A stretch of DNA of 64,000 bases from Histomonas meleagridis (Eukaryota; Parabasalia; Tritrichomonadida; Dientamoebidae): contig WSYJ01000151.1 in the NCBI GenBank assembly GCA_020186115.1, forward strand, positions 434,001-498,000, read 5' to 3'. A program made the position numbers and the translations under genes. The notes under the pieces were generated by a model that did not search any database, was not told the origin of the DNA, and saw nothing but the letters and a program-made list of their open reading frames with translations. How positions within the stretch are numbered: the stretch's first letter is position 1; each line of letters begins with the position of its first letter. Shown piece after piece: positions 1-64,000 of this stretch.

Positions 1-408
1 TTTAATTGGATTTACATGTTTTAAACATCCAGGTTCAGGATCTTCATAACTTAATCTAACTTGATTAAAATCAATTTCTAATATTAAACTTATAGCTTGT
101 ACTAAATCATTAGCATTAATAATAATTTTTCCACTATTATCAATTAAATTTGCTATTAATTTCATATTATTTGTTTTTAATATCGCACTAAATGTCAAAG
201 CTATATGTATATATAAAGCACTAGCATTATCAGTATTAAGTTCAGTTTCTCTTGTAATTATTTTTGGTGTTTCTTCATTAACTTCAGGATAATGTGCTGG
301 TGTTTCACTATTGTTATTATTAATAATAACTTTACAATTAGCACTAGAACTATTATGTTCAGTATTATTCTTCCCTACATGGGGTGAGAAATCACTTATT
401 TTAATCAT
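1..408 (-). CDS. Maverick hypothetical protein, C-terminus cut by window edge
   Basis: The frame is open from an ATG at 406-408 to the left edge, at least 135 codons. It starts MIKISDFSPHVGKNN, followed by an Asn/Ser/Glu-rich stretch and then a more ordered part (about residues 65-135) with alternating hydrophobic and polar residues. An Inr-like TCATTT lies immediately upstream of the ATG on the minus strand. It is first in a minus-strand run with the next two genes. No family is recognised. It is most simply a virion or accessory protein of the element. Confidence 0.55.
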   Translation of the reverse strand, partial: MIKISDFSPHVGKNNTEHNSSSANCKVIINNNNSETPAHYPEVNEETPKIITRETELNTDNASALYIHIALTFSAILKTNNMKLIANLIDNSGKIIINANDLVQAISLILEIDFNQVRLSYEDPEPGCLKHVNPIK

Positions 409-444
409 AAAAAAATGATGATTTTAAAAAAAAATTTTCTTTAT

Positions 445-1914
445 TTAGAAACCGCGATCACTGTCAATATATGTATATAATGATGTTTTAACATCTGCAA
501 ATTTATTCTTATCTAGTAAAATTTCAGAAAATGCTTGCTTTGAAGCGCTTGTCCAATAGTTTTCTCCTGTATCTTCTCTAATATATTTCTTAGCTGTTTT
601 CTCATCTTTAATATTTTGACCTGCCAATATCTTATTCATTCTTGTTTTTATAATGTCATTATAAAATTTAGCAGATACACTAAGTATTGGAAACATTCCT
701 TTAATCATAGCTAACTTTACAGGAAGTTGTTCATCATCAGCATTATTCTTTTGATAATCTTTAAGATAATCATTATAAATTGGCTTAATAACATATCTAG
801 TAAACACTTGATTTGCTGTTCTCCTTTTTGGTTTGTGTGTTTTATAAACATCTCTAACACCTGTATCTTGATAATACTTTAAATTAAATTTATCAACAGT
901 ATCCATAATTTGTCTACCTTCTGGGGTAGGTTCTACCCTAGGATCATCAAATGGCTTATTATCATCATATGAAACTTTTCTTATATATTTATCCATAAAT
1001 TCATCGAAATCCTCTATATGTTGACCTTTTGCTCTCAAAAGTTTTCTATTTTGTGGACTACCATATTTTTGTTGTAAAAATCTTATATATTGACTTTCAT
1101 AGGGGTCATGTTGTTTAACTGTCCATCCATTTACAAATTTTGCTCTTTTATGTTGATCTGCAACTATAACATCTGGAATACCATTTTTATTTATATCTTC
1201 TTCAATTGCAGTCCAATGATATCTTGGATCCTTTTTATCTTTATTATGTTTTTCAACTAATGCTCTTGCTCCTTCTATTGTTTGAAGCTCTCTAATTTTT
1301 TTAACATCTTTCTTTAAATCAAGAATAAGATGTGCTAATGTATCCATATTTTCATCCAATATAACATTACTTCCTCCAGTATATTTATATTTATTCTTAT
1401 CTTCTATAAAATCATACATTTTACCACCAGGAGTTCTAATGTGATATTCAGGAGGTCTTGGAGGTGGTGGTAAACTTTTGGTATTTGTTCTTCTTTTTTG
1501 ATATTTTCCGTCCACTTTTTCATAACCCAATGGTGGAATTTCGTTAGACAAAATTGGTTTAATGTCGTCGATAGTTATTGTTGGCTGCACTGATGAAAAA
1601 TGATCTTCATATTCTGTTTCTTCCAAAGCATCATCCTTTAGAACTTCTGGATGAAATGGAGCTAGTTCGTCAAAAAACGGATGTTGAATATTTTGTAAAT
1701 ACGTCAATATATTGTCCCATAAAGTATTCTCATCTATATTGGTTGTTTTTAATGTTCGCCATATTTTTATTTGATTATTAAGATCATTTATAGTTTTATT
1801 GGATTGATTATTTCTCCATTGTTTTAAGTTTTCAATAGCGGCACTCATATCGACCCCAAGCACATTGAGATAAGTAGCTATTTCATTATCTATACCCTGT
1901 TGGCCTTTTAACAT
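445..1914 (-). CDS. conserved Maverick protein with DxNxNGxxD motif, function unknown
   Basis: 489 residues and a complete frame. About residues 228-262 contain a DINKNGIPDVIVAD segment followed by NGW, a pattern I associate with proteins of Polintons and related large DNA viruses; it resembles a calcium-loop-like acidic turn. A proline-rich stretch (PPPPRPPEY, about 148-156) precedes it and the C-terminal half is basic. TCATTTTT lies just upstream of the ATG as an Inr candidate. It sits between the left-edge gene and the ATPase, all on the minus strand with gaps of about 30 bases, suggesting a shared morphogenesis role. A structural or genome-packaging-associated protein is an inference; no catalytic motif is visible. 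Confidence 0.6.
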   Translation of the reverse strand: MLKGQQGIDNEIATYLNVLGVDMSAAIENLKQWRNNQSNKTINDLNNQIKIWRTLKTTNIDENTLWDNILTYLQNIQHPFFDELAPFHPEVLKDDALEETEYEDHFSSVQPTITIDDIKPILSNEIPPLGYEKVDGKYQKRRTNTKSLPPPPRPPEYHIRTPGGKMYDFIEDKNKYKYTGGSNVILDENMDTLAHLILDLKKDVKKIRELQTIEGARALVEKHNKDKKDPRYHWTAIEEDINKNGIPDVIVADQHKRAKFVNGWTVKQHDPYESQYIRFLQQKYGSPQNRKLLRAKGQHIEDFDEFMDKYIRKVSYDDNKPFDDPRVEPTPEGRQIMDTVDKFNLKYYQDTGVRDVYKTHKPKRRTANQVFTRYVIKPIYNDYLKDYQKNNADDEQLPVKLAMIKGMFPILSVSAKFYNDIIKTRMNKILAGQNIKDEKTAKKYIREDTGENYWTSASKQAFSEILLDKNKFADVKTSLYTYIDSDRGF

Positions 1915-1945
1915 TAAAAAAAAATGAATTTTAATTTTTCATTTT

Positions 1946-2773
1946 TTATTCAATTTTTATTTTTTGATTATTCACGTCGACGATCATTTTTTGATGTCCT
2001 GTCAGTTTTTGATAAACTGAATAAATTCGATCTTTAGTATAAGGCAATGGTATTTGAGCTATCATATAACTTAATTGTTGTTTAGAGAAATTAGGAAATA
2101 TAAATATAGTACTTACATTAGCTTTAACTTCAGCAGGTAAAGATTTCCAAAATTGAACAGCGAAAAATACAGAACATTGAATATGAGCTAATTTAGTAAA
2201 TAATTGATTAAAATAATTAGTAGGTTTTTTAAATAAAGGACTATTAGCACAATCTTCAAAAAATATTATAGTATGTAAAGTTAAATTATTATAATTATTA
2301 ATATATAATTTTTCAAATAATTCATTTATTTGCTTATCTACTATTTTATTTTCCCAATGATTATTTTTAATTTCATTATAAAATTGTTTCCATTTTAATA
2401 TATCTTTAACTATTTCTTCTGCTTGATTTTCAGCTACATATAAAATTGGGATTTTAATTAAAGGTTTTAATGATTCAAATGTAGGATCATTTTTTAATCC
2501 ATTTTTATTAATATAAATTAATAAATGAGTTCTAGGACTAATATTACTAATTTTAATAATTTCTCTAATTATACATTGAGTTTTCCCACTTCTTTGTCTA
2601 CCTACTGCTATATCTAAAGAATTATAAGGTACATTCACTTCTGGATGAATTTCACTTATTAATTCTTCATTTAATTTAAATTTATTTTTATATAAACAAT
2701 AATCAATCATATTATCTATAGCATCAATATTAATATCGTTTTCCATAAAATAAAATAATTTCATAAAAAGCAT
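1946..2773 (-). CDS. DNA packaging ATPase (A32-like, FtsK/HerA superfamily)
   Basis: 275 residues. Walker A is GRQRSGKT (58-65) and Walker B is IIFFED (169-174) with a strong hydrophobic run before the acidic pair, in the order and spacing of A32-type genome-packaging ATPases of Polintons, virophages and NCLDV. Such enzymes use ATP to translocate double-stranded DNA into preformed capsids. The C-terminal part (about 185-215) has the sensor-like segment seen after Walker B in this family. The gene is intact, unlike the nearby capsid gene. The start ATG faces the divergent small gene across 22 bases, so the two share a compact promoter. M10 (MENDIN) is an alternative start. Confidence 0.8.
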   Translation of the reverse strand: MLFMKLFYFMENDINIDAIDNMIDYCLYKNKFKLNEELISEIHPEVNVPYNSLDIAVGRQRSGKTQCIIREIIKISNISPRTHLLIYINKNGLKNDPTFESLKPLIKIPILYVAENQAEEIVKDILKWKQFYNEIKNNHWENKIVDKQINELFEKLYINNYNNLTLHTIIFFEDCANSPLFKKPTNYFNQLFTKLAHIQCSVFFAVQFWKSLPAEVKANVSTIFIFPNFSKQQLSYMIAQIPLPYTKDRIYSVYQKLTGHQKMIVDVNNQKIKIE

Positions 2774-2795
2774 TTTGTCACTTCATTATTTTTTA
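2774..2795. promoter_or_regulatory. 22-bp divergent promoter with Inr for the plus-strand gene
   Basis: Only 22 bases separate the ATPase ATG (minus) from the next plus-strand ATG. TCACTT at 2778-2783 matches the trichomonad Inr consensus TCA(+1)Y(T/A) and lies 18 bases before the ATG at 2796, supporting that ATG over an upstream TTG at 2775. Confidence 0.5.
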
Positions 2796-3158
2796 ATGGA
2801 AGCTCTTTATACATGCTTTGCACAAGAATTTAAAGATTGTGATTTTAGTGCTATAAATATTAAACCTTCCTTTTCTATTGTAAAAAATAAAAATGTAATA
2901 ACAGTAACTGTAACTGTGTATAATAAATATCATAATTTATTAAGAAAACAAATTTATAAATTTATAGATGAAAAATATCATCCTACTATAAAGAATCCTT
3001 TACAAAATATAACACCAGAACAATTAGATCAAGCTTATCAGATATCTAAAATGGAATTATTAAATCAAATATTTAATGATGATTTTAATAAATATAATGC
3101 TTATGTAAATAAATTAAATGTTTTACAAAATTATGCTAACTCAATAATGCCTCAATAA
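2796..3158 (+). CDS. small Maverick hypothetical protein
   Basis: 120 residues from ATG 2796 (MEALYTCFAQEF). The frame extends a little upstream from a TTG, but an Inr-like TCACTT 18 bases before this ATG decides the start. The protein has a beta-rich N-terminal half (VITVTVTVYN) and a helical C-terminal half with no signal peptide or membrane segment. It is transcribed divergently from the packaging ATPase. No family is recognised; a minor virion or assembly protein is possible from context only. Confidence 0.5.
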   Translation: MEALYTCFAQEFKDCDFSAINIKPSFSIVKNKNVITVTVTVYNKYHNLLRKQIYKFIDEKYHPTIKNPLQNITPEQLDQAYQISKMELLNQIFNDDFNKYNAYVNKLNVLQNYANSIMPQ

Positions 3159-3565
3159 TTTTTCGTAATTTTTATGGATAGGAGATCAGTGTTAAAAAAA
3201 TGAATTGATTTTGATCGTATTTTCCCACTTTTGAATTAACGATAGATTCAATTTTTACAGTTATGTACTAACTTAAGATATAAATTAATTTTCGAGATCA
3301 TGGGATACGATCAGTAAACTATTTAAACAAAAAAATATTTGATAGTACAGTCTTTATTCAGTTCAAAAAGTCATTGTGATCAAAACTTTCATACAACAAC
3401 ATAATCGTTATTCAATTTTATGATCGTATATTTCTTAATTGCTAACCGAAGTACTTAATATTTGAAAGGGTTTTGTTTCAAAATAATAAAAAATATATCA
3501 AAAAGTTTAACTGTATTGGAATATTCAGAATCACCTCACAGCTAAAAATGGAATATCCAGTTTAA
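3159..3565. other. non-coding stretch inside the Maverick with GATCGT/ACGATC motifs
   Basis: No credible ORF. Several short inverted words of the type GATCGTA, ACGATA and ACGATCA occur together with CCCACTTTT at about 3213-3240 and 3305-3430. Similar words occur in the terminal repeats of the integrase element at 34-35.7 kb, so this may be a remnant of a related insertion. Confidence 0.3.
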
Positions 3566-3769
3566 AGCATCTCTGCGCCACGCATTCAGAATGGGGTGGT
3601 GTCTTTCCTGGTGCATTGGGGCACAGGAGAGTTCACTAGAGAACCCCTGGAATGCTTAGTACCAGGAAGTCTTGATCTTCTTTATGATTGGATCAAGAAA
3701 CATGAACCGTATTTAAAATCGGAGATGGTTCATACGATGTATGAACAAATTGAAGAAGCACTCAATTAA
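3566..3769 (+). pseudogene. chromodomain-like C-terminal remnant, possibly of a Maverick-type integrase
   Basis: An open frame of 67 codons runs from just after a TAA (3563-3565) to a TAA at 3767-3769, with no ATG near its start. The segment FLVHWGTGEFTREPLECL followed by an aromatic, acidic helix (LLYDWIKKHEPYL) follows the chromodomain pattern: aromatic-V-x-W, a T/W-x-E-P turn, then an acidic C-terminal helix. Chromodomains close the retroviral-like integrases of Mavericks. The local sequence is clearly more GC-rich than its surroundings. I read it as a decayed integrase 3' end; an independent gene with an unseen 5' exon is less likely. Confidence 0.4.
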
Positions 3770-3857
3770 AATTGAGTAAATAAAAAAAATACTTCTAATT
3801 TTTTTTTTTTTTTTTTAATATAAATAAAATTGAGATCTAATTTTAAATAATTTTTAT

Positions 3858-5485
3858 TCAATAACCATCAGGAGTACCATTAGCATAATATTTCGATCCA
3901 TTATGTAAATCTAATGTGAAATAAGTATCACGACAAATGAATAATTGAGGGGGAGGTGGATGATTTCCAGCATCATCAACATTATAATAAGTATCGTTAG
4001 CTTGAGTATATATAGGTTGCCCCTTAATTTGTATCGGGATGTTTTGACCGTTAGAGTATAAGCCGTCGAATACGTAACCACCACGCGAACGTTCACATTA
4101 TATATTAAGCATAAAAGAAGTAGCATCACTTAATGTATTATTATATCTTGTACCATTAGAAGCATTTCTATCCATAGTTAAAGAATCTTCGAATTCTTTA
4201 GTACATTGTATACCACCATCTAAATCAGAAGCAACTAATTGATATTGTAAAAATCTTGCACCTAATGTAGAAATAGGTTCATCAGGATAATTTTGACCTG
4301 CAATAGTTAATTGTACATTATTATAAATAGGATTATCAAAACAAGTATAATCATTAGCATGTTTTTGAAATACAACTGTAATAGTTGTGACATTAAATAA
4401 AGGCATATTAATAGTAGATTGTATACCAGATTCAGTAGCAGCTAAAGCAAATGCATTATAATCTAATTGTTGTGAAGGAATTACTAAACCTCCAGGTTGT
4501 TGAAGTATTTGAGCTATTTTATTTAAAGTTTCTTCTTTAACTCCAAATCCAAACATATTAGATTTACATGAAAGTACAGTTAAACCTGTACAATATAAAG
4601 AAACATTCTCAGTTGCAGTATCAATAGTATGATTAGTTTCAGTATCACATTTAAATGTAGTAGTTATATTAGCAGAATTACCTATTTGAGTAAAACCATG
4701 AGTAAATAAAGGTAAATTATTAAATGTAGCATTAATAGAAGAATCTTCTAAAAAATTCTTTAACTTCTTTAATTTTACGTGGATCTACTTGACACCAAAC
4801 TAAACCATTTTGTTTAACATAAAACTTTAATTCAATATCACCAACTAATCTATTTGGATATAAATCAAATGCTTGTAAAGCTAATATATCTTCAAATGGA
4901 AGATTCATTTCAAATTCGATATCATGTTTATTTCCATCTGCAATTGTATTTAAATCAACATAAGTACCACAAACAGATTGAGAATATTCTGAAACATTTT
5001 CATATAAAGAATGTGTATATTTTCTAGTTTTCTTTTTCAGCATAGGGTTTAATTGTAGAATAACAATAACCTTCACGACAACATTCATTTTGTTGATAAC
5101 CAGTAGAAATATTATTAGACATAATTTGTAATTGATCTAATAATTGATTAGAACTCTTAAAACCTATAAATATTTTAGCTAAATTCTCAGGATCTTGTAA
5201 ATTACCAGATGAAATAGCTCTTGATAATTGTACAGTTATTCTTATTTTAAAATTAATAAAACCTTCAGTTATTTGTGATACCATATGATCACCATGAGTG
5301 ATTCTTAATCTAGTTTCTTGTGATTGATTAAAAGGTGCATTTTGATCATGACAATCTTCAGTTCTTAAAATAAAAGAACGAGTACCATCATTTTTAGCAA
5401 TTAAATCTTTAAGACGATCAAAATAAGCTCCGACATTACCTTGATCATCTTGTTCATTTTTAGATTGCGTATTATTATAATACAT
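3858..5485 (-). pseudogene. Maverick major capsid protein-like gene, broken
   Basis: About 1.63 kb, the size expected for a double jelly-roll capsid gene of a Polinton. The N-terminal segment (5485 down to about 5030) carries beta-rich sequence and a polar start. The middle segment (about 5060-4745) and the C-terminal segment (about 4745-3858, ending NGTPDGY) lie in successive frames. The two frame changes fall at homopolymers, an A-run near 5035 and a T-run near 4752. One in-frame TAA lies near 4098-4100, after which the same frame stays open to the end. The assignment rests on size, beta-rich content and position between the ATPase and minor-capsid peptides; no decisive motif exists. Sequencing error at the homopolymers cannot be excluded. 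Confidence 0.55.
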
Positions 5486-5520
5486 TAATAAAAATGAAAA
5501 ATATTTTTCATAATTTTTAA
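5486..5520. promoter_or_regulatory. 35-bp divergent promoter with an Inr on each strand
   Basis: Between the capsid-like start (minus) and the first minor-capsid copy (plus). On the minus strand TCATTTTTATTA directly precedes the ATG; on the plus strand TTTCATAATTTTTAA directly precedes ATG 5521. Both fit TCA(+1)Y(T/A). Confidence 0.45.
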
Positions 5521-5751
5521 ATGGGTTGGGGTTTTTGGAATAAAATTAAAAAAGGTTTGAGCAAATTTCAATTAAGTAAATAACAACAAGAAAAATTCAA
5601 CAAAAATGTGAAAAAATGGTTAGAACATGAAAAAAATTTAGGTAATAAAAATAGAATTCTACCATATAAATCTAATGATAAAATAATATTTAAAGATGTA
5701 AAAGGAAAAGTTAGGAATAAGTTAATATTACAGGATTTAATAAAACAATGA
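5521..5751 (+). pseudogene. minor capsid-like peptide, tandem copy 1, with early TAA
   Basis: ATG 5521 opens MGWGFWNKIKKGL, the signature shared by three tandem copies here. The frame meets TAA at codon 21 (5581-5583), then stays open with Lys-rich coding-like sequence to TGA 5749-5751, which overlaps the ATG of copy 2 (5748). The aromatic/basic amphipathic N-terminus resembles membrane-active or DNA-condensing minor capsid proteins (adenovirus pVI/pX-like) that Polintons encode; that role is inferred. Either the stop kills the gene or only a 20-residue peptide is made. Confidence 0.45.
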
Positions 5752-6044
5752 ATTTATTTTTATTATTATTTATGGCGTGGGGTTTGTGGAACAAATTTAA
5801 AAACGGAATAAAGAAAATATAACCTTTACTTAAAAAAATGAAAGAAGGATTTAAAAAAATTAGTCCACATATTGTGAAAGGTTATGAATTTGCTAAACAA
5901 CATAAAGAAGACATTAAAAAAATAAATCCTCTTAAAAAGTTACCTGTGGATAAAATATTTGAAACCGGTGATAAAATAATTCCATTATTTAAAAATATAG
6001 GAAATGAAGCAAATGACAAGATCCATCCTATATTTTATCAATAA
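5748..6044 (+). pseudogene. minor capsid-like peptide, tandem copy 2, with early TAA
   Basis: Starts at ATG 5748 or the better aligned ATG 5772 (MAWGLWNKFKNGIKKI). A TAA at 5820-5822 interrupts the frame, which then continues through a 68-residue Lys-rich segment beginning at ATG 5838 and ending at 6044. It is a paralogue of copies 1 and 3 with the same WGxWNKxK start. A separate 68-aa gene from 5838 is possible, but the shared frame with the upstream signature argues for one gene broken by a single stop. Confidence 0.45.
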
Positions 6045-6348
6045 AAAAAGAATTAATATTTTATTTTTATTATTATTTATTACTTGGGGTTTTTGGAACA
6101 AAATTAAAAATGGATTTAAAAAAGCAGGTGCTTGGATTAAAAATAAAATTATTAAACCAGTTGGAAGATTTATTGGTAATGTATGGAATAAAGTAGCTAA
6201 ACCTGTTGTAAATACAGTAGGTAAAATACCTGGAATTGAAAATTCATTTGGACATGCAGGTGCTATTGCAAAAGGAATTAAAATAGCAGATAAATTCTCA
6301 CCTGTTATAGATGGTGTAGCAAATGCGCTAGTTGGACAAAAGAAATAA
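6004..6348 (+). CDS. minor capsid-like protein, tandem copy 3 (intact)
   Basis: 114 residues from ATG 6004, overlapping copy 2 by about 40 bases in another frame. The shared signature appears at residues 27-36 (TWGFWNKIKN), preceded by a hydrophobic LFLLLF run. In copies 1 and 2 the signature begins with Met; here that codon is ATT, so the usual start seems lost and an upstream ATG is used. The rest is basic and glycine-containing (KAGAWIKNKIIKP, then AIAKGIKIADKFSPVIDG), an amphipathic pattern typical of minor capsid or membrane-penetration proteins of Polintons and adenoviruses. It is the only uninterrupted copy. Confidence 0.55.
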   Translation: MKQMTRSILYFINKKRINILFLLLFITWGFWNKIKNGFKKAGAWIKNKIIKPVGRFIGNVWNKVAKPVVNTVGKIPGIENSFGHAGAIAKGIKIADKFSPVIDGVANALVGQKK

Positions 6349-6483
6349 TAAAATATTATTTATATATATATTGTTTTGAAACTATTCCAAATCCCAGGCG
6401 TCCTTAAAGAACGCCTGCGTCCCATTTGTCATAGTTTAGTTTCAAAAATTCATTATAATTTAATAAAATTTTCATTTTTATTA

Positions 6484-6702
6484 ATGTCTAGTAGCACGAA
6501 GGTGATCAAGACTTATTATGACAATGAGACATCAAATTCATCAACGATAGAGAAAGAAACTGAGTTAATAGATCCATCTATCCAGTATATAAAGTTACCA
6601 AAACTAACTATTAGTAATTCAATTTATTTTGAAAAATTATCAAATTATCCAATTGAAAGACAAAATAGTAGAATATATTCATCACTTTCTAGTTTTTTAT
6701 AA
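6484..6702 (+). CDS. small Maverick hypothetical protein
   Basis: 72 residues from ATG 6484 (MSSSTKVIKTYY). The frame is open further upstream, but TCATTTTTATTA just before this ATG matches the element's other leaders and decides the start. Ser/Thr-rich and acidic N-terminus, with Tyr-rich repeats of the SIxYxKL type. It is unrecognised and converges with the next gene. It could be a small virion protein. Confidence 0.4.
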   Translation: MSSSTKVIKTYYDNETSNSSTIEKETELIDPSIQYIKLPKLTISNSIYFEKLSNYPIERQNSRIYSSLSSFL

Positions 6703-6745
6703 AATCAAAATAAATAAAAAAATTAAATCATTTTTTTTTTATTTT

Positions 6746-7213
6746 TTAGGCACTCTTGAAAAGATCCTGCTTTAAATCAAAAGCAGATTGATGAGTTTTG
6801 TCTTTATGTTGACTATTAACGATTACATTATCTAATAATGTACGATTAATTTCATCATTATATGACTCATAGATATATGACGCATACCATCGTCCAAATT
6901 TACATTTCAATGGAAATAAGTCTATTTCTAAATAATGAACATTTTGATTTATAGGTGGTTTCTTATTTTCAGTAATTGGAATTGATATTAGTATTGGATT
7001 GTCAAAGAATTCTATTATTTCTTCTTGAATAAAATAAAAATCGGATAAATTACTATGTTTTATTATCATCCCAATTGGATTGATAATAAAATTGTTGTAA
7101 TTTCCCATTTTATTATATTTAGGATCAAAGAATATTGCAACATCAATAGCATCAAGATCCTTATTTTTGATATTGTCTGCAATTTGAGCAATGGAAAAAA
7201 TATTCGAATACAT
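6746..7213 (-). CDS. Maverick hypothetical protein, 155 aa
   Basis: Complete frame from ATG 7211-7213 (MYSNIFSIAQIADN). Upstream on the minus strand are TCACTT and TCATTT, both Inr-like, within 22 bases. The predicted protein mixes beta-type segments (FNPIGMIIKH, DNPILISIPI) with a basic C-terminus and has no membrane segment. It is the last gene before the GC-rich hairpins, so it marks the gene-containing edge of the element. No family is recognised. Confidence 0.5.
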   Translation of the reverse strand: MYSNIFSIAQIADNIKNKDLDAIDVAIFFDPKYNKMGNYNNFIINPIGMIIKHSNLSDFYFIQEEIIEFFDNPILISIPITENKKPPINQNVHYLEIDLFPLKCKFGRWYASYIYESYNDEINRTLLDNVIVNSQHKDKTHQSAFDLKQDLFKSA

Positions 7214-7389
7214 GAAGAAAAAATGAAGTGATAATTTATAACAGTTATTTACTATTTAAAATAAAGTTTGCCATGTATTCAAGAAATATTCGTCGTTTTT
7301 TGTCTATTAACCTCCTGGCAAAGATAAATTGAATAAGATAAATGTCCGACCAAAGATAACCGGGGACAATTCGTGTTGGTTATGTGAGG

Positions 7390-7446
7390 TTTTTGATAGG
7401 TTTATGCGAAAAGTGGTGCTAAAAGTGCTATCCTTCCTATCAAAAA
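7390..7446. repeat. inverted repeat, 11-bp arms
   Basis: TTTTTGATAGG (7390-7400) faces CCTATCAAAAA (7436-7446) across 35 bases containing two AAAAGTG words. It lies between the last Maverick gene and the GC-rich hairpins. Confidence 0.6.
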
Positions 7447-7550
7447 GTTTCGCGTTATCTCAAAATTGAATGCGCATTCAAATTTTCAGACGAATTGTAT
7501 GGCTCACAAAAATCATTTTGATTTTTGTTGCGAGCGGAGCGAGCACACTC

Positions 7551-7632
7551 GGGGGATTGAAGGGGTTTGAGACCTCCGGAGGGGTCCGAAGCGAAGGGCA
7601 CCTCCGGGGGTCGAAGACCCCTTCAATCCCCC
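7551..7632. repeat. GC-rich hairpin 1
   Basis: Perfect 16-bp arms: GGGGGATTGAAGGGGT (7551-7566) and its complement (7617-7632). The loop holds a 10-bp palindrome CCTCCGGAGG (7573-7582). It is strongly GC-rich in an AT-rich region, so the base composition is foreign to everything around it. Confidence 0.8.
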
Positions 7633-7646
7633 CAGTGAAAACTAAA

Positions 7647-7735
7647 GGTCGGGAATGATCACGAGGTCCCTAGCGAGGTCCCTAGGGGCCCCGCCCCCGG
7701 CGGGGCCCCTAGGGACCTCGTGATCATTCCCGACC
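7647..7735. repeat. GC-rich hairpin 2, 89 bp, almost a complete palindrome
   Basis: Outer arms of 27 bp (7647-7673 and 7709-7735) pair perfectly. The inner part, GGGGCCCCGCC against GGCGGGGCCCC, continues the palindrome. The left side carries one extra 12-base tandem copy of CGAGGTCCCTAG (7662-7673 and 7674-7685). As single-stranded DNA or RNA it would form an extremely stable stem. Confidence 0.85.
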
Positions 7736-8373
7736 GCATTATATACCTACCATATATGGATAATTCGATTCAAATTTTTTCAATATTTGTTGAACTGAAA
7801 AATCAAGGTTTTCATCAGATAAGCCCATGATGAGTTTTGTAGTTCCATAGTAATTCCAAGTAGGTGTATATATTTTCTTTTTCTGGGGAATCAAAAGTGA
7901 CAGCGAATCTTGTGCGTCACTTTTTTGAAAAAAAAATTTTTAGAATTTTGTAAGAGATTCGATCGTTTATATCACAATTTTTTATTGTTTTCAACTCTGT
8001 GTATCATATGAAACTTATAACATAAGTTGTAAATAATTATGTCATAATGAGCTAACATATGTTTGTTATATTTGAGAGTCAGATTTCCTACTTATCTTCT
8101 TACGTTATTTATTGAGAAGTCACAAGCTTGTTGCGCACAACTTATCCGACGGTTAATATTATATAATACTAAAAGTGGGAAATTTGAACTCGAAACCGAT
8201 TGTTTGTATTTCCTATCTTCGGTTGTGATTTAATAGTTTACATCGCTTTTGAGCGAATTTGAACATGTTCAAACAGTAGTCAAAAAGTCGGAGTTTTTCA
8301 ATAGCTGATAATCGGTTTTTGTCCAACTGATGAATTTCAAAAAATATTTCATAAATGGTTCAACTTTTGTTTA
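7736..8373. other. non-coding boundary region; short hairpin at 7893-7924
   Basis: No supported gene. AAAAGTGAC (7893-7901) faces GTCACTTTT (7916-7924) as a 9-bp inverted repeat. This is the transition from the mobile element to host sequence; no clear terminal repeat or target-site duplication is visible. Confidence 0.4.
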
Positions 8374-9435
8374 TTAGAACTTCCTTTCGTGCTCAAACTT
8401 AAGTTTGATAGTTCCAAAGTTATCACCAACGAGTGCCTTGAGTTCCTTAGGTAATTTGCGAGGCTTCTCCAATTTGATTTCCTTTTCGGAAGAACCTTCT
8501 TCAATTTGCTTCAAAGGAACTTGAGCTTCTGCAATTGGAACGTCCTTCAAAATCTTGTGATCTTGGTAAACGATGATTTGTAAGTATTGACCCTTCTTGA
8601 CCTTGTCGAATGCAAATTCATGCTCATAAACAGGATCTTGGGTATCATGGATTGTCTTTGTCTTGATGATTTCGCTCTTTGGATTCATTGATTTGCTGAA
8701 GAGTTGAATTGTAACATAAGTATCACTTCCATCAGAGTCAGACTTGATAAGGCCGTTGCACTGAAGAATAACACCCTTGAGCTTTTCTTCCTTTGGCTTT
8801 GGTTTGTAAACTTTCTTCTTAACAACCTTAATCTCATACTTTTCTTCACCTGTTGAGATATCTGATAGTGTTACGGAGCAACGTGAGTATCCAGTGAAGC
8901 TTGTAGAATAGCTTGAGCTATAACTACCAAGTGTAATTGGTATAACATCGCTGCTACTACTGCTACTGCTACTACTACTGCTTTTATCTTTTCCTGATTT
9001 GCTAGATGTTTCAACTTTAACTGATGCGCCGAATGGAGTATCCTTAGCATCTGCAAGATGAAGAACAAGTGTTATTTCACCCTCTTTAGAATCACCAAGC
9101 TTGTAATTCTTCTCGAGGATTTGGCCAACAGTAAGCTCAGAAAGCTTGATGCTAACTTTACCGAGTTTATCGCTTGAAAATACATCTTTATCTAAAACTT
9201 GAAGTTGAAGAACTTGGTCAACTTGAACAGGAACAAAACGGAACTCTTGGTTCCAGATTGGGCAAGTTGTGTTTTTGATGATCTTTGTCTTCTTTTTATC
9301 CTTGCCAAGAGTTAATAGAACGAATGGGTCGCTCTTATCAATGAGTCCTGACTTTAAGTCCTTCGCAGAAACAACACGAACGTTGAGAGCGAGTCCAGAA
9401 TCTTTCTTACCCTTTCCTGATAGCTTTGAAAGCAT
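8374..9435 (-). CDS. two-C2-domain protein
   Basis: 353 residues. C2 domain 1 is about residues 14-128, with the usual start LNVRVVSAKDL, the KSDPFVLL strand and a DKDVFSSDKLG loop, so several calcium-binding acidic positions are kept. A Ser-rich linker (eleven Ser in a row, about 153-163) follows. C2 domain 2 is about 219-325, with DGSDTYVTI present, but its third loop (YQDHKILKD) looks poorer in calcium ligands. There is no membrane segment. Tandem C2 proteins bind phospholipid in membrane traffic or signalling; the specific role is unknown. Domain 1 is probably calcium-dependent and domain 2 probably not. Confidence 0.8.
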   Translation of the reverse strand: MLSKLSGKGKKDSGLALNVRVVSAKDLKSGLIDKSDPFVLLTLGKDKKKTKIIKNTTCPIWNQEFRFVPVQVDQVLQLQVLDKDVFSSDKLGKVSIKLSELTVGQILEKNYKLGDSKEGEITLVLHLADAKDTPFGASVKVETSSKSGKDKSSSSSSSSSSSDVIPITLGSYSSSYSTSFTGYSRCSVTLSDISTGEEKYEIKVVKKKVYKPKPKEEKLKGVILQCNGLIKSDSDGSDTYVTIQLFSKSMNPKSEIIKTKTIHDTQDPVYEHEFAFDKVKKGQYLQIIVYQDHKILKDVPIAEAQVPLKQIEEGSSEKEIKLEKPRKLPKELKALVGDNFGTIKLKFEHERKF

Positions 9436-9586
9436 AGATGTTTTGTGTCAGATCACGCTTCACTTTTTTTGAACTAAAATACCAATTCAAAATTGAGGTA
9501 AAAAATTACTTTTTCAGACGTATCGAGGCTACTTTTTTCGCTGTCAAATTACCAATGTATTGAAAAAGCAATCACTTTTTATAAAA

Positions 9587-9784
9587 ATGAAAGAAACCGT
9601 GCTTTACCATACAAAATGTTCCAGCGTTGGAACGCCCTGTAACACTTTTTACCTCATCATTCATTGTTCATTTTTCGTGAAAATGGTGTTTACGATATTT
9701 TTTTGGATTCATGATGCAAATTCATTTAAAACATATGTTGTAATCTTTATTTTGATGAAAAGTATTTTAACGGTCTCTGAATGA
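9587..9784 (+). CDS. possible small hydrophobic protein
   Basis: 65 codons from ATG 9587, with TCACTT at 9572-9577 as an Inr candidate 15 bases upstream. The product would be hydrophobic with two membrane-like stretches in its C-terminal half (about 22-38 and 44-60). It lies on the opposite strand between two minus-strand genes. Such boxes occur by chance in AT-rich DNA, so this is only a candidate. A short inverted repeat (GTTCCA/TGGAAC) sits near its start. Confidence 0.2.
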   Translation: MKETVLYHTKCSSVGTPCNTFYLIIHCSFFVKMVFTIFFWIHDANSFKTYVVIFILMKSILTVSE

Positions 9785-9825
9785 ATGTCACTTTTAAATT
9801 TAGATGAAATATAAAATGAATTTGT

Positions 9826-10860
9826 TTAGGTGAAAACTGGTGCTAGCGAGTTCGCTGGTGGAGTGAGGATCTCGTTTACAATAGAGTCGTTTACTGGCTC
9901 TTTTGTTGGCAAGAAATTTGAAATGATCCATTGTGGGAGGATGATGCGCTCTTTTGGATTCTTTTCTTCGTTGAATTTTAATCTTACGATTTTTACTTCG
10001 CATTCATTATCTATAATTGCTACAGATGAATCATTTTCAAGACCGCAATAATTTGATGCAGAAAACACAGTAAGGCAATTCTGTTTTTCAAAACTGTATA
10101 AGAATCCGTTGTCTTGACACTCATGAGCTCGTATAATTAAACTTAAATTATTATCATCAAGAAATTGATCGAGAGCCATTTGGCCGAAAAAATGCCCTAA
10201 ACCACGATCACTCTTCTTGAAGTAGTCGATACTTTCAAGAGGATCGCTCCAAAGGAGATCAACAAATAAATCATCACAAAATAAAGTTAAAGGTCTTTCT
10301 AAAGCATCAATGTCTGTGACCTTGTGAAGTAATTTCGAAATACCACCATGGACACAGAAGATTTTATCATTGAGTATTGCCGATATCGGCATATATGAAA
10401 AGCTGTCAAGAAAATCATAATACAATTTTGAAGTTAAGTACGAAATACAGTCACTATAGAATCCAAAGCTTTTTGTTGTTTGCGAGGATTCATGGTTCCC
10501 TCTTAATAAATGAATGTTATCAGGGAAAAGAAGTTTTAACGCATAAAGTAGAAGCAAAACCTCAATGGAGTTACTTCCTCTATCTACGTAGTCACCTAAA
10601 AATAGGTATGAAGTCTGTGGAGGAAAATCGAATTTATGAAATATTCTAACAAGGCTTCCTATATCGCCATGAATGTCGCCTACAACAACAAGCTGTCCGT
10701 AAAGGGATTTCCTTATAGGCTCTTGGCGAAACAAGGAAGTAATAGAATCTACAATATGTTTGATCTTTGGGTGTTGCAAAACATAGGAGCAATGACATTC
10801 GTTCCTTGAATAGCTCATAAGAATTTGGAACACAATATCTTTGAGCTCGTTATCTTGCAT
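9826..10860 (-). CDS. PPP-family serine/threonine protein phosphatase
   Basis: 344 residues from ATG 10858-10860; a GTG one codon upstream is not needed. All signature motifs are present: GDIHG (61-65), GDYVDRG (89-95), RGNHE (120-124) and a later HGG, which provide the metal-binding and catalytic residues of the PP1/PP2A/PP2B fold. The catalytic core fills the protein, with a divergent N-terminal helix and a short C-terminal tail. It removes phosphate from Ser/Thr in the cytosol or nucleus. The exact subfamily is unclear. Two GCGGTT boxes on the minus strand lie within about 45 bases of the start. Confidence 0.9.
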   Translation of the reverse strand: MQDNELKDIVFQILMSYSRNECHCSYVLQHPKIKHIVDSITSLFRQEPIRKSLYGQLVVVGDIHGDIGSLVRIFHKFDFPPQTSYLFLGDYVDRGSNSIEVLLLLYALKLLFPDNIHLLRGNHESSQTTKSFGFYSDCISYLTSKLYYDFLDSFSYMPISAILNDKIFCVHGGISKLLHKVTDIDALERPLTLFCDDLFVDLLWSDPLESIDYFKKSDRGLGHFFGQMALDQFLDDNNLSLIIRAHECQDNGFLYSFEKQNCLTVFSASNYCGLENDSSVAIIDNECEVKIVRLKFNEEKNPKERIILPQWIISNFLPTKEPVNDSIVNEILTPPANSLAPVFT

Positions 10861-11194
10861 CACCAGATCAAACTGATTTCCAACCGCAGATAAACCGCAT
10901 TAAAAATTTTTACATTTGCAACGTTTTTTTTATGTGGTTTATATATCTTTTGAGAGACTAAGATTGTGGTGACTATTGAAATATTAATGTTGAGTCACTT
11001 CACAAGATTTTGGTTCTGTCCCTTTTTATATTCTTCCTTAAAGCTTAATTTATTTTAAAGTGCAATCAAATAAATAAATGCTGATCAGAAAAAAAAAATT
11101 ATTTTTAAAACGATTATAATATTTGAATCTTGTCTTTTTCTTTTATTTTCAAAAAAAAAAAAATATATATATATATACATATATAAAATGTTAT
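10861..11194. promoter_or_regulatory. phosphatase upstream region with two AACCGC boxes; AT-rich remainder
   Basis: The plus strand reads AACCGC twice (about 10884 and 10894), i.e. GCGGTT upstream of the phosphatase. This resembles the Myb-type M3 core promoter element described in T. vaginalis (from memory). The rest is AT-rich, ending in a TA-dinucleotide tract near 11165-11185, and holds no gene. Confidence 0.35.
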
Positions 11195-12382
11195 TTATAT
11201 ATTTTGATGAATAGGATTATATGTTTGGCATGCAATTCTTTTCGTATTTGGTTCGATTAACATTATGATTTTATGGAGTGGAGGCTTTTTTTCTTTAATT
11301 TCTCCTGAATATGTCTTTCTAAACAAGAAAAACTTCTGTTGCAATACAGAATTCATAAGCAATCCAAACTCAAGTGTGAAAACTGAAATTCCTTCTCGGA
11401 GTTCAATTCCCGAACAAAAAGAAGATATAAAAACTGTTAATAATAATATAATGAATGAGTTTGAAACATATTCTCTAGAAATTTTTATTTTAGCACAAAC
11501 AATTGGTACGTGTTTCATTCGGTGTCGGAGATAATGTGAAATAATTAAGTTAATAATAACTTTTTTTGCGTATAATATGATGCTTAAACACAAAGAAATC
11601 AATGCAAATAATGCTGTATAAAATGAATTAACTTTATATGTGAAAGCTATAGAAAAACCAAATATAAATGATGATATAAATGTTTCCAATTTTTCTCTTA
11701 AGAATAATCTTGTCCTAAAAATGCAGATTCCAGAAGATACAAGTAAATTTGCCATAAGAAGCAGTGAATAATAAATTGTTTCTGATGAAAATGCCAAAAT
11801 ATTGATCCAATAATTGATTTTATTATGTTTATCTAATTGGATCCATATTATTCTGAAGAAATATAATGAAAATGCTTTTAAAATTGTTAAAAATGCAAAA
11901 AATGTATGTAATATAATTCTAAAATCACTATTGATGTAACCATTTATAATCCATATTACCCACAAAATAAAATAACTTATAGAGAAAATTAAATATAAAG
12001 AAGGCATGAATTTATCTCTTTCATCTAAAAAAGAATCTCCATTCCTAAAATTAATTATTATTTTCATTCTTCTATGAATAATTTCTTTATTGTGGATTAA
12101 AAGAGTATAAATGCCTTCATATAATATTGTTTCATTCCAAAAAAAACTTAAATTTGCTTGAGGATCATATTGATAGACATTACTTGAAACATAACCTTCA
12201 TTGACCCCTTGAATCAAATAAAATTTTATATTTAAAGGTATTATTAATTTGGAATATAAAGAAAAAGATGCATTTTTTTTAAAACCAAAAGATGATATTA
12301 CAATTGTTTTGCCAAATAAATTAATATCAAATTCTTGTGAATGAGAGATAACGCATGGATGAAATAAAAAATATTGGATCAT
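11195..12382 (-). CDS. seven-transmembrane-like membrane protein (GOST-like layout)
   Basis: 395 residues. An N-terminal part of about 125 residues looks like a beta-rich lumenal or extracellular domain, starting at a short hydrophobic MIQYFLFHPCVIS. It is followed by about seven hydrophobic helices between residues 128 and 345 (for example LYLIFSISYFILWVIWII and FIFGFSIAFTYKV) and a basic cytosolic tail. A lumenal beta domain plus seven helices is the layout of the GOST/lung-7TM/GPR107 family, which works in Golgi-endosome traffic. The match is by architecture rather than diagnostic residues, so another 7TM class is possible. Confidence 0.5.
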   Translation of the reverse strand: MIQYFLFHPCVISHSQEFDINLFGKTIVISSFGFKKNASFSLYSKLIIPLNIKFYLIQGVNEGYVSSNVYQYDPQANLSFFWNETILYEGIYTLLIHNKEIIHRRMKIIINFRNGDSFLDERDKFMPSLYLIFSISYFILWVIWIINGYINSDFRIILHTFFAFLTILKAFSLYFFRIIWIQLDKHNKINYWINILAFSSETIYYSLLLMANLLVSSGICIFRTRLFLREKLETFISSFIFGFSIAFTYKVNSFYTALFALISLCLSIILYAKKVIINLIISHYLRHRMKHVPIVCAKIKISREYVSNSFIILLLTVFISSFCSGIELREGISVFTLEFGLLMNSVLQQKFFLFRKTYSGEIKEKKPPLHKIIMLIEPNTKRIACQTYNPIHQNI

Positions 12383-12849
12383 TTTTTTTCAGAAAAAAAT
12401 TTTATTAAATAAAAAACTATATAATTTTTCGCAAAAATAGAGCCTTAATAAATTTTGGTTCTTAAAAATATTGGTTAAGGACTCTGAAAAAAGAAAAATA
12501 TTCTAACTTTTCCAATAAATGAAATGTGCTTAGTAGCAAAAAAATTAGGAAAATTTATAAAATATTAAACAATTTACTTTGTTTATTCTGAAAAATACTG
12601 AGCAATTCTGCACGTAATCAGGTATGTATGCTCATGAGAAATAATGACCAAAAAAAATATTGTCATTAGAGTGAATAAAAAGTATCAATGACCATGTATA
12701 AAAAGGATTCGATATTTTTTTTCTAAAATATTTATTATAAAATTTTTAAATAAATCCTTTTTTATACTATAAATAAAAATGTTACTAATCAAAGTAAATT
12801 AAAAAGTTTCTATTCATCAATTGTTAGAAGAATATCACAGATAAACCGC
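12383..12849. other. intergenic, AT-rich
   Basis: Divergent upstream region of two genes with no coding signal. TCACAGATAAACCGC runs directly into ATG 12850, combining an Inr-like TCACA with an AACCGC box. Confidence 0.4.
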
Positions 12850-13965
12850 ATGAACAAGTCATCACGTTTTATTCAAAGGTTTATTACTTTTCAATTCAGA
12901 AAGCGAAAACAAAGTGGTTTACAAAAAAGTGATTTTTCAAACTTCCATATGGAAAGTGGCGAAACAAGTGGAACAATTCCTCCACAACTCTATTCTTTAT
13001 ATGACTATGAGATGAAACAAGATGATGAAAACATTGTTATAGAAATTAAAATTCCTGCAAACGTAAATTCTTCTGAAATAAAAATTTCTATTGATGACGG
13101 AATTATATCAGTTCATTACCAAGAACATCCCCCACTAATTGAAGGAAAGCTTAGTAATGAAATTGAATCAATTGAAAGTGTAACAAATCAAGATCAAATT
13201 CTCAAAGTCAACCTAAAGAAAAAAAACACGGATTTTTGGCATACCCTTGTTCAGTGTCGAAATCCCCTTAACAACAACATTGATGCGAAGTCTTCATTTA
13301 CATTGTATGTTTTATATGATAGTTTCGGAACAACATTTATTGACAAAGATACAGCGCTTGTGTACCTTAATTATTCGTCAGCACTTGGTTACGTTCCAGC
13401 TCTTCGAACACTTTCAGGAATCATGTTTGAAGAGGGGCACCCCGATGATGGAATTTCACTCCTAAAAGTGGCAGGCGAAAAGTATCGAGATCCTTTATCA
13501 TTGTATGACATTGGTTTAATTTATGTTCATGATAGTAAAACTCGTGCCCAAGGTTATGGATATCTAACACGTTCATCTGAACTAGGATATAGACCTGCTC
13601 ATACAGTCCTCGGACAACTTTATTCACCACTTTCTAAATTTGAGTTTCAGAATAAAAGTCCTTTTGAAGCACTAAGACATTTTGATATGGCAATTTCGGG
13701 GAAAAATGATGATCCGATTGCATTACATGAAATGGCAAAATTAATATATAACGGAGTTGGTACAGATAAATCAGAAAAATACGCGAAGTGGCTGCAGAGC
13801 ATCGCAGAGAAGATTGACCCAAGTATTGAGCCTCTTGAAGAGAAGGAAAACGTACCGGAAAATGAAGAAAAGAATAGTAAGGCATTGATTATTGGTATAA
13901 CTGTTGCAGCATTAACATTGTTTGGCGTTGCAGTGTTTAAGTTTTCAAATCGAAGGAAAAAGTAA
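12850..13965 (+). CDS. CS-domain plus Sel1-like repeat protein with C-terminal membrane anchor
   Basis: 371 residues. A basic N-terminus is followed by a p23/CS-type beta-sandwich (about 50-105), recognisable from ENIVIEIKIP and the SSEIKISI and GIISVHY strands. A Sel1/TPR-like alpha-solenoid covers about 165-315, with repeats such as ALVYLNYSSALGYVPALRTLSGIMF. The last 30 residues hold a single hydrophobic helix (IIGITVAALTLFGVAVF) followed by NRRKK, a tail-anchor signature. It probably acts as a chaperone-adaptor on the cytosolic face of the ER or another membrane. Domain calls are good; the client and membrane are inferred. Confidence 0.7.
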   Translation: MNKSSRFIQRFITFQFRKRKQSGLQKSDFSNFHMESGETSGTIPPQLYSLYDYEMKQDDENIVIEIKIPANVNSSEIKISIDDGIISVHYQEHPPLIEGKLSNEIESIESVTNQDQILKVNLKKKNTDFWHTLVQCRNPLNNNIDAKSSFTLYVLYDSFGTTFIDKDTALVYLNYSSALGYVPALRTLSGIMFEEGHPDDGISLLKVAGEKYRDPLSLYDIGLIYVHDSKTRAQGYGYLTRSSELGYRPAHTVLGQLYSPLSKFEFQNKSPFEALRHFDMAISGKNDDPIALHEMAKLIYNGVGTDKSEKYAKWLQSIAEKIDPSIEPLEEKENVPENEEKNSKALIIGITVAALTLFGVAVFKFSNRRKK

Positions 13966-14632
13966 TTTATAAATCTTTGTATGAATATGTTATTTTATGC
14001 ATTAAAATGGAACTTAGCATTTATGATAACCTTTAACAGAAAATATCTTATGAACTGAAAGCCATTACTTAATAAAATGATGCATGAAAAATATATTGCG
14101 AATTTTTCATCACTTGTATAGATAGCAATATTTTGACAATTAAATCTTAATCAAAATATGCTCATTTATTTTAACACAAAAATCATCTATAGATGTAGTG
14201 AGTAAAGACTGTATACCTTGATAAGAAATTCATTCATAGAAGCTTTTTTTAACCTACAAAAAAAAGCATATATATCCATCCCAAGTTTAATAAATGAAAA
14301 TGAAATAATATCATTGTGTTTCACCCACAATGCCTTTTTGAAAAACTTATCGTTTTTAACAACATCCAATGTAATGAAATTGTCAAAGGATAAACCTTCT
14401 TCATTTTAGGTAGTAAATACCTTCTAGTGCAATGACCATTATTTATTTTTTTCAATTCTTCGTGGTTGTATGAAAGTAGACAGTTTTTCATCGTGTATTT
14501 ATAAGATAAATAAAAATAGAACTTTTGTTTTGAATGGTTTATTTTGTTGTAAGCAACGATCAAAAGAAATACAAAACATGCAGTTACAACTTTTTAACGG
14601 TTGTCAATTTCTTGGCAAATAATCACTTAAAA
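13966..14632. other. intergenic; Inr decides the nitroreductase start
   Basis: No supported gene; short ORFs here have no upstream signal. TCACTT at 14623-14628 lies 10 bases before ATG 14633. Confidence 0.45.
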
Positions 14633-15187
14633 ATGGAAGTTCTCGATGCGTTACAATCGCGAAGGAGCTATCGCAACTTCGACCCAAACTACGTAATTCC
14701 GAAGGAAGAGGTTAAGAAGATAATTGACCTTGCACTTCAATCACCAACTGGTTGTAATCTTCAAGGAATTGATTTACTTGTTATTACAGATCGCAAAAAG
14801 ATAGACGAGGCATCAAAGATCCTTTACGACTCATGGGACGAAGATTTTCAAAAGAAATTAGATACAAGAAAACAAGATGGTTGCACCAATGTAGTAACAT
14901 GCGATGCTTCATGCTTGATTATCATGGTTAGCAACGAGCGCGCACAAGAGCAATTCCAAAAGATTGATGCTGGAATTATGTGCATGTCAATCATGTCATC
15001 AGCTCGAGCATTCAATTTGGATAGTTTATGCCTTGGCTGCTTCTTAGCAGGTGATAAGAAGGGTGTTGAACAATATTTCGGCATTGGAGAAGGAAAATTA
15101 ACAATGGCAATTTGCATTGGAAAGTCTAAAGACAGGTCCAAAGTTCCTCCCAAGGATCAGCTTTGCAAGGCGACTTACATTGAGTAA
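14633..15187 (+). CDS. nitroreductase-family FMN oxidoreductase
   Basis: 184 residues from ATG 14633. The open frame extends 33 codons further upstream, but the TCACTT Inr box 10 bases before this ATG and the family start (LDALQSRRSYRNF) fix it. The SRRSYRNF segment at the N-terminus and SPTGCNLQG are FMN-binding motifs, and GIMCMSIMSSARAFNLDSLCLG is the family's central helix. It would reduce nitro compounds or quinones with NAD(P)H. Small nitroreductases are relevant to nitroimidazole activation in trichomonads (known for the group; not tested here). It is cysteine-rich for the family. Confidence 0.85.
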   Translation: MEVLDALQSRRSYRNFDPNYVIPKEEVKKIIDLALQSPTGCNLQGIDLLVITDRKKIDEASKILYDSWDEDFQKKLDTRKQDGCTNVVTCDASCLIIMVSNERAQEQFQKIDAGIMCMSIMSSARAFNLDSLCLGCFLAGDKKGVEQYFGIGEGKLTMAICIGKSKDRSKVPPKDQLCKATYIE

Positions 15188-15428
15188 ACCCCAAAAGATC
15201 TTAATTTTCAAAATCAAACATCACTGCAGATTCATAAGCTCTCATGCTTAATACATTTTTCATTATTGAGTCTACTGCTATATTCTTGACACAAACAAAA
15301 TAATATCTTTGTAATTTATCGTGGAAACGCATCAAAGAGTTCACACTTTGGAGTACGATTATATTCGATAGAATTTGATGTCAAAGATTTTTACATCACA
15401 ACATAAATTTATTTATTAATTTCGTCCT

Positions 15429-16925
15429 TCAATCTAACTCTGGTATATATATCACTGGCGTAGCCGGAGGCGGCGGGTCTCTTGATGTCCAAATGGCGTT
15501 TTTGATTTGCGTTTTGGAAGACATCAACATAATCTTCAGCACCTTCGCTCTCTTCACCACGTCCGGGTTCTTATCAGCCTCGCATCTCGACAAGAACTTC
15601 GCTGCGTCGTCGCTCTTGTTACAGTCGGCCAATCTCACTGCCAACAGCGCTGCCTCATTTTTGACTTCTCTTCCAACATCGTTATAGTTCTTGTCGATTC
15701 TCTTTAGCATTTCCTCGGATATCATAATGTTATCCTTACAAGAATCCGTGAACACAGAGACAACAGCTGCTTTTATCTTCGGCAGCTCGAGTAACTGTGC
15801 CAGAAATGACTTATCGACGATCTTAGCAGCATAGAACGCAGCGATTTCGGCGATTTCTTCATTCGCAGACTTTAACAACTCGATCAAACTTTCCTTATGA
15901 CCCAACTTACCAAGGAAATGTACCGCAAATTGATTGTTATAGAACAACGCCCACTTCTTTAGTATGTGCGCGCATTCTACGCCAATGTTACCGAGGATTT
16001 GGACCGACATATGCGACGTCGCTTCGGACTTTTGTGGCGGCGAGAAATGCGCCATGTACGAAGTTAGAAGTTGAGGATGTTTCTTTGAGATCTTTTCGAG
16101 GATAACAAACGAATGAATCGAGATAACATTCGTTGAGTATATTAAGCGAATTAACGATGGAATGATTAACTCGGGTTCGCTATCTTCGAAGTATTTCGTG
16201 GCCTCAAAGACAACTGCGGGGTTCTGTGAGTGCAATAATATGGTGAGAATCGATTTGTACGCGAGTTGTTCAGTGCCTAACAAATTTCGTAATGACCGAC
16301 TTTGAGACCATGGATCTAGTGCTAATAAAATTGGCCATATTCGTTCGTTGTTGTCTTTGATGATGGAATTACTGCCTATGATCTCGCAGGCATAGATCGC
16401 CCCCGAAATTACTAAAGGATCTCCGCTCTCAAGTGCATTGTGGATGCCTTTTTCGACTGAGGGTTTAAGGCTGGGCTTGTACGTGGCAAGCTTGGCAAAG
16501 CCGACAATGGCTGCTTTCTTGACATATGGAGAATCATCATTTAATGAATTTGATAAAAGCGAACTAATAATGTCTACAAGTTCGGGATTGTCAAAACTTG
16601 ATAAGGTTTTGACGGCGCGAATTCGACGACTTTCTTTAGGTGATGTGGATGCTTGAATAAGTGAATTGACTGCTTGGAGACGTGAACTTTTATCATCATC
16701 AGGAAGTTGAACCATTAGCATCTGTGATAGGGTTTCAACTTCATCATTGTCATTGACAACATGTTGAGCAATTAATGGGACAAACTCTGTAAGAGAAAAA
16801 CCACGTGAAAGTAATCCACATAATAGTTTAAGAGATGCATGGATTGAGAGGTCGTCCCGAGATTGAAGACATTCTTTAATATTAGAAAAGAATTGCTTTA
16901 ATACTTCGTCGTTTTTGCTTGACAT
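15429..16925 (-). CDS. beta-adaptin-like large subunit of an AP clathrin-adaptor complex (trunk domain)
   Basis: 498 residues from ATG 16923-16925 (MSSKNDEVLKQFF). The frame also has an ATG at 17102, giving 557 aa, but adaptin similarity begins at the inner Met. HEAT-like alpha-solenoid with the family pattern RIRAVKTLSSF, then DDSPYVKKAAIVGFAKL, then LLALDPWSQSRSLRNLL, as in beta subunits of AP-3/AP-1/AP-2. Those proteins form the trunk of the coat adaptor selecting cargo on Golgi and endosomes. It lacks the long hinge and ear of full beta subunits and ends in a short proline-rich tail. The gene's 3' half is noticeably GC-richer than its 5' part. Confidence 0.65.
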   Translation of the reverse strand: MSSKNDEVLKQFFSNIKECLQSRDDLSIHASLKLLCGLLSRGFSLTEFVPLIAQHVVNDNDEVETLSQMLMVQLPDDDKSSRLQAVNSLIQASTSPKESRRIRAVKTLSSFDNPELVDIISSLLSNSLNDDSPYVKKAAIVGFAKLATYKPSLKPSVEKGIHNALESGDPLVISGAIYACEIIGSNSIIKDNNERIWPILLALDPWSQSRSLRNLLGTEQLAYKSILTILLHSQNPAVVFEATKYFEDSEPELIIPSLIRLIYSTNVISIHSFVILEKISKKHPQLLTSYMAHFSPPQKSEATSHMSVQILGNIGVECAHILKKWALFYNNQFAVHFLGKLGHKESLIELLKSANEEIAEIAAFYAAKIVDKSFLAQLLELPKIKAAVVSVFTDSCKDNIMISEEMLKRIDKNYNDVGREVKNEAALLAVRLADCNKSDDAAKFLSRCEADKNPDVVKRAKVLKIMLMSSKTQIKNAIWTSRDPPPPATPVIYIPELD

Positions 16926-17876
16926 CCCTGATTGATGACGGTTACATTGAAAATTCAGTGCCTCTGTCAAACTGAATTTGAGACCGTTAACATGATCAAA
17001 AGATGTAATGATGTGAATGAAAATATATTTATGGATCACAGGAACAACTAACTTTGGGATTAAAAGTAAAAATTGTATGGCAGCTTCACGTTTTACAGTC
17101 ATTTCATTAATGTTTGTTGTTGGATTTAATTTGATTTGAATACTTTCTAAACAATGAAAAGTTTTATTAAAACAAACTTAAACGCGCTTAAATTTTTTTG
17201 TTAATCTAATATCATGCAAAAGATAAGATATTTTTATATTTTTGAAGTCGTTAAAATCAAAAAAAAAATCAACCTCCATTAGTTAATATAAATAAATACA
17301 AGTCATCTAAGTAGTGTCGTTGTGATTTAGTATGCATAATAGGTTAGAACTAAATTAACACACAAAAAACACATTTATATTTTATGTTTTAAAGATATAT
17401 CACTTTAATCAAATTAATTACTATTAAAAATGATTGAACATTAACTTATTCAACCGGATTTTATCAAAGAAAAGAAATCACATTTTGTTGCAAATTATTA
17501 TACAATTGAAGAAATTCATCCGTATAAATACACATACATGTAAATTACTACTTGAACAAAAAGAAATTAATTTTAAAGAAATTAATATTTTTTCACTTGT
17601 TTTAAAATAGTGTATACTCGCCTTAAATTTAAATTCTTTTTTTGGAACTTACGCAAACTATTTCATATAGCTCTTACACATGCAATTTCTAGACATTCTA
17701 AAATTGTTGAATCATTTCGATTCTATGATTTCATAATAAAACTGATTAAAAACGTTTATTTTATACATCGGTTAAAAGTGACCTCCACAGTAATGTAAAT
17801 CTCAGATTGAATTTTTTCTAAAAATTATAAAAATTGAACTTTTTGATATAGCTTATCAAAAAGTGGCAACTTTTTG
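16926..17876. other. intergenic, divergent upstream region
   Basis: AACCG-type box just upstream of the beta-adaptin start on the minus strand (about 16938-16942), then AT-rich DNA. A 62-codon ORF at 17610-17798 has no upstream signal and was not called. A short imperfect inverted word (TTTTTGATA and TATCAAAAAG) precedes ATG 17877. Confidence 0.35.
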
Positions 17877-18590
17877 ATGTCCAATCTACCACCACCGATT
17901 GAAGAATCACAACAAGCATATGATCAATGTCCACAATTAATGATGAACCCACAAATAAACCCGAAATTCCAAATTATTCCAAGAATTCTTACAACAAAAA
18001 CCAAGAGAAAACAAAAACAATCAATATCAGTTCCAAAGGCAAAAATTCTTCCACCTGCCCTTGATGGTGATTTTCCCGAATCAAATGAAAATTACACAAA
18101 AACTCTTCAAGATTCATCAATTATAATCTCTCCGACTGAAATGGGATTTGTTCCTTCTGGATTTTGGAATTCAAACACAGAAACATTTGGTAATCTCGTT
18201 AACAACTACTTTCATAAGAAAAATAATTCAAATTGTAGATTTCCACATAAATTATATAATGCGCTAACATTGGTTGATAAGAAGCCGGAGCTTTGGCCTT
18301 TTGTTGGTGTGAAGTGGATTAATGATACTGTATTCAAAGTTGATAAGTACATTTTTGGAAGACTTCTTGGAATTACAGCAGTTGATGGTGGATTGTTCCA
18401 CAGTCAGGGCAACTTTCCTTCACATGGGTTCCAAGAGATCTCGAGTAAAACAGTTGGCGATTGGAAAGATATCCAACATAATGATATTGATTTTGATCGT
18501 GTTCGTTTAATGACACACAAAGCGGGTTTCAAGAGATGTGCTGATGAAAATGTCATTACCCAATTGAAATGGAACAATGAGCAGAAGTAA
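17877..18590 (+). CDS. initiator-binding-domain (IBD) protein, IBP39-like transcription factor
   Basis: 237 residues from ATG 17877; the preceding TTG is ignored. After a disordered, Lys-rich N-terminus (1-80), residues about 88-205 fit the trichomonad IBD winged-helix: FWNSNTETFGNLVNNYF, NCRFPHKLYNALTL, VGVKWINDTVFKVDKYIF and QGNFPSHGF. In T. vaginalis the founding member IBP39 binds the Inr at transcription starts. Its presence fits the Inr-like boxes seen in this window. No C-terminal polymerase-CTD-binding domain is present, so this is a short family member and may bind another site. The assignment is from memory of the family pattern. Confidence 0.6.
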   Translation: MSNLPPPIEESQQAYDQCPQLMMNPQINPKFQIIPRILTTKTKRKQKQSISVPKAKILPPALDGDFPESNENYTKTLQDSSIIISPTEMGFVPSGFWNSNTETFGNLVNNYFHKKNNSNCRFPHKLYNALTLVDKKPELWPFVGVKWINDTVFKVDKYIFGRLLGITAVDGGLFHSQGNFPSHGFQEISSKTVGDWKDIQHNDIDFDRVRLMTHKAGFKRCADENVITQLKWNNEQK

Positions 18591-19081
18591 TTCCGAGTTG
18601 TTCTTTGGCCTCACTCTGTCTTATTAAAAAATTAAATCAAAAGTTAATCGTTCTTTTCTGAAATTTGATATGTTTACATTCTCTCTCAATTTTTGGTAGA
18701 GAAGAAAGTTGTTTTTCATTAAGAATATTTGGTAATGTGTTTAATCATGCGTAAAAATCTATTTGAGGTATCAAGCTAAACATTATAACCATTACATTTT
18801 CAAGCAGTATATTTTTACAATTGACATGTAATCCTTCAAAACTAATTAGAATGGTTAATATTCATGCTGTTTGCATCGAATAATAAATATTGGTCGAAAA
18901 AAATTCTGAATTAGTCAAATATAAAATGAAATTGCTTTTGTTTGAACCTGACCTGCTAAATCTACGTCATTCAAAATTGAATTGATTAAAAATAGCCTCA
19001 TTTGAACTAAACGGGCTCCTCAGAAATTTTTCATTGTGTGCAAAGTGAAGTAAAATCAAAAAATTTAAAGAGTGAGAAAGG
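18591..19081. other. intergenic, nothing identified
   Basis: AT-rich sequence between two co-directional plus-strand genes. No ORF, RNA gene or repeat can be supported. Confidence 0.4.
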
Positions 19082-20848
19082 ATGTCGAAAACGCGTCTTC
19101 CTTCTTTATTTCGCAATCTAGTAAAATTAACATTTGCTAGCCATACTGAGGTTTATACAATCCCAGAAATTGAAATTCCTGAAATGTCAAAAGGTTCGCC
19201 ATTCATCTCAATGAATCCACCATTTTCAAAGATACCACTTTTACTGAAGAGCATGTACAAGCTCCATCTTGACTTAGGACGTCCCCTTTATTTAGACAGT
19301 ACACAATCATCAACTTTCAATTCTTTACTACAAATTGTTTCCCCATATTTTCAACTTTTAATTCCTACGTCTCTTCACTCACTTGCTTCAACTCACTCAT
19401 GGATTTCAATCAATCAACTTGAAACCACTCTTAATCCTGAAAATCTTTTTCTTTTAAAGCATATTATCTATCATTTCCGTATGCTTTTCAGGAGCACAGA
19501 CATATATACCAGTGAAGAAAACTCCAAAGCATTATGGAAAAAAATCATTGAAATGTTAATTCCAGTTAACATGCGGTGTAACAATCATTTCCCACTCATT
19601 GACTCATTTAATGATCCTGATGGCGAAATGTATGTTGCATATTTCTCATCCGATAACATCTACCTCAGCACGCTCAAATCGCAAATTTCGTCGTTGTGTT
19701 ATTTTAACGGTCTCCAAAACGATAGCGGAAGTTACACAATTTCTTTTGTTTATAAGGATAACCTTATAATAGACACATTCAATACTAATAAGTATGAGAT
19801 GTGGTCTGACTACACCTCGAAATCCGTTTCTTCACGTAATAACGTGGTTCAATATATCTGTTCATCATTTTCTTCAATACCATCTAACGTTCAATTAACA
19901 CCAGAGTTTATCGACGCTTACCAAAAGATGATTCTTACTCATGATATGACCTTCATTATTCCGTTTTTCCAATGTATTCTTGAATCACCAAAATCAAAAG
20001 AACTCGCTCGTAGCCTTTGCGACATATACTCCAAAAACAATAGCATTTTCATTCTTTTCAAAATGATTGCATACTTCGAAATCTCATTTTTTGCATCTAC
20101 ACCAACAGAAATCTTTCGACAAAACACAGTTTTCACTCAACTTATCACTGACTTCTTCAAACTAAAGCTCAAGAAGTTTATTGAGAACGGAATTAATGTT
20201 GTTAAAACAGAAGTATCAAAACGCCCATTATTTGATTTTGACCATCCGAAAGAAGAAGACATTCAAATCATCGAGGAACTCCTCGACATTTTCTGGCGTG
20301 TCATGGATTCCAGTATTTCTTATATTCCCAAATCAATTCTTCAATTTCTCAGATATCTTCGAATGTTATGCGAGACCAAATTTGGTGACGAAAACTTAAA
20401 TCATCGCGCACTGATTGGAGTCTTTTTGCTTAGGTTCATTGTTCCAAGTTTTTCATCTCCCGAAAATAATATGGTAAATGGGACCATTGACCAAAATAGC
20501 TTTAGAAGGTCAATTGCGTTTTCTAAAGTGATTATGTCATTGTCGACATTGGAAATGAACTATACAAGAGTTGGCGATCGACAATTCCTGAATCCGATAT
20601 TCGAAAAACATATTCCAAAAATGGCATTGTTTTTGCAAAAAATATCAGAAGTGGACGAGGACGAAGTTATGGAAGATATAGACGAGAATAGAAATGTTGA
20701 TATAAAAGATGCAATTAATGAAATCAGAGAATTCATCAGAGAAAATAGAAAGGAAATAGAAAAGAGAGCTGAAAAGGTCGGTAGTCTTCCTCCTCTTTTC
20801 TTGGTCGAAGCAATGTTCTCTCTTTTTGATACCGCTGTATCTGAATAA
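19082..20848 (+). CDS. RasGAP-domain protein
   Basis: 588 residues. The catalytic-like domain spans about 275-500: EIFRQNTVFTQLITDFF corresponds to the family's FRxNxxxTK segment holding the arginine finger, and FLLRFIVPSFSSPE matches the conserved FLRFxxPAxxxP motif. The N-terminal 270 residues are unrecognised, and the C-terminus has an acidic, helical stretch (EVDEDEVMEDIDENRN) followed by charged coiled coil. It should accelerate GTP hydrolysis on a Ras/Rap-like GTPase at a membrane. The key Arg appears present, so it may be active. Confidence 0.75.
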   Translation: MSKTRLPSLFRNLVKLTFASHTEVYTIPEIEIPEMSKGSPFISMNPPFSKIPLLLKSMYKLHLDLGRPLYLDSTQSSTFNSLLQIVSPYFQLLIPTSLHSLASTHSWISINQLETTLNPENLFLLKHIIYHFRMLFRSTDIYTSEENSKALWKKIIEMLIPVNMRCNNHFPLIDSFNDPDGEMYVAYFSSDNIYLSTLKSQISSLCYFNGLQNDSGSYTISFVYKDNLIIDTFNTNKYEMWSDYTSKSVSSRNNVVQYICSSFSSIPSNVQLTPEFIDAYQKMILTHDMTFIIPFFQCILESPKSKELARSLCDIYSKNNSIFILFKMIAYFEISFFASTPTEIFRQNTVFTQLITDFFKLKLKKFIENGINVVKTEVSKRPLFDFDHPKEEDIQIIEELLDIFWRVMDSSISYIPKSILQFLRYLRMLCETKFGDENLNHRALIGVFLLRFIVPSFSSPENNMVNGTIDQNSFRRSIAFSKVIMSLSTLEMNYTRVGDRQFLNPIFEKHIPKMALFLQKISEVDEDEVMEDIDENRNVDIKDAINEIREFIRENRKEIEKRAEKVGSLPPLFLVEAMFSLFDTAVSE

Positions 20849-21289
20849 ATTAGTAACTGAACTCAGTAGAATCTGCTTTCATTGTGTTTGTGATTTCTCT
20901 TCAAGGGTAGCGCTGGATCTATTTTCTTGTCAGTGATCGGATAAATAAACGGCCGAAAATTGTACGTTAATTTCAAAATTCGCTGAAATGCAAAAGTACT
21001 TTAAGTTGTAAGTTGAAAATTGATTAAATCTCTGATTTAAGTGATATTGTTTGAATTTTATCATAAACCAAAAGATTATTTAGATGTGAAAAGCAAAACA
21101 ATTAATTTTTCGATATTTGGATTTATATTATTATCATCAGCATTTCCACAATTTGCTATAATTATAGCTAATTACCCAATAGGCGACGAATAAGCATCTT
21201 GACTGCTATTAATATATTTTTTTAAAAAATGAAACGTTCTTATGTGTTCTTTATTATGTTGAAGAAAATATTCTTTGGAATTTGTTTGT
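20849..21289. other. convergent intergenic region
   Basis: Lies between the 3' ends of the RasGAP and PDI genes. No coding or repeat signal. Confidence 0.4.
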
Positions 21290-22333
21290 TTAGAGTTCCG
21301 ATTTTGTTGATTGTTCTTCTTCTTTTGTTTGTTCAGGTTTCTCCATCGGAATAAATTGTTCGAATACATTGAGACGCTTCTTCATTCCATCAAGAGAAGC
21401 AAATGATCCTTTTCTTGATTCAAGGATTTTGCTCATTGTTTCGATATCTTTCTTGATTTGTTCTTGACCCTTTGCAATATATCTCTCCATAACCTTAACA
21501 TAGAATTCAGCGCCAGAGACAGCCTTCATCTTTTCGACGAGAGGAGATTTGTCTTCTGCTGTTAAGAACTCTGCAACAATTGGTGCTGCGTCTTTGATAA
21601 GTCCTGCTGCATCATTGAGGAGACCGTTAACGTCGCGCTCTGTTCCGCAGTTATCGTTGATGAAGTTCACAACCGATTCGGCGGTTCTTGATCCGCTGTA
21701 GTCGATCGTTTCTCCTTCCTTGAAGAGTTTGATGGTTGGGAACCCGTCAACGCCGTACTTGCTACAGATGTCTTTATACTTCTCACAATCTAATCTAGAT
21801 ACAACAATTTGTGGATCTGCTTGGAAAGCATTTGCAGCAATCTTGGCTTGTGGAAGAAAATGCTTGCAATGACCACACCATGGTGCAAAGAATGTGTTGA
21901 AAACACATTTGTGACTAGCAGTAACATTGTCAAAATTGAGTGGATTTAAATCTATGAGATATTGAGGTGGAAGTTTGGCTTTGATATTTGTGTAGTTTTC
22001 GACAAAGTTGCAAAATGATTCAACAGTACGAGATCCTTCAAATTCAATTCCGGTTTTTTCTTTTGCTTTATAGAGCATGATTGTTGGATATCCTTCAATT
22101 TTGAACTTTTTACAAATCTTTTTTTCTTCTAAGCAATTAACGCCTCCAAAAACAACGTCGTTGTAGGCATTTGCTGCTTCAGCAAAATCTTCTGCCATCG
22201 CTCTACAATGTCCACATTGAGTACTGTAAAACTTAACCATAGCAGGACGATTTCCTCCAATTATTTGGTCAATGTTTTTAGATGTGATTTCCACATACTC
22301 TGCTAAAATGAATTGGACCAAGAAACAAAACAT
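21290..22333 (-). CDS. protein disulfide isomerase, two thioredoxin domains, ER-retained
   Basis: 347 residues from ATG 22331-22333. The frame is open 31 codons upstream, but this Met starts a signal peptide (MFCFLVQFILAEYV). Thioredoxin domain 1 has the active site CGHC (40-43), preceded by Gln rather than the usual Trp; domain 2 has WCGHC (Cys 153 and 156). An ERp29-like helical C-terminal region follows. The protein ends in KSEL, a KDEL-type retrieval signal, placing it in the ER lumen. It forms and isomerises disulfides in secretory proteins. An AACCGC box lies about 17 bases before the ATG. Confidence 0.88.
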   Translation of the reverse strand: MFCFLVQFILAEYVEITSKNIDQIIGGNRPAMVKFYSTQCGHCRAMAEDFAEAANAYNDVVFGGVNCLEEKKICKKFKIEGYPTIMLYKAKEKTGIEFEGSRTVESFCNFVENYTNIKAKLPPQYLIDLNPLNFDNVTASHKCVFNTFFAPWCGHCKHFLPQAKIAANAFQADPQIVVSRLDCEKYKDICSKYGVDGFPTIKLFKEGETIDYSGSRTAESVVNFINDNCGTERDVNGLLNDAAGLIKDAAPIVAEFLTAEDKSPLVEKMKAVSGAEFYVKVMERYIAKGQEQIKKDIETMSKILESRKGSFASLDGMKKRLNVFEQFIPMEKPEQTKEEEQSTKSEL

Positions 22334-22987
22334 TTTTTGCGGGGAGGTTTTGGCGGTTTTGTTCCGGCCAAATATTTTCACTCGAAAACCATCGTTTTGT
22401 AAAATATACAAATTTGGAGAAAACAAAATTTTGGTTAAATTTTAATTACATAAAAGAAAGGAATATTTTATGTGATGAATTCTTTCCTTAAAGTAATCAC
22501 TTCATTGTTGATTAAATAAAATATTTATTGAGAAAGAAACATTGTATCATGATATTTACGTAATTCTATTTGATTTATTATTGCTTAGCAGAACAAAGAT
22601 TTTCTAAGTGAAGTTTTTACTTGTTTAATGCATCATTTTTGTAAAAGTATAATCAAATTTCCGTCCTAATTTGCACTGTTCAATAGAACGATTCAACAGA
22701 CATGTCGCATTACAAGCTTTTTGTACATAGGCAAAATTTATATTTCGAATGAATAAACAAAAGGTTCATCCTGAGTCAATCAACATTTTTGACTCTGATC
22801 TTCAAAATATATAAAAATGCCAAAATCTAAATAAGAACAAAAATACCCCATCATGAAATCAATATATCTTCTAGTATATTGTATAATATATTTATATGAA
22901 TTTTTAATACTAAATAAAAACAATAATATATCGAAAATACTTTGAATGATATCGATGGAAATTTGATAACTTTATTTTAAATCTACT
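22334..22987. other. intergenic, divergent upstream region
   Basis: AT-rich. AACCGC about 17 bases upstream of the PDI start on the minus strand; otherwise no gene or clear repeat. Confidence 0.35.
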
Positions 22988-25729
22988 TTGGGGGGTCAAC
23001 AAAGCTCTAATTCCACAAAAAAATCAAGCCAAAAGAAATCAAATTTAAATACACCTAATAAAGCCATTGCCACTTTGAAAATACCGAATGGAATTCAAGA
23101 ATGTTTTAACAAATTGCAAACGATCGAAACCATTATTTTTGATTTGAACCAAGAAAACATATCATCGTCATCAAATTTAGTTATGGGTTTATATGAAAAT
23201 AATTTTCCTTATTCTTTTAATCTAGTTATTAGTCAATTAATTTATATATCATTTGTTTCACAAAAGAAAGAATTCAATATTTATTACCACTTTATGAAAA
23301 AAATTCAAAAGAAAGAAGAAAAAACTAATAAAAATAAACATAAGCTTATTGATATTTTTATAACAACAATTCTTAAAAAGAATACTCAAGAATCATTTTA
23401 TCTTCTAGAAAAATTTATTGAAAAAAAATATATTAATCCAAAAATTATACATTATGTATGTAAAAAATCATTAAACTTTATACATTATTTAAAAGAAATA
23501 GATATAAAAAATATCAATTCTAATTTACCGTTTTCAAAATATTTTATTGAACATTATGAAGAACTATCAAAGAATAATTGGGAACTTCATAAACAATTAA
23601 TTAAAGAAGGAGTAAATCCAAATGAAATCTCAAAAATAATCCGAAATGATGAAGTTGAAAATCTTCAAGAAATAGCGGCAAATGAAGAATTTGATTATAA
23701 TCAAATTATTAAACCATCGCCATATGAAAGATGTACATTTATTAATAAAGAAGAAGTTTCATTAATTGATTATGCAGCATTTTTTGGATCAGTAAAATGT
23801 TTTAAATTTTTATTACTTAATAATGCTAAAGTAAGTCAAACGTGTAAATATGCAGTTGCAGGTGGAAATCTTGAAATCATTCATTTATGTGAACAAAATC
23901 ATTCATCATTTGGAAATACATTTGATGTTACAGTTCAATTTCATCGAAATGATGTATTCCATTATCTATATGAAAATCAAATATACAAAACTGAAGATTT
24001 AACTTTGATGCTAAAGAATTGTATAACATATTATAATTATGAACTTTTTTTGTTTTTGTTTGAGAAAAATTTGAAATTGTCTATTTCATACTTATATGAA
24101 TTTGCAAAAATAGGGAATTTATTTATTGTTAAACCTTTTATTGATGAAAACCAAATATTTGATGAAATTTTGACTTATTTTTCAGAATCAGGAAATATTG
24201 AACTTGTAGAGTATATTTTAAATCAAAAAATAATTGATATTAATGCTAAAACTATTAAATACTTTTATTTATTGTATATTGTAATAATTTGCGATTTTAA
24301 AATAATATTTGGAAATATTTTAAAATATTTAATACAGCACTTATTTTGGCATCAGCATATGGTCACGTAGAAATGGTCAAATTACTTCTTGAACAAAAAG
24401 GAATTGATATTAATGCGAAAAATAATATTTGCTCAAGTATTTCCTTATTTTCAAATAATATTTGGAAATTATTTAAATTATTGAATACAGCACTTATTTT
24501 TGCATCTTTAAATGGTCATACAGAAATAGTTAAACTACTTCTTGAACAAAAAGGAATTGATATTAATGCTAAAAATATTTGTTTGTTTAATTTGATGTTA
24601 ATTTAAATAATTTTGGACAGCACTTATGTTTGCATCAAAAAATGGTCATACAGAAATAGTTAAATTACTTCTTGAACAGGAAGGAATTGATATTAATATT
24701 AAAGATATTTATTTGTTTTATTTTATATTTATTTTAATAATTTTGGAATATTTCAAAATAATATTTGGAAATTATTTAAATTATTTAAAACAACACTTAT
24801 GATAGCATCTGAATATGGTCATACAGAAATCGTTAAATTACTTCTTGAACAAGAAGGAATTGATATTAATGTTAAAGGTATTTATTTCTTTTATTTAAAA
24901 TTTGTTTTAAAAATTTAATATTTCGAAATAATATTTGGAATTTATTTAAATTATTTGAAACAGCACTTATAAAAGCATATGAAAATAGAAACATTGAAAT
25001 AGTTAAATTACTTCTTGAACAGGAAGGAATTGATATTAATGCTAAAGATATTTATTTCTTTTATTTTGGATTTATTTTAATAATTTAATATTTCAAAATA
25101 ATATTTGGAAATTATTACAAAAATTTAAAACAGCACTTATAAAAGCATCTTTTTATGGTCATACAGAAATAGTTAAATTACTTCTTGAACAAGAAGGAAT
25201 TGATATTAATGCTAAAGATATTTATTTGTTTTATTTGATATTTATTTTAATAATTTTGGATAACAAAATAATATTTGAAAATTATTTAAATTATTTAATA
25301 CAGCACTTATTTTGGCATCTGAAAATGGTCATACAGAAATAGTTAAATTACTTCTTGAACAGGAAGGAATTGATATTAATGCTAAAGATATTTATTTGTT
25401 TTATTTGATATTTATTTTAATAATTTTATATTTCAAAATAATATTTGGAAATTATTGAAATTATTTAAAACAGCACTTATTTTAGCATCTGTAAAAGGTC
25501 ATACAGAAATAGTTAAATTACTTCTTGAACAAGAAGGAATTGATATTAATGCTAAAGATATTTATTTGTTTTATTTGATATTTATTTTAATAATTTAATA
25601 TTTCGAAATAATATTTGGAAATTATTACAAAAATTTAAAACAGCACTTATGTATGCTTCTGAAAAAGGTTACACAGAAATAGTTAAATTACTTCATGAAA
25701 AAGAAGGAAATGATATAAACACCAAATAA
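22988..25729 (+). CDS. DUF3447/ankyrin-repeat protein, locus A, with interrupted repeats
   Basis: The N-terminal region (22988-24100) is a long open frame with the trichomonad DUF3447 layout: NDEVENLQEI, a YERC(T/S)FINKEEV turn, LIDYAAFFGSVKCFKFLL, YAVAGGNLEIIHLCEQN, then FHRND. About ten ankyrin units follow (e.g. ALIFASLNGHTEIVKLLLEQKGIDINAK), separated by nine stop-containing AT-rich spacers (see repeat entry). The last unit ends in-frame at TAA 25727-25729. No ATG precedes the GGQQSSNS start: the codon is TTG, so the start is lost or lies in an unseen 5' exon. If the spacers are removed the gene encodes one ankyrin protein of about 720 residues, likely a cytosolic scaffold; otherwise it is a pseudogene. 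Confidence 0.55.
24235..25640 (+). repeat. ankyrin/spacer tandem array A, 170-bp unit
   Basis: Each unit has about 87 bases of ankyrin coding sequence (from the Thr-Ala-Leu codons to Asn-Ala-Lys) and a spacer, counted here from after that Lys codon to before the next Thr codon. Spacer lengths in order: 83, 66, 43, 86, 83, 83, 83, 83, 83. Common spacer features are GATATTTATTTG at the 5' side, GGAAATTATTTAAATTATTT near the 3' end, then one variable codon before ACAGCACTT. No GT-AG boundary is shared. Confidence 0.85.
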
Positions 25730-26725
25730 AAATATTTATAGTAGCTCAATGGTTCCTCAAAATTTAGTTCTATATGTATTGATTTTTAAATATTTCCATT
25801 AAAAAGACAAAATCACTTATATTAAAATTATGCAAGATGCTTCGGATGTTTTTCATATTATTTATTCAGTACGAAAATGTACAATATTTCTCTGCACTTT
25901 TATTGTAAACTAATTGTCTATTAAGGGTCTACTCCTATTGTAAAAAATTCATACGTTAAGGAGTATACAATTTTCTGAGGTTATCTGGTGAAGTGAGAAA
26001 AAAACATCAATATTTCTAATTTTTCTCTAAATGCATTAAATAATTTTAAACTAAAAGTAATTTCCGCACAACTTCAGACAAATGCCTATTTGAAAATATA
26101 TTCGAATTAAAAATCAAAAATTTAGAATATCAAAAAAATTAGCGTTTATTTTTTTCATTTTTCAAATTTTTTCATTAATTCGATAATTTTTATATAAAAA
26201 TATTCGAATTTTTCTTAGATATTTATATTTATAAAACATAAAGAAGCATATATTCATTGATATTATTTTGAAGAAATTTTATCAATAATTTTCTAGTGAA
26301 ATTTGACATACAATTTTTAGTGTGAGATCTGAAGTGGAGTTCTTTTAAACGCAAAATATTCTTTCAATAAAATATAATTATCAAAAAATAATTGATATAA
26401 TTTTATAGTACTCAGTTTGAATGTGTGCGGAAATGTGTTTATATTATTTAGTTTTTAATAGTTACAAAGTTCTGTAATCATTATTACATAAATCGATTTG
26501 AAAGATTTTCACCTCGAAATTTTTTTTCGAAATTTTATCCTTGATATCTATATTCATGATGCAATATATACTTGCTTTATAGTAATACGTTTTCGTGGAA
26601 GTTATTATTGTTAATCATGAGATATTTATATTTTAAAATTTTATCAGTTTATTTCGAAAAATTAAATGCTTTACGAATGTAATGTAATTTATTATATATA
26701 AATTAATTAATCCATTAATAATGTA
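25730..26725. other. intergenic, AT-rich, nothing identified
   Basis: About 1 kb after ankyrin locus A. Very AT-rich with no supported ORF, RNA gene or repeat. Confidence 0.4.
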
Positions 26726-26965
26726 TTATTCATTTTCTAATTTCATTGAAGATGAAATTTCATCTATAAGTGATTGCCATGGCAAAACGAAATCTCTATT
26801 CGAAACACTTAACAATGTATCTTGCAAATATCTATAAAAGTCATCAAACATGGAGCTTTGGAACAGCATATTTAAGTCAACTAATTGGAAAATGTGTCTA
26901 ATTCCATAAATACAATCTTCGTCGTTAAGGTAATCATTTGATATTATAATATCAAAAAGGTTGAT
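26726..26965 (-). pseudogene. gene remnant without start
   Basis: 79 codons are open from just after a TGA (26966-26968) to TAA at 26726-26728. The frame continues upstream of the TGA for about 17 more codons. Composition is protein-like (IYGIRHIFQLVDLNMLF, then DDFYRYLQDTLLSV). There is no ATG at its head and no family is recognised. It is either a decayed gene or a C-terminal exon. Confidence 0.3.
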
Positions 26966-27417
26966 TCAATTCGGCATTAAAGTGTAAACAAAATTGAACC
27001 TTAAACACCTTATTTCAGTAAAAATTTAATTCAAGATATTACAACAAGTTCGAATTTTAAAAATTTTTTGAATCTTGCTTTTTATTCCAAGTCAACTCAA
27101 TTTCATCAATAATTGACCAAATTATAATTGAAAATTTTAATTCAAAATATTCTATGTGTAATCTCATTTTTTATTATATATTGATTTGATGTCTAGTCAT
27201 TGTATTGCATCAAAAATACATAAGATTAACAGAGAATTTAATGGTGATCATAAAAATTAATAATTATTTTAATTTTTTATTTATGATAGGCTTAAAATAA
27301 TTAACAAATTTGTTATCCGAATATTTACTTAATTATATTCTAAAAAAACATATTGTACAAAAAGACTGCGATCTATTTAAACAAGTTTTATTATTATTTT
27401 ATAAATATCTTCAATGT
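26966..27417. other. intergenic between two gene remnants
   Basis: AT-rich. It may include further eroded coding sequence of the neighbouring remnants, but nothing firm can be called. Confidence 0.3.
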
Positions 27418-27805
27418 TTATCGAAATATGAACGAAAGATTTTTTTTCATTTTTCGGTTTAATTCAAAAAGTGAAATCTGATCGTAAGTGGAATTTAACT
27501 CATTTACTCTATCTGCCGAACCATATCCGAATAAAGTTAATCCTAAATTGGCAAATGATTGAGTAAATTCGCAAAATGAATCAAATGAAGAATTACAAAT
27601 TGCTGCTAGTAAAATATTTTCTGAATATTTTGGATAATACAGAAATGTTATTTTTATCTTTATCTTTTGCAACATCGCCAATGCTTTTATTTACATAATT
27701 TATATTAATCGCTTTACATTGTAATATTTTCTGGTGAAAAATTCTTGAATAATTTCTCTTGGAATTTAGTAAGTCAATGATTTTACCGGGAAAACGAAAA
27801 AGCAT
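27418..27805 (-). pseudogene. frame-broken remnant of an unknown gene
   Basis: Two overlapping minus-strand frames (27805-27593 and 27681-27418) read as one protein interrupted near 27650-27680. The first begins MLFRFPGKIIDLL and the second continues with YPKYSENILLAAICNSS. Such a frame change in plausible coding sequence suggests a decayed gene. It faces the Rab gene head-to-head across 77 bases. The family is unknown; relation to the remnant at 26.7-27.0 kb is possible. Confidence 0.3.
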
Positions 27806-27882
27806 TGGTATGTTTTATATATTTGTGATTGATAATTAAGGAAAGAACGATCAAAACCGTCTAATTATCTTAGTCTGCCCCA

Positions 27883-28461
27883 ATGAATACACTTAAAGTT
27901 GTTTTTGTTGGGGATACACAAGTAGGAAAAAGTTGTGTTATCGAAAGGTTTGTAAATCGAAAATTTAAACTCAATCCAACAGCAACAATTGGTGCGGCAT
28001 TTCAAACACAAATTTTAGAAACACCAAACGGATCAGTGAAATTACAAATTTGGGATACTGCTGGCCAAGAGAAGTATCGTTCGTTGGCACCAATGTATTT
28101 TCGATCAGCTGACGTTGCAATATTATGTTATGATACCACAAATATGGAGAGTTTTGAATCTCTTGATAGCTGGACAAGCGATCTAGCTCAAAAGGCACCT
28201 GTACAGATGAAGTTATTAATGGTTGGGAATAAAATTGATCTTGAAGATGAAAGAGTTATTCCGATTGAAAAAGCAAAACTCTACGCTGAACAGCACAATG
28301 CCATATATATGGAAACGTCAGCAAAAACAGGGGATGGAATTGATGAAATGTTCCGTTATATCGCTGAAAATTGTGTCGAACAAAATAAAATCAGAGAATT
28401 TAGAGAGCAAATACCAGAGAAACCCATCAGTAATCAAACCACCAAAGAGGGTTGTTGCTAA
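27883..28461 (+). CDS. Rab small GTPase, Rab5-like
   Basis: 192 residues. P-loop GDTQVGKS (10-17), switch I TIGAAF (35-40), switch II WDTAGQEKY (57-65), NKID for guanine specificity and ETSAK near the end. It closes with GCC at the C-terminus, a double-cysteine geranylgeranylation site. TIGAAF and SLAPMYFR are closest to the Rab5/Rab22 group, so early-endosome traffic is the best guess. An AAAACCGTC word lies about 25 bases before the ATG. The gene is intact and of standard length. Confidence 0.9.
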   Translation: MNTLKVVFVGDTQVGKSCVIERFVNRKFKLNPTATIGAAFQTQILETPNGSVKLQIWDTAGQEKYRSLAPMYFRSADVAILCYDTTNMESFESLDSWTSDLAQKAPVQMKLLMVGNKIDLEDERVIPIEKAKLYAEQHNAIYMETSAKTGDGIDEMFRYIAENCVEQNKIREFREQIPEKPISNQTTKEGCC

Positions 28462-28574
28462 ATTAATCTATAATAAAAAATGTTTTTCTTGAAATTATTT
28501 TTACAACGAAATAATTTGAATGAAAAAAATTTGACATTTCTGTTATCTCACAATTTTTTGCAATCCGACTACAA

Positions 28575-29360
28575 ATGGAAACAAAACTACGCAGATTATT
28601 CAATCAAGCATGTGACGAATTTGAATTAATAAGCAAGGGTGATCGCGTTTTGGTTGGCCTTTCCGGAGGAAAAGATTCTCTTACACTTGTTCATTTTTTA
28701 TCATTATTAGCAAAAGAAAAACCAGGAACATTTCATATTATTGCTGCTTTCATACGTTTTACAAATCTTCCTTATACTGTTGATTTACCCTACATGCAAA
28801 CATTTTGCGATGAAAGAAATGTTGAATTTCATATTGTTGAAGATCAAATTAGAGAAGGTCATATGACCATGCAAAGTGGCACATGTATTCACTGTTCCAG
28901 ATATCGGCGCGCAAAGTTAATGGAACTTGCAAATGTTTATAAATGCAATAAACTTGCCTTAGGTCACCACCTTGATGACATTATAGCAACTCTTTTAATG
29001 AATATGTCTCAACACGGACGCTTTGGTGGCATGGCAGTTAAGTTACAAATCAGTGTTGGTGAAACAAATTATCCACTAACAATGATTCGTCCATTAGCAC
29101 TTATTCCTGAAAATGATATTCGGTCTTTTATCAAAGAGAAAAATTTCCATCCTGAACAATGCCGATGTCCATGGGGAGATTCCGGATACAGAGGTAAAAC
29201 AAGGGATGTCGTTGATTTCCTTTGCAAAGATGACGAGTCAATAAGAATGAACTTGTTCAGGTCTCAATTTAACATCAATGAAAAACATATCGAAAAGGAG
29301 AAAGAAGCAATTGATATAGAAGACACACCAATAAACACCGGAAATTGTTATTCGAAGTAA
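28575..29360 (+). CDS. TtcA-family tRNA cytidine 2-thiolation enzyme
   Basis: 261 residues. PP-loop SGGKDS (30-35), a CIHC pair (Cys104, Cys107), LGHHLDDIIATLLMN and a further CRCPW segment near 195. These are the marks of TtcA/TilS-like ATP-pyrophosphatases that adenylate a tRNA base and insert sulfur using an iron-sulfur cluster held by cysteines. It is probably cytosolic. CTU1/NCS6 of wobble-uridine thiolation is related, but the short length and lack of flanking zinc fingers favour TtcA. In anaerobic protists such genes are often bacterial-like; transfer is possible but not tested. Confidence 0.8.
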   Translation: METKLRRLFNQACDEFELISKGDRVLVGLSGGKDSLTLVHFLSLLAKEKPGTFHIIAAFIRFTNLPYTVDLPYMQTFCDERNVEFHIVEDQIREGHMTMQSGTCIHCSRYRRAKLMELANVYKCNKLALGHHLDDIIATLLMNMSQHGRFGGMAVKLQISVGETNYPLTMIRPLALIPENDIRSFIKEKNFHPEQCRCPWGDSGYRGKTRDVVDFLCKDDESIRMNLFRSQFNINEKHIEKEKEAIDIEDTPINTGNCYSK

Positions 29361-29575
29361 ATAATATTAATTGCATTTTTTGAACAAATATGAAATTTGA
29401 TATAATAGAATCTGATGAAAATAAGAGATGTGAAAAGATTCGCGTGATCAAACATTTCTTTTTTGCATTTGTGTCTCTTTTCTTAATAAGTTTGAGTTGC
29501 TGAAGGAATTACTCAGTTCCATTTGGCAAAACAAAAAAAAATTCTTTTTAATAAACTATTCAAATCTTATATGGA

Positions 29576-30238
29576 ATGATAGAAGAAATAAAATTTAAGA
29601 TCACTGAAATTAAGGAAAAATTAGAAAAACTTAAGACAGATCATGACTATGTATTTGGTGATTTTAATAGATCTACTGACAAAATTCGACAAATTAGAAA
29701 TGATTCATTAATAGCATATGCAGATTTTAAAAAGAAATCTGCAGAATTATCGCATGAAGGAGAAATATATGCTATTGAAAACGACTACCAAGATAAAGAC
29801 ACTGAAATCACAAAGCAAATAGTTAAATTTATAGCTTTCAAATACAGTATCCTTAAAAATGAATTTCCTGAAATTGCACAATACTTTGAACAGAGCAGCA
29901 GCGAACTTAATTTCTATCAAAACATTAATCAATATCAAAGTAATAACTCTCCTCATTTCAATTTGCAAAGAGTAAATTTATCAGAATCAGAACTCGGTGA
30001 ACTTCTTGAAAAGGATAATGCAGAATGGGTTATTCAAAATGGCAGACTCACTAATGGGAATGTTGAAATTTCCAACGGAACAAATGTAAATCTCAAATAC
30101 AACGCATCAAACATGTATTCAGGAATTATACAAATCGACTCAACGAATAGGATAACATTCAATACTGAAGGTGGAAAATCAATATACATTCCTCTCGTTA
30201 GCCTTAACATTGGCATTGTCGTAATAGAAAAACAATAA
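29576..30238 (+). CDS. coiled-coil protein with beta-rich C-terminus, unknown
   Basis: 220 residues. The N-terminal helix is coiled coil (about 3-40, IKFKITEIKEKLEKLKT). A polar middle follows, and a beta-rich C-terminal third (about 145-220, with NGNVEISNGTNVNLKYN and GIIQI) may form a small sandwich. No catalytic motif, signal or membrane segment. It stands alone between the TtcA-like gene and ankyrin locus B. Not recognised. Confidence 0.55.
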   Translation: MIEEIKFKITEIKEKLEKLKTDHDYVFGDFNRSTDKIRQIRNDSLIAYADFKKKSAELSHEGEIYAIENDYQDKDTEITKQIVKFIAFKYSILKNEFPEIAQYFEQSSSELNFYQNINQYQSNNSPHFNLQRVNLSESELGELLEKDNAEWVIQNGRLTNGNVEISNGTNVNLKYNASNMYSGIIQIDSTNRITFNTEGGKSIYIPLVSLNIGIVVIEKQ

Positions 30239-30563
30239 AAATTTTTAGAAAACATTTTTATGTGTTACTCAAAATAAAATGTGATTTAATTGGTAATAAT
30301 TATTAAAATTTGCTCAAATTCAAACTCAAATTCCAAAGTGAGGTCGTTTTATTTAGATACATTTAAATGGTTAAATGTTTGTGATAAAAAAATCTGAAAG
30401 TAATTAAAGCGCATGTTTTGGATATATTCTTTTTTGAAGAAAATGATATGAGAAAACTGTTTTAATACCAATTGGATTCTTGAATTAGTATTTGTGTAAT
30501 GTGTGTACAATGTTGAAATTAAATATAAAAATGTTTCAAAATTCTTTTTTGAGATGATTTTTA
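30239..30563. other. convergent intergenic region, nothing identified
   Basis: AT-rich tail region between the coiled-coil gene and the 3' end of ankyrin locus B. Confidence 0.4.
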
Positions 30564-33487
30564 TTAACTCTCTTTATTAACATTTTCTTGTTTACGCATT
30601 GCTTCTTGAAGCAATTCAACTACTTCTGTGTGGCCTTTTTCAATTGCAAATTTAATTAATGTGTTTGAAATATTAGAAATAATTTCCAAAAGAAATTGTG
30701 GAACAAAAAATAATTTAAAGAAATATTAATTAAAACTATGAAATTCCTTGTGCATTAACTTCAATTTCTTTATTTTCAAGCAGTAATTTAACTATTTCTG
30801 TATAACCTTTTGATGATGCTAATATAAGTGCTGTAACAAATAAATTATATAAATCCCGTTAATAACTTTGAGACATAAAATCATTTTATTAAATTTTTAA
30901 TATAACAAAGAAACGTTTTTATTATTAACATCAATATTTTTACAATTAAGAAGCATTTTAACGATTTCTATATTACCTTTTTGTGATGCATACATAAGTG
31001 CTGTATAATATTTTATAAATAAATTCCATTTCTTTTAATGAAATATTAAAGCAAAATAATAAATTTTAAAAAATTTTTTTGAAATGTTTTAGCATTAATA
31101 TCAATTCCTTCTTGTTCTAGAAGTATTTTAACGACTTCCGCATCCCCATTTTGTGAAGCAATTATTAGTGATGTATGAAATGATTAAAATAATTCCCTTA
31201 TATTATAAATATAATATTATATAAAATATTAAAATGTTTTTAACATTGATATCAATCCCTTTTTGTTTGAGTAATAATTTTACAATTTCTGCGTCTCCAC
31301 TTGAACTTGCAATTGTAAGTATTGTATTAAATATATCAAATAATTTAAAAATTTGGTTTTAAAATATTAAAACTTTGAAATAATTTCTAAATATAATTAT
31401 TAATTATTTTTATGATTGAGATTAATATCTTTTCGTTCAAGAAGTAATTTAACGATTTCAATATTATGTCTGATATATGCAATCATAAGTGCAGAATTAA
31501 ATATATCAAATAATTTCCGAATTTGATTGTAAAATATTAAATTATGATGCATATAAATATCTTGTGCATTAACATCAATGTCTTCTTGTTCAAGAAGTAT
31601 TTTAACAATTTCTATATTATTATTTTTAGATGCAAATATAAGTGCTGTACAAAATAATTAAAATAAATATCAAATATTGTTTAGAAATAAAAAATTATAA
31701 AAATAAATTCTAAATAAATCAAATAAAAATTTTTAATATTAACATCAATACCTTTTTGTTCTAGAAGTATTTTGACTATTTCGATATTACCTTTTTTAGA
31801 TGCAAATATAAGTGCTGTGCGAAATAATTAAAATACTTCCCAAATATTATTTTGAAATCTTAAATTTATAAAATATATATGAAATATTATAATTAAATGT
31901 CTTTATAATTAATATCAACTCCTTCTTGATTAAGAAGTATTTTAAATATTTCTATATGACCATTTTTAGCTGCAGAAAGAAATGCTGTTTGAAATAATTG
32001 AAATAATTTCCAAAAATTATATGGAAATTATAAATCACTATAATAAAATATAAAGAAAACAGATAAATATCTTTGGCATTGATATCAATCCCTTCTTCTC
32101 CATAAAGTAATTGAAATATTTCTTGATATCCATGTTCACATGCTTTCATAAGTGCTGTTTTAAATGAGATAAAAATTATCCAAATGATATTTGAAGATAT
32201 AAAATCATTAAAACAAATATTAAATAAAAAAATATAAATATCTCTCTCATTGATATTTATTACTTTTTGTTCTAAAATGTATTTAACAAGTTCATAATTT
32301 CCTGACTCTGAAGCAGATACTATAATATTTTTTGGCATTTGATTGGTTTGAAGAAAATATAGCACTAAATATAAATTACCGGTTCTTGCAGATTCATTAA
32401 TAATATCATCGTTAATTTTTAATACTTCTTCTTGTAAAAAAATTTCATAATTGTAATTTAAAATACATTTCTTTCCTATTTCTTCAAATTTATTAATTTC
32501 TTTAATTTTGTTTTCATAAAAAATATTTAAAGATATCATTTCGATGGAACTCAATTGCTGTTTCATATGTATCTTCAAATGATGCATAATTTTGTTCACA
32601 TAAATGAATTATCTCTAAATTTCCACCTGCAACTGCATATTTACCTGCATTAAATGCATTTGCTCCATTCATAAGTAAATATTTAAAACATTTAATAGAG
32701 CCAAAATATGCTGCATAATCAATTAATGTAACATTTTTATGATTAATAAATGAATATCTTTCATAAAGTGATGGCTCAATAATTTTATTAAAATCAAAAT
32801 TTGTTTGTGATGATATTTCTTGAAGTTTTTCGATTTCATCATTACGAATGATTTTTGCTATTTCATTCGGATTATGTCCTTCTTTAACATATTGTTTATG
32901 GAGTTCAAAATCATTTTTTGATAGTTTTTCAAAATTTTTAATAAAAGCATTATTAAATATATTATATGGATACATTCTTTTATTTTCCTCTTCTGATTTA
33001 TAGTGTGCAAAATATTTTGTTCGCATATTTTTGATGATGTTTTTATCTATTTCATTTTCTGTAATCATTTCATTAATAATATAATACGTTTCTTGTGTTT
33101 CAATTTTTATGATATATTCAAGAAATTGTTCAATAATGTTTGCATTGTTTGTATTGCTTGTATTGTTTATATTGTTTTTTTTGTTTTCTTCTTCCTTGTT
33201 TTTAATTGTTTTTAAATATTTAATGTGAATATCAAAAGAATTGTTTTGAGAAATAAATGAATTGTGAATTAATTTAATCAAAATTAAATTAAATGTATAC
33301 AAGTATTTGAAATCATAAAAATTCATTGTTTGTTGAATAGATAAATCAAAATTTTCTTCACTTAAATTAAATATAATTTTTCGAGTGTAATAAGGAATTC
33401 AATGTTAACATCAACATTTTTTGTTTCATTTTTATCAACATTGATATTTAAATTGTTGGTATTTTGCTTATTTTCTACTTGCAACAT
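30564..33487 (-). CDS. DUF3447/ankyrin-repeat protein, locus B, with interrupted repeats and two frame breaks
   Basis: Starts at ATG 33485-33487 (MLQVENKQN). The DUF3447-type N-terminal region carries the same landmarks as locus A (NDEIEKLQEI, YERYSFINHK, LIDYAAYFGSIKCFKYLL, YAVAGGNLEIIHLCEQN). Two single-base changes break it: an A-run one base short at 33377-33381 and a T-run one base long near 32520. About eleven ankyrin units follow, separated by ten spacers, ending with a terminal exon (HTEVVELLQEAMRKQ) and TAA at 30564-30566. The homopolymer breaks may be sequencing errors or true decay. Role as for locus A. Confidence 0.5.
30650..32260 (-). repeat. ankyrin/spacer tandem array B, 170-bp unit
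   Basis: Ten spacers between ankyrin units, counted as in array A: 84, 83, 83, 83, 66, 83, 64, 83, 83, 83 nt in gene order. They are much more diverged from one another than in arrays A and C, yet keep the length and the GGRAxTTATTT word near the 3' end. Several lack an AG before the next unit (for example ACATTA, TCTGCA, ACAATA). Confidence 0.8.
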
Positions 33488-34007
33488 TTTTTGAACTTTA
33501 AACAAAAACTTGACGATTGATTGTGATTACTATCGCCATGGAAATTTCAAAGCTTTGAAACTTTGTTATCAAATTTTCAATGTGGCAAAAAATTCGAAAC
33601 GGTTATCATAGAAATATTTTTCAAACAAATGTCACTTTTTCTGGGTGCTTTGTTCTTTGCTTCTGATGGAAATGTTGATTTGTTTATCGTTTATGATAGA
33701 TTGCTTTTATTTTAATTTTATTCATATAATAAACTCACTACATGAAATGTAAATGATAAATCACAATTTAACACATTAAAGAAAAAATCTGAAATTTGAT
33801 TTTTTATTATTTTAAAAATTCATTAATTTTTCAAAAAGCAAAAAAAAAGATATTTCAATCTTTAAATAAGTATAATATGTTTATCTTGGTTTATACTGCT
33901 CTTATCTGTGATAATACCTTTATCTTCATTTTAATAATATGAAAAAAAAAAAAAAGACGTTAAGTCACTTCAATTTATTCTTTTTGATGAAAATTAACAT
34001 AATATCG
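33488..34007. other. locus B upstream region and left part of a duplicated segment
   Basis: A 16-bp palindrome TTTCAAAGCTTTGAAA sits at 33545-33560. From 33872 to about 33999 the sequence matches 41198-41320, the left end of the segmental duplication. No gene. Confidence 0.45.
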
Positions 34008-34471
34008 TAAGTGGAAAAGGTAGTCCACTTATTCATAACGATCATATTCAATTGAGATAGTGGAAATGTCAAAATATTTCAAATAATGAAAAAGGGAAGC
34101 AAAAATATCGATTAATAATATTTGGTCCTTATTCAACAAATTCAGCAATTCCTCCTCAAGGAGGTACCCAAAATACAAGAAATAATTTCAATAAAAATTT
34201 GATGGCTTTTTTATGAATTACTCGAAGTTTATTTTGATTATAAGACAACTTTTATAATGAAATAAACGCAGCTCCAAAAGTAATAAAGAATTCGATAGAA
34301 AAATTGAATGTTTTATAACCATTATCAAATGAAATGGTGAATAAAATAATTGCAAGTTATTTTAAAAACTTCAATATCGATCATACATTCTTCTTGTTTT
34401 GTAAAGAGGCAAATATGGATGAAAATGAAATTCAAGAAGAGCAGCTTGTTGAATGTCTTTAGAATTCATTA

Positions 34472-35402
34472 TTGTTCATGAAAAATGAAAAAGACATCAA
34501 TGTACATAAAGATGTATTAGACGACTTTGGTAATCATTATGAACTCCATTTAAAAGAGGATATTATCAGATTGAAAGCTTTAATGGAGGTATATATTTTC
34601 CCCCGTGAAGACATCTGTGCCAGATTCAAATGTTCTAATTCTAAAAGTTTTTCAGAAATTTGGGATCAAATATCCAAAATTTAATAAAGGAACAAAATCA
34701 AAATATGTTCATATGAAAATGATTGACACTATTCTGAATTATACCAGAAAATTCCAGGTTGGCTATCAATAGATGACTGATGATCTTTCAAGAAAGGGTT
34801 CCACAGTTACGGAAAATTAAGTCACCAATATTAAAAACTGAAACACTTTATTCTTTTGAGAAGAAATATAAACCAGATAATGTTCATGATCTAAGGTTTG
34901 TTGCCCCATTTGTAAATCAAATTTGGCATACAAATCTGCATTATTTTAAGAGAAAGGAAGGTGAGGATCAGAGATATTTGATAAGTTTTATCGATGATAG
35001 ATCTCGAAAAATATTATATTTTGAGGTTCTGGATGATAAAACTGATGAAAGCGCTTTTACTGTCATTAAAAAGTTATTGATTTGGTAATTGCAGACACAA
35101 ATCATGTACCTCACATCATAGTCACTGATAATGGGTATGAATTCGTAAATGATGCATCTGTCTCTGTTATTAATCAATATCAAGTTAAACAATTTCGGAT
35201 CCATTCCTATACTTTTGAAGAAAATGCAAAGATCGAACGTTTCTGGAGAACTTATGAGCAAGCCAAGACCGATAACTCAACAATCGGTGAAATTGCGGAT
35301 GAGTATAATATGTATTGGCTTCACAAAGATCTTTACATGATGAACAGAAAGAAAATGACTCCACACAAAGCTTGGAAAATGATGCCAAAGTATGATGGTT
35401 GA
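34472..35402 (+). pseudogene. rve-type (DDE/D35E) integrase/transposase, broken
   Basis: Three pieces in different frames: 34472-34684 (N-terminal, with a DICARFKC helix-like part), 34780-35088 (NQIWHTNLHYF, YLISFIDDRSRKILYFEV) and 35082-35402 (IIVTDNGYEF to IERFWRT). The second catalytic Asp (TDNG) and the Glu (KIERF) are separated by exactly 35 residues, the D35E spacing of retroviral-type integrases. The first catalytic Asp, expected in the WxxDxH segment, is Asn here (WHTNLHYF). With several frame breaks the gene cannot give a full enzyme. Confidence 0.65.
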
Positions 35403-35503
35403 CAAAGTGATAATAACCTTCGACTAATTTATATCTAAAAATTAATTTGGCATTAATTTATTTTAATTGATGAATTTTTATAAATAATTGCATGTCTCAA
35501 ACG

Positions 35504-35596
35504 TTTCACTATCGTACGGCTGTTAACGATCAAATGTCACTCAAAAACACCGCTTTTGAATGGCATTTGATCGTTAACTGCCGTACGATAGTGAAA
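35504..35596. repeat. long hairpin inside the integrase element
   Basis: Two 35-base arms (35504-35538 and 35562-35596) pair with only two mismatches across a 23-base loop. The arms contain ATCGTACGGC and GTTAACGATCAAATG. The hairpin lies between the integrase remnant and the right terminal repeat, sharing the TAACGATCA word with the TIRs. Confidence 0.85.
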
Positions 35597-35801
35597 GTGA
35601 ATTAACGGCCACTAAATATTCTGACATAGTCCACTTTTTGATATGAATATGATCGTTACAAATATTTTGTCTTCGTCCACTTTTTCGGTGTCTTTTAATC
35701 GTATATTATTTTGCCATATTCACTTTTTGAGTGGCTTCGAACGTCAAAAGTGAAGTGATGATTACTCAAATTGAGTATATTCTGTGTTTTACTTGTTTGT
35801 C

Positions 35802-36323
35802 ATGACAAAACATGCCGGCAAAATAAAGAATTTGTCAAAAAATATAAATTTTGCTTTGAATTTACCAAATACAAGATTTCACTTCATTTTAAAAATGGGA
35901 AGAAGATTTCAAAATTATGTAAAACCATCTCAAATAACATTTACAGTTGGTGATAAGTGTTACCTCTTGAAAATAGAAAAAGATAATTTCACAAAAGAAT
36001 CGTTGGATCAATTAGAAGAAATATCGAATTTAATCGAAACAGATCAACCAATGAAGAAAAGGAGAAGGGGAAGATCAACAACAAACAAAGTTCCTCAAAA
36101 TCCTGTTGGAGTTTTTATCAACAAACAAACAAATAACGAAACAAACATATTTGATTTATCATCAGACAGTGAATTTGGTTTAACACCGAACATTGAAGGA
36201 AATATCTTGAATGAAGAGATAGGGAACATTGAGTTTGAAACTTATGAAGAAGACCATGACTTCATTTGGTCAAACTTATCGGGGCTTACATTTGAAGAAG
36301 AACAAACACTATGGGGCTTTTGA
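35802..36323 (+). CDS. duplicated basic/acidic protein, copy 1, unknown
   Basis: 173 residues from ATG 35802 (MTKHAGKIKN); a GTG six codons upstream is not used because the paralogue lacks that flank. The N-terminal half is basic and beta-rich with a PSQITFTVGDKCYLLKI core. A KKRRRGR cluster (about 84-90) looks like a nuclear signal or DNA-contacting patch, and the C-terminal third is acidic, ending EEEQTLWGF. The copy at 41545 appears to differ by a single residue (Ser/Asn), and length and frame are preserved. No family is recognised. A nuclear regulator is a guess from composition. Confidence 0.6.
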   Translation: MTKHAGKIKNLSKNINFALNLPNTRFHFILKMGRRFQNYVKPSQITFTVGDKCYLLKIEKDNFTKESLDQLEEISNLIETDQPMKKRRRGRSTTNKVPQNPVGVFINKQTNNETNIFDLSSDSEFGLTPNIEGNILNEEIGNIEFETYEEDHDFIWSNLSGLTFEEEQTLWGF

Positions 36324-36423
36324 AACATTTCATAACTTATTTTTGATTAAATATTTTGTTCTTTAGCATTTTTTCCTTTACATAAAAGTGACGCACATCA
36401 AATCTAGTGATGTTTTAATTAAA

Positions 36424-37581
36424 ATGAGAATTTATGCGCCAAATGTTGAAGAAAATGATGTTTCAGATATTTCGGATCGATACATTCAAGAAGTCATTCA
36501 AATGCGGAGGAATGCTTATCATATAAAACAAATACAAGAAAAAGATATTGAATTACAAGCAAAAATCAGTTCTATGAAATCACTTTCAAATTCAGTTAGT
36601 GATTCATTAAATATTTTAATAGAACGTATCCAAACATTTTTAGATTTTATTCAGAATCCGATCGATGACACAACAAAACAAAAAATTTTTCATGAAATTG
36701 AAGGAATTGATCAAAAGAATTTAGAATTAAAATATGACATAAAATTTACCAAATCAAAAATCAACAAATTAAGACTAAAAATCCAAACACTTAAAGAAAA
36801 TAACAACAAAATCAAATGTCAAATGTACGAACATCGGAATAACATTGGAAAACTCAAAGTTAAAATATTTAACATATCACTTCCATATTCGAAACGTCAG
36901 AAGAAGCATGAAATTTTAGAGCAAAGTTACAAAACGTTGTATGAAACTAACAAAAACTCAAAGGAAAAGAACAATGTCATTCAAGAGTTACTTCGATTTG
37001 CAGACGTAACTTATTCGGAATATTTGCCGAAGTTAAATTCGTACAAAAACTCGATTTTCCTCAAAAAGAATTTATTGATTCGAACAAATCGAAATGTAAA
37101 TCATTACATTACACAACAAAATAACAACAAAAATGAAAACTTAACAAATCGTTTGCAATGTTCACAAACGAATAATGAAATCAATGAAATCATTACAAAT
37201 AATAACGAAATAGAAAAACAAAAACAATTTATTGAAAGTGAATTAATTACATTAATGAAAAATAATGAAAAATTAAACAATGAAATTAACATTTGTAAAG
37301 AAGAAAGAAGTAAAAACAGAAAACTGAACTACGATTTATATAATAATTTGTCAGATCTCCAAAAGAAAGAACAAAAAATTATAAAAAGAAAAGAAATTTA
37401 TATTACAAAAATTAACGAATTAAACAAAGATAGTGAATTACAGCAAAAATTATCAAATTTATATGAAAAAATACAAAAAACTGAATCAAAAATACAAAAA
37501 ATTACAAATGAAATTCAATCAACAAAAAATAATATAAAAAATTGTCAGATCAAAAATTATTCAAAAATGCTTTTTGATTAA
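36424..37581 (+). CDS. long coiled-coil protein, unknown
   Basis: 385 residues from ATG 36424 (MRIYAPNVEE); an in-frame GTG at 36388 is ignored. Almost entirely helical and Lys/Asn/Glu-rich, with heptad patterning from about 35 to 150 and 235 to 380 (for example NNEIEKQKQFIESELI). There is no globular domain. A decayed piece of the same gene lies at 42185-42330 in the second copy of the duplication, showing that the unit originally contained both genes. It is likely a cytoskeletal or structural coiled coil; no specific role is visible. Confidence 0.6.
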   Translation: MRIYAPNVEENDVSDISDRYIQEVIQMRRNAYHIKQIQEKDIELQAKISSMKSLSNSVSDSLNILIERIQTFLDFIQNPIDDTTKQKIFHEIEGIDQKNLELKYDIKFTKSKINKLRLKIQTLKENNNKIKCQMYEHRNNIGKLKVKIFNISLPYSKRQKKHEILEQSYKTLYETNKNSKEKNNVIQELLRFADVTYSEYLPKLNSYKNSIFLKKNLLIRTNRNVNHYITQQNNNKNENLTNRLQCSQTNNEINEIITNNNEIEKQKQFIESELITLMKNNEKLNNEINICKEERSKNRKLNYDLYNNLSDLQKKEQKIIKRKEIYITKINELNKDSELQQKLSNLYEKIQKTESKIQKITNEIQSTKNNIKNCQIKNYSKMLFD

Positions 37582-37652
37582 ATACGTTTATTTATGATCG
37601 TTGTCGCCTCAAAAAGTTTGCAGCGATGTCATTATGATCCAGCATTTTTTCA

Positions 37653-40298
37653 ATGGATATTCAGATGCAGCCAAATGTTGACTACAACATTTTTCTTGGT
37701 ATTACTTCCACAGATGAAAACATAAGAAATTATTCCCAAAAAGTTATCTTAGAGTCAATGGATTTGCCCAATTTTGTTGATATAATTTTTAATGGACTTC
37801 AAACTATTGATAATTCAAATATCGTATTAAAGCAATCATTATCTGTCGCATTACATGAATACATTCGAACGAGATGGAAATTTCTTCCTGAGGAAATTAA
37901 GAACAAAGTCTATGATAACATTTTATTAATTTTATTTCAAATACCATATGAAATACGAAAAATTTTTATTGATATTATAGAAACAATTTTTGTTACTCAA
38001 AGTTCGCATATTGATATTCTATTAAATGTCTGTTTTTCACAACTCAGTTCAACGATATTTAATATTGACACATCATTAAACCTATTAAATGAATTTGTAT
38101 TTTATAATTATATAATACAATCGAAAGTCACAGAAGAAAGGGAATTATTTGCACGGAAACTTATACCAATTTTATACATAATATCAAATGAACTTATGAA
38201 GAGTCAATTCCAAGACATCTTTTCATCAATAATATCATCGATATCTGAAATTATCAAAATCTTTATACAAAAGTTAAATACGATATATGACATGCAAGAG
38301 TTATATGAGATAATAATTCATTTATCATTAGCATTAAGACTTCCTAATAAAAACATTCAATCATTTACTAAGTTAACTGATTTAATTTGCATGACAATCA
38401 TTAAATTTAAATCAATACAAACATTACCACAAAACTTAATCATATTTGGAACGAATTTCCATCAAAACATTATACCAATCATAACGCAATCGATATTTAC
38501 TTTATTTAGTAATAATCAAAACGAAACATTTATATACACAAAATTATTTATTATTATAAAAACATTAATCCAATGTCATATTAACAAAGAAATATTTCTA
38601 AATGAAAACTTCATTCGTAACATTCTAATTCCGTCATGTTATCTAAGTGAAGAAGACTTAACTTTATTTAATGAAATCCCAGAACAATATATATACTTTA
38701 ATTATTTAATTGAAGAAAACATCAAAGATATATCACTTCGTATTATCATAACTCGAATTATAAAATTTATTATTGATAATAATTATATTGATATCATAAA
38801 TTTATTATTAAATATATCATTAGAACCATCAAAAGAACCGAAAGAATTCGAAGCGAAAATATTTATAATTTCAAGTATTACTTCATATTATTCAGAATCA
38901 TATGAATTATATCAAATGTTAATGAATATAATAATAACAAATCCATCGATTTATATCCAAGCTACAACGATATATGCGTTACGAAGTTTTAAGATCGAAA
39001 AAGAAAATCGTAACAAACTCAGTATTAATATTCTCTTACAAAGTAATAATGATGTCATTAAGTTAATGTCAATTAATTTATTCCAAACAACATTTGATAT
39101 ATTTCATTCTCAATCGATTATACCATATTTAAATGAACTATTAAACACATTATTACAATTAATATATACAACAAAAGATTATAAGCCAATAGAATTAATA
39201 TGTTTATTAATATATCAATATACTGATAAATATATTCCATACTTTGATAAAATCATTAATTATATTATCGAGTTATATAAAATGATAACAAATTCGGAAA
39301 ACTTTGATTTTAATGCTAATAATCAATTATTAAAATGTATTCAAAAGTTTATAACTTCAGATTTAATTGATTCGAATCTTTATAATGTTTACATAGAGAA
39401 AATCATCAATTTCTGTATTGAAATATTATCAAATGAAAGATGTGAACAATCATTTTTAACGACAATCGAAGTCATCGAAAGTATTATGATGAAATATGAT
39501 GAAATTACAGAACTTAACATAAACATAATGAAATATTTAATTGAATTCATAGCTCCACAAATTAATGAATCGTTTTATCTAATACCAAATATATACGAAA
39601 TATTTTCAATTGTCATCGCAAAGAAAAATTTTTTTAATGTAATTAATGACGAATTCATTATATCATTAATTAATTTTAGTGAAACAATTTATATAAATAT
39701 TAATAATACCAAAGTGAAGACTTCGATTTTGTTGTTATATTCATTACTAATACAATATGGAAAATGTATAAATTTAATCGAAAAAGGTTTAATATTACTA
39801 CAACAAAACGAAGACTTTTCAATATTTACGTCCGCGTTCTGTTTAATGTCGTCCGCGTTACTGACAGCAGCTGACCAAATAATACCAATGATAAATGAAA
39901 ACGTTTTAGTGAATGTAAACGCAAATTGGAAACACATACAAAACGCTGAAGTCAATGTAATCAACTTATGCTTCATCGGATTGTGCGTTTTGGCGAAGTA
40001 TGGAAACAATTTGTCGTTTCTGAACGCGTCGATGATGCTGAAGTTATTAATCGAGAAAAGAAACGCCGAAACTTTGGAAGAAGTCGACGACGAATATCTG
40101 CTCAGCAACATAAACAGTTTCATCGAAAACGAAGAGGAGTACGAATACTTGGACCTGCCCGACTTCCACTTCCCGTCGGACGGCGTGGACGTGCTCGAGG
40201 TGTACAGAGATGTCGCGTTCGGGAGGAACATGTTCCGGACATTGCCGCTCGAGCTGCAGCAGGAAGTCAGCGAACTGCTCAGTGAAGGCGCTAATTAA
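37653..40298 (+). CDS. importin-beta-like karyopherin (HEAT-repeat nuclear transport receptor)
   Basis: 881 residues of tandem helices with no other domain. The N-terminal pattern (NIRNYSQKVILES, then LKQSLSVALHEYIRTRWKFLPEEIKNKVYDNI) is that of the importin-N region of Imp7/Imp9/CSE1-type karyopherins, followed by roughly eighteen HEAT-like units and an acidic C-terminus (ENEEEYEYLDLPDF). Such proteins carry cargo through nuclear pores under Ran-GTP. Cargo cannot be told. TCATTA at 37629-37634 may serve as Inr. The last 450 bases shift sharply to GC-rich codons. Confidence 0.65.
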   Translation: MDIQMQPNVDYNIFLGITSTDENIRNYSQKVILESMDLPNFVDIIFNGLQTIDNSNIVLKQSLSVALHEYIRTRWKFLPEEIKNKVYDNILLILFQIPYEIRKIFIDIIETIFVTQSSHIDILLNVCFSQLSSTIFNIDTSLNLLNEFVFYNYIIQSKVTEERELFARKLIPILYIISNELMKSQFQDIFSSIISSISEIIKIFIQKLNTIYDMQELYEIIIHLSLALRLPNKNIQSFTKLTDLICMTIIKFKSIQTLPQNLIIFGTNFHQNIIPIITQSIFTLFSNNQNETFIYTKLFIIIKTLIQCHINKEIFLNENFIRNILIPSCYLSEEDLTLFNEIPEQYIYFNYLIEENIKDISLRIIITRIIKFIIDNNYIDIINLLLNISLEPSKEPKEFEAKIFIISSITSYYSESYELYQMLMNIIITNPSIYIQATTIYALRSFKIEKENRNKLSINILLQSNNDVIKLMSINLFQTTFDIFHSQSIIPYLNELLNTLLQLIYTTKDYKPIELICLLIYQYTDKYIPYFDKIINYIIELYKMITNSENFDFNANNQLLKCIQKFITSDLIDSNLYNVYIEKIINFCIEILSNERCEQSFLTTIEVIESIMMKYDEITELNINIMKYLIEFIAPQINESFYLIPNIYEIFSIVIAKKNFFNVINDEFIISLINFSETIYININNTKVKTSILLLYSLLIQYGKCINLIEKGLILLQQNEDFSIFTSAFCLMSSALLTAADQIIPMINENVLVNVNANWKHIQNAEVNVINLCFIGLCVLAKYGNNLSFLNASMMLKLLIEKRNAETLEEVDDEYLLSNINSFIENEEEYEYLDLPDFHFPSDGVDVLEVYRDVAFGRNMFRTLPLELQQEVSELLSEGAN

Positions 40299-40365
40299 TG
40301 AAAGCGTTACAAACAATAGAAATCGGACGTTTTGGCGACGATCAATTTCCACTCGAAAGAGAACG

Positions 40366-40521
40366 ATGGCACTGTCACTTTTTGACTCAGAAAATGATCG
40401 TTTGCAGCGTTATGTTTTTAATAAAACAAATCCCCGAAGTACAACAGTACTTAAAGTCGTTTTGAATGATTTAAAGATGAAGCGAATGAAGAAAATGATA
40501 ATTGTATCGAATTTTATATGA
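40366..40521 (+). CDS. possible 51-aa basic protein
   Basis: ATG 40366 opens MALSLFDSENDRLQRYVFNK and ends with a basic, hydrophobic tail (MKRMKKMIIVSNFI). It lies 68 bases after the importin-like gene in the same direction. Codon use is plausible but no homology or promoter box is evident. It may be a real small protein or the eroded end of another gene. Confidence 0.25.
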   Translation: MALSLFDSENDRLQRYVFNKTNPRSTTVLKVVLNDLKMKRMKKMIIVSNFI

Positions 40522-40557
40522 AAAATAATTTTTAATAAATTTGAATAATTCTCTCAA

Positions 40558-41045
40558 ATAATGTTTTCATAACTTGTTGCGTTCAATAATTATTTAAAAA
40601 TTATTTAAAAATACAAAATATTGTTATAATATTGTTAATAAATTTGTATGATTATTATATTATAATGTTTTCATATAAATCGTTGCGTTCAATAATTATT
40701 TAGAAATAAAAATATTGTTAATAAATTTGTATAACTATTATATTATTATGTTTCCATATAACTTGTTGTGTTCAACAACTATTTAAAAATAAAAATATTG
40801 TTAATAAATTTGTATGATTATTATATTATAATGTTTTCATATAAATCGTTGCGTTCAATAATTATTTAGAAATAAAAATATTGTTAATAAATTTGTATAA
40901 CTATTATATTATTATGTTTCCATATAACTTGTTGTGTTCAACAACTATTTAAAAATAAAAATATTGTTAATAAATTTGTATGATTATTATATTATAATGT
41001 TTTCATATAAATTGTTGTGTTCAATGATTATTTAGATATTAGAAT
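40558..41045. repeat. 83-bp minisatellite with alternating monomers
   Basis: Six copies start at about 40558, 40662, 40745, 40828, 40911 and 40994. Two monomer types alternate (ATAATGTTTTCATATAAATCG and ATTATGTTTCCATATAACTTG starts), giving a 166-bp higher-order unit. The first copy carries about 20 extra bases and the last decays at its end. AT-rich, non-coding. Confidence 0.85.
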
Positions 41046-41544
41046 ATTGTTAATTACATATTTATACAGTTTGTATCTGAAATGATCAGAACCGCTGATT
41101 TCCCAAACAAAAATACTCAATTCATATGCCGATCAAATTACATAGAAGTATATCGTATGAGTAAAGCTCACAATCGAGCAACGAACATAGAATTAATATA
41201 ATATGTTTATCTTGGTTAGTTCTGCTCTTATCTGTGATAATACATTTATCTTCATAAAAAATAGAAAAAAAAAAAAGGACGTTAAGTCATTTCAATTTAT
41301 TCTTTTTGGTGAAAATTAACGTTCAAATATTTGCCAAATATTTTTTTGTTAACGTCATCGAAAAAATTGATTATAACCAAAATTGAGTATATTCTGTGAT
41401 TTACTTGACAAAAATTATTAAAATTTGCTCCACAGACTTGTCACTTTTATTTGACTTTCAATGGTTTATGCATAGAATAATCATCAGAAACCAAATATTT
41501 TTGACACAAATTTCAATACTTTCAGAGAAAATTTGTCGTTTGTC

Positions 41545-42066
41545 ATGACAAAACATGCCGGCAAAATAAAGAATTTGTCAAAAAATATAAATTTTGCTTT
41601 GAATTTACCAAATACAAGATTTCACTTCATTTTAAAAATGGGAAGAAGATTTCAAAATTATGTAAAACCATCTCAAATAACATTTACAGTTGGTGATAAG
41701 TGTTACCTCTTGAAAATAGAAAAAGATAATTTCACAAAAGAATCGTTGGATCAATTAGAAGAAATATCGAATTTAATCGAAACAGATCAACCAATGAAGA
41801 AAAGGAGAAGGGGAAGATCAACAACAAACAAAGTTCCTCAAAATCCTGTTGGAGTTTTTATCAACAAACAAACAAATAACGAAACAAACATATTTGATTT
41901 ATCATCAGACAATGAATTTGGTTTAACACCGAACATTGAAGGAAATATCTTGAATGAAGAGATAGGGAACATTGAGTTTGAAACTTATGAAGAAGACCAT
42001 GACTTCATTTGGTCAAACTTATCGGGGCTTACATTTGAAGAAGAACAAACACTATGGGGCTTTTGA
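41545..42066 (+). CDS. duplicated basic/acidic protein, copy 2, unknown
   Basis: 173 residues from ATG 41545. Apparently one residue different from the copy at 35802: an Asn replaces a Ser in the SSDNEFGL segment. The upstream flank is different, so the two copies may be expressed differently. Basic beta-rich N-terminus, KKRRRGR patch and acidic tail are unchanged. Near-identity with an intact frame suggests a recent duplication, gene conversion or purifying selection. Confidence 0.6.
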   Translation: MTKHAGKIKNLSKNINFALNLPNTRFHFILKMGRRFQNYVKPSQITFTVGDKCYLLKIEKDNFTKESLDQLEEISNLIETDQPMKKRRRGRSTTNKVPQNPVGVFINKQTNNETNIFDLSSDNEFGLTPNIEGNILNEEIGNIEFETYEEDHDFIWSNLSGLTFEEEQTLWGF

Positions 42067-42179
42067 AACATTTCATAACTTATTTTTGATTAAATATTTT
42101 GTTCTTTAGCATTTTTTCCTTTACATAAAAGTGACGCACATCTAGCTCGTTCAGAATCCTATCTCTGAAATTAAAAAAC

Positions 42180-42330
42180 AAAAAAATTTTAATGAAATTG
42201 ATCAAGAGAATTTAGATTAAAATATGATATAAAATTTACCAAAGCAAATTAAAACGAAAAATTCAAACACTTAAAGAAGGTGATAACAAAATCAAATGTC
42301 AAATATATGAGCATCGAAATAACATTAGAG
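42180..42330 (+). pseudogene. decayed fragment of the coiled-coil gene
   Basis: About 150 bases align with 36690-36860 inside the coiled-coil gene (shared words AATTGATCAA, GAATTTAGA, TTCAAACACTTAAAGAA and AAATCAAATGTCAAAT), with deletions and stop codons. The 5' third and the rest of the gene are missing. Confidence 0.7.
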
Positions 42331-42569
42331 CATTTTGCATTTAAAGTATTTCGAGAGTTTAAGTCTTTTAAATAACTAGCAAGCCACTCTTTTTATAAAT
42401 TTACTTAATTAATTTCTAAATTTCGATCTTTTTCACGAACAATATGTGAATGAACCATTTTCTCAAGGCAATTTTTTAACTCTTTGTGAATCCCACAGCT
42501 CAAAATCTGCACAATTTTTTAGTTAAAAAACTTAATTTCAACATATTGCTCAAAACAAGTTATCATATT

Positions 42570-44036
42570 TTACAAAAATTTACCAAAAAACTTTGCGCTT
42601 TGACACTTGAAAATTGGCGGCTGTGAATGCATATAATTTGCCTTTAATACGATGCCATTTAATTCAACAGATTGATTGAGCTTAAACACCGCGCACTTGT
42701 AGCTTCCATCAAACTTGAATTGGTCGTTTTGAAGCTTGACTTCAAACACTTTTTGATTATTTATTAATCCTTCAATATGCATTTCATCAGGCAAAACGCT
42801 ATCACTTCTAAGTACAATTTTAGCCGATGTTAAAGTGAACATTTCGTTTTTCATTCGTACAAAAATTACTTTATTTGTATCAGATAAAATTGCAACAAAA
42901 TATTTTTCGGTGTCCAGCAACGCATTCGATGATGGAAATTTCTTTATAGATGGGTGACTTAAATCATCAATTAATCGATACTTAATAACATTAATTGGTT
43001 TTGTTAAAACTCCCCCAAAAGTTCCGATGAAATCAAATAAATCGATTTCGCTTGGCGAAGTTTCACCGTTTGAGTTATTGATAAGTAAAATATATGAAAG
43101 AACATTCCATTTATTTGGAATAAATTTTGGACTAGAAAATGAATCTGATAATGACAAAATCGTTTCCCTTCTCATTGATATGGTTTTTATTAAATTAGCT
43201 CTTGATATTGATTTTGATTCCCATGACATTTCATAATCATTAAAAAGTGTATGAAAAGATGGGTCACTGCTATCAAGAAGTTGATGAAAAGAATCACTTT
43301 CTTGTTGGCTAATTATTTTTTTGTTTCCTTGTGAGAAATAATCATCAAGAGTTTTACATATGGATTTGTTATTAAAACGACAACGGATTTTGGGGTGCCC
43401 TAAAAAGCATTGGATTGAATACGGAGTAATGCACTGAAATAGAAAAGTGGGCGACTCCTCTAAAATGGTTAAAAGTACATCATAAAACCTGTCGATTAAA
43501 GTTTGTTGGCTTTTAATGATGTCATCAATTCCTTGAGAAAAAGTTGGAAATTTATTGACTTCCGAATTTACAATAAATTTGTCATAGATTAAGTACTGAG
43601 ATAAAAAGTGTAGTATAGTTTGCTTGAGGAAAATAAAGTCATCCTTTAGAGAGCTTAAATAATCAATGATTACATTTGTGATGATTCGAACTAAAGGTGG
43701 AATGCCATATACATATGCCATGAATAGTGAAAGCATTGGGTTTGGTGTAATTTCTCTGTCTTTAGTTGTTTTAAAAAGAATTTCGCCATTATAGCAAAAA
43801 TCAATAATTTGTTCAAAGTTTGATGATACAAATGGAAGTGATATAGAAATGCTTTGAGGATCAAAAGTTACAGTTTTAAAATATTCTCTAAAAAGTCTGG
43901 AATGATGATATAAAATAAGTCGGTGGGCTTCAATATCTTTCCCATTAGCATGCAAAATACAATCTATAAAAAGGTGATTTTTTCGGAAGGATGCGAAATG
44001 AGGTTTCATCTTAAGTCTGAAGCGAGTTTTTTCCAT
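42570..44036 (-). CDS. BTB/POZ-domain protein
   Basis: 488 residues. BTB/POZ fold at about 20-125: FIDCILHANGKDIEAHRLILYHHSRLFREYF, then LPFVSSNFEQIIDFCYNGEI. A helical BACK-like part follows to about 260, and a beta-rich C-terminal region (about 290-488) recalls the BTB-associated sandwich domains common in trichomonads. BTB proteins dimerise and often recruit Cul3 ubiquitin ligase; substrate and partner are unknown. TCATAA close upstream may be its Inr. The gene is intact. Confidence 0.75.
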   Translation of the reverse strand: MEKTRFRLKMKPHFASFRKNHLFIDCILHANGKDIEAHRLILYHHSRLFREYFKTVTFDPQSISISLPFVSSNFEQIIDFCYNGEILFKTTKDREITPNPMLSLFMAYVYGIPPLVRIITNVIIDYLSSLKDDFIFLKQTILHFLSQYLIYDKFIVNSEVNKFPTFSQGIDDIIKSQQTLIDRFYDVLLTILEESPTFLFQCITPYSIQCFLGHPKIRCRFNNKSICKTLDDYFSQGNKKIISQQESDSFHQLLDSSDPSFHTLFNDYEMSWESKSISRANLIKTISMRRETILSLSDSFSSPKFIPNKWNVLSYILLINNSNGETSPSEIDLFDFIGTFGGVLTKPINVIKYRLIDDLSHPSIKKFPSSNALLDTEKYFVAILSDTNKVIFVRMKNEMFTLTSAKIVLRSDSVLPDEMHIEGLINNQKVFEVKLQNDQFKFDGSYKCAVFKLNQSVELNGIVLKANYMHSQPPIFKCQSAKFFGKFL

Positions 44037-44530
44037 TTCATCTTTATGATGTTAACGTTCTTTTTTAGGGTGGTATAATTTTTGAATAGTTTTTAATCGT
44101 TATTTCAGCAAGGAGAAATGTACCTCTTTTTTTCGAACTTCTCTCATGCTCATTAAAATTTTATCCCATAAAACTCTTCAAATGCACAACTAGCTCTGTA
44201 GCTTTTATATTTGCTACAAATGAGTCATAGCAAAGAAGCAAATTTGATTAGTGGTATTTTTTTTTAAAACCATAGATGTTATTAAAACAAAAACTGCTTA
44301 CAAACAGAACGGGAAGTGTTTTTATGAGATTTAAGGGATTATATTTGTAACAAAATTTTGTATTAGATCAAATCAATTGATTTTTTTAAGTTTCGTTACT
44401 TAGTAGAAGCCTTCTGGTAATGGTTATGAATGGCCTTGCTTTGGTAATAGTTAAAAAATCTTTTTGCCAATTTGTCAATGCAGGAGATTTAAAAAAAAAG
44501 ATTTTTTTTAGAGGCTTTTACTGATTGAGT
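44037..44530. other. intergenic, nothing identified
   Basis: Upstream of the BTB gene and downstream of the small cysteine-rich gene. AT-rich without coding or repeat signal. Confidence 0.4.
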
Positions 44531-44599
44531 TTAGAGCAGATTACACTTGCATCCACAGCACTTGCAACTTGAGCAGGAACATGAGCAGGAAGAAGACAT
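44531..44599 (-). CDS. metallothionein-like cysteine-rich miniprotein
   Basis: A 22-codon frame from ATG 44597-44599 to TAA 44531-44533: MSSSCSCSCSSCKCCGCKCN and two Leu. Eight of 22 residues are Cys in CxC and CC patterns, the rest mainly Ser, Lys and Gly, with no aromatic residue. This is the composition of small copper metallothioneins (compare the about 25-residue fungal copper thionein, from general knowledge). TCATTT about 15 bases upstream of the ATG fits the Inr. It would bind Cu(I) or Zn in the cytosol for storage or detoxification. It is far below usual gene-finder limits. Confidence 0.6.
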   Translation of the reverse strand: MSSSCSCSCSSCKCCGCKCNLL

Positions 44600-44856
44600 T
44601 GTAACTTGAAAATGAAATGGCTCAACTGCTTACAACAACCCCCAAATTTTGAAAGGCGGAAAATCCATCGGTTTCTGAGAAATTTTTTGTGGTTTGTTAA
44701 AAACCGAAAAAAATTATTGGGTTTTTCTGAGGCTGTTAGAAGAACTGACTAAGTTTTTGAGAGCAATTTTTGAATGCATTCGGAAGTTGAAATTCACCTT
44801 GAACGGGGGTGGTGCAAAAGCTTTTAGGGTGCCCTAAAATCAGTCACTTTTATTAG
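44600..44856. promoter_or_regulatory. divergent promoter region with two Inr candidates
   Basis: TCATTT on the minus strand (about 44610-44615) serves the cysteine-rich gene. TCACTT at 44844-44849 lies 13 bases before ATG 44857. GGCGG and AACCG words lie between. Confidence 0.4.
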
Positions 44857-45756
44857 ATGCAGGGATCCCCAAAAAAGTACGTTTTTTTGTTAATGTACAA
44901 AGCAATACCAGAATTCAACAGGAGATGTTGTATTGCAGATAGAAATCGCAATTATAGACTTCACCTTGCAGCATTGGCCAGAATAAAAAATTCAAAACCG
45001 CATGAAGAAAAATGTACATTAAAGCCTTTTCGTAGATCAATACTCCAAGGAAAAGTTCAAAGAGAAGAAAGAATAAAAATTGAAAATGAGAATAAAAAAA
45101 TGCAAAAGGCGATTGCAAGTTGTGAGCCAACACTCAATAGAGAAGAATTCCATCAACATCAGCTTGATCATGAACATCAAGTAAAACGAATGGCTAAACA
45201 TACAGACACATATGGATTTAAAACCAATAATTCAACTAAAAAGCGCAAAAATTTATCTAAAGTTCATCTTAAACCAATGGAACCGAGCAATTCCAAACCT
45301 AAGTCACAAAATACTACTTCCAAAGAACTGCAAGATGAATACAAAAATGAACAGTCAATTTCAGCGCAACCTTCTGGTGATCAACAAAATTCGTATATTA
45401 GTGATACGCCAAGCACGGAACAAATACATGAACCACAAAATACGTATGATAGCGGTGACGCACAAAGTCCACGTAAAAGCTCTCCTCCAGATACATACAT
45501 TAGTGATCAAAGCAATTCACAAAATACAGAACAAACAAATGAATTAACGAATGAGCCGCCGCTAGAAAGAGTGCAGCTGACATTCCCATTGCCTGAATCA
45601 CAAAGCGGAGAAAATGAGGATATAAATGACTCAGCATTAAATGAACAAAACGCTACTGGTAATGAAACAGACACTACAGAAAATAACAGTAAGGAAGAAA
45701 CAGATGAAAAAGATAAATCAGAATCACTTGAAAGCGATTTTTTGTTAATGCAATAA
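44857..45756 (+). CDS. CFAP97-like protein with long disordered tail
   Basis: 299 residues. Residues about 20-115 are basic and helical with the layout of the CFAP97/KIAA1430 domain: paired helices, Pro-Phe-Arg segment, then REERIKIENENKKMQKAI. That domain occurs in axoneme-associated proteins, so a flagellar or cytoskeletal role is plausible in a flagellate. Residues 135-299 are disordered, rich in Ser, Asn, Gln, Thr and Glu, with a repeated TYIS(D)/NSYISD motif. TCACTT lies 13 bases upstream. The family call is tentative. Confidence 0.45.
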   Translation: MQGSPKKYVFLLMYKAIPEFNRRCCIADRNRNYRLHLAALARIKNSKPHEEKCTLKPFRRSILQGKVQREERIKIENENKKMQKAIASCEPTLNREEFHQHQLDHEHQVKRMAKHTDTYGFKTNNSTKKRKNLSKVHLKPMEPSNSKPKSQNTTSKELQDEYKNEQSISAQPSGDQQNSYISDTPSTEQIHEPQNTYDSGDAQSPRKSSPPDTYISDQSNSQNTEQTNELTNEPPLERVQLTFPLPESQSGENEDINDSALNEQNATGNETDTTENNSKEETDEKDKSESLESDFLLMQ

Positions 45757-46011
45757 AAATGTATTCATGAGTAAATAATAAATATTTACGAACATGAAAA
45801 ATAAGACTTTCATTTTACTTGTAACCACTCTTCAAAATTCGTGTGTTAAGATTTCCTATTTTGGAAAATGAGATTTATTCCCGATAAAAATTGACTGATG
45901 ATTGATCGTAAACGATTATTTTTCATTCAAAACATGAAGGTGCGAATATTTAAGAAAAAACTTTATTTATTAAAACTGTGTATCAGATCGATAGAATAAT
46001 ATAAAACATTT

Positions 46012-46773
46012 TTAGAGAGGCCATGCAAGTCTATTCCGATCGTGCCTTGCCCTTCTAAAATATGTATATTGACCATTTGATGGATCAAATGTACCTTCCT
46101 GAAGCCATAACAACTTTAAGGTAAAACGAGGACCGCATTCCTGAAGTCGCGCTTCATTCACTGAATCAAAGATATATCTGTAATGACGGAAAAAAATGAA
46201 ATCACGTTGATGGTGAAAGGTAAGGACGCGCCTTCCAAAGAAATTTGGTTTGTGAGGAAATAAGCATTGGAGCATTCGAGACGTGAGCCTGCCAAGTCTT
46301 GTTTCAAATCGTTTCATGAGAACTTCTGGATAGTGATCGCTAGTACGAGCGTGCCCTTCAATTTCTTTAGGAAGAGAAATTGATGTGATTCTATAGTTGG
46401 CAGTTGGTCCATCAGGCAAATGATGATGAGTAAAAGTATAAACTTGGTTATTAGCAGATGTAAGAATAATTAAGTCGGTGTACCCTTCTTCAATTGCTTG
46501 ATTCCTAACTTCAGCCATTGATGATCCTTCTTTTCGATTTTCAAAAAGAGAATTTGGAATTAAAACTTGTAGACTTTTCCCAAATGGTATGGACGGCTCT
46601 TCATCACCTGATGTAGTAATTTTTACCTTGGGTTCTTTTTCACCATTTAAAAAAGGTGAAAATTGATCATTTTCAATTTCTTCAAGATATTCTGGATCAT
46701 CTTCTTTTATGAATGTTGGATCGTATTCACGCCTTTGTTCTTGTCTGTTTTCACCTGGTGCAGGTTCAACCAT
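46012..46773 (-). CDS. RPF1: RPF1-like Brix-domain ribosome biogenesis factor
   Basis: 253 residues. An acidic N-terminus is followed by a full Brix domain: LIPNSLFENRK, TDLIIL, HLPDGPTANYRI, RFETRLGRL, GRRVLTFHHQRDFIFFRHYRYIF and GPRFTLKLLWLQEGTFD. The order and the QRDFIFFRHxRYIF block match RPF1, which acts in 60S subunit assembly in the nucleolus. The related IMP4/BRX1/SSF1 lack that exact block. Shorter than the yeast protein, mainly at the N-terminus. The gene is intact. Confidence 0.85.
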   Translation of the reverse strand: MVEPAPGENRQEQRREYDPTFIKEDDPEYLEEIENDQFSPFLNGEKEPKVKITTSGDEEPSIPFGKSLQVLIPNSLFENRKEGSSMAEVRNQAIEEGYTDLIILTSANNQVYTFTHHHLPDGPTANYRITSISLPKEIEGHARTSDHYPEVLMKRFETRLGRLTSRMLQCLFPHKPNFFGRRVLTFHHQRDFIFFRHYRYIFDSVNEARLQECGPRFTLKLLWLQEGTFDPSNGQYTYFRRARHDRNRLAWPL

Positions 46774-47122
46774 TTGGGAAATTTTGGTCGTGTAATTTGA
46801 ATGTAAATATTGGCAAAACGAAATTGTAAGAAAAAATAGTGTCTAATTTCATAGAAAACGTTAAAATCCTGATCAATTTTAACAGAGAGACTTAATAGAG
46901 CTATTAATTAACGAAATTATAACAACAAAAAAGCAACATACCGAATTTGTATTTATAAAATTATTTTTTTAAAAAATTATTATCAAATAGAAAGTATGAA
47001 TTATTTAAGGTGAAAAGAATTAACTTATTATTAATTTTTTTTATTTAGGAAAACATTATTCAATTTATTATTTCACAGATGTTGTTAAAGTATTCCAATA
47101 TTAGTTCACAACAAAAACCAAT
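46774..47122. other. intergenic, nothing identified
   Basis: AT-rich separation of two minus-strand genes. Confidence 0.4.
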
Positions 47123-47602
47123 TTATATCCATTGGTCGCTCTCTTCATTCACATATTCATCAAAATCATTACCAACAATTTCAATTTGTGTATCTCCTTT
47201 TGATGAAGAAAGAATTGGATATCCATCCGAATGAGCAGATTTTGACTTTTTCCTTTTACTTCTTGTAACAACAAATACAATTATTCCTGTGATTAACAAA
47301 ACTGCAAAAATTGATCCGCATATTATGCCAATATATAGTACCAAATATTTAATGAGAAAACTTTGAATTGAATATAATTTTTCGTTTATAAAATCTCCAA
47401 CGTTTTTATTCGTAAAAGAAAAAAATTGCAAATGAGTTGTTGTCTTCTTAAATATTAAAGTAATATGGAAAATTAAATTTGATTCAAATAAAAAGTTGAT
47501 TATTTGATAACAAATAAATAAAATAATTAACTCTTCAGATAAATTTTTGATATGGAATATGGTACATTCACACTCTATAAATAGAACATCGTCATTATTC
47601 AT
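47123..47602 (-). CDS. single-pass membrane protein with cytosolic tail
   Basis: 159 residues from ATG 47600-47602; the frame continues to a TTG at 47668, so a few more N-terminal residues or an upstream exon are possible. Near the C-terminus a strong membrane helix (YIGIICGSIFAVLLITGIIVFVV) is followed by RSKRKKSK, then an acidic tail ending DQW. This juxtamembrane pattern is typical of trichomonad surface proteins such as the BspA-like families. The external part (about 90 residues) has no leucine-rich repeats, so it may be a truncated surface protein or a small receptor-like protein. Confidence 0.45.
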   Translation of the reverse strand: MNNDDVLFIECECTIFHIKNLSEELIILFICYQIINFLFESNLIFHITLIFKKTTTHLQFFSFTNKNVGDFINEKLYSIQSFLIKYLVLYIGIICGSIFAVLLITGIIVFVVTRSKRKKSKSAHSDGYPILSSSKGDTQIEIVGNDFDEYVNEESDQWI

Positions 47603-48434
47603 GAATGCAGTAAAGCCAAGATGTGATAACAAATATTTACAACTACAAACGATAAATTCAAATTTCAAAGACAGTCAGAGTTTGTTGGCAAGATTTCAAC
47701 CGAAAGGCTAATAAAAGATATCCTAACTGCAAAAAAAACTTTTCGGTTTTCGGATTTCTGTGCAACTGCAGCTAACGTTCTGAACAATTATTTCAATGGG
47801 GGTTTTACAGGCTGCTTCGATAAATAATGGCTGCACATTTGATGTAAGCTTACATGACAAAGAAATGATGCATTAGCTCACATAAGCGAAAAACAAAACA
47901 CAAATTTTTGGATTTAGAGACATATTCATTATGAACTTCGTCAAAACATAGAATCTAAAGGTCAAGAATCGTTACCAATGGTAGTAAATTTGATTTCGAT
48001 AAATATTAATACGTTTTTATTATTGGAATCTGCTGATATCAGCATTTATAATGAAATATAAAAATTTAACGTTCCGGAACATACTTGAAGACATCTTCTT
48101 TTTGTCATAAGTAATTTTTACAATACCTATAAGACGCGTTTCTTTGAATTCAAATAGCGCTGTTGGGTACAGGACGCTTATAAATTGGTTTGTTAATTAT
48201 TTGTATACAAATAAAAAAATTGTATTACCAACAGATATAAATCTATTTGGTTTGAGTTTGTTTTAAAGGAAGCTTTATTAAATATTTACTTGTCAGTTAA
48301 TTTAATTGCCCAATCTAAAAATGTCAGATGCTTTAACGGTCTCGATTTCTACTTTTTTTTACATAATAAAACATTCAATTTTGAATTGTAGGGCAACAAC
48401 AATTGAAGTAGAATATTTTATTAAATATTATTAT
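47603..48434. other. intergenic, nothing identified
   Basis: About 0.8 kb of AT-rich sequence without supported ORF, RNA gene or repeat. Confidence 0.4.
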
Positions 48435-49136
48435 CTAACTGCGCTTTGGTTTTGCACCTTTTTTGGGTTCTCGGCTTGATTTGTTTTCCCTTCTTTCAGC
48501 ACTTTTGTTCCTCATTTCCTGTTTGAATGTTGAAAGAAGTTTGATTGGAAGCTTCTTGCCATTGTATTCTATTCCGTTCTTTACTGCTTCATTTGCCTGT
48601 TCTTCTGTTTGGAGTTCAACATAAGCAGTTCCTGAGAAATATTTTTCTCCTCCACTGCGATTTTTGTTCCTCATCTCTATACGGAGAACTTTTCCAAACA
48701 AAGAACGGAAGAACGCTTGCAGTGATTCAAGTGTTTCAGTTTGATCTAATTGATCAACATATAATGTTCTATACTCACGACGTGGATCTGGTTTAAATGG
48801 AACCTTTGAACGAACCATCTTGCGAGAGGTATCAACTTCAAGTTCTGATGATGCTTGACAGGCTTTCATTAATTCTTCATCAGTCAAATGCATTGCCACA
48901 ATTTTGTTGAACTTTTCATTAAAAATTTGAATTGGGCAATATCGGTCAGCTTCCATGTTAATCAGTTGTTTCATAAATGATGAATTTTCAACGTTTGATG
49001 GGCTAAAATAAAATTCCATTTGTTCACGAGCAGCGTCAAGTTCTGGTGTAAGATCATACACTTCTTGTTGTTTTATTTCTTCGTTTTCAGATGATGGTGG
49101 ATCTGCTTTTCCGAATAGTTTGCGGAGGATGAACAT
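48435..49136 (-). CDS. La-family RNA-binding protein (La motif plus RRM)
   Basis: 233 residues from ATG 49134-49136; a longer frame starts at a TTG and is not used. La motif at about 35-120 (QMEFYFSPSNVENSSFMKQLI, KFNKIVAMHL, then SSELEVDTSRKMVRSKVPF) is followed by an RRM at about 125-200 (RTLYVDQL as RNP2-like, FSGTAYVEL as RNP1-like). A basic tail ends KPKRS. La protects the UUU-3'OH ends of RNA polymerase III transcripts in the nucleus. The order and size fit genuine La protein rather than LARP1/4. Confidence 0.8.
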   Translation of the reverse strand: MFILRKLFGKADPPSSENEEIKQQEVYDLTPELDAAREQMEFYFSPSNVENSSFMKQLINMEADRYCPIQIFNEKFNKIVAMHLTDEELMKACQASSELEVDTSRKMVRSKVPFKPDPRREYRTLYVDQLDQTETLESLQAFFRSLFGKVLRIEMRNKNRSGGEKYFSGTAYVELQTEEQANEAVKNGIEYNGKKLPIKLLSTFKQEMRNKSAERRENKSSREPKKGAKPKRS

Positions 49137-49317
49137 AAAATGGCGGCAAAATGGTCGTGCAAAAATTGACAAAGTCTGTTCGTTCGATAAACGATTATTT
49201 TCCAATTTCTTCTCGCATTCATTTCAACATAAGTTAAGTATTCTCTTCATCAATTAAGTATCAGCTGTAGTATTTTTTCACATTTTTATTCGTTAAAAGG
49301 CAAACACAATAAAACAT

Positions 49318-51093
49318 TTACAGATTAAGGAAATTACTGTACTGTCTAAAAATATATTTTCTGCTGCTTCCATCATCATTCATGAACAGCAAGCTATCGC
49401 CATTAGCCTCTTTAGAAGCGCCTGCGAATATATACAATGTGTCATCATCACCACCGCAATACTGTATACCCGAAACGCAATACTCAGCGGTATTCACGCC
49501 CAAGTACGACTGTAACTCGTTCCGTATGTCGGCCACATAAATGTGACTTTCGCGTGATGAAGTCGATGTTATGATGAAGTTATCTGCAACGCAAACTGCA
49601 GTGACACTCTCCGGATATCCAATAGATATTAGTGGACAATGCTGACGAGAGTCCCATATTTTGACAGATCGATCATCAGAAGAACTAACGAAAAGATTAG
49701 CGTTAATGCTTTTGATTATATTCGTTGGCGAGTTGTGGCCAATGAACGATCGAACTGATTGTAATGTCGTGACATCAAATAGATGTAACGCATTAGTAGT
49801 GGTCAAACCACAGATTATGCAGTTCTCCAGGGAGCTAATGATGGAAAAACCGGAATTAAGATATGGCGTTTTGATTATTGATCGGACCATTCGATTATTG
49901 ATAAGATGAAGATCACTGGAATTTAGGAACCCTATGAAGACATTGTCTTGAATTATGGCTATTGGAGTCGGATATGACATAGGTGGCACAAGATCAACAT
50001 CATCAAATTTCCTATCATTCCCTGTGAGACCAACACGGTAGATATGGCCTGAGCTATAGAGCCAACCATGACGTTTGGAGGAGTCTATTGTGAAGGATTC
50101 AACTTTACTTTTAATATTTAATGGAATTGTATCCCAACAGATTTTAGTGTTAGGATGTAAATCAAAGGCATAGGAAATGGCTCTGTCGGGTGTACTGCTC
50201 GTATTGTGGATAAAAGCGGCACAAGAAGGATCAATATAATTGATATCAAATGGTAAGATAAATGTATCTTCAAACCGTTTCTCACGCCAAAAGGGATCTG
50301 GCGTAAGACCGCGTGGAAGCACTTGGCCAAATGGTACAGAATTGTCCATATCTGTTGATACAAAATTAAATATTGTACGTTCAGGAGCACTTGGCATTCG
50401 AAGAAGACCTTTATCTTTCTTAAGGGTAAACCTTGAATAAGGTGTGTCAATTTCACGCATTGCTCGAATTTGAGATGTTATTTCATCATATTTTTTGATC
50501 AGATTTGGCATCTCTATCTCACTGGAATTAACAGCACTTTCCATAATTTTGTCTAAACGAAGTAAAAGCGTTTGAACATTTGGTTCATTTTCTTTTTTCA
50601 TATCTTTTTGATATATTGATTCTCTTCCAGTTTGCTGATAAAATTGGGCTCCTGGCTGTCTTTGTGGAGGTGGTTGTGGTGGCTGCATCATTGGTGATTG
50701 AACTGGAATATTTTGTGGATATTTTGATTGAGATGGTTGAAAAGGTATATTTCCATAAGGAGGTGGGTATTGTTGTTGAGGGTGAGGTTTTACAGGTGGC
50801 ATATGTTGTTTTGGATTAATATATTTTGGCGGATTTGAATTTGGTGATTGAATTTGAGGAGTTTGTGCCGTTTCGCCAGTAAAAGCATGTTTGTTATTAT
50901 TAAACCAAAGTCTTACAGTTCTGTGAGTCCAATGTGGTGAATATTTAAGTAATTCTTCGGAAACTTCATTTGCGATTTTTGTTCTTTCTTGAGATCTTTC
51001 AGGTTGTGAAAAGTACCTTTTAACATTTTGAATCAGAATGGATTGCTCAACCGAATTCGGATAATAACGACGTCCGTCTGGTTCCTGCTCCAT
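49318..51093 (-). CDS. homeodomain-like plus WD40 fusion protein
   Basis: 591 residues. The N-terminal 75 residues look like a homeodomain-type helix-turn-helix: three helices ending with TVRLWFNNNKHAF, close to the WFxNxR signature of homeobox recognition helices. A Pro/Gln-rich linker (75-165) and a helical stretch (175-215) follow, then a WD40 region from about 290, with SSSDDRSVKIWDSR as the clearest blade. The combination suggests a DNA-binding co-regulator that scaffolds a complex. An AACCGC box lies 9 bases before the ATG. The homeodomain call is by pattern only. Confidence 0.55.
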   Translation of the reverse strand: MEQEPDGRRYYPNSVEQSILIQNVKRYFSQPERSQERTKIANEVSEELLKYSPHWTHRTVRLWFNNNKHAFTGETAQTPQIQSPNSNPPKYINPKQHMPPVKPHPQQQYPPPYGNIPFQPSQSKYPQNIPVQSPMMQPPQPPPQRQPGAQFYQQTGRESIYQKDMKKENEPNVQTLLLRLDKIMESAVNSSEIEMPNLIKKYDEITSQIRAMREIDTPYSRFTLKKDKGLLRMPSAPERTIFNFVSTDMDNSVPFGQVLPRGLTPDPFWREKRFEDTFILPFDINYIDPSCAAFIHNTSSTPDRAISYAFDLHPNTKICWDTIPLNIKSKVESFTIDSSKRHGWLYSSGHIYRVGLTGNDRKFDDVDLVPPMSYPTPIAIIQDNVFIGFLNSSDLHLINNRMVRSIIKTPYLNSGFSIISSLENCIICGLTTTNALHLFDVTTLQSVRSFIGHNSPTNIIKSINANLFVSSSDDRSVKIWDSRQHCPLISIGYPESVTAVCVADNFIITSTSSRESHIYVADIRNELQSYLGVNTAEYCVSGIQYCGGDDDTLYIFAGASKEANGDSLLFMNDDGSSRKYIFRQYSNFLNL

Positions 51094-51339
51094 ATTATGT
51101 TGGCGGTTTTAATCACTTGATGAAATAACCGTTTTTGTTTCATTTATTTGCACATTTGAATTCATTCAAATTTGAGAGGAATAGGGGTTGTTTTGACGTC
51201 GTTTTTGCTGCTGGAAAATTAGTTTTGAGGATGGATCGTATTAACCCGAATATAAATGGCGATTGCCTGGTTTTGAGATTCGGTTGGGAGTGCTAAAATC
51301 AATCGTGTTTTCATAGGGTTAAAAACAATTGTTGAAATT
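51094..51339. promoter_or_regulatory. upstream region of the homeodomain/WD40 gene
   Basis: AACCGCC on the minus strand about 9 bases before its ATG resembles an M3-type (Myb) core element. No Inr is obvious. Confidence 0.35.
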
Positions 51340-51537
51340 ATGATTGAGTTAAAGTTAGGGCTTGAAACACTGGAAACCAATACCAGTATGTATTCTCTTT
51401 CAAGAGTGAGAAATGGCATAAAAATTTTGTGGAAAAGTATCATGGACAATGATTCAATAATTGGTGAAAATTGCATTGATCTATTTTCACGGCTGAAAAT
51501 AGTTAAAAAGGTGGTTGATTTAGTTGCAAAGCATTAA
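51340..51537 (+). CDS. possible small helical protein or remnant
   Basis: 65 codons from ATG 51340, inside a longer open stretch beginning just after a TGA near 51274. Upstream short frames starting at ATG 51232 end at stop codons, so it may be the intact part of a frame-broken gene. Sequence is protein-like (MIELKLGLETLETN, then RVRNGIKILWKSIMDND) and helical. No family is recognised. Confidence 0.25.
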   Translation: MIELKLGLETLETNTSMYSLSRVRNGIKILWKSIMDNDSIIGENCIDLFSRLKIVKKVVDLVAKH

Positions 51538-51632
51538 TTCCATTTTTGGATTTGGAAGAAGGAGGCCAGAATGGCTTAACGTCCACCGCAGAAAAAACCG
51601 TACTTTTTCAGGAAGCGGTTTTAATCTGAATC

Positions 51633-52082
51633 ATGAAATGTTATGTGAAAAAGAGTATGCTCCCTCATCAACAAATTCCAATACCAGGGCATTGTGATGA
51701 CCATATCATTGATCCGCCATCTGTCTATGAAATGGAGTTAATAGATCAAACATTAGGGTTTCAGTATCTTGTGGAAACTCGTGGCAACCCAATTTTAATG
51801 AATTCTATTGATCAGATGTTTCGAGAATCTGTTGAATTAGAAAAGCAATATGATAAAAGTGTTGAAGTGCATCATGGAAATAAAACAACTGATTCATTAG
51901 AAGAAGTTCTATTATTAGAAGATCAATTTTCCAGGGCTGCATATGATGAAATCTCATTTTCGTTATCAGTGATAAAAGCAATGAAAAAAGAAATTAGCGC
52001 GATGGAACAGGAAGCAAAAATAATTGAAAGAAAGAAATTAAAACTCAAGAAAAAAATAAATGAATTAAAAAACAACAGATAA
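51633..52082 (+). CDS. small coiled-coil protein, unknown
   Basis: 149 residues. The N-terminal part is polar with IPIPGHCDDHIIDPPSVYEM. A helical middle and a strongly charged C-terminal coiled coil (about 105-149, EQEAKIIERKKLKLKKK) follow. GCGGTT lies about 15 bases before the ATG. It could be a subunit of a cytoskeletal or chromatin complex, but nothing specific is recognisable. Confidence 0.5.
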   Translation: MKCYVKKSMLPHQQIPIPGHCDDHIIDPPSVYEMELIDQTLGFQYLVETRGNPILMNSIDQMFRESVELEKQYDKSVEVHHGNKTTDSLEEVLLLEDQFSRAAYDEISFSLSVIKAMKKEISAMEQEAKIIERKKLKLKKKINELKNNR

Positions 52083-52462
52083 TTAAGCACACAAACCTTT
52101 CAATAAATGTTTTTTTATTTATTATTATTTTTCATAATAAAAAATCAAGGCAATTTACAATACTATATATTTGTTTTCTTATGATTTTTAAAAAACGTAA
52201 TGAACATCAGAAAATTTCTTTTCCTAATATAAATTAGATAATTTTAATAAAAAGCCTTAATCATTCTCTTCCTTATTATCCATAGAAAACAATGAAACAC
52301 ATATGATTTTTACATAATAAAAATATTTAAATTCATTCATTTTTATTATTTTATAAAATGGCTTAATCTTAAATCATTTATTAATTTATTAAGCTTAACA
52401 AATAATAATAAAATTAGGTATATAAACAAAAGGAAAAATAACTGAAATGAATTTTCATTAAT
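52083..52462. other. convergent intergenic region, nothing identified
   Basis: Very AT-rich between the coiled-coil gene and the serpin 3' end. Confidence 0.4.
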
Positions 52463-53581
52463 TTATTCAGGTGAAACGAATTCTCCTGCAAACAAAACAG
52501 TTTTATTTTTGTGAACCAATTCATATATAAACGGATGGTCTGCTACGAAGAACTTTTCGATTATTTCTGGCAATCCAAGAGTCTCTATCCCTGTTGCAGC
52601 TGCAGCCGTAGTTCCTTCTTCATATACTTCTAGAAAAGCTTTGTGCACTACGCGTGAAATCTTTGGCTTTTGCAGATCGAAAAGCAAACGAATTCCAATC
52701 GCTTCGAGCATTTCGCGCAGGTGTTGTGACTCCCAAAGGCATTTAAACTTGGGAATTACTACATTCATCTTGACTTCGTTAAGGTTTTGGACATATTCTT
52801 CGAACTTTTTGGTGCCAAGTGAACTTTTGAGAGATCGAAATGATTGAAGATCTTTATTCTTAGGAAGAAAGATTAATAAAGAACAATCGTTTACATATGG
52901 CAAAGAAATCACTTGGCAATCATCATCTTCGAAATATGGGATGGTGAATTGATCTTTCATGAAAGATGTTGTTTTGGTTCCTTCGAATAGATTAAATGGG
53001 TAATCCGAAGTCCCTTCTGGATCAAACTTATTCTGCCATTCGGCTTTGAAATAGATGGCATTGGTAAGAATGATATCAGAATTAGGTTCAACTTCATCTG
53101 CTTGAATAAGATTTTGAATAAGACCATTGGTGACTTCTGCAACCTTTTGATTTATTAAGCTAATGCCTTATTGATTAAATTCGATTGGAGTAATTTCAAT
53201 TCCAAGAAATTCAATTAATGGTTTGAAAAATTCTGCGTCAAATTCTTTGTTCTTGTTTGGCCAAAGTGTATTTGCGCCACGAATAACTGCATTATTTGTT
53301 TTTTGTTCCACTTGTGAAATGAGATTGCGAAGATTGGTGAGGATATCTTTTGGAGTAGTATCAGATGGCATTCTGAGAACATCGAAAATTTCTTTTTGTG
53401 TTGGTTCATTTAGAATTGAAGCAACCATTAAAAGGATTGCATAAGTTGAATATGGTGAAACAAGAATATTACTTGATTCATCGCAAAGATTTGAAAGCAT
53501 GGCAATCGAAAGAACCTGTGTAGGTTCGCTTGGAGTCCCGTAGAAAAGATTTGAAAAGAAGTGTTTTATGCTTGAAATCAT
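52463..53581 (-). pseudogene. serpin gene interrupted by a single TAA
   Basis: A 373-codon frame, standard serpin length, open throughout except TAA at codon 138 (53168-53170). The N-terminal part starts MISSIKHFFSNLFYG and contains ILVSPYSTYAILLM. The C-terminal part has the reactive-centre hinge EEGTTAAAATG, followed by IETLGLPEI and the closing HPFIYELVHKNKTVLFAGEF, so an inhibitory serpin is implied. No signal peptide: likely cytosolic (clade-B-like). TCACTT lies 14 bases before the ATG. Either a recent nonsense mutation, an assembly error, or readthrough. Confidence 0.75.
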
Positions 53582-54094
53582 GAGGTGAAGTGATACTTGT
53601 TGTCAATAAACGGTTTATAAAAAGAAATTTGGATTAAATACTTCTTTGATATGTTTCTTATGTAGCCCCCAATCATTCTTTGATAGTTCATCAACAAGAT
53701 TTTTTTCCAAATTGTTGTTATATGCCTTTGACTTCATCCCATACTGGAAGAAAGCTTTTATATAAAAATGGATATGAAGCTTCTAATGAAACAAACATTT
53801 TTGTTTTGAATTATACACAGAATATATTTTTATGTTTAATAATTTTATCACATAAATTTTATAATATGATTTGATATGTTTATTTCAAGACTTCAAAATA
53901 TATTTAAAAATTGTATAAATTTTTTTGGTTAATCTCATTTATTTCTTTATGCCTACATATGAATAGAATATATTTCCATAATAATGGAAATTCAGAATAA
54001 TTGATGTTACATTGTATCGTTCTAATCGTAGTATTGAATTTTTGGGGATCCCTGTTGTAACTGTCCGTTTACTTTTCATCAGGAAGATTTACGA
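53582..54094. other. divergent upstream region of serpin and ankyrin locus C
   Basis: TCACTTCACC just before the serpin ATG on the minus strand. The remainder is AT-rich with no supported gene. Confidence 0.4.
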
Positions 54095-56986
54095 ATGTCT
54101 GAAAACACCATGAAAAACTCAAAAGATGATATCAAATCACAGAGCATCGAAGTCAAATTACTAACGAAGCTTGAACGAATCATTTTTAATTTAAATAAAG
54201 AAAATTTTGATTTATCAATTGAAAAAACAATGAAATTATTTGACCTAAATTTTCCATATACATATAATTCAAATATTTGCATTTTAGTTTATAGTGCATT
54301 TTATTCAAAGAAAAATGAGAATGATATTTATATTGATTATCTAGAAACTATTCAAACAAAAGAAGAAGAACTCAATCAAGATAATCCTAAAATTATAGAA
54401 ATGTTCAAAGATTATATAAGTAAAATTAATTCACAAGAATCATATTATTTAATTGAACAAATGATTGAACGAAATTTAATTGATAAAAGCATTACTGCAA
54501 AACTTGCAAAACTTTCAAACTATTTTTCGCACTATAAAACAGAAGGATGCCGCCAGGAAAATTATAGATGGAATTATAGTGTAACTGAACTTGAGTTTAA
54601 AAGAAATTATGAAGAACTTTCAAAGAATGATTGGGAACTTCATAAAAAATATGTTAAAGAAGGACATAATCCAAATGAAATTGCAAAAATCATTCGAAAT
54701 GACGAAATAGAAAAACTTCAAGAAATATCATCACAAACAAATTTTAATTTTAATCAAACTATTAAACCATCACTTTATGAAAGATGTTCATTTATTAATA
54801 ATGGTGAAGTTCCATTAATTGATTATGCAGCATTTTTTGGATCTGTTAAATGTTTTAAATTTTTACTTATGAATAATGCAAACATAAATGATACAGGAAA
54901 ATATGCAGTTGCAGGTGGAAATGAAGAAATCATTCATTTATGTGAACAAAATCATTCATCATTTGAATATGCATATGGAATCGCAATTAAATTTCATCAA
55001 AATAATATTTTTAAATATATTTATGAAAATAAAATAGAAAAATTGTATGGATTTGAAGATAATATTATTAGACGTTTTGTTCATTGGGGTGGCAAATTTA
55101 ATACTTTTTCATCTGATATAGTACAAAAAGATATCAATAGTTTGGGATCTTTGTGTATTACAAATGGAAGTTACGAGATTTTTTTGTTTTTAGAAAACTC
55201 TTTAGATCTAAAAATTAATCAGGATTTGATTGATAAAGCTGCTAAAATTGGGAACTTATATCTTGTTAAATATTTTCTGCAAAAGAATCAAATTCCAAAA
55301 GATATTTTGCTTAAATCTATAAAATCAAAAAATATTGAACTTGTTAAATATATTTTAGAACAAAATGCAATTGATATTAATGAAAAAGATTTTTATTTGT
55401 TGTATTTGATATTTGTTTTAACGATTTTCTATTTCAAAATAATATTTGGAAATTATTTAAATTTTTTAAAACAGCACTTATGAAAGCATCTAAAAGTGGT
55501 TCTATGGAAATAGTTAAATTACTTCTTGAACAAGAAGGAATTGATATAAATGCTAAAGATATTAATTAGTTTTTTTTAATATTTATTTTAACGATTTTAT
55601 ATTTCAAAATAATATTTGGAAATTATGTAAAATATTTTGGACAGCATTTAAGCTGGCGCTTGATAATTGTCATGGCGATATTGCGAAATTACTTCAAGAA
55701 CAAGGAACTGATATCATTTCTAAAGATATTTGTTTGTTTCATTTGATATTTATATGAAAAGTTTATGATTTCATTTTAATATTTGGAAATTATTTAATTT
55801 TATTTGTACAGAACTAATGAAAGCATCTGAATATGGTAATATAGAATTAGTGAAAATGCTTCTTGAACAAGAAGGAACTAATGTTAATGATAAAGATATT
55901 TATTTGTTTTAATTGATATTTATTTTAATATTTTGAAATTTTAAATTTATATTTGGAAATTGTTTTAAATGTTTTGGACAGCACTTATGTATGCAACAGA
56001 AAATGAACAAATAGAAATAGTTGAATTACTTCTTGAACAAGAAGGAATTGATATTAATGCTAAAGATATTTATTAATATTATTTGTTGTTGTTTTTATTA
56101 ACTTGATATTTCAATTTAAAAATTGGGATATGTTCAAATTATTTAAAACAGTTCTTATGATTGCATCCGAGAAAGGAAACATTGAAATTGTGGAATTACT
56201 TCTTGATCAAGAAGGAATTGATGTTAATGCTCAAGATATTTATTTGTTTTAAATGATATTTATTTTATTTCTTTGATATTTTAAAATAATAATTGGGAAT
56301 TATTAAAAATATTTTGGACGGCACTTATCTTAGCATCTTTAGAGGGACTTGATGATATTGTTGAATTACTTCTTGAACAAGAAGGAATTAATATTAATGC
56401 TAAAAATATTTATTTATTTTATTAAAAGTTTATTTTAACAATTTTGGATTTCAAAATAATATTTGGAAATTATTTAAATTATTTGAAACGGCACTTATCT
56501 TAGCATCTAAATATGGTAATCGTAAAGTGGTTGAATTACTTCTTATGCAAGAAGGAATTGACATTAATGCTAAAGATACATATTTATTATATTTCAAATA
56601 TATTTTAGTATTTTAATATTTCAAAAATAATTTTGAAGATCATTTAAATAATTTGAAACCTCTATTCTCGAAGCTGCCGAAAATTGTCATACAGAAATAG
56701 TTAAATTGCTTCTTGATCAAGAAGGAATTGATATTAATGAAGATATTTATTTATTTTATTTGGTATTTGTTTTAATGATTTTATATTTCAAAATTTTGTT
56801 TGGAAATTATTTAAATTATTTTGGACAGCAAAACCAAAGTTTATAACATTTCCATATGAAAAAAGACATAATGAAATAGTTCAATTAATTACTGAAAAAA
56901 TCTCTAAGAAAAATTCTGATGATATTGTTCCAACGAACGAAAATAACTCAATGTCTTCAACCGAAATCCAAAATAATAATCTTTGA
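54095..56986 (+). CDS. DUF3447/ankyrin-repeat protein, locus C, with interrupted repeats
   Basis: ATG 54095 opens a 450-codon frame with the DUF3447 landmarks (NDEIEKLQEI, YERCSFINNGEV, LIDYAAFFGSVKCFKFLL, YAVAGGNEEIIHLCEQN), intact here. After it come about nine ankyrin-type units with nine spacers, every one 83 nt. The final block reads in-frame after the last spacer into a non-ankyrin tail (HNEIVQLITEKISKK, then Ser/Asn-rich) and a TGA at 56984-56986. A proper terminal exon after stop-containing spacers argues that the spacers are removed or skipped. It would be a cytosolic scaffold of about 780 residues if so. Confidence 0.6.
55393..56830 (+). repeat. ankyrin/spacer tandem array C, 170-bp unit
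   Basis: Nine spacers, all 83 nt from the Lys-equivalent codon to the next Thr codon. They contain stops in different frames (for example ATTAATTAG, TTTGTTTTAA). The boundary before the next unit is ACAG in most, but ACGG twice and ACCT once; those changes keep Thr and destroy an AG, so the Thr codon looks coding. Confidence 0.85.
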
Positions 56987-57666
56987 TTGAAAAAATTTCA
57001 TCAGAAAAATATGGATCACAAAAATGTTTCTTGTTTGAAACAAATTGACACAAGTACACAAACAAATAATATTATTAACTTGCCAAAATATATTCATATA
57101 AATTTATGCTAAAAAGTCTGAAGAACTTCCACTATTAAGGAAAAGTTTTTTGAAAAATGAAATTAATAAACATTGCTCAAGTTTTTATATTTTGTTCGGC
57201 TGTGCAATAAACATTGCAATTTCTAGAAATACCTTTTGTATTAAATGGTAAAGCAAAGTAGTGTAAGGAAAAAAACCAAAAAATGAACCTTGTTCTTAAA
57301 AAAATCGAGCCAATTTTTTTTATGTTACAGAGGTACCTTAATAAATATAATTTTGTATATTATTTCAAAAAAATTGAATTCGCAAATTCTCAATATTGTT
57401 TTTATATAATAAAATTTTACTCTATGTTTAATTTTTTTTTCATTTGATATTATTTCGATTGGTTATAAAAAATTCCACAATTGTAGTATTTTAGAATTTG
57501 AAGTACCATTAAATAGAATATAATCAATATTTTGTTTTTTTATCATAGTTTTATCAATTTTTTTCGTACAATCGAGAATTTTTTTTTTCTAAATAATTTC
57601 AATGTAAATGTAAATACAGATTGATAACGTTAAAGACGTTAAATAAGTTCACCAATTGAACAAAAA
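56987..57666. other. intergenic, nothing identified
   Basis: AT-rich region after ankyrin locus C, with poly-T tracts near 57580-57590. No gene or repeat supported. Confidence 0.4.
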
Positions 57667-58395
57667 ATGGAAGTCGAAGCATCACATGCAGCTGTCTCAG
57701 CAATTGCAGCTCTTCAAGAACGAATTCGTGAACTTGAATTAGAGCAAGAAGAATTAAAAGAAGAACGAGCAAAGCTTTTAAATATTTTAGATGAAAGAGA
57801 TAACATGCATTCAATGAGAGAGGAAGCGCTAAATAAAGCAACTGAAAAAGCCAACCAAATGATTGCCAACATTACAGAAACAATGGATAAAGTACAATAT
57901 TTCAGAGAAGAAAATAAAAATTTAAGAAAGCAAATTGCACAATCAAAAGAAGCGTTGACCAAATCAAGCCCAAAGCAAACATCTCCCAGGTGTTCTAATA
58001 CAAAACTTAAGGCAGATCTTAAGCAAATTAAGCAACGCTTATCAGATTATGAATGCATCTTAGGCGAAATATTAACAACACACCCAAATATGGCAACACT
58101 TTCTCATGAAGATTTAGTGGTTATTTCTCGTGAAACAAATCAGAAAAATTTATCATCGAAGATCAACAAAATTTATCAATCTCTCAATCAACTTCCTAAA
58201 TCTTTTTCAAGACAGAAAAATGAAACAAAACGTTTAACACTTCGAACTCTACGTAAGGCTATGTATGCTATATCTGAAATGAGTTTGAAGATCGAGGAGC
58301 TTGAAAAGCAAATAAATAGAGAAGCAGAGATACAGAAACTGAATATTCAGATCAAAATATTGTCCAACGAAATTACTAAGTTTAGAATTGGATAA
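57667..58395 (+). CDS. coiled-coil protein, unknown
   Basis: 242 residues. Residues about 10-110 form a long heptad coil (LQERIRELELEQEELKEERA). A linker rich in Ser/Pro/Thr follows, then a helical region and a second coil (about 205-242). No globular domain or membrane segment. Small two-coil proteins like this are common at basal bodies and cytoskeletal structures of flagellates, but that role is only suggested by shape. Confidence 0.55.
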   Translation: MEVEASHAAVSAIAALQERIRELELEQEELKEERAKLLNILDERDNMHSMREEALNKATEKANQMIANITETMDKVQYFREENKNLRKQIAQSKEALTKSSPKQTSPRCSNTKLKADLKQIKQRLSDYECILGEILTTHPNMATLSHEDLVVISRETNQKNLSSKINKIYQSLNQLPKSFSRQKNETKRLTLRTLRKAMYAISEMSLKIEELEKQINREAEIQKLNIQIKILSNEITKFRIG

Positions 58396-58941
58396 CTTTG
58401 TTTTTGAAATTTAGTTTTTAAAATAAAATACAACATTAAGGATCTGTGATAATAGATATTAATCCAGATTGTTATTGCTGGACCTCAACTTAGCGTTGGA
58501 GCACGATTGGAAATTCAATGGTTTATGGAATACCAGAAAAAGTATTATCGGCATATAGAAAGTTCAATTTGATGTCTGGAACCGATAAGTGACAACGTTA
58601 AACGTTTTAAATCACAAAAGTGTCAAAAAATAATCAATTAAAAAAGTTGAAATTTGTGTAAATCAGAGAGATGTTTATTGGGAAAGAAAAATCATGATTT
58701 TATAAAATTAAATTAAATCAGCGCTTAAGTAAAAAGCTCTTAAATGTAATTAAAGCAATTTTCAAAAAAAAATATGTCATTTGAAAACTTGATTCCGAAA
58801 TATGACATATACGATAACCAAATCTAAAAAAAAGCTCCAATTCAATATTAATTTATTGGTTCGAACCAAAGCGCAATGACACGCTTCAAATCCTTGGAAT
58901 ATTTTGTGACATATATATTATGGTATAGTTCTAAATTTGTT
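58396..58941. other. convergent intergenic region; short palindrome
   Basis: A 14-bp palindrome TTGGTTCGAACCAA at 58856-58869. No gene, and no tRNA cloverleaf around it. Confidence 0.4.
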
Positions 58942-60153
58942 CTAGATTTCGTACTGCCAGCAGCACACGAGCCCATCCCCGGAGCACGTCAAAAACGAAT
59001 GATCCTTTGGATGATGCTTAATCTGAAAAACGGTATTTTGATGATGTTTTGCGGTGAATAACAACTCACCTTTTTCGTCATCCCATGCTTTAAAGCTTTC
59101 GTCCTTTGAGCCCGAGAATATAATATTTTGTAGGGGAGAATGACAAATCGAAAGAACAGTATCTTCGTGACCGTTTAAGATATGGATACACGACGGTTTT
59201 TGATCGTCGACCTTCCAAATTTTGATGTTTTTGTCGGCAGATGATGTCGCCAAATTACCTGTGAGAGGCGACATCGAAATGTCGTAGAGGAACTGATCAT
59301 GTGCTTCGAATATAGTGATTGGATTCTTAAAATCTGAATCATACATTCCGACTTTTCCATCAAGAAATCCAACGAAAATAACCGACTCGTCTATGCTAGA
59401 AGCAAGAGAGACGATTTTTCCATGTGAATTACTTTTGGCTGTTTGAATTTCATCTGGTCTATGTTTTATTGTTTGTATTAATTCCATCTTTTCTAGATTC
59501 CATATGCATAAGTATCCATCATTTCCGCCTGAAATTAGGATAGGACGATTCAATAAGAAAAGAAATGAAAATATTTGACCAACATGTCCACTTAATAAAA
59601 TTGGTTCAAACTTGGACTCTGGTGAAAGTACCATGATTGTGCCTTTTGTGTAACTCAAAGCGAGATATTTTGAATCTTTTGAAAATTGAACAACTTTTGA
59701 ATAAGATTCACGCTTTGGGAAGTCATTTGGGATAGGCCAATTGCTCAATAGAGCACCATCTTGGTATCTCATCATGAATACTGTTTGGCTGTCAGAATAT
59801 GCAAAGTATTTCCCATCATTTGAGATTGACAATGAGCATACTATGTCATTAAGCCTTATTGAATATCCAAGATTGACTTTTGGCTTTCGCTTCAAATCAT
59901 TATTTGGAATAATTACAAGATTTTTTTGTATTTCATCATCGCCTTTATCAAGTATAACGATGTTTGTTGGTACCGAGTCTGCTATGGGAGGGGTTTGTAA
60001 GTAGCAATCAAGAGGATTTTTAATTTTATCGTAAACATCTTGAAGAATTTTAGAGTTCTCACCAGGTATGAATTCTCTGGTTGCCACCATAGGGCCTGCT
60101 GGAGAATTACTGCTGTTGGACTGTTCAGACTTTGGACCCTCTTTTCCGTCCAT
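58942..60153 (-). CDS. WD40-repeat protein, TUP1/Groucho-like
   Basis: 403 residues. A disordered N-terminus (1-75) leads to a seven-blade WD40 propeller from about 90 to 403. Clear blades include LISGGNDGYLCIWNLEKMELIQT, LATSSADKNIKIWKVDD, IIFSGSKDESFKAWDDEKGELL and the closing FLTCSGDGLVCCW. The layout recalls TUP1-type corepressors, but the glutamine-rich tetramerisation helix is absent, so other propeller scaffolds (LIS1/PRP-like) remain possible. It converges with the coiled-coil gene. Confidence 0.7.
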   Translation of the reverse strand: MDGKEGPKSEQSNSSNSPAGPMVATREFIPGENSKILQDVYDKIKNPLDCYLQTPPIADSVPTNIVILDKGDDEIQKNLVIIPNNDLKRKPKVNLGYSIRLNDIVCSLSISNDGKYFAYSDSQTVFMMRYQDGALLSNWPIPNDFPKRESYSKVVQFSKDSKYLALSYTKGTIMVLSPESKFEPILLSGHVGQIFSFLFLLNRPILISGGNDGYLCIWNLEKMELIQTIKHRPDEIQTAKSNSHGKIVSLASSIDESVIFVGFLDGKVGMYDSDFKNPITIFEAHDQFLYDISMSPLTGNLATSSADKNIKIWKVDDQKPSCIHILNGHEDTVLSICHSPLQNIIFSGSKDESFKAWDDEKGELLFTAKHHQNTVFQIKHHPKDHSFLTCSGDGLVCCWQYEI

Positions 60154-61239
60154 CAGTTCTGTTGGCTAGTTTGGACCAGGATTGAAAAAGTTAAAGAACC
60201 CAGAAATCAAATCAAGGAATGTAAACTTGTGAATTCGAGTGATAAGGTACAAACCAACAAAAAATTTAACTTTTTCATAGCTGTGTTGCGGTAACGGCTA
60301 CGACATTAAATCAAGGAACAAAAGGGACGATCGACCTTACTGATGAATGTGTATTGAAAATTTGAAATGTTTATGACTTGATAATTCAAATCGGGAGCAG
60401 TTTTTGATTCCGTTGGTTTTCGGTTCGTTGGTGGTTTTTGATAAAAACCGTACAATTTTGTTCGCAAAATTGTGGGTTTCAGAAAACTTATCGTTTTTTA
60501 TGATGGGAGATTCAGAAACTTCAAATGTTTACCAATCCGAATCTTCCGAGTGCTGACCAATCTTTTTCAGCAAAATCTTGACATTAAAAAATTACCATAG
60601 ACACCAAAGTTGCGATTTATAGAGTGAAATTATTATTATTTTTATATTGATTATTTTAAATTTCTAAAAAATATTATGAGCATGGAAATTACCAATTAAA
60701 AACAATATGTAAATCATTTACGCATGAAAATAATATCTAGAAAAATATATGAAAATCATCATTTTCAATTACATTAACTCAGATAAAAAAAACTGAATAT
60801 GTTATAATACATCATACGTCTTTTGCAAAGCAAGTGTATAGCATGAGAAGAAATATGAGAATTTTGAAATTGTATAAATGATTGTTGAACTTTTTATTTC
60901 TTATTAAAAGAATTTCCACCATTTTTCAACCCATTGGGTGGTCTGTTTTAACTTGAATTTACCATAAATATTTTGATATTGAAAATTCATGCATGATGGA
61001 TTATTCCCCATCGTTTTTCTATTCGAAGTATTAAGTACAAATCGATGAATACTTGAAGATAAAACCACCAACATCTTAATATTGATGATTTAATCTATCA
61101 TTTGGCTGTTTTTAAATTTTGGTCATTGTCGAAGTATTCAAATTTAAAATTGAATAGTTTACATTATGTTCCGGGCACTTTTTAAAGGCGATTTTTCCTC
61201 ACAAATTAAAGAATTTGAACATTCTTTTTACAAGTAAGG
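60154..61239. other. divergent intergenic region, 1.1 kb, nothing identified
   Basis: Upstream of both the WD40 and the exonuclease-RRM genes. Some GGTTTT/AAACCG words at 60410-60480 recall M3-type boxes, but no gene or structured RNA can be supported. Confidence 0.35.
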
Positions 61240-63948
61240 ATGGAATTTGAAGAAATCCACTTCAACGAAGGTGATACCACATTAGTAGAATATGAAGAAA
61301 AATATTGGCAACTTCGTGAAACAAGAAAAGTTGAATTTTTCCCTGGCGAATTAACTACGGTATCCTTAATTTCAGTTGAAGATCCAGACCTTAAAACTTA
61401 TCTTAATAATTTGGCTGTTGATCCGATAATTTCACTTGATTTGGAATGGGATGAAGAACTTTGTCTTTTTCAATTTTGTTCTTCTTCTGGAGTCTTAATT
61501 ATTCGCCATCCAAATGGCCCAGGAAATCAAATTCTAAAGGAGTTTCTCTCCACTCACAAATTTTATGCTAAAGGGGCAGGTAATGATAAAAAGCAATTAG
61601 ATATGAAATTTGGTGAAACATTTACAGAAAACATAGAAGATATATCTGTCACTCGTCTTGTTCCTTACCATTATTCAGAGAACTTCATGGATATGACAGT
61701 TCAATTTGCAGGAGTTCCCACAGCAATTTTTAAAGAATTAAAAATTACGAAATCACATTGGTCACAAGAAGTTCTCACCATTCGTCAAGTTTTATATGCT
61801 GCATTTGATGTTGTTTCCTTATTTAAATGTTATCCCAATTTTCCTGCACCAAAAATCAAAAATAAACCCAACAAGCCTACGAAACCACGTGAGCATAAAC
61901 CAGCCCCTCCTCCTGGCGTTCCAATTAATACAAAGAAAACCAAAGAGAAGAAGCAGAAGAAAAAGGAGCCCCCCACTGTTGAAAAAGTGGACTTTGTTCA
62001 GAATTATCGTATTAACCGCTATTGTTACCTTGTCAAGAATTACAAAGGTTCGTTACTTCGGAAAGATCTCCACAAATATGTAGGCCAATCCGACGAAAAC
62101 ATTGAATTCATCTCTTATTTTCCAAATGGCGATGGAACATATCAGTTATATATTTCACTTCTCAAAGAAATTGACCCTTCAGATGAAATAATACATCTTC
62201 CATATGTTGATCCTAACCAATTTAATGATAATGATATTCTTTATATTAAAGATATACCATCACGTGTATCATCACGTGATCAAATTGAAAAATTTCTTTA
62301 TTTATTCGAACGCGATCATAACCTTTATTTCCGTGAAAACTTCATCATGATCGAATTCACATCTGCTACCTCACCACATGTATTATCCTGTTTTCTTCCA
62401 TACATTACAATTGACAATGAACAAATGAAAGTATATACATTTCCATATTTCCTCAATGCTGTCTTTGCCATTAATCTTCCATCAACGGCAGACGAAGCAT
62501 ATGTTCGAAATCTTTTTTCACCATTTGGGCCCGTTAAATGTGTCACTTTTCCTTTGATGCGGGATGAAACCGTTCCGAAATCAGTGGCGGTTTTTTATGC
62601 GAGTGAAGATTCACCTGACAAAGCGATCACGAATCTCAACTTTAAAGAGATTGATGGTAATGAAGTATATGTATCTCGATATACTAAAGGATTACAACTT
62701 CGAACCATGCGAAATTATCAACTATATTATGAAACAAAAGAAAGTAGTCGCGAAATATATGAAAAGTTTTCAAGTTATGGACCAATACATTTTGCATATT
62801 ACGACAAAAAGGTTGGGATAGGAGTTGTCCAATTTTATCATATGTCTGATGCATTTAAAGCTATGGATAACACTACCGCTTATATGAGGAAAGAAGGAAC
62901 AACGATAATAATGAGAGAAGTTTCTTGTGCATTCCCCGATGAAGAAGTGATTGAAATGTGTGAGAAATATGGGAAAGTTTTGAGTTTCTTCGTGAGATTA
63001 GTAATCCCAAGATTTCGATATCAAGTCTTGGAGGTTACCTTCACTACACCTGAGGCGGCTTCAAGCGCAAAAGCTGAGTTGGATCACATGGTATTGGATT
63101 CGATTCCAATCAATGTATCGCTGATGAAAGGGAATGGAAATGAGGTGTCAATATGGAAAATGGAGTATAGGTTTAAGTGGATAGCTGTGGATAAGGTAAT
63201 GGATGAGGTTGAGATCTTGGAGAAGTTCCAAAAGTTTGGAGATATTATCGATTTTAACGTTAATTCGGAAAAAACTTTTGTGATGTTTGCTACTGACCAA
63301 CAGGCTATAGAGGCAACCAATCAAACTGGTTACCAAATGCCTACAATCCATGAATATGCATATTTCACACATAATAATTATTTGCAAACAAAGTTCATCA
63401 AACCTCACTTGTCTACCTTCACAGAATCAGAGGAGAAGAAGGCAATAGTGATGGATCCTGTCCCTGACTCCTTCACAAAGAAGGATTTGGAGGCGATTTG
63501 TCCAGGCTGCTTTTACGATAGTTTGGTAACCGCTTCAACCGTTGACGGTTGCTCTGAAAAGAGAAGGGTAATTATTTACCCTTTCGGGAAGAGGATGCAA
63601 AAGAAAACATACGCACTTTTAAGAAGTGCTGTGTTCGACGGTGTATCCTTGAACCCGATGATAATGAATCAAAAAGAAATTCCAAAGTTAAGTGATGTTT
63701 CACCAATGACAATTAATGTTGATCCTTTACCAGAAGAATTACAAGGATCAAAACTAAGAACAAACGTTCTGATGGATAAAGAAGCGATTGTGGATATCCT
63801 TCCATCAATAACAGAAATTGGACAAAAAATGGCTGTCGTTATGCCAAAGGAAAAAGCTACTTGCAGAACAATACTAAGGTCTTTGAGGAGATGGAGAACG
63901 CCAATAGGAACAACAATACACGTGGAGAAATTTGATAATGAAAAATAA
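61240..63948 (+). CDS. DEDDy 3'-5' exonuclease fused to multiple RRMs
   Basis: 902 residues. Exonuclease domain at about 55-200: LDLEWD supplies Asp67 and Glu69, NDKKQLD gives Asp116, and YAAFD gives the YxxxD motif ending in Asp190, the DEDDy set of RNase D/WRN-type enzymes. A Lys/Pro-rich linker (about 203-250) follows. At least four RRM-like folds run from about 320 to 730 (for example AVFAINLPSTADEAYVRNLFSPFG and a VAVFY RNP1-like strand). The fusion points to trimming or decay of specific RNAs. HRDC helices of RNase D/Rrp6 are not visible. Confidence 0.7.
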   Translation: MEFEEIHFNEGDTTLVEYEEKYWQLRETRKVEFFPGELTTVSLISVEDPDLKTYLNNLAVDPIISLDLEWDEELCLFQFCSSSGVLIIRHPNGPGNQILKEFLSTHKFYAKGAGNDKKQLDMKFGETFTENIEDISVTRLVPYHYSENFMDMTVQFAGVPTAIFKELKITKSHWSQEVLTIRQVLYAAFDVVSLFKCYPNFPAPKIKNKPNKPTKPREHKPAPPPGVPINTKKTKEKKQKKKEPPTVEKVDFVQNYRINRYCYLVKNYKGSLLRKDLHKYVGQSDENIEFISYFPNGDGTYQLYISLLKEIDPSDEIIHLPYVDPNQFNDNDILYIKDIPSRVSSRDQIEKFLYLFERDHNLYFRENFIMIEFTSATSPHVLSCFLPYITIDNEQMKVYTFPYFLNAVFAINLPSTADEAYVRNLFSPFGPVKCVTFPLMRDETVPKSVAVFYASEDSPDKAITNLNFKEIDGNEVYVSRYTKGLQLRTMRNYQLYYETKESSREIYEKFSSYGPIHFAYYDKKVGIGVVQFYHMSDAFKAMDNTTAYMRKEGTTIIMREVSCAFPDEEVIEMCEKYGKVLSFFVRLVIPRFRYQVLEVTFTTPEAASSAKAELDHMVLDSIPINVSLMKGNGNEVSIWKMEYRFKWIAVDKVMDEVEILEKFQKFGDIIDFNVNSEKTFVMFATDQQAIEATNQTGYQMPTIHEYAYFTHNNYLQTKFIKPHLSTFTESEEKKAIVMDPVPDSFTKKDLEAICPGCFYDSLVTASTVDGCSEKRRVIIYPFGKRMQKKTYALLRSAVFDGVSLNPMIMNQKEIPKLSDVSPMTINVDPLPEELQGSKLRTNVLMDKEAIVDILPSITEIGQKMAVVMPKEKATCRTILRSLRRWRTPIGTTIHVEKFDNEK

Positions 63949-64000
63949 AATTACATGATATATTAATCTAATGTTTTGACTCTTAGGGAATTGCTGTTCA

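What the first reader, a model, noticed from the sequence alone, without database searches (positions are those of the whole stretch)
24235..25640. Ankyrin repeats separated by stop-containing spacers of constant 83-nt length (array A)
Every ankyrin unit is followed by an AT-rich spacer that breaks the frame. Counted by eye from the conserved Lys codon to the next Thr codon, the spacers are 83, 66, 43, 86 and then 83 five times. The lengths fall in all three classes modulo 3, so they cannot be translated through by one rule, while the coding parts stay about 87 nt and in frame. The last unit ends in a proper stop. Known T. vaginalis intron signals (GTATGT and ACTAACACACAG) are absent. Candidates: many unusual mini-introns, ribosome bypassing of the kind seen with yeast mitochondrial byps elements, or a decayed array.
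Basis: partly seen in the sequence, partly recalled or inferred. Interest (0 to 1): 0.88.

Follow-up and report, generated by a model that had tools for sequence, protein, structure and literature searches.

The report
Ankyrin codons split by 17-base inserts
In a poultry gut parasite, a large family of ankyrin genes carries 17-base AT-rich inserts between successive single codons; leaving the inserts out gives a textbook protein, which points to a way of removing or skipping them that I could not find described.

Summary
The window is Histomonas meleagridis, not T. vaginalis. Each 'spacer' is a five-codon ankyrin linker (D-x-x-G-x before TAL) whose codons are kept apart by 17-nt AT-rich elements; the modal 83 nt is five codons and four elements. 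One rule explains 83, 66, 43 and 86 (4, 3, 2, 4 elements) and all classes modulo 3. At the five predicted codon offsets 0 of 215 distinct 83-nt linkers has a stop, and the fourth codon is Gly in 170. A parser tested on held-out loci reads 302 of 340 linkers, 0 of 340 shuffled, 0 of 340 reversed. In-register linkers raise Pfam Ank_2 to 202.7 bits against 112-132 in four wrong registers. The linker core has about 4,720 near-matches genome-wide (control 1). The elements lack GT..AG (0 of 860), show no consistent fold in 5 tested, and take-off and landing triplets rarely match. Most likely they are excised from RNA as ultrashort, non-canonical intron-like elements. That last step is inferred: I reached no cDNA or peptide data.

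The parts
22988..24163 (+). Array A gene: N-terminal part (DUF3447/ankyrin) in the open frame 22988-24370; true start codon not resolved
24164..25729 (+). Array A: ten ankyrin cores (87 nt each) with nine element-bearing linkers (33 elements in all), ending in a stop codon
24251..24333 (+). Linker 1, 83 nt, 4 elements, codons T-I-A-G-N
24421..24486 (+). Linker 2, 66 nt, 3 elements, codons N-N-L-G-N
24574..24616 (+). Linker 3, 43 nt, 2 elements, codons N-D-W
24704..24789 (+). Linker 4, 86 nt, 4 elements, codons D-Y-W-N-G-K
24877..24959 (+). Linker 5, 83 nt, 4 elements, codons G-K-N-G-E
25047..25129 (+). Linker 6, 83 nt, 4 elements, codons D-W-N-G-K
25217..25299 (+). Linker 7, 83 nt, 4 elements, codons D-D-W-E-N
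25387..25469 (+). Linker 8, 83 nt, 4 elements, codons D-D-Y-G-K
25557..25639 (+). Linker 9, 83 nt, 4 elements (25560-25576, 25580-25596, 25600-25616, 25620-25636), codons D-D-N-G-K
30573..32329 (-). Array B: eleven cores, ten linkers; 7 linkers give a full reading, of which one scores below zero; linkers of 84, 64 and 85 nt do not parse with exact 17-nt elements
54095..55300 (+). Array C gene: N-terminal part (DUF3447/ankyrin) up to the first core
55301..56747 (+). Array C: nine cores, eight linkers, seven of them parsed as five codons and four 17-nt elements; the eighth was measured as 80 nt because my 87-nt cut of that core took in its linker's first codon (GAT)

Best explanation
The spacers are ankyrin linkers whose codons are held apart by 17-nt AT-rich elements. 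Between its core and the next TAL each repeat needs D-x-x-G-x; in the DNA up to four 17-nt elements sit between those five codons, strictly between codons. The product lacks the elements, so the protein is a DUF3447/ankyrin N-terminal part followed by ordinary ankyrin repeats with variable surface residues. Shown by sequence: the codon/element register, its conservation and its genome-wide scale. Inferred: the elements are excised after transcription as ultrashort intron-like sequences by a system that uses neither GT..AG nor the usual trichomonad 3' motif, and that may recognise fixed length and AT-rich ATTT-like ends. I put 'elements are left out of the product' at about 0.85 and 'by RNA excision' at about 0.6.
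For: 0 of 215 distinct 83-nt linkers has a stop at offsets 0/20/40/60/80; D or N in 188 of 215 at offset 0, Gly in 170 of 215 at offset 60 against at most 16 at any other offset. Reshuffling the third base among linkers makes on average 7.9, 12.1, 1.9 and 16.7 stops at codons 2-5 against 0 observed, so these triplets behave as codons. 302 of 340 linkers parse in locus-wise cross-validation, 0 shuffled, 0 reversed. In the 66-nt class the loss is exactly one element: element 1 in 38 and element 2 in 3 of the 41 (of 42) accepted. Gene L033 mixes uninterrupted 15-nt linkers with linkers holding one (twice) or three 17-mers. Pfam Ank_2 202.7 bits in register against 118.0 without linkers and 112.3-131.5 in wrong registers. 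Recent pairs: 0 of 276 differences at second positions of structural codons, 19 of 816 in elements, 8 of 36 and 9 of 36 in the two most variable linker codons.
Against: No transcript or peptide was seen. No splice signal was found: 0 of 860 elements are GT..AG, 40 start GT, 2 end AG. Four 17-nt gaps with single-codon exons would be extreme for a spliceosome. 36 of 350 linkers do not parse with exact 17-nt elements, among them 9 of 84 nt and 4 of 85 nt. Whole-core pN/pS is 0.66-0.92 in bins of 200 or more pairs; codons classed as structural give an omega-like ratio of 0.71, and recent pairs show 7 synonymous against 8 non-synonymous changes there. 5 of 350 cores contain a stop.
Confidence: 0.6

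Rival explanations
1. Translational skipping: the mRNA keeps the elements and the ribosome jumps 17 nt after each linker codon.
For: Near-constant element length and absence of splice signals.
Against: Take-off codon equals the last triplet of the element in only 22 of 860; no consistent fold in 5 linkers, although one has z -2.1; array A would need 33 jumps in one protein.
Confidence: 0.14
2. Decayed arrays: the genes end in the first linker and the repeats downstream are pseudogenic.
For: In the search with relative P0001 the rows that reach its C-terminus end at residues 409-414, where the first linker begins; weak overall dN/dS; some copies have broken frames.
Against: No stops at linker codons in 215 of 215; 345 of 350 cores without a stop, with the caveat that cores were picked by similarity; linker codons vary like ankyrin surface positions while the Gly is kept; 0 of 276 differences at second positions of structural codons.
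Confidence: 0.11
3. Silent cassette store: the arrays are not translated but donate variable repeats by recombination to uninterrupted ankyrin genes.
For: Variable codons bracketed by conserved AT-rich 17-mers; ankyrin loci with uninterrupted 15-nt linkers exist (L030, L031).
Against: Uninterrupted loci were few among those examined and their cores differ from the array type; each array follows its own DUF3447 ORF in the window. Gene conversion was not tested.
Confidence: 0.07
4. One ordinary intron per linker, taking out the whole spacer.
For: The genome has an intact Prp8-type ORF and conventional-looking introns.
Against: The Gly and the variable linker codons would be discarded, yet they are conserved as codons and raise ankyrin scores; no GT..AG element; the Thr codon next to the 3' end varies as ACA/ACG/ACC/TCT, so ACAG is not a fixed splice site.
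Confidence: 0.05
5. The spacers are translated as hydrophobic inserts, with a frameshift where needed.
For: 14 of 31 66-nt spacers in the first set are open in frame.
Against: 17 of those 31 hold an in-frame stop; of 247 83-nt spacers 151 have a stop in the upstream frame and 128 in the downstream frame, spread over many offsets.
Confidence: 0.03

Closest known systems
Tiny spliceosomal introns of Stentor coeruleus (15-16 nt; PMC9505925, passages seen)
   Same: Length range, AU-richness, tight length constraint
   Different: Stentor introns start GU and end AG; these elements never have both ends, and stand four in a row between single codons
Type B introns of Trichomonas vaginalis (23-25 nt; PMC12316389, abstract and passages seen)
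   Same: Same phylum, very short, T-rich
   Different: Those carry GT/AG and an extended branch/3' motif; T. vaginalis genes have one intron each
Programmed bypassing: T4 gene 60 and byps of yeast mitochondria (byps recalled; PMC11194080, abstract in a search listing)
   Same: Non-coding gaps of fixed place inside reading frames
   Different: Here take-off and landing triplets rarely match and no consistent fold was found; scale is thousands in a nuclear genome
DUF3447-ankyrin proteins of Tritrichomonas and relatives (P0025 T. musculus; P0022, P0188 unnamed)
   Same: Same domain type and linker pattern such as D-F-S-G-K
   Different: The linkers visible in those proteins are uninterrupted, so the elements look gained in the Histomonas lineage and close relatives (inference)

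Membership tests
Spliceosomal intron (U2 type) | GT..AG ends | tested here: not met
   0 of 860 elements GT..AG; 40 start GT, 2 end AG
Spliceosomal intron (trichomonad) | 3' branch/acceptor motif CTAACACACAG | tested here: not met
   An 11-nt motif ending in AG cannot close elements of which 2 of 860 end AG; CTAA occurs in 16 of 860. The motif is found 11 times in the genome, control 4
Intron in the broad sense | Absent from mature RNA | not testable with these tools
   No cDNA reached
Intron in the broad sense | Leaving it out restores a conserved protein; clean loss in paralogues | tested here: met
Programmed ribosome bypass | Matching take-off and landing codons | tested here: not met
   22 of 860
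Programmed ribosome bypass | Stable hairpin in or beside the gap | tested here: inconclusive
   5 linkers folded: z -0.02, 1.34, -0.47, 2.03, -2.14
Ankyrin repeat | Core and D-x-x-G-x-T-A-L linker | tested here: met
   Pfam Ank, Ank_2, Ank_4, Ank_5 above cut-off for conceptual repeats
Pseudogene array | Stops and frame damage accumulate in coding parts | tested here: not met
   0 of 215 linkers, 5 of 350 cores; similarity-picked cores would miss badly damaged ones

The most novel reading that the evidence does not exclude
A nuclear genome with of the order of 17,000 intervening sequences of fixed 17-nt length, without spliceosomal ends, that split ankyrin linkers codon by codon and are removed from RNA (or skipped by the ribosome) by an undescribed, length-measuring system.
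Probability: 0.5. Interest if true: 0.97.

Novelty: categorically new. Interest (0 to 1): 0.93.

Why it matters
If true, a parasite with 573 annotated introns (virulent strain, PMC8529796, passages seen) carries thousands of unannotated intervening sequences near the lower size limit of known introns and without their signals, and a large, variable ankyrin family has been cut short in its gene models (P0186, P0187 and P0017 are examples). It poses a sharp question: what joins single codons across 17-nt gaps? Existing RNA-seq could show whether the joins occur.

Tried and rejected
Rejected: a 3' splice site at ACAG (the Thr codon varies); one intron per spacer (would discard the Gly and the variable codons); translation through the spacers (stops); shifted element boundaries (shifts -1 and +1 give 186 and 19 of 215 linkers with stops; shift +3 gives no stop either, but no Gly).

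Led nowhere: a protein search with conceptual repeats gave 7,160 mostly generic ankyrins, 120 listed; a search by the N-terminal part for a full-length uninterrupted relative gave 21 proteins, of which those closer than P0022 (32% identity) are all at most 532 aa. An ORF-fusion scan of held DNA found mostly ankyrin linkers; motif-bearing places were 159 for length 17 but also 145 for 11 and 117 for 20, so it is no evidence for 17, and it did not show elements in other gene families. The DNA of the ENA relatives was not available. A paper search on short introns gave one unrelated paper. dN/dS is a weak argument here.

Counts: the 350 linkers leave out seven overlapping loci by hand but still hold one array twice (L005/L028); one search drops L005 and gives distinct counts. 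L001/L003 are copies, L023/L024 look like copies. Cores were picked by a similarity threshold.

Full report
WHAT IS THERE. The window holds three genes with a DUF3447/ankyrin N-terminal ORF followed by 87-nt ankyrin cores separated by AT-rich spacers: A (+, to 25729), B (-, 32329-30573) and C (+, 55301-56747). The genome held for the window has 43.28 Mb in 121 contigs. A protein named as Histomonas meleagridis has a longest contig of 984,133 bases, the length of C74 here, so the species is H. meleagridis.

SCALE. A core motif occurs exactly 152 times in the genome (67 + 85; control 0). I fetched 20 regions; of 203 spacings measured there 143 are 83 nt and 31 are 66 nt. Over the loci held at that point (seven overlapping ones left out) 350 linkers were cut, 247 of 83 nt and 42 of 66 nt. 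A 28-nt piece of the linker core matches 2,365 + 2,355 places with up to 3 mismatches, the backwards control 1 + 0. With 1,188 elements in 314 parsed linkers this suggests of the order of 17,000 elements genome-wide (inference; the context of those places was not inspected). A search with a relative's protein (P0001) gave 117 matches; the rows that reach its C-terminus end at residues 409-414, where the first linker begins.

THE DECODE. In an alignment of 135 distinct 83-nt spacers, two of the three bases just before TAL are among the least conserved while the TTT before them is nearly invariant. In the 13 most diverged, non-redundant spacers a GG stands out at offsets 60-61. Spacing by 20 then shows codons at offsets 0, 20, 40, 60, 80 with 17-nt elements between them. 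At those offsets: D/N in 188 of 215, N/K/D/E in 161 of 215, a mixed position, Gly in 170 of 215, a mixed position; 0 of 215 linkers has a stop. This is the canonical ankyrin linker (recalled; supported by Pfam below). Of the registers from -9 to +9 only shift 0 has both no stop and the Gly.

LENGTHS EXPLAINED. Array A reads TIAGN (83), NNLGN (66), NDW (43), DYWNGK (86), then GKNGE, DWNGK, DDWEN, DDYGK, DDNGK (83 each). Since 17 is 2 modulo 3, the number of elements sets the length class. In all, 314 of 350 linkers parse with exact 17-nt elements and no reversed or shuffled control does. With training and test loci kept apart 302 of 340 parse (271 of 307 distinct); with the window held out, 21 of its 25 measured linkers parse, including all 9 of array A. 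The 36 failures are 9 of 84 nt, 4 of 85 nt, 4 of 83 nt, 3 of 80 nt and 16 of other lengths. The 80-nt linker of C was mis-cut by one codon; some others may be homopolymer errors or 16/18-nt elements, which I could not decide.

LOSS AND GAIN. Of the 42 66-nt linkers, a position-specific model trained on the 83-nt class accepts 41: 38 lack element 1 and 3 lack element 2, cleanly; 0 of 210 shuffles pass. Gene L033 (C55) has ordinary 15-nt linkers, two linkers with one 17-mer and one with three; a fourth interrupted linker there is one base too long for the rule. In the relatives P0022, P0025 and P0188 the linkers I looked at are uninterrupted. Six ENA relatives at 45-56% identity (P0001, P0002, P0006, P0010, P0012, P0016) end within one residue after the first linker codon, P0003 reads into a tail of the expected 83-nt shape, P0008 reads through a 66-nt type linker, and P0004 has an uninterrupted first linker. 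So the feature is probably not confined to one species; their DNA was not seen.

PROTEIN-LEVEL EVIDENCE. Pfam Ank_2 scores 202.7 bits for a five-repeat piece of C with in-register linkers, 118.0 with linkers left out, and 112.3, 123.7, 116.9 and 131.5 in four wrong registers. For a four-repeat piece of A, Ank_5 scores 131.3 against 72.2 and Ank_2 124.9 against 107.1. In 12 reciprocal-best inter-locus pairs the differences are 19 of 816 sites in elements, 0 of 276 at second and 8 of 276 at first and 7 of 276 at third positions of structural codons, 8 of 36 in the third linker codon (c2) and 9 of 36 in the last (c4). Against this, pN/pS over whole cores is 0.66-0.92 in bins of 200 or more pairs, codons classed as structural by amino-acid entropy give an omega-like 0.71, and structural codons of the recent pairs show 7 synonymous and 8 non-synonymous changes. 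Surface diversification and recombination probably blur the test (inference).

MECHANISM. The genome has an intact ORF of 2,333 aa with the Prp8 U6-binding domain and conventional-looking introns: GTATGT lies within 200 nt upstream of CTAACACACAG at 6 of 11 sites. The 17-mers share none of this: 0 of 860 GT..AG, 94% A+T, most often ATTT or AATT at the start and ATTT at the end. Ribosome re-pairing is unlikely (22 of 860 matching triplets) and 5 folded linkers show no consistent structure, though one reaches z -2.1. I therefore favour RNA excision by an atypical, perhaps length-measuring process, and mark it as inference.

LITERATURE. Known tiny introns keep GT..AG: Stentor 15-16 nt (PMC9505925, passages seen), T. 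vaginalis 23-25 nt (PMC12316389, abstract and passages seen). The Histomonas genome paper reports 573 and 638 introns in its two strains, at most one per gene, and does not contain the word ankyrin in the main text (PMC8529796, passages seen). I found no report of the present feature in the held library with the searches, seen as listings apart from the papers named; most subscription papers are not held.

Noticed in passing
window 32514-33380 (-): The N-terminal part of gene B is split into more than one frame near homopolymer runs: assembly error or decay. Paralogues with an open N-terminal frame exist.
   Followed up: partly
window 17530-17740 (+): A lone, degenerate ankyrin-like repeat with a 17-mer that resembles those of L033.
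   Followed up: partly
window 40628-41054: A non-ankyrin tandem repeat with period 83 (or 166) nt, 87-97% matches; the shared number 83 may be coincidence.
   Followed up: no
window 37653-40298 (+): An 881-aa ORF without a Pfam match at E 0.001.
   Followed up: no
L001 and L003 (C1, about 836 kb and 847 kb): Two near-identical copies of one array on opposite strands that differ in frame-breaking single-base and A-run differences.
   Followed up: no
L050, L051, L052, L055, L058, L059: Conventional-looking intron signals, GTATGT within 200 nt upstream of CTAACACACAG.
   Followed up: partly
P0020 (Tritrichomonas foetus TRFO_21112): An AT-rich-looking insert (VYVFNLFFIRTYHHQFNFFIFGG) before an ankyrin linker, of a length that does not fit the 17-nt rule; perhaps an annotated-through intron.
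   Followed up: no
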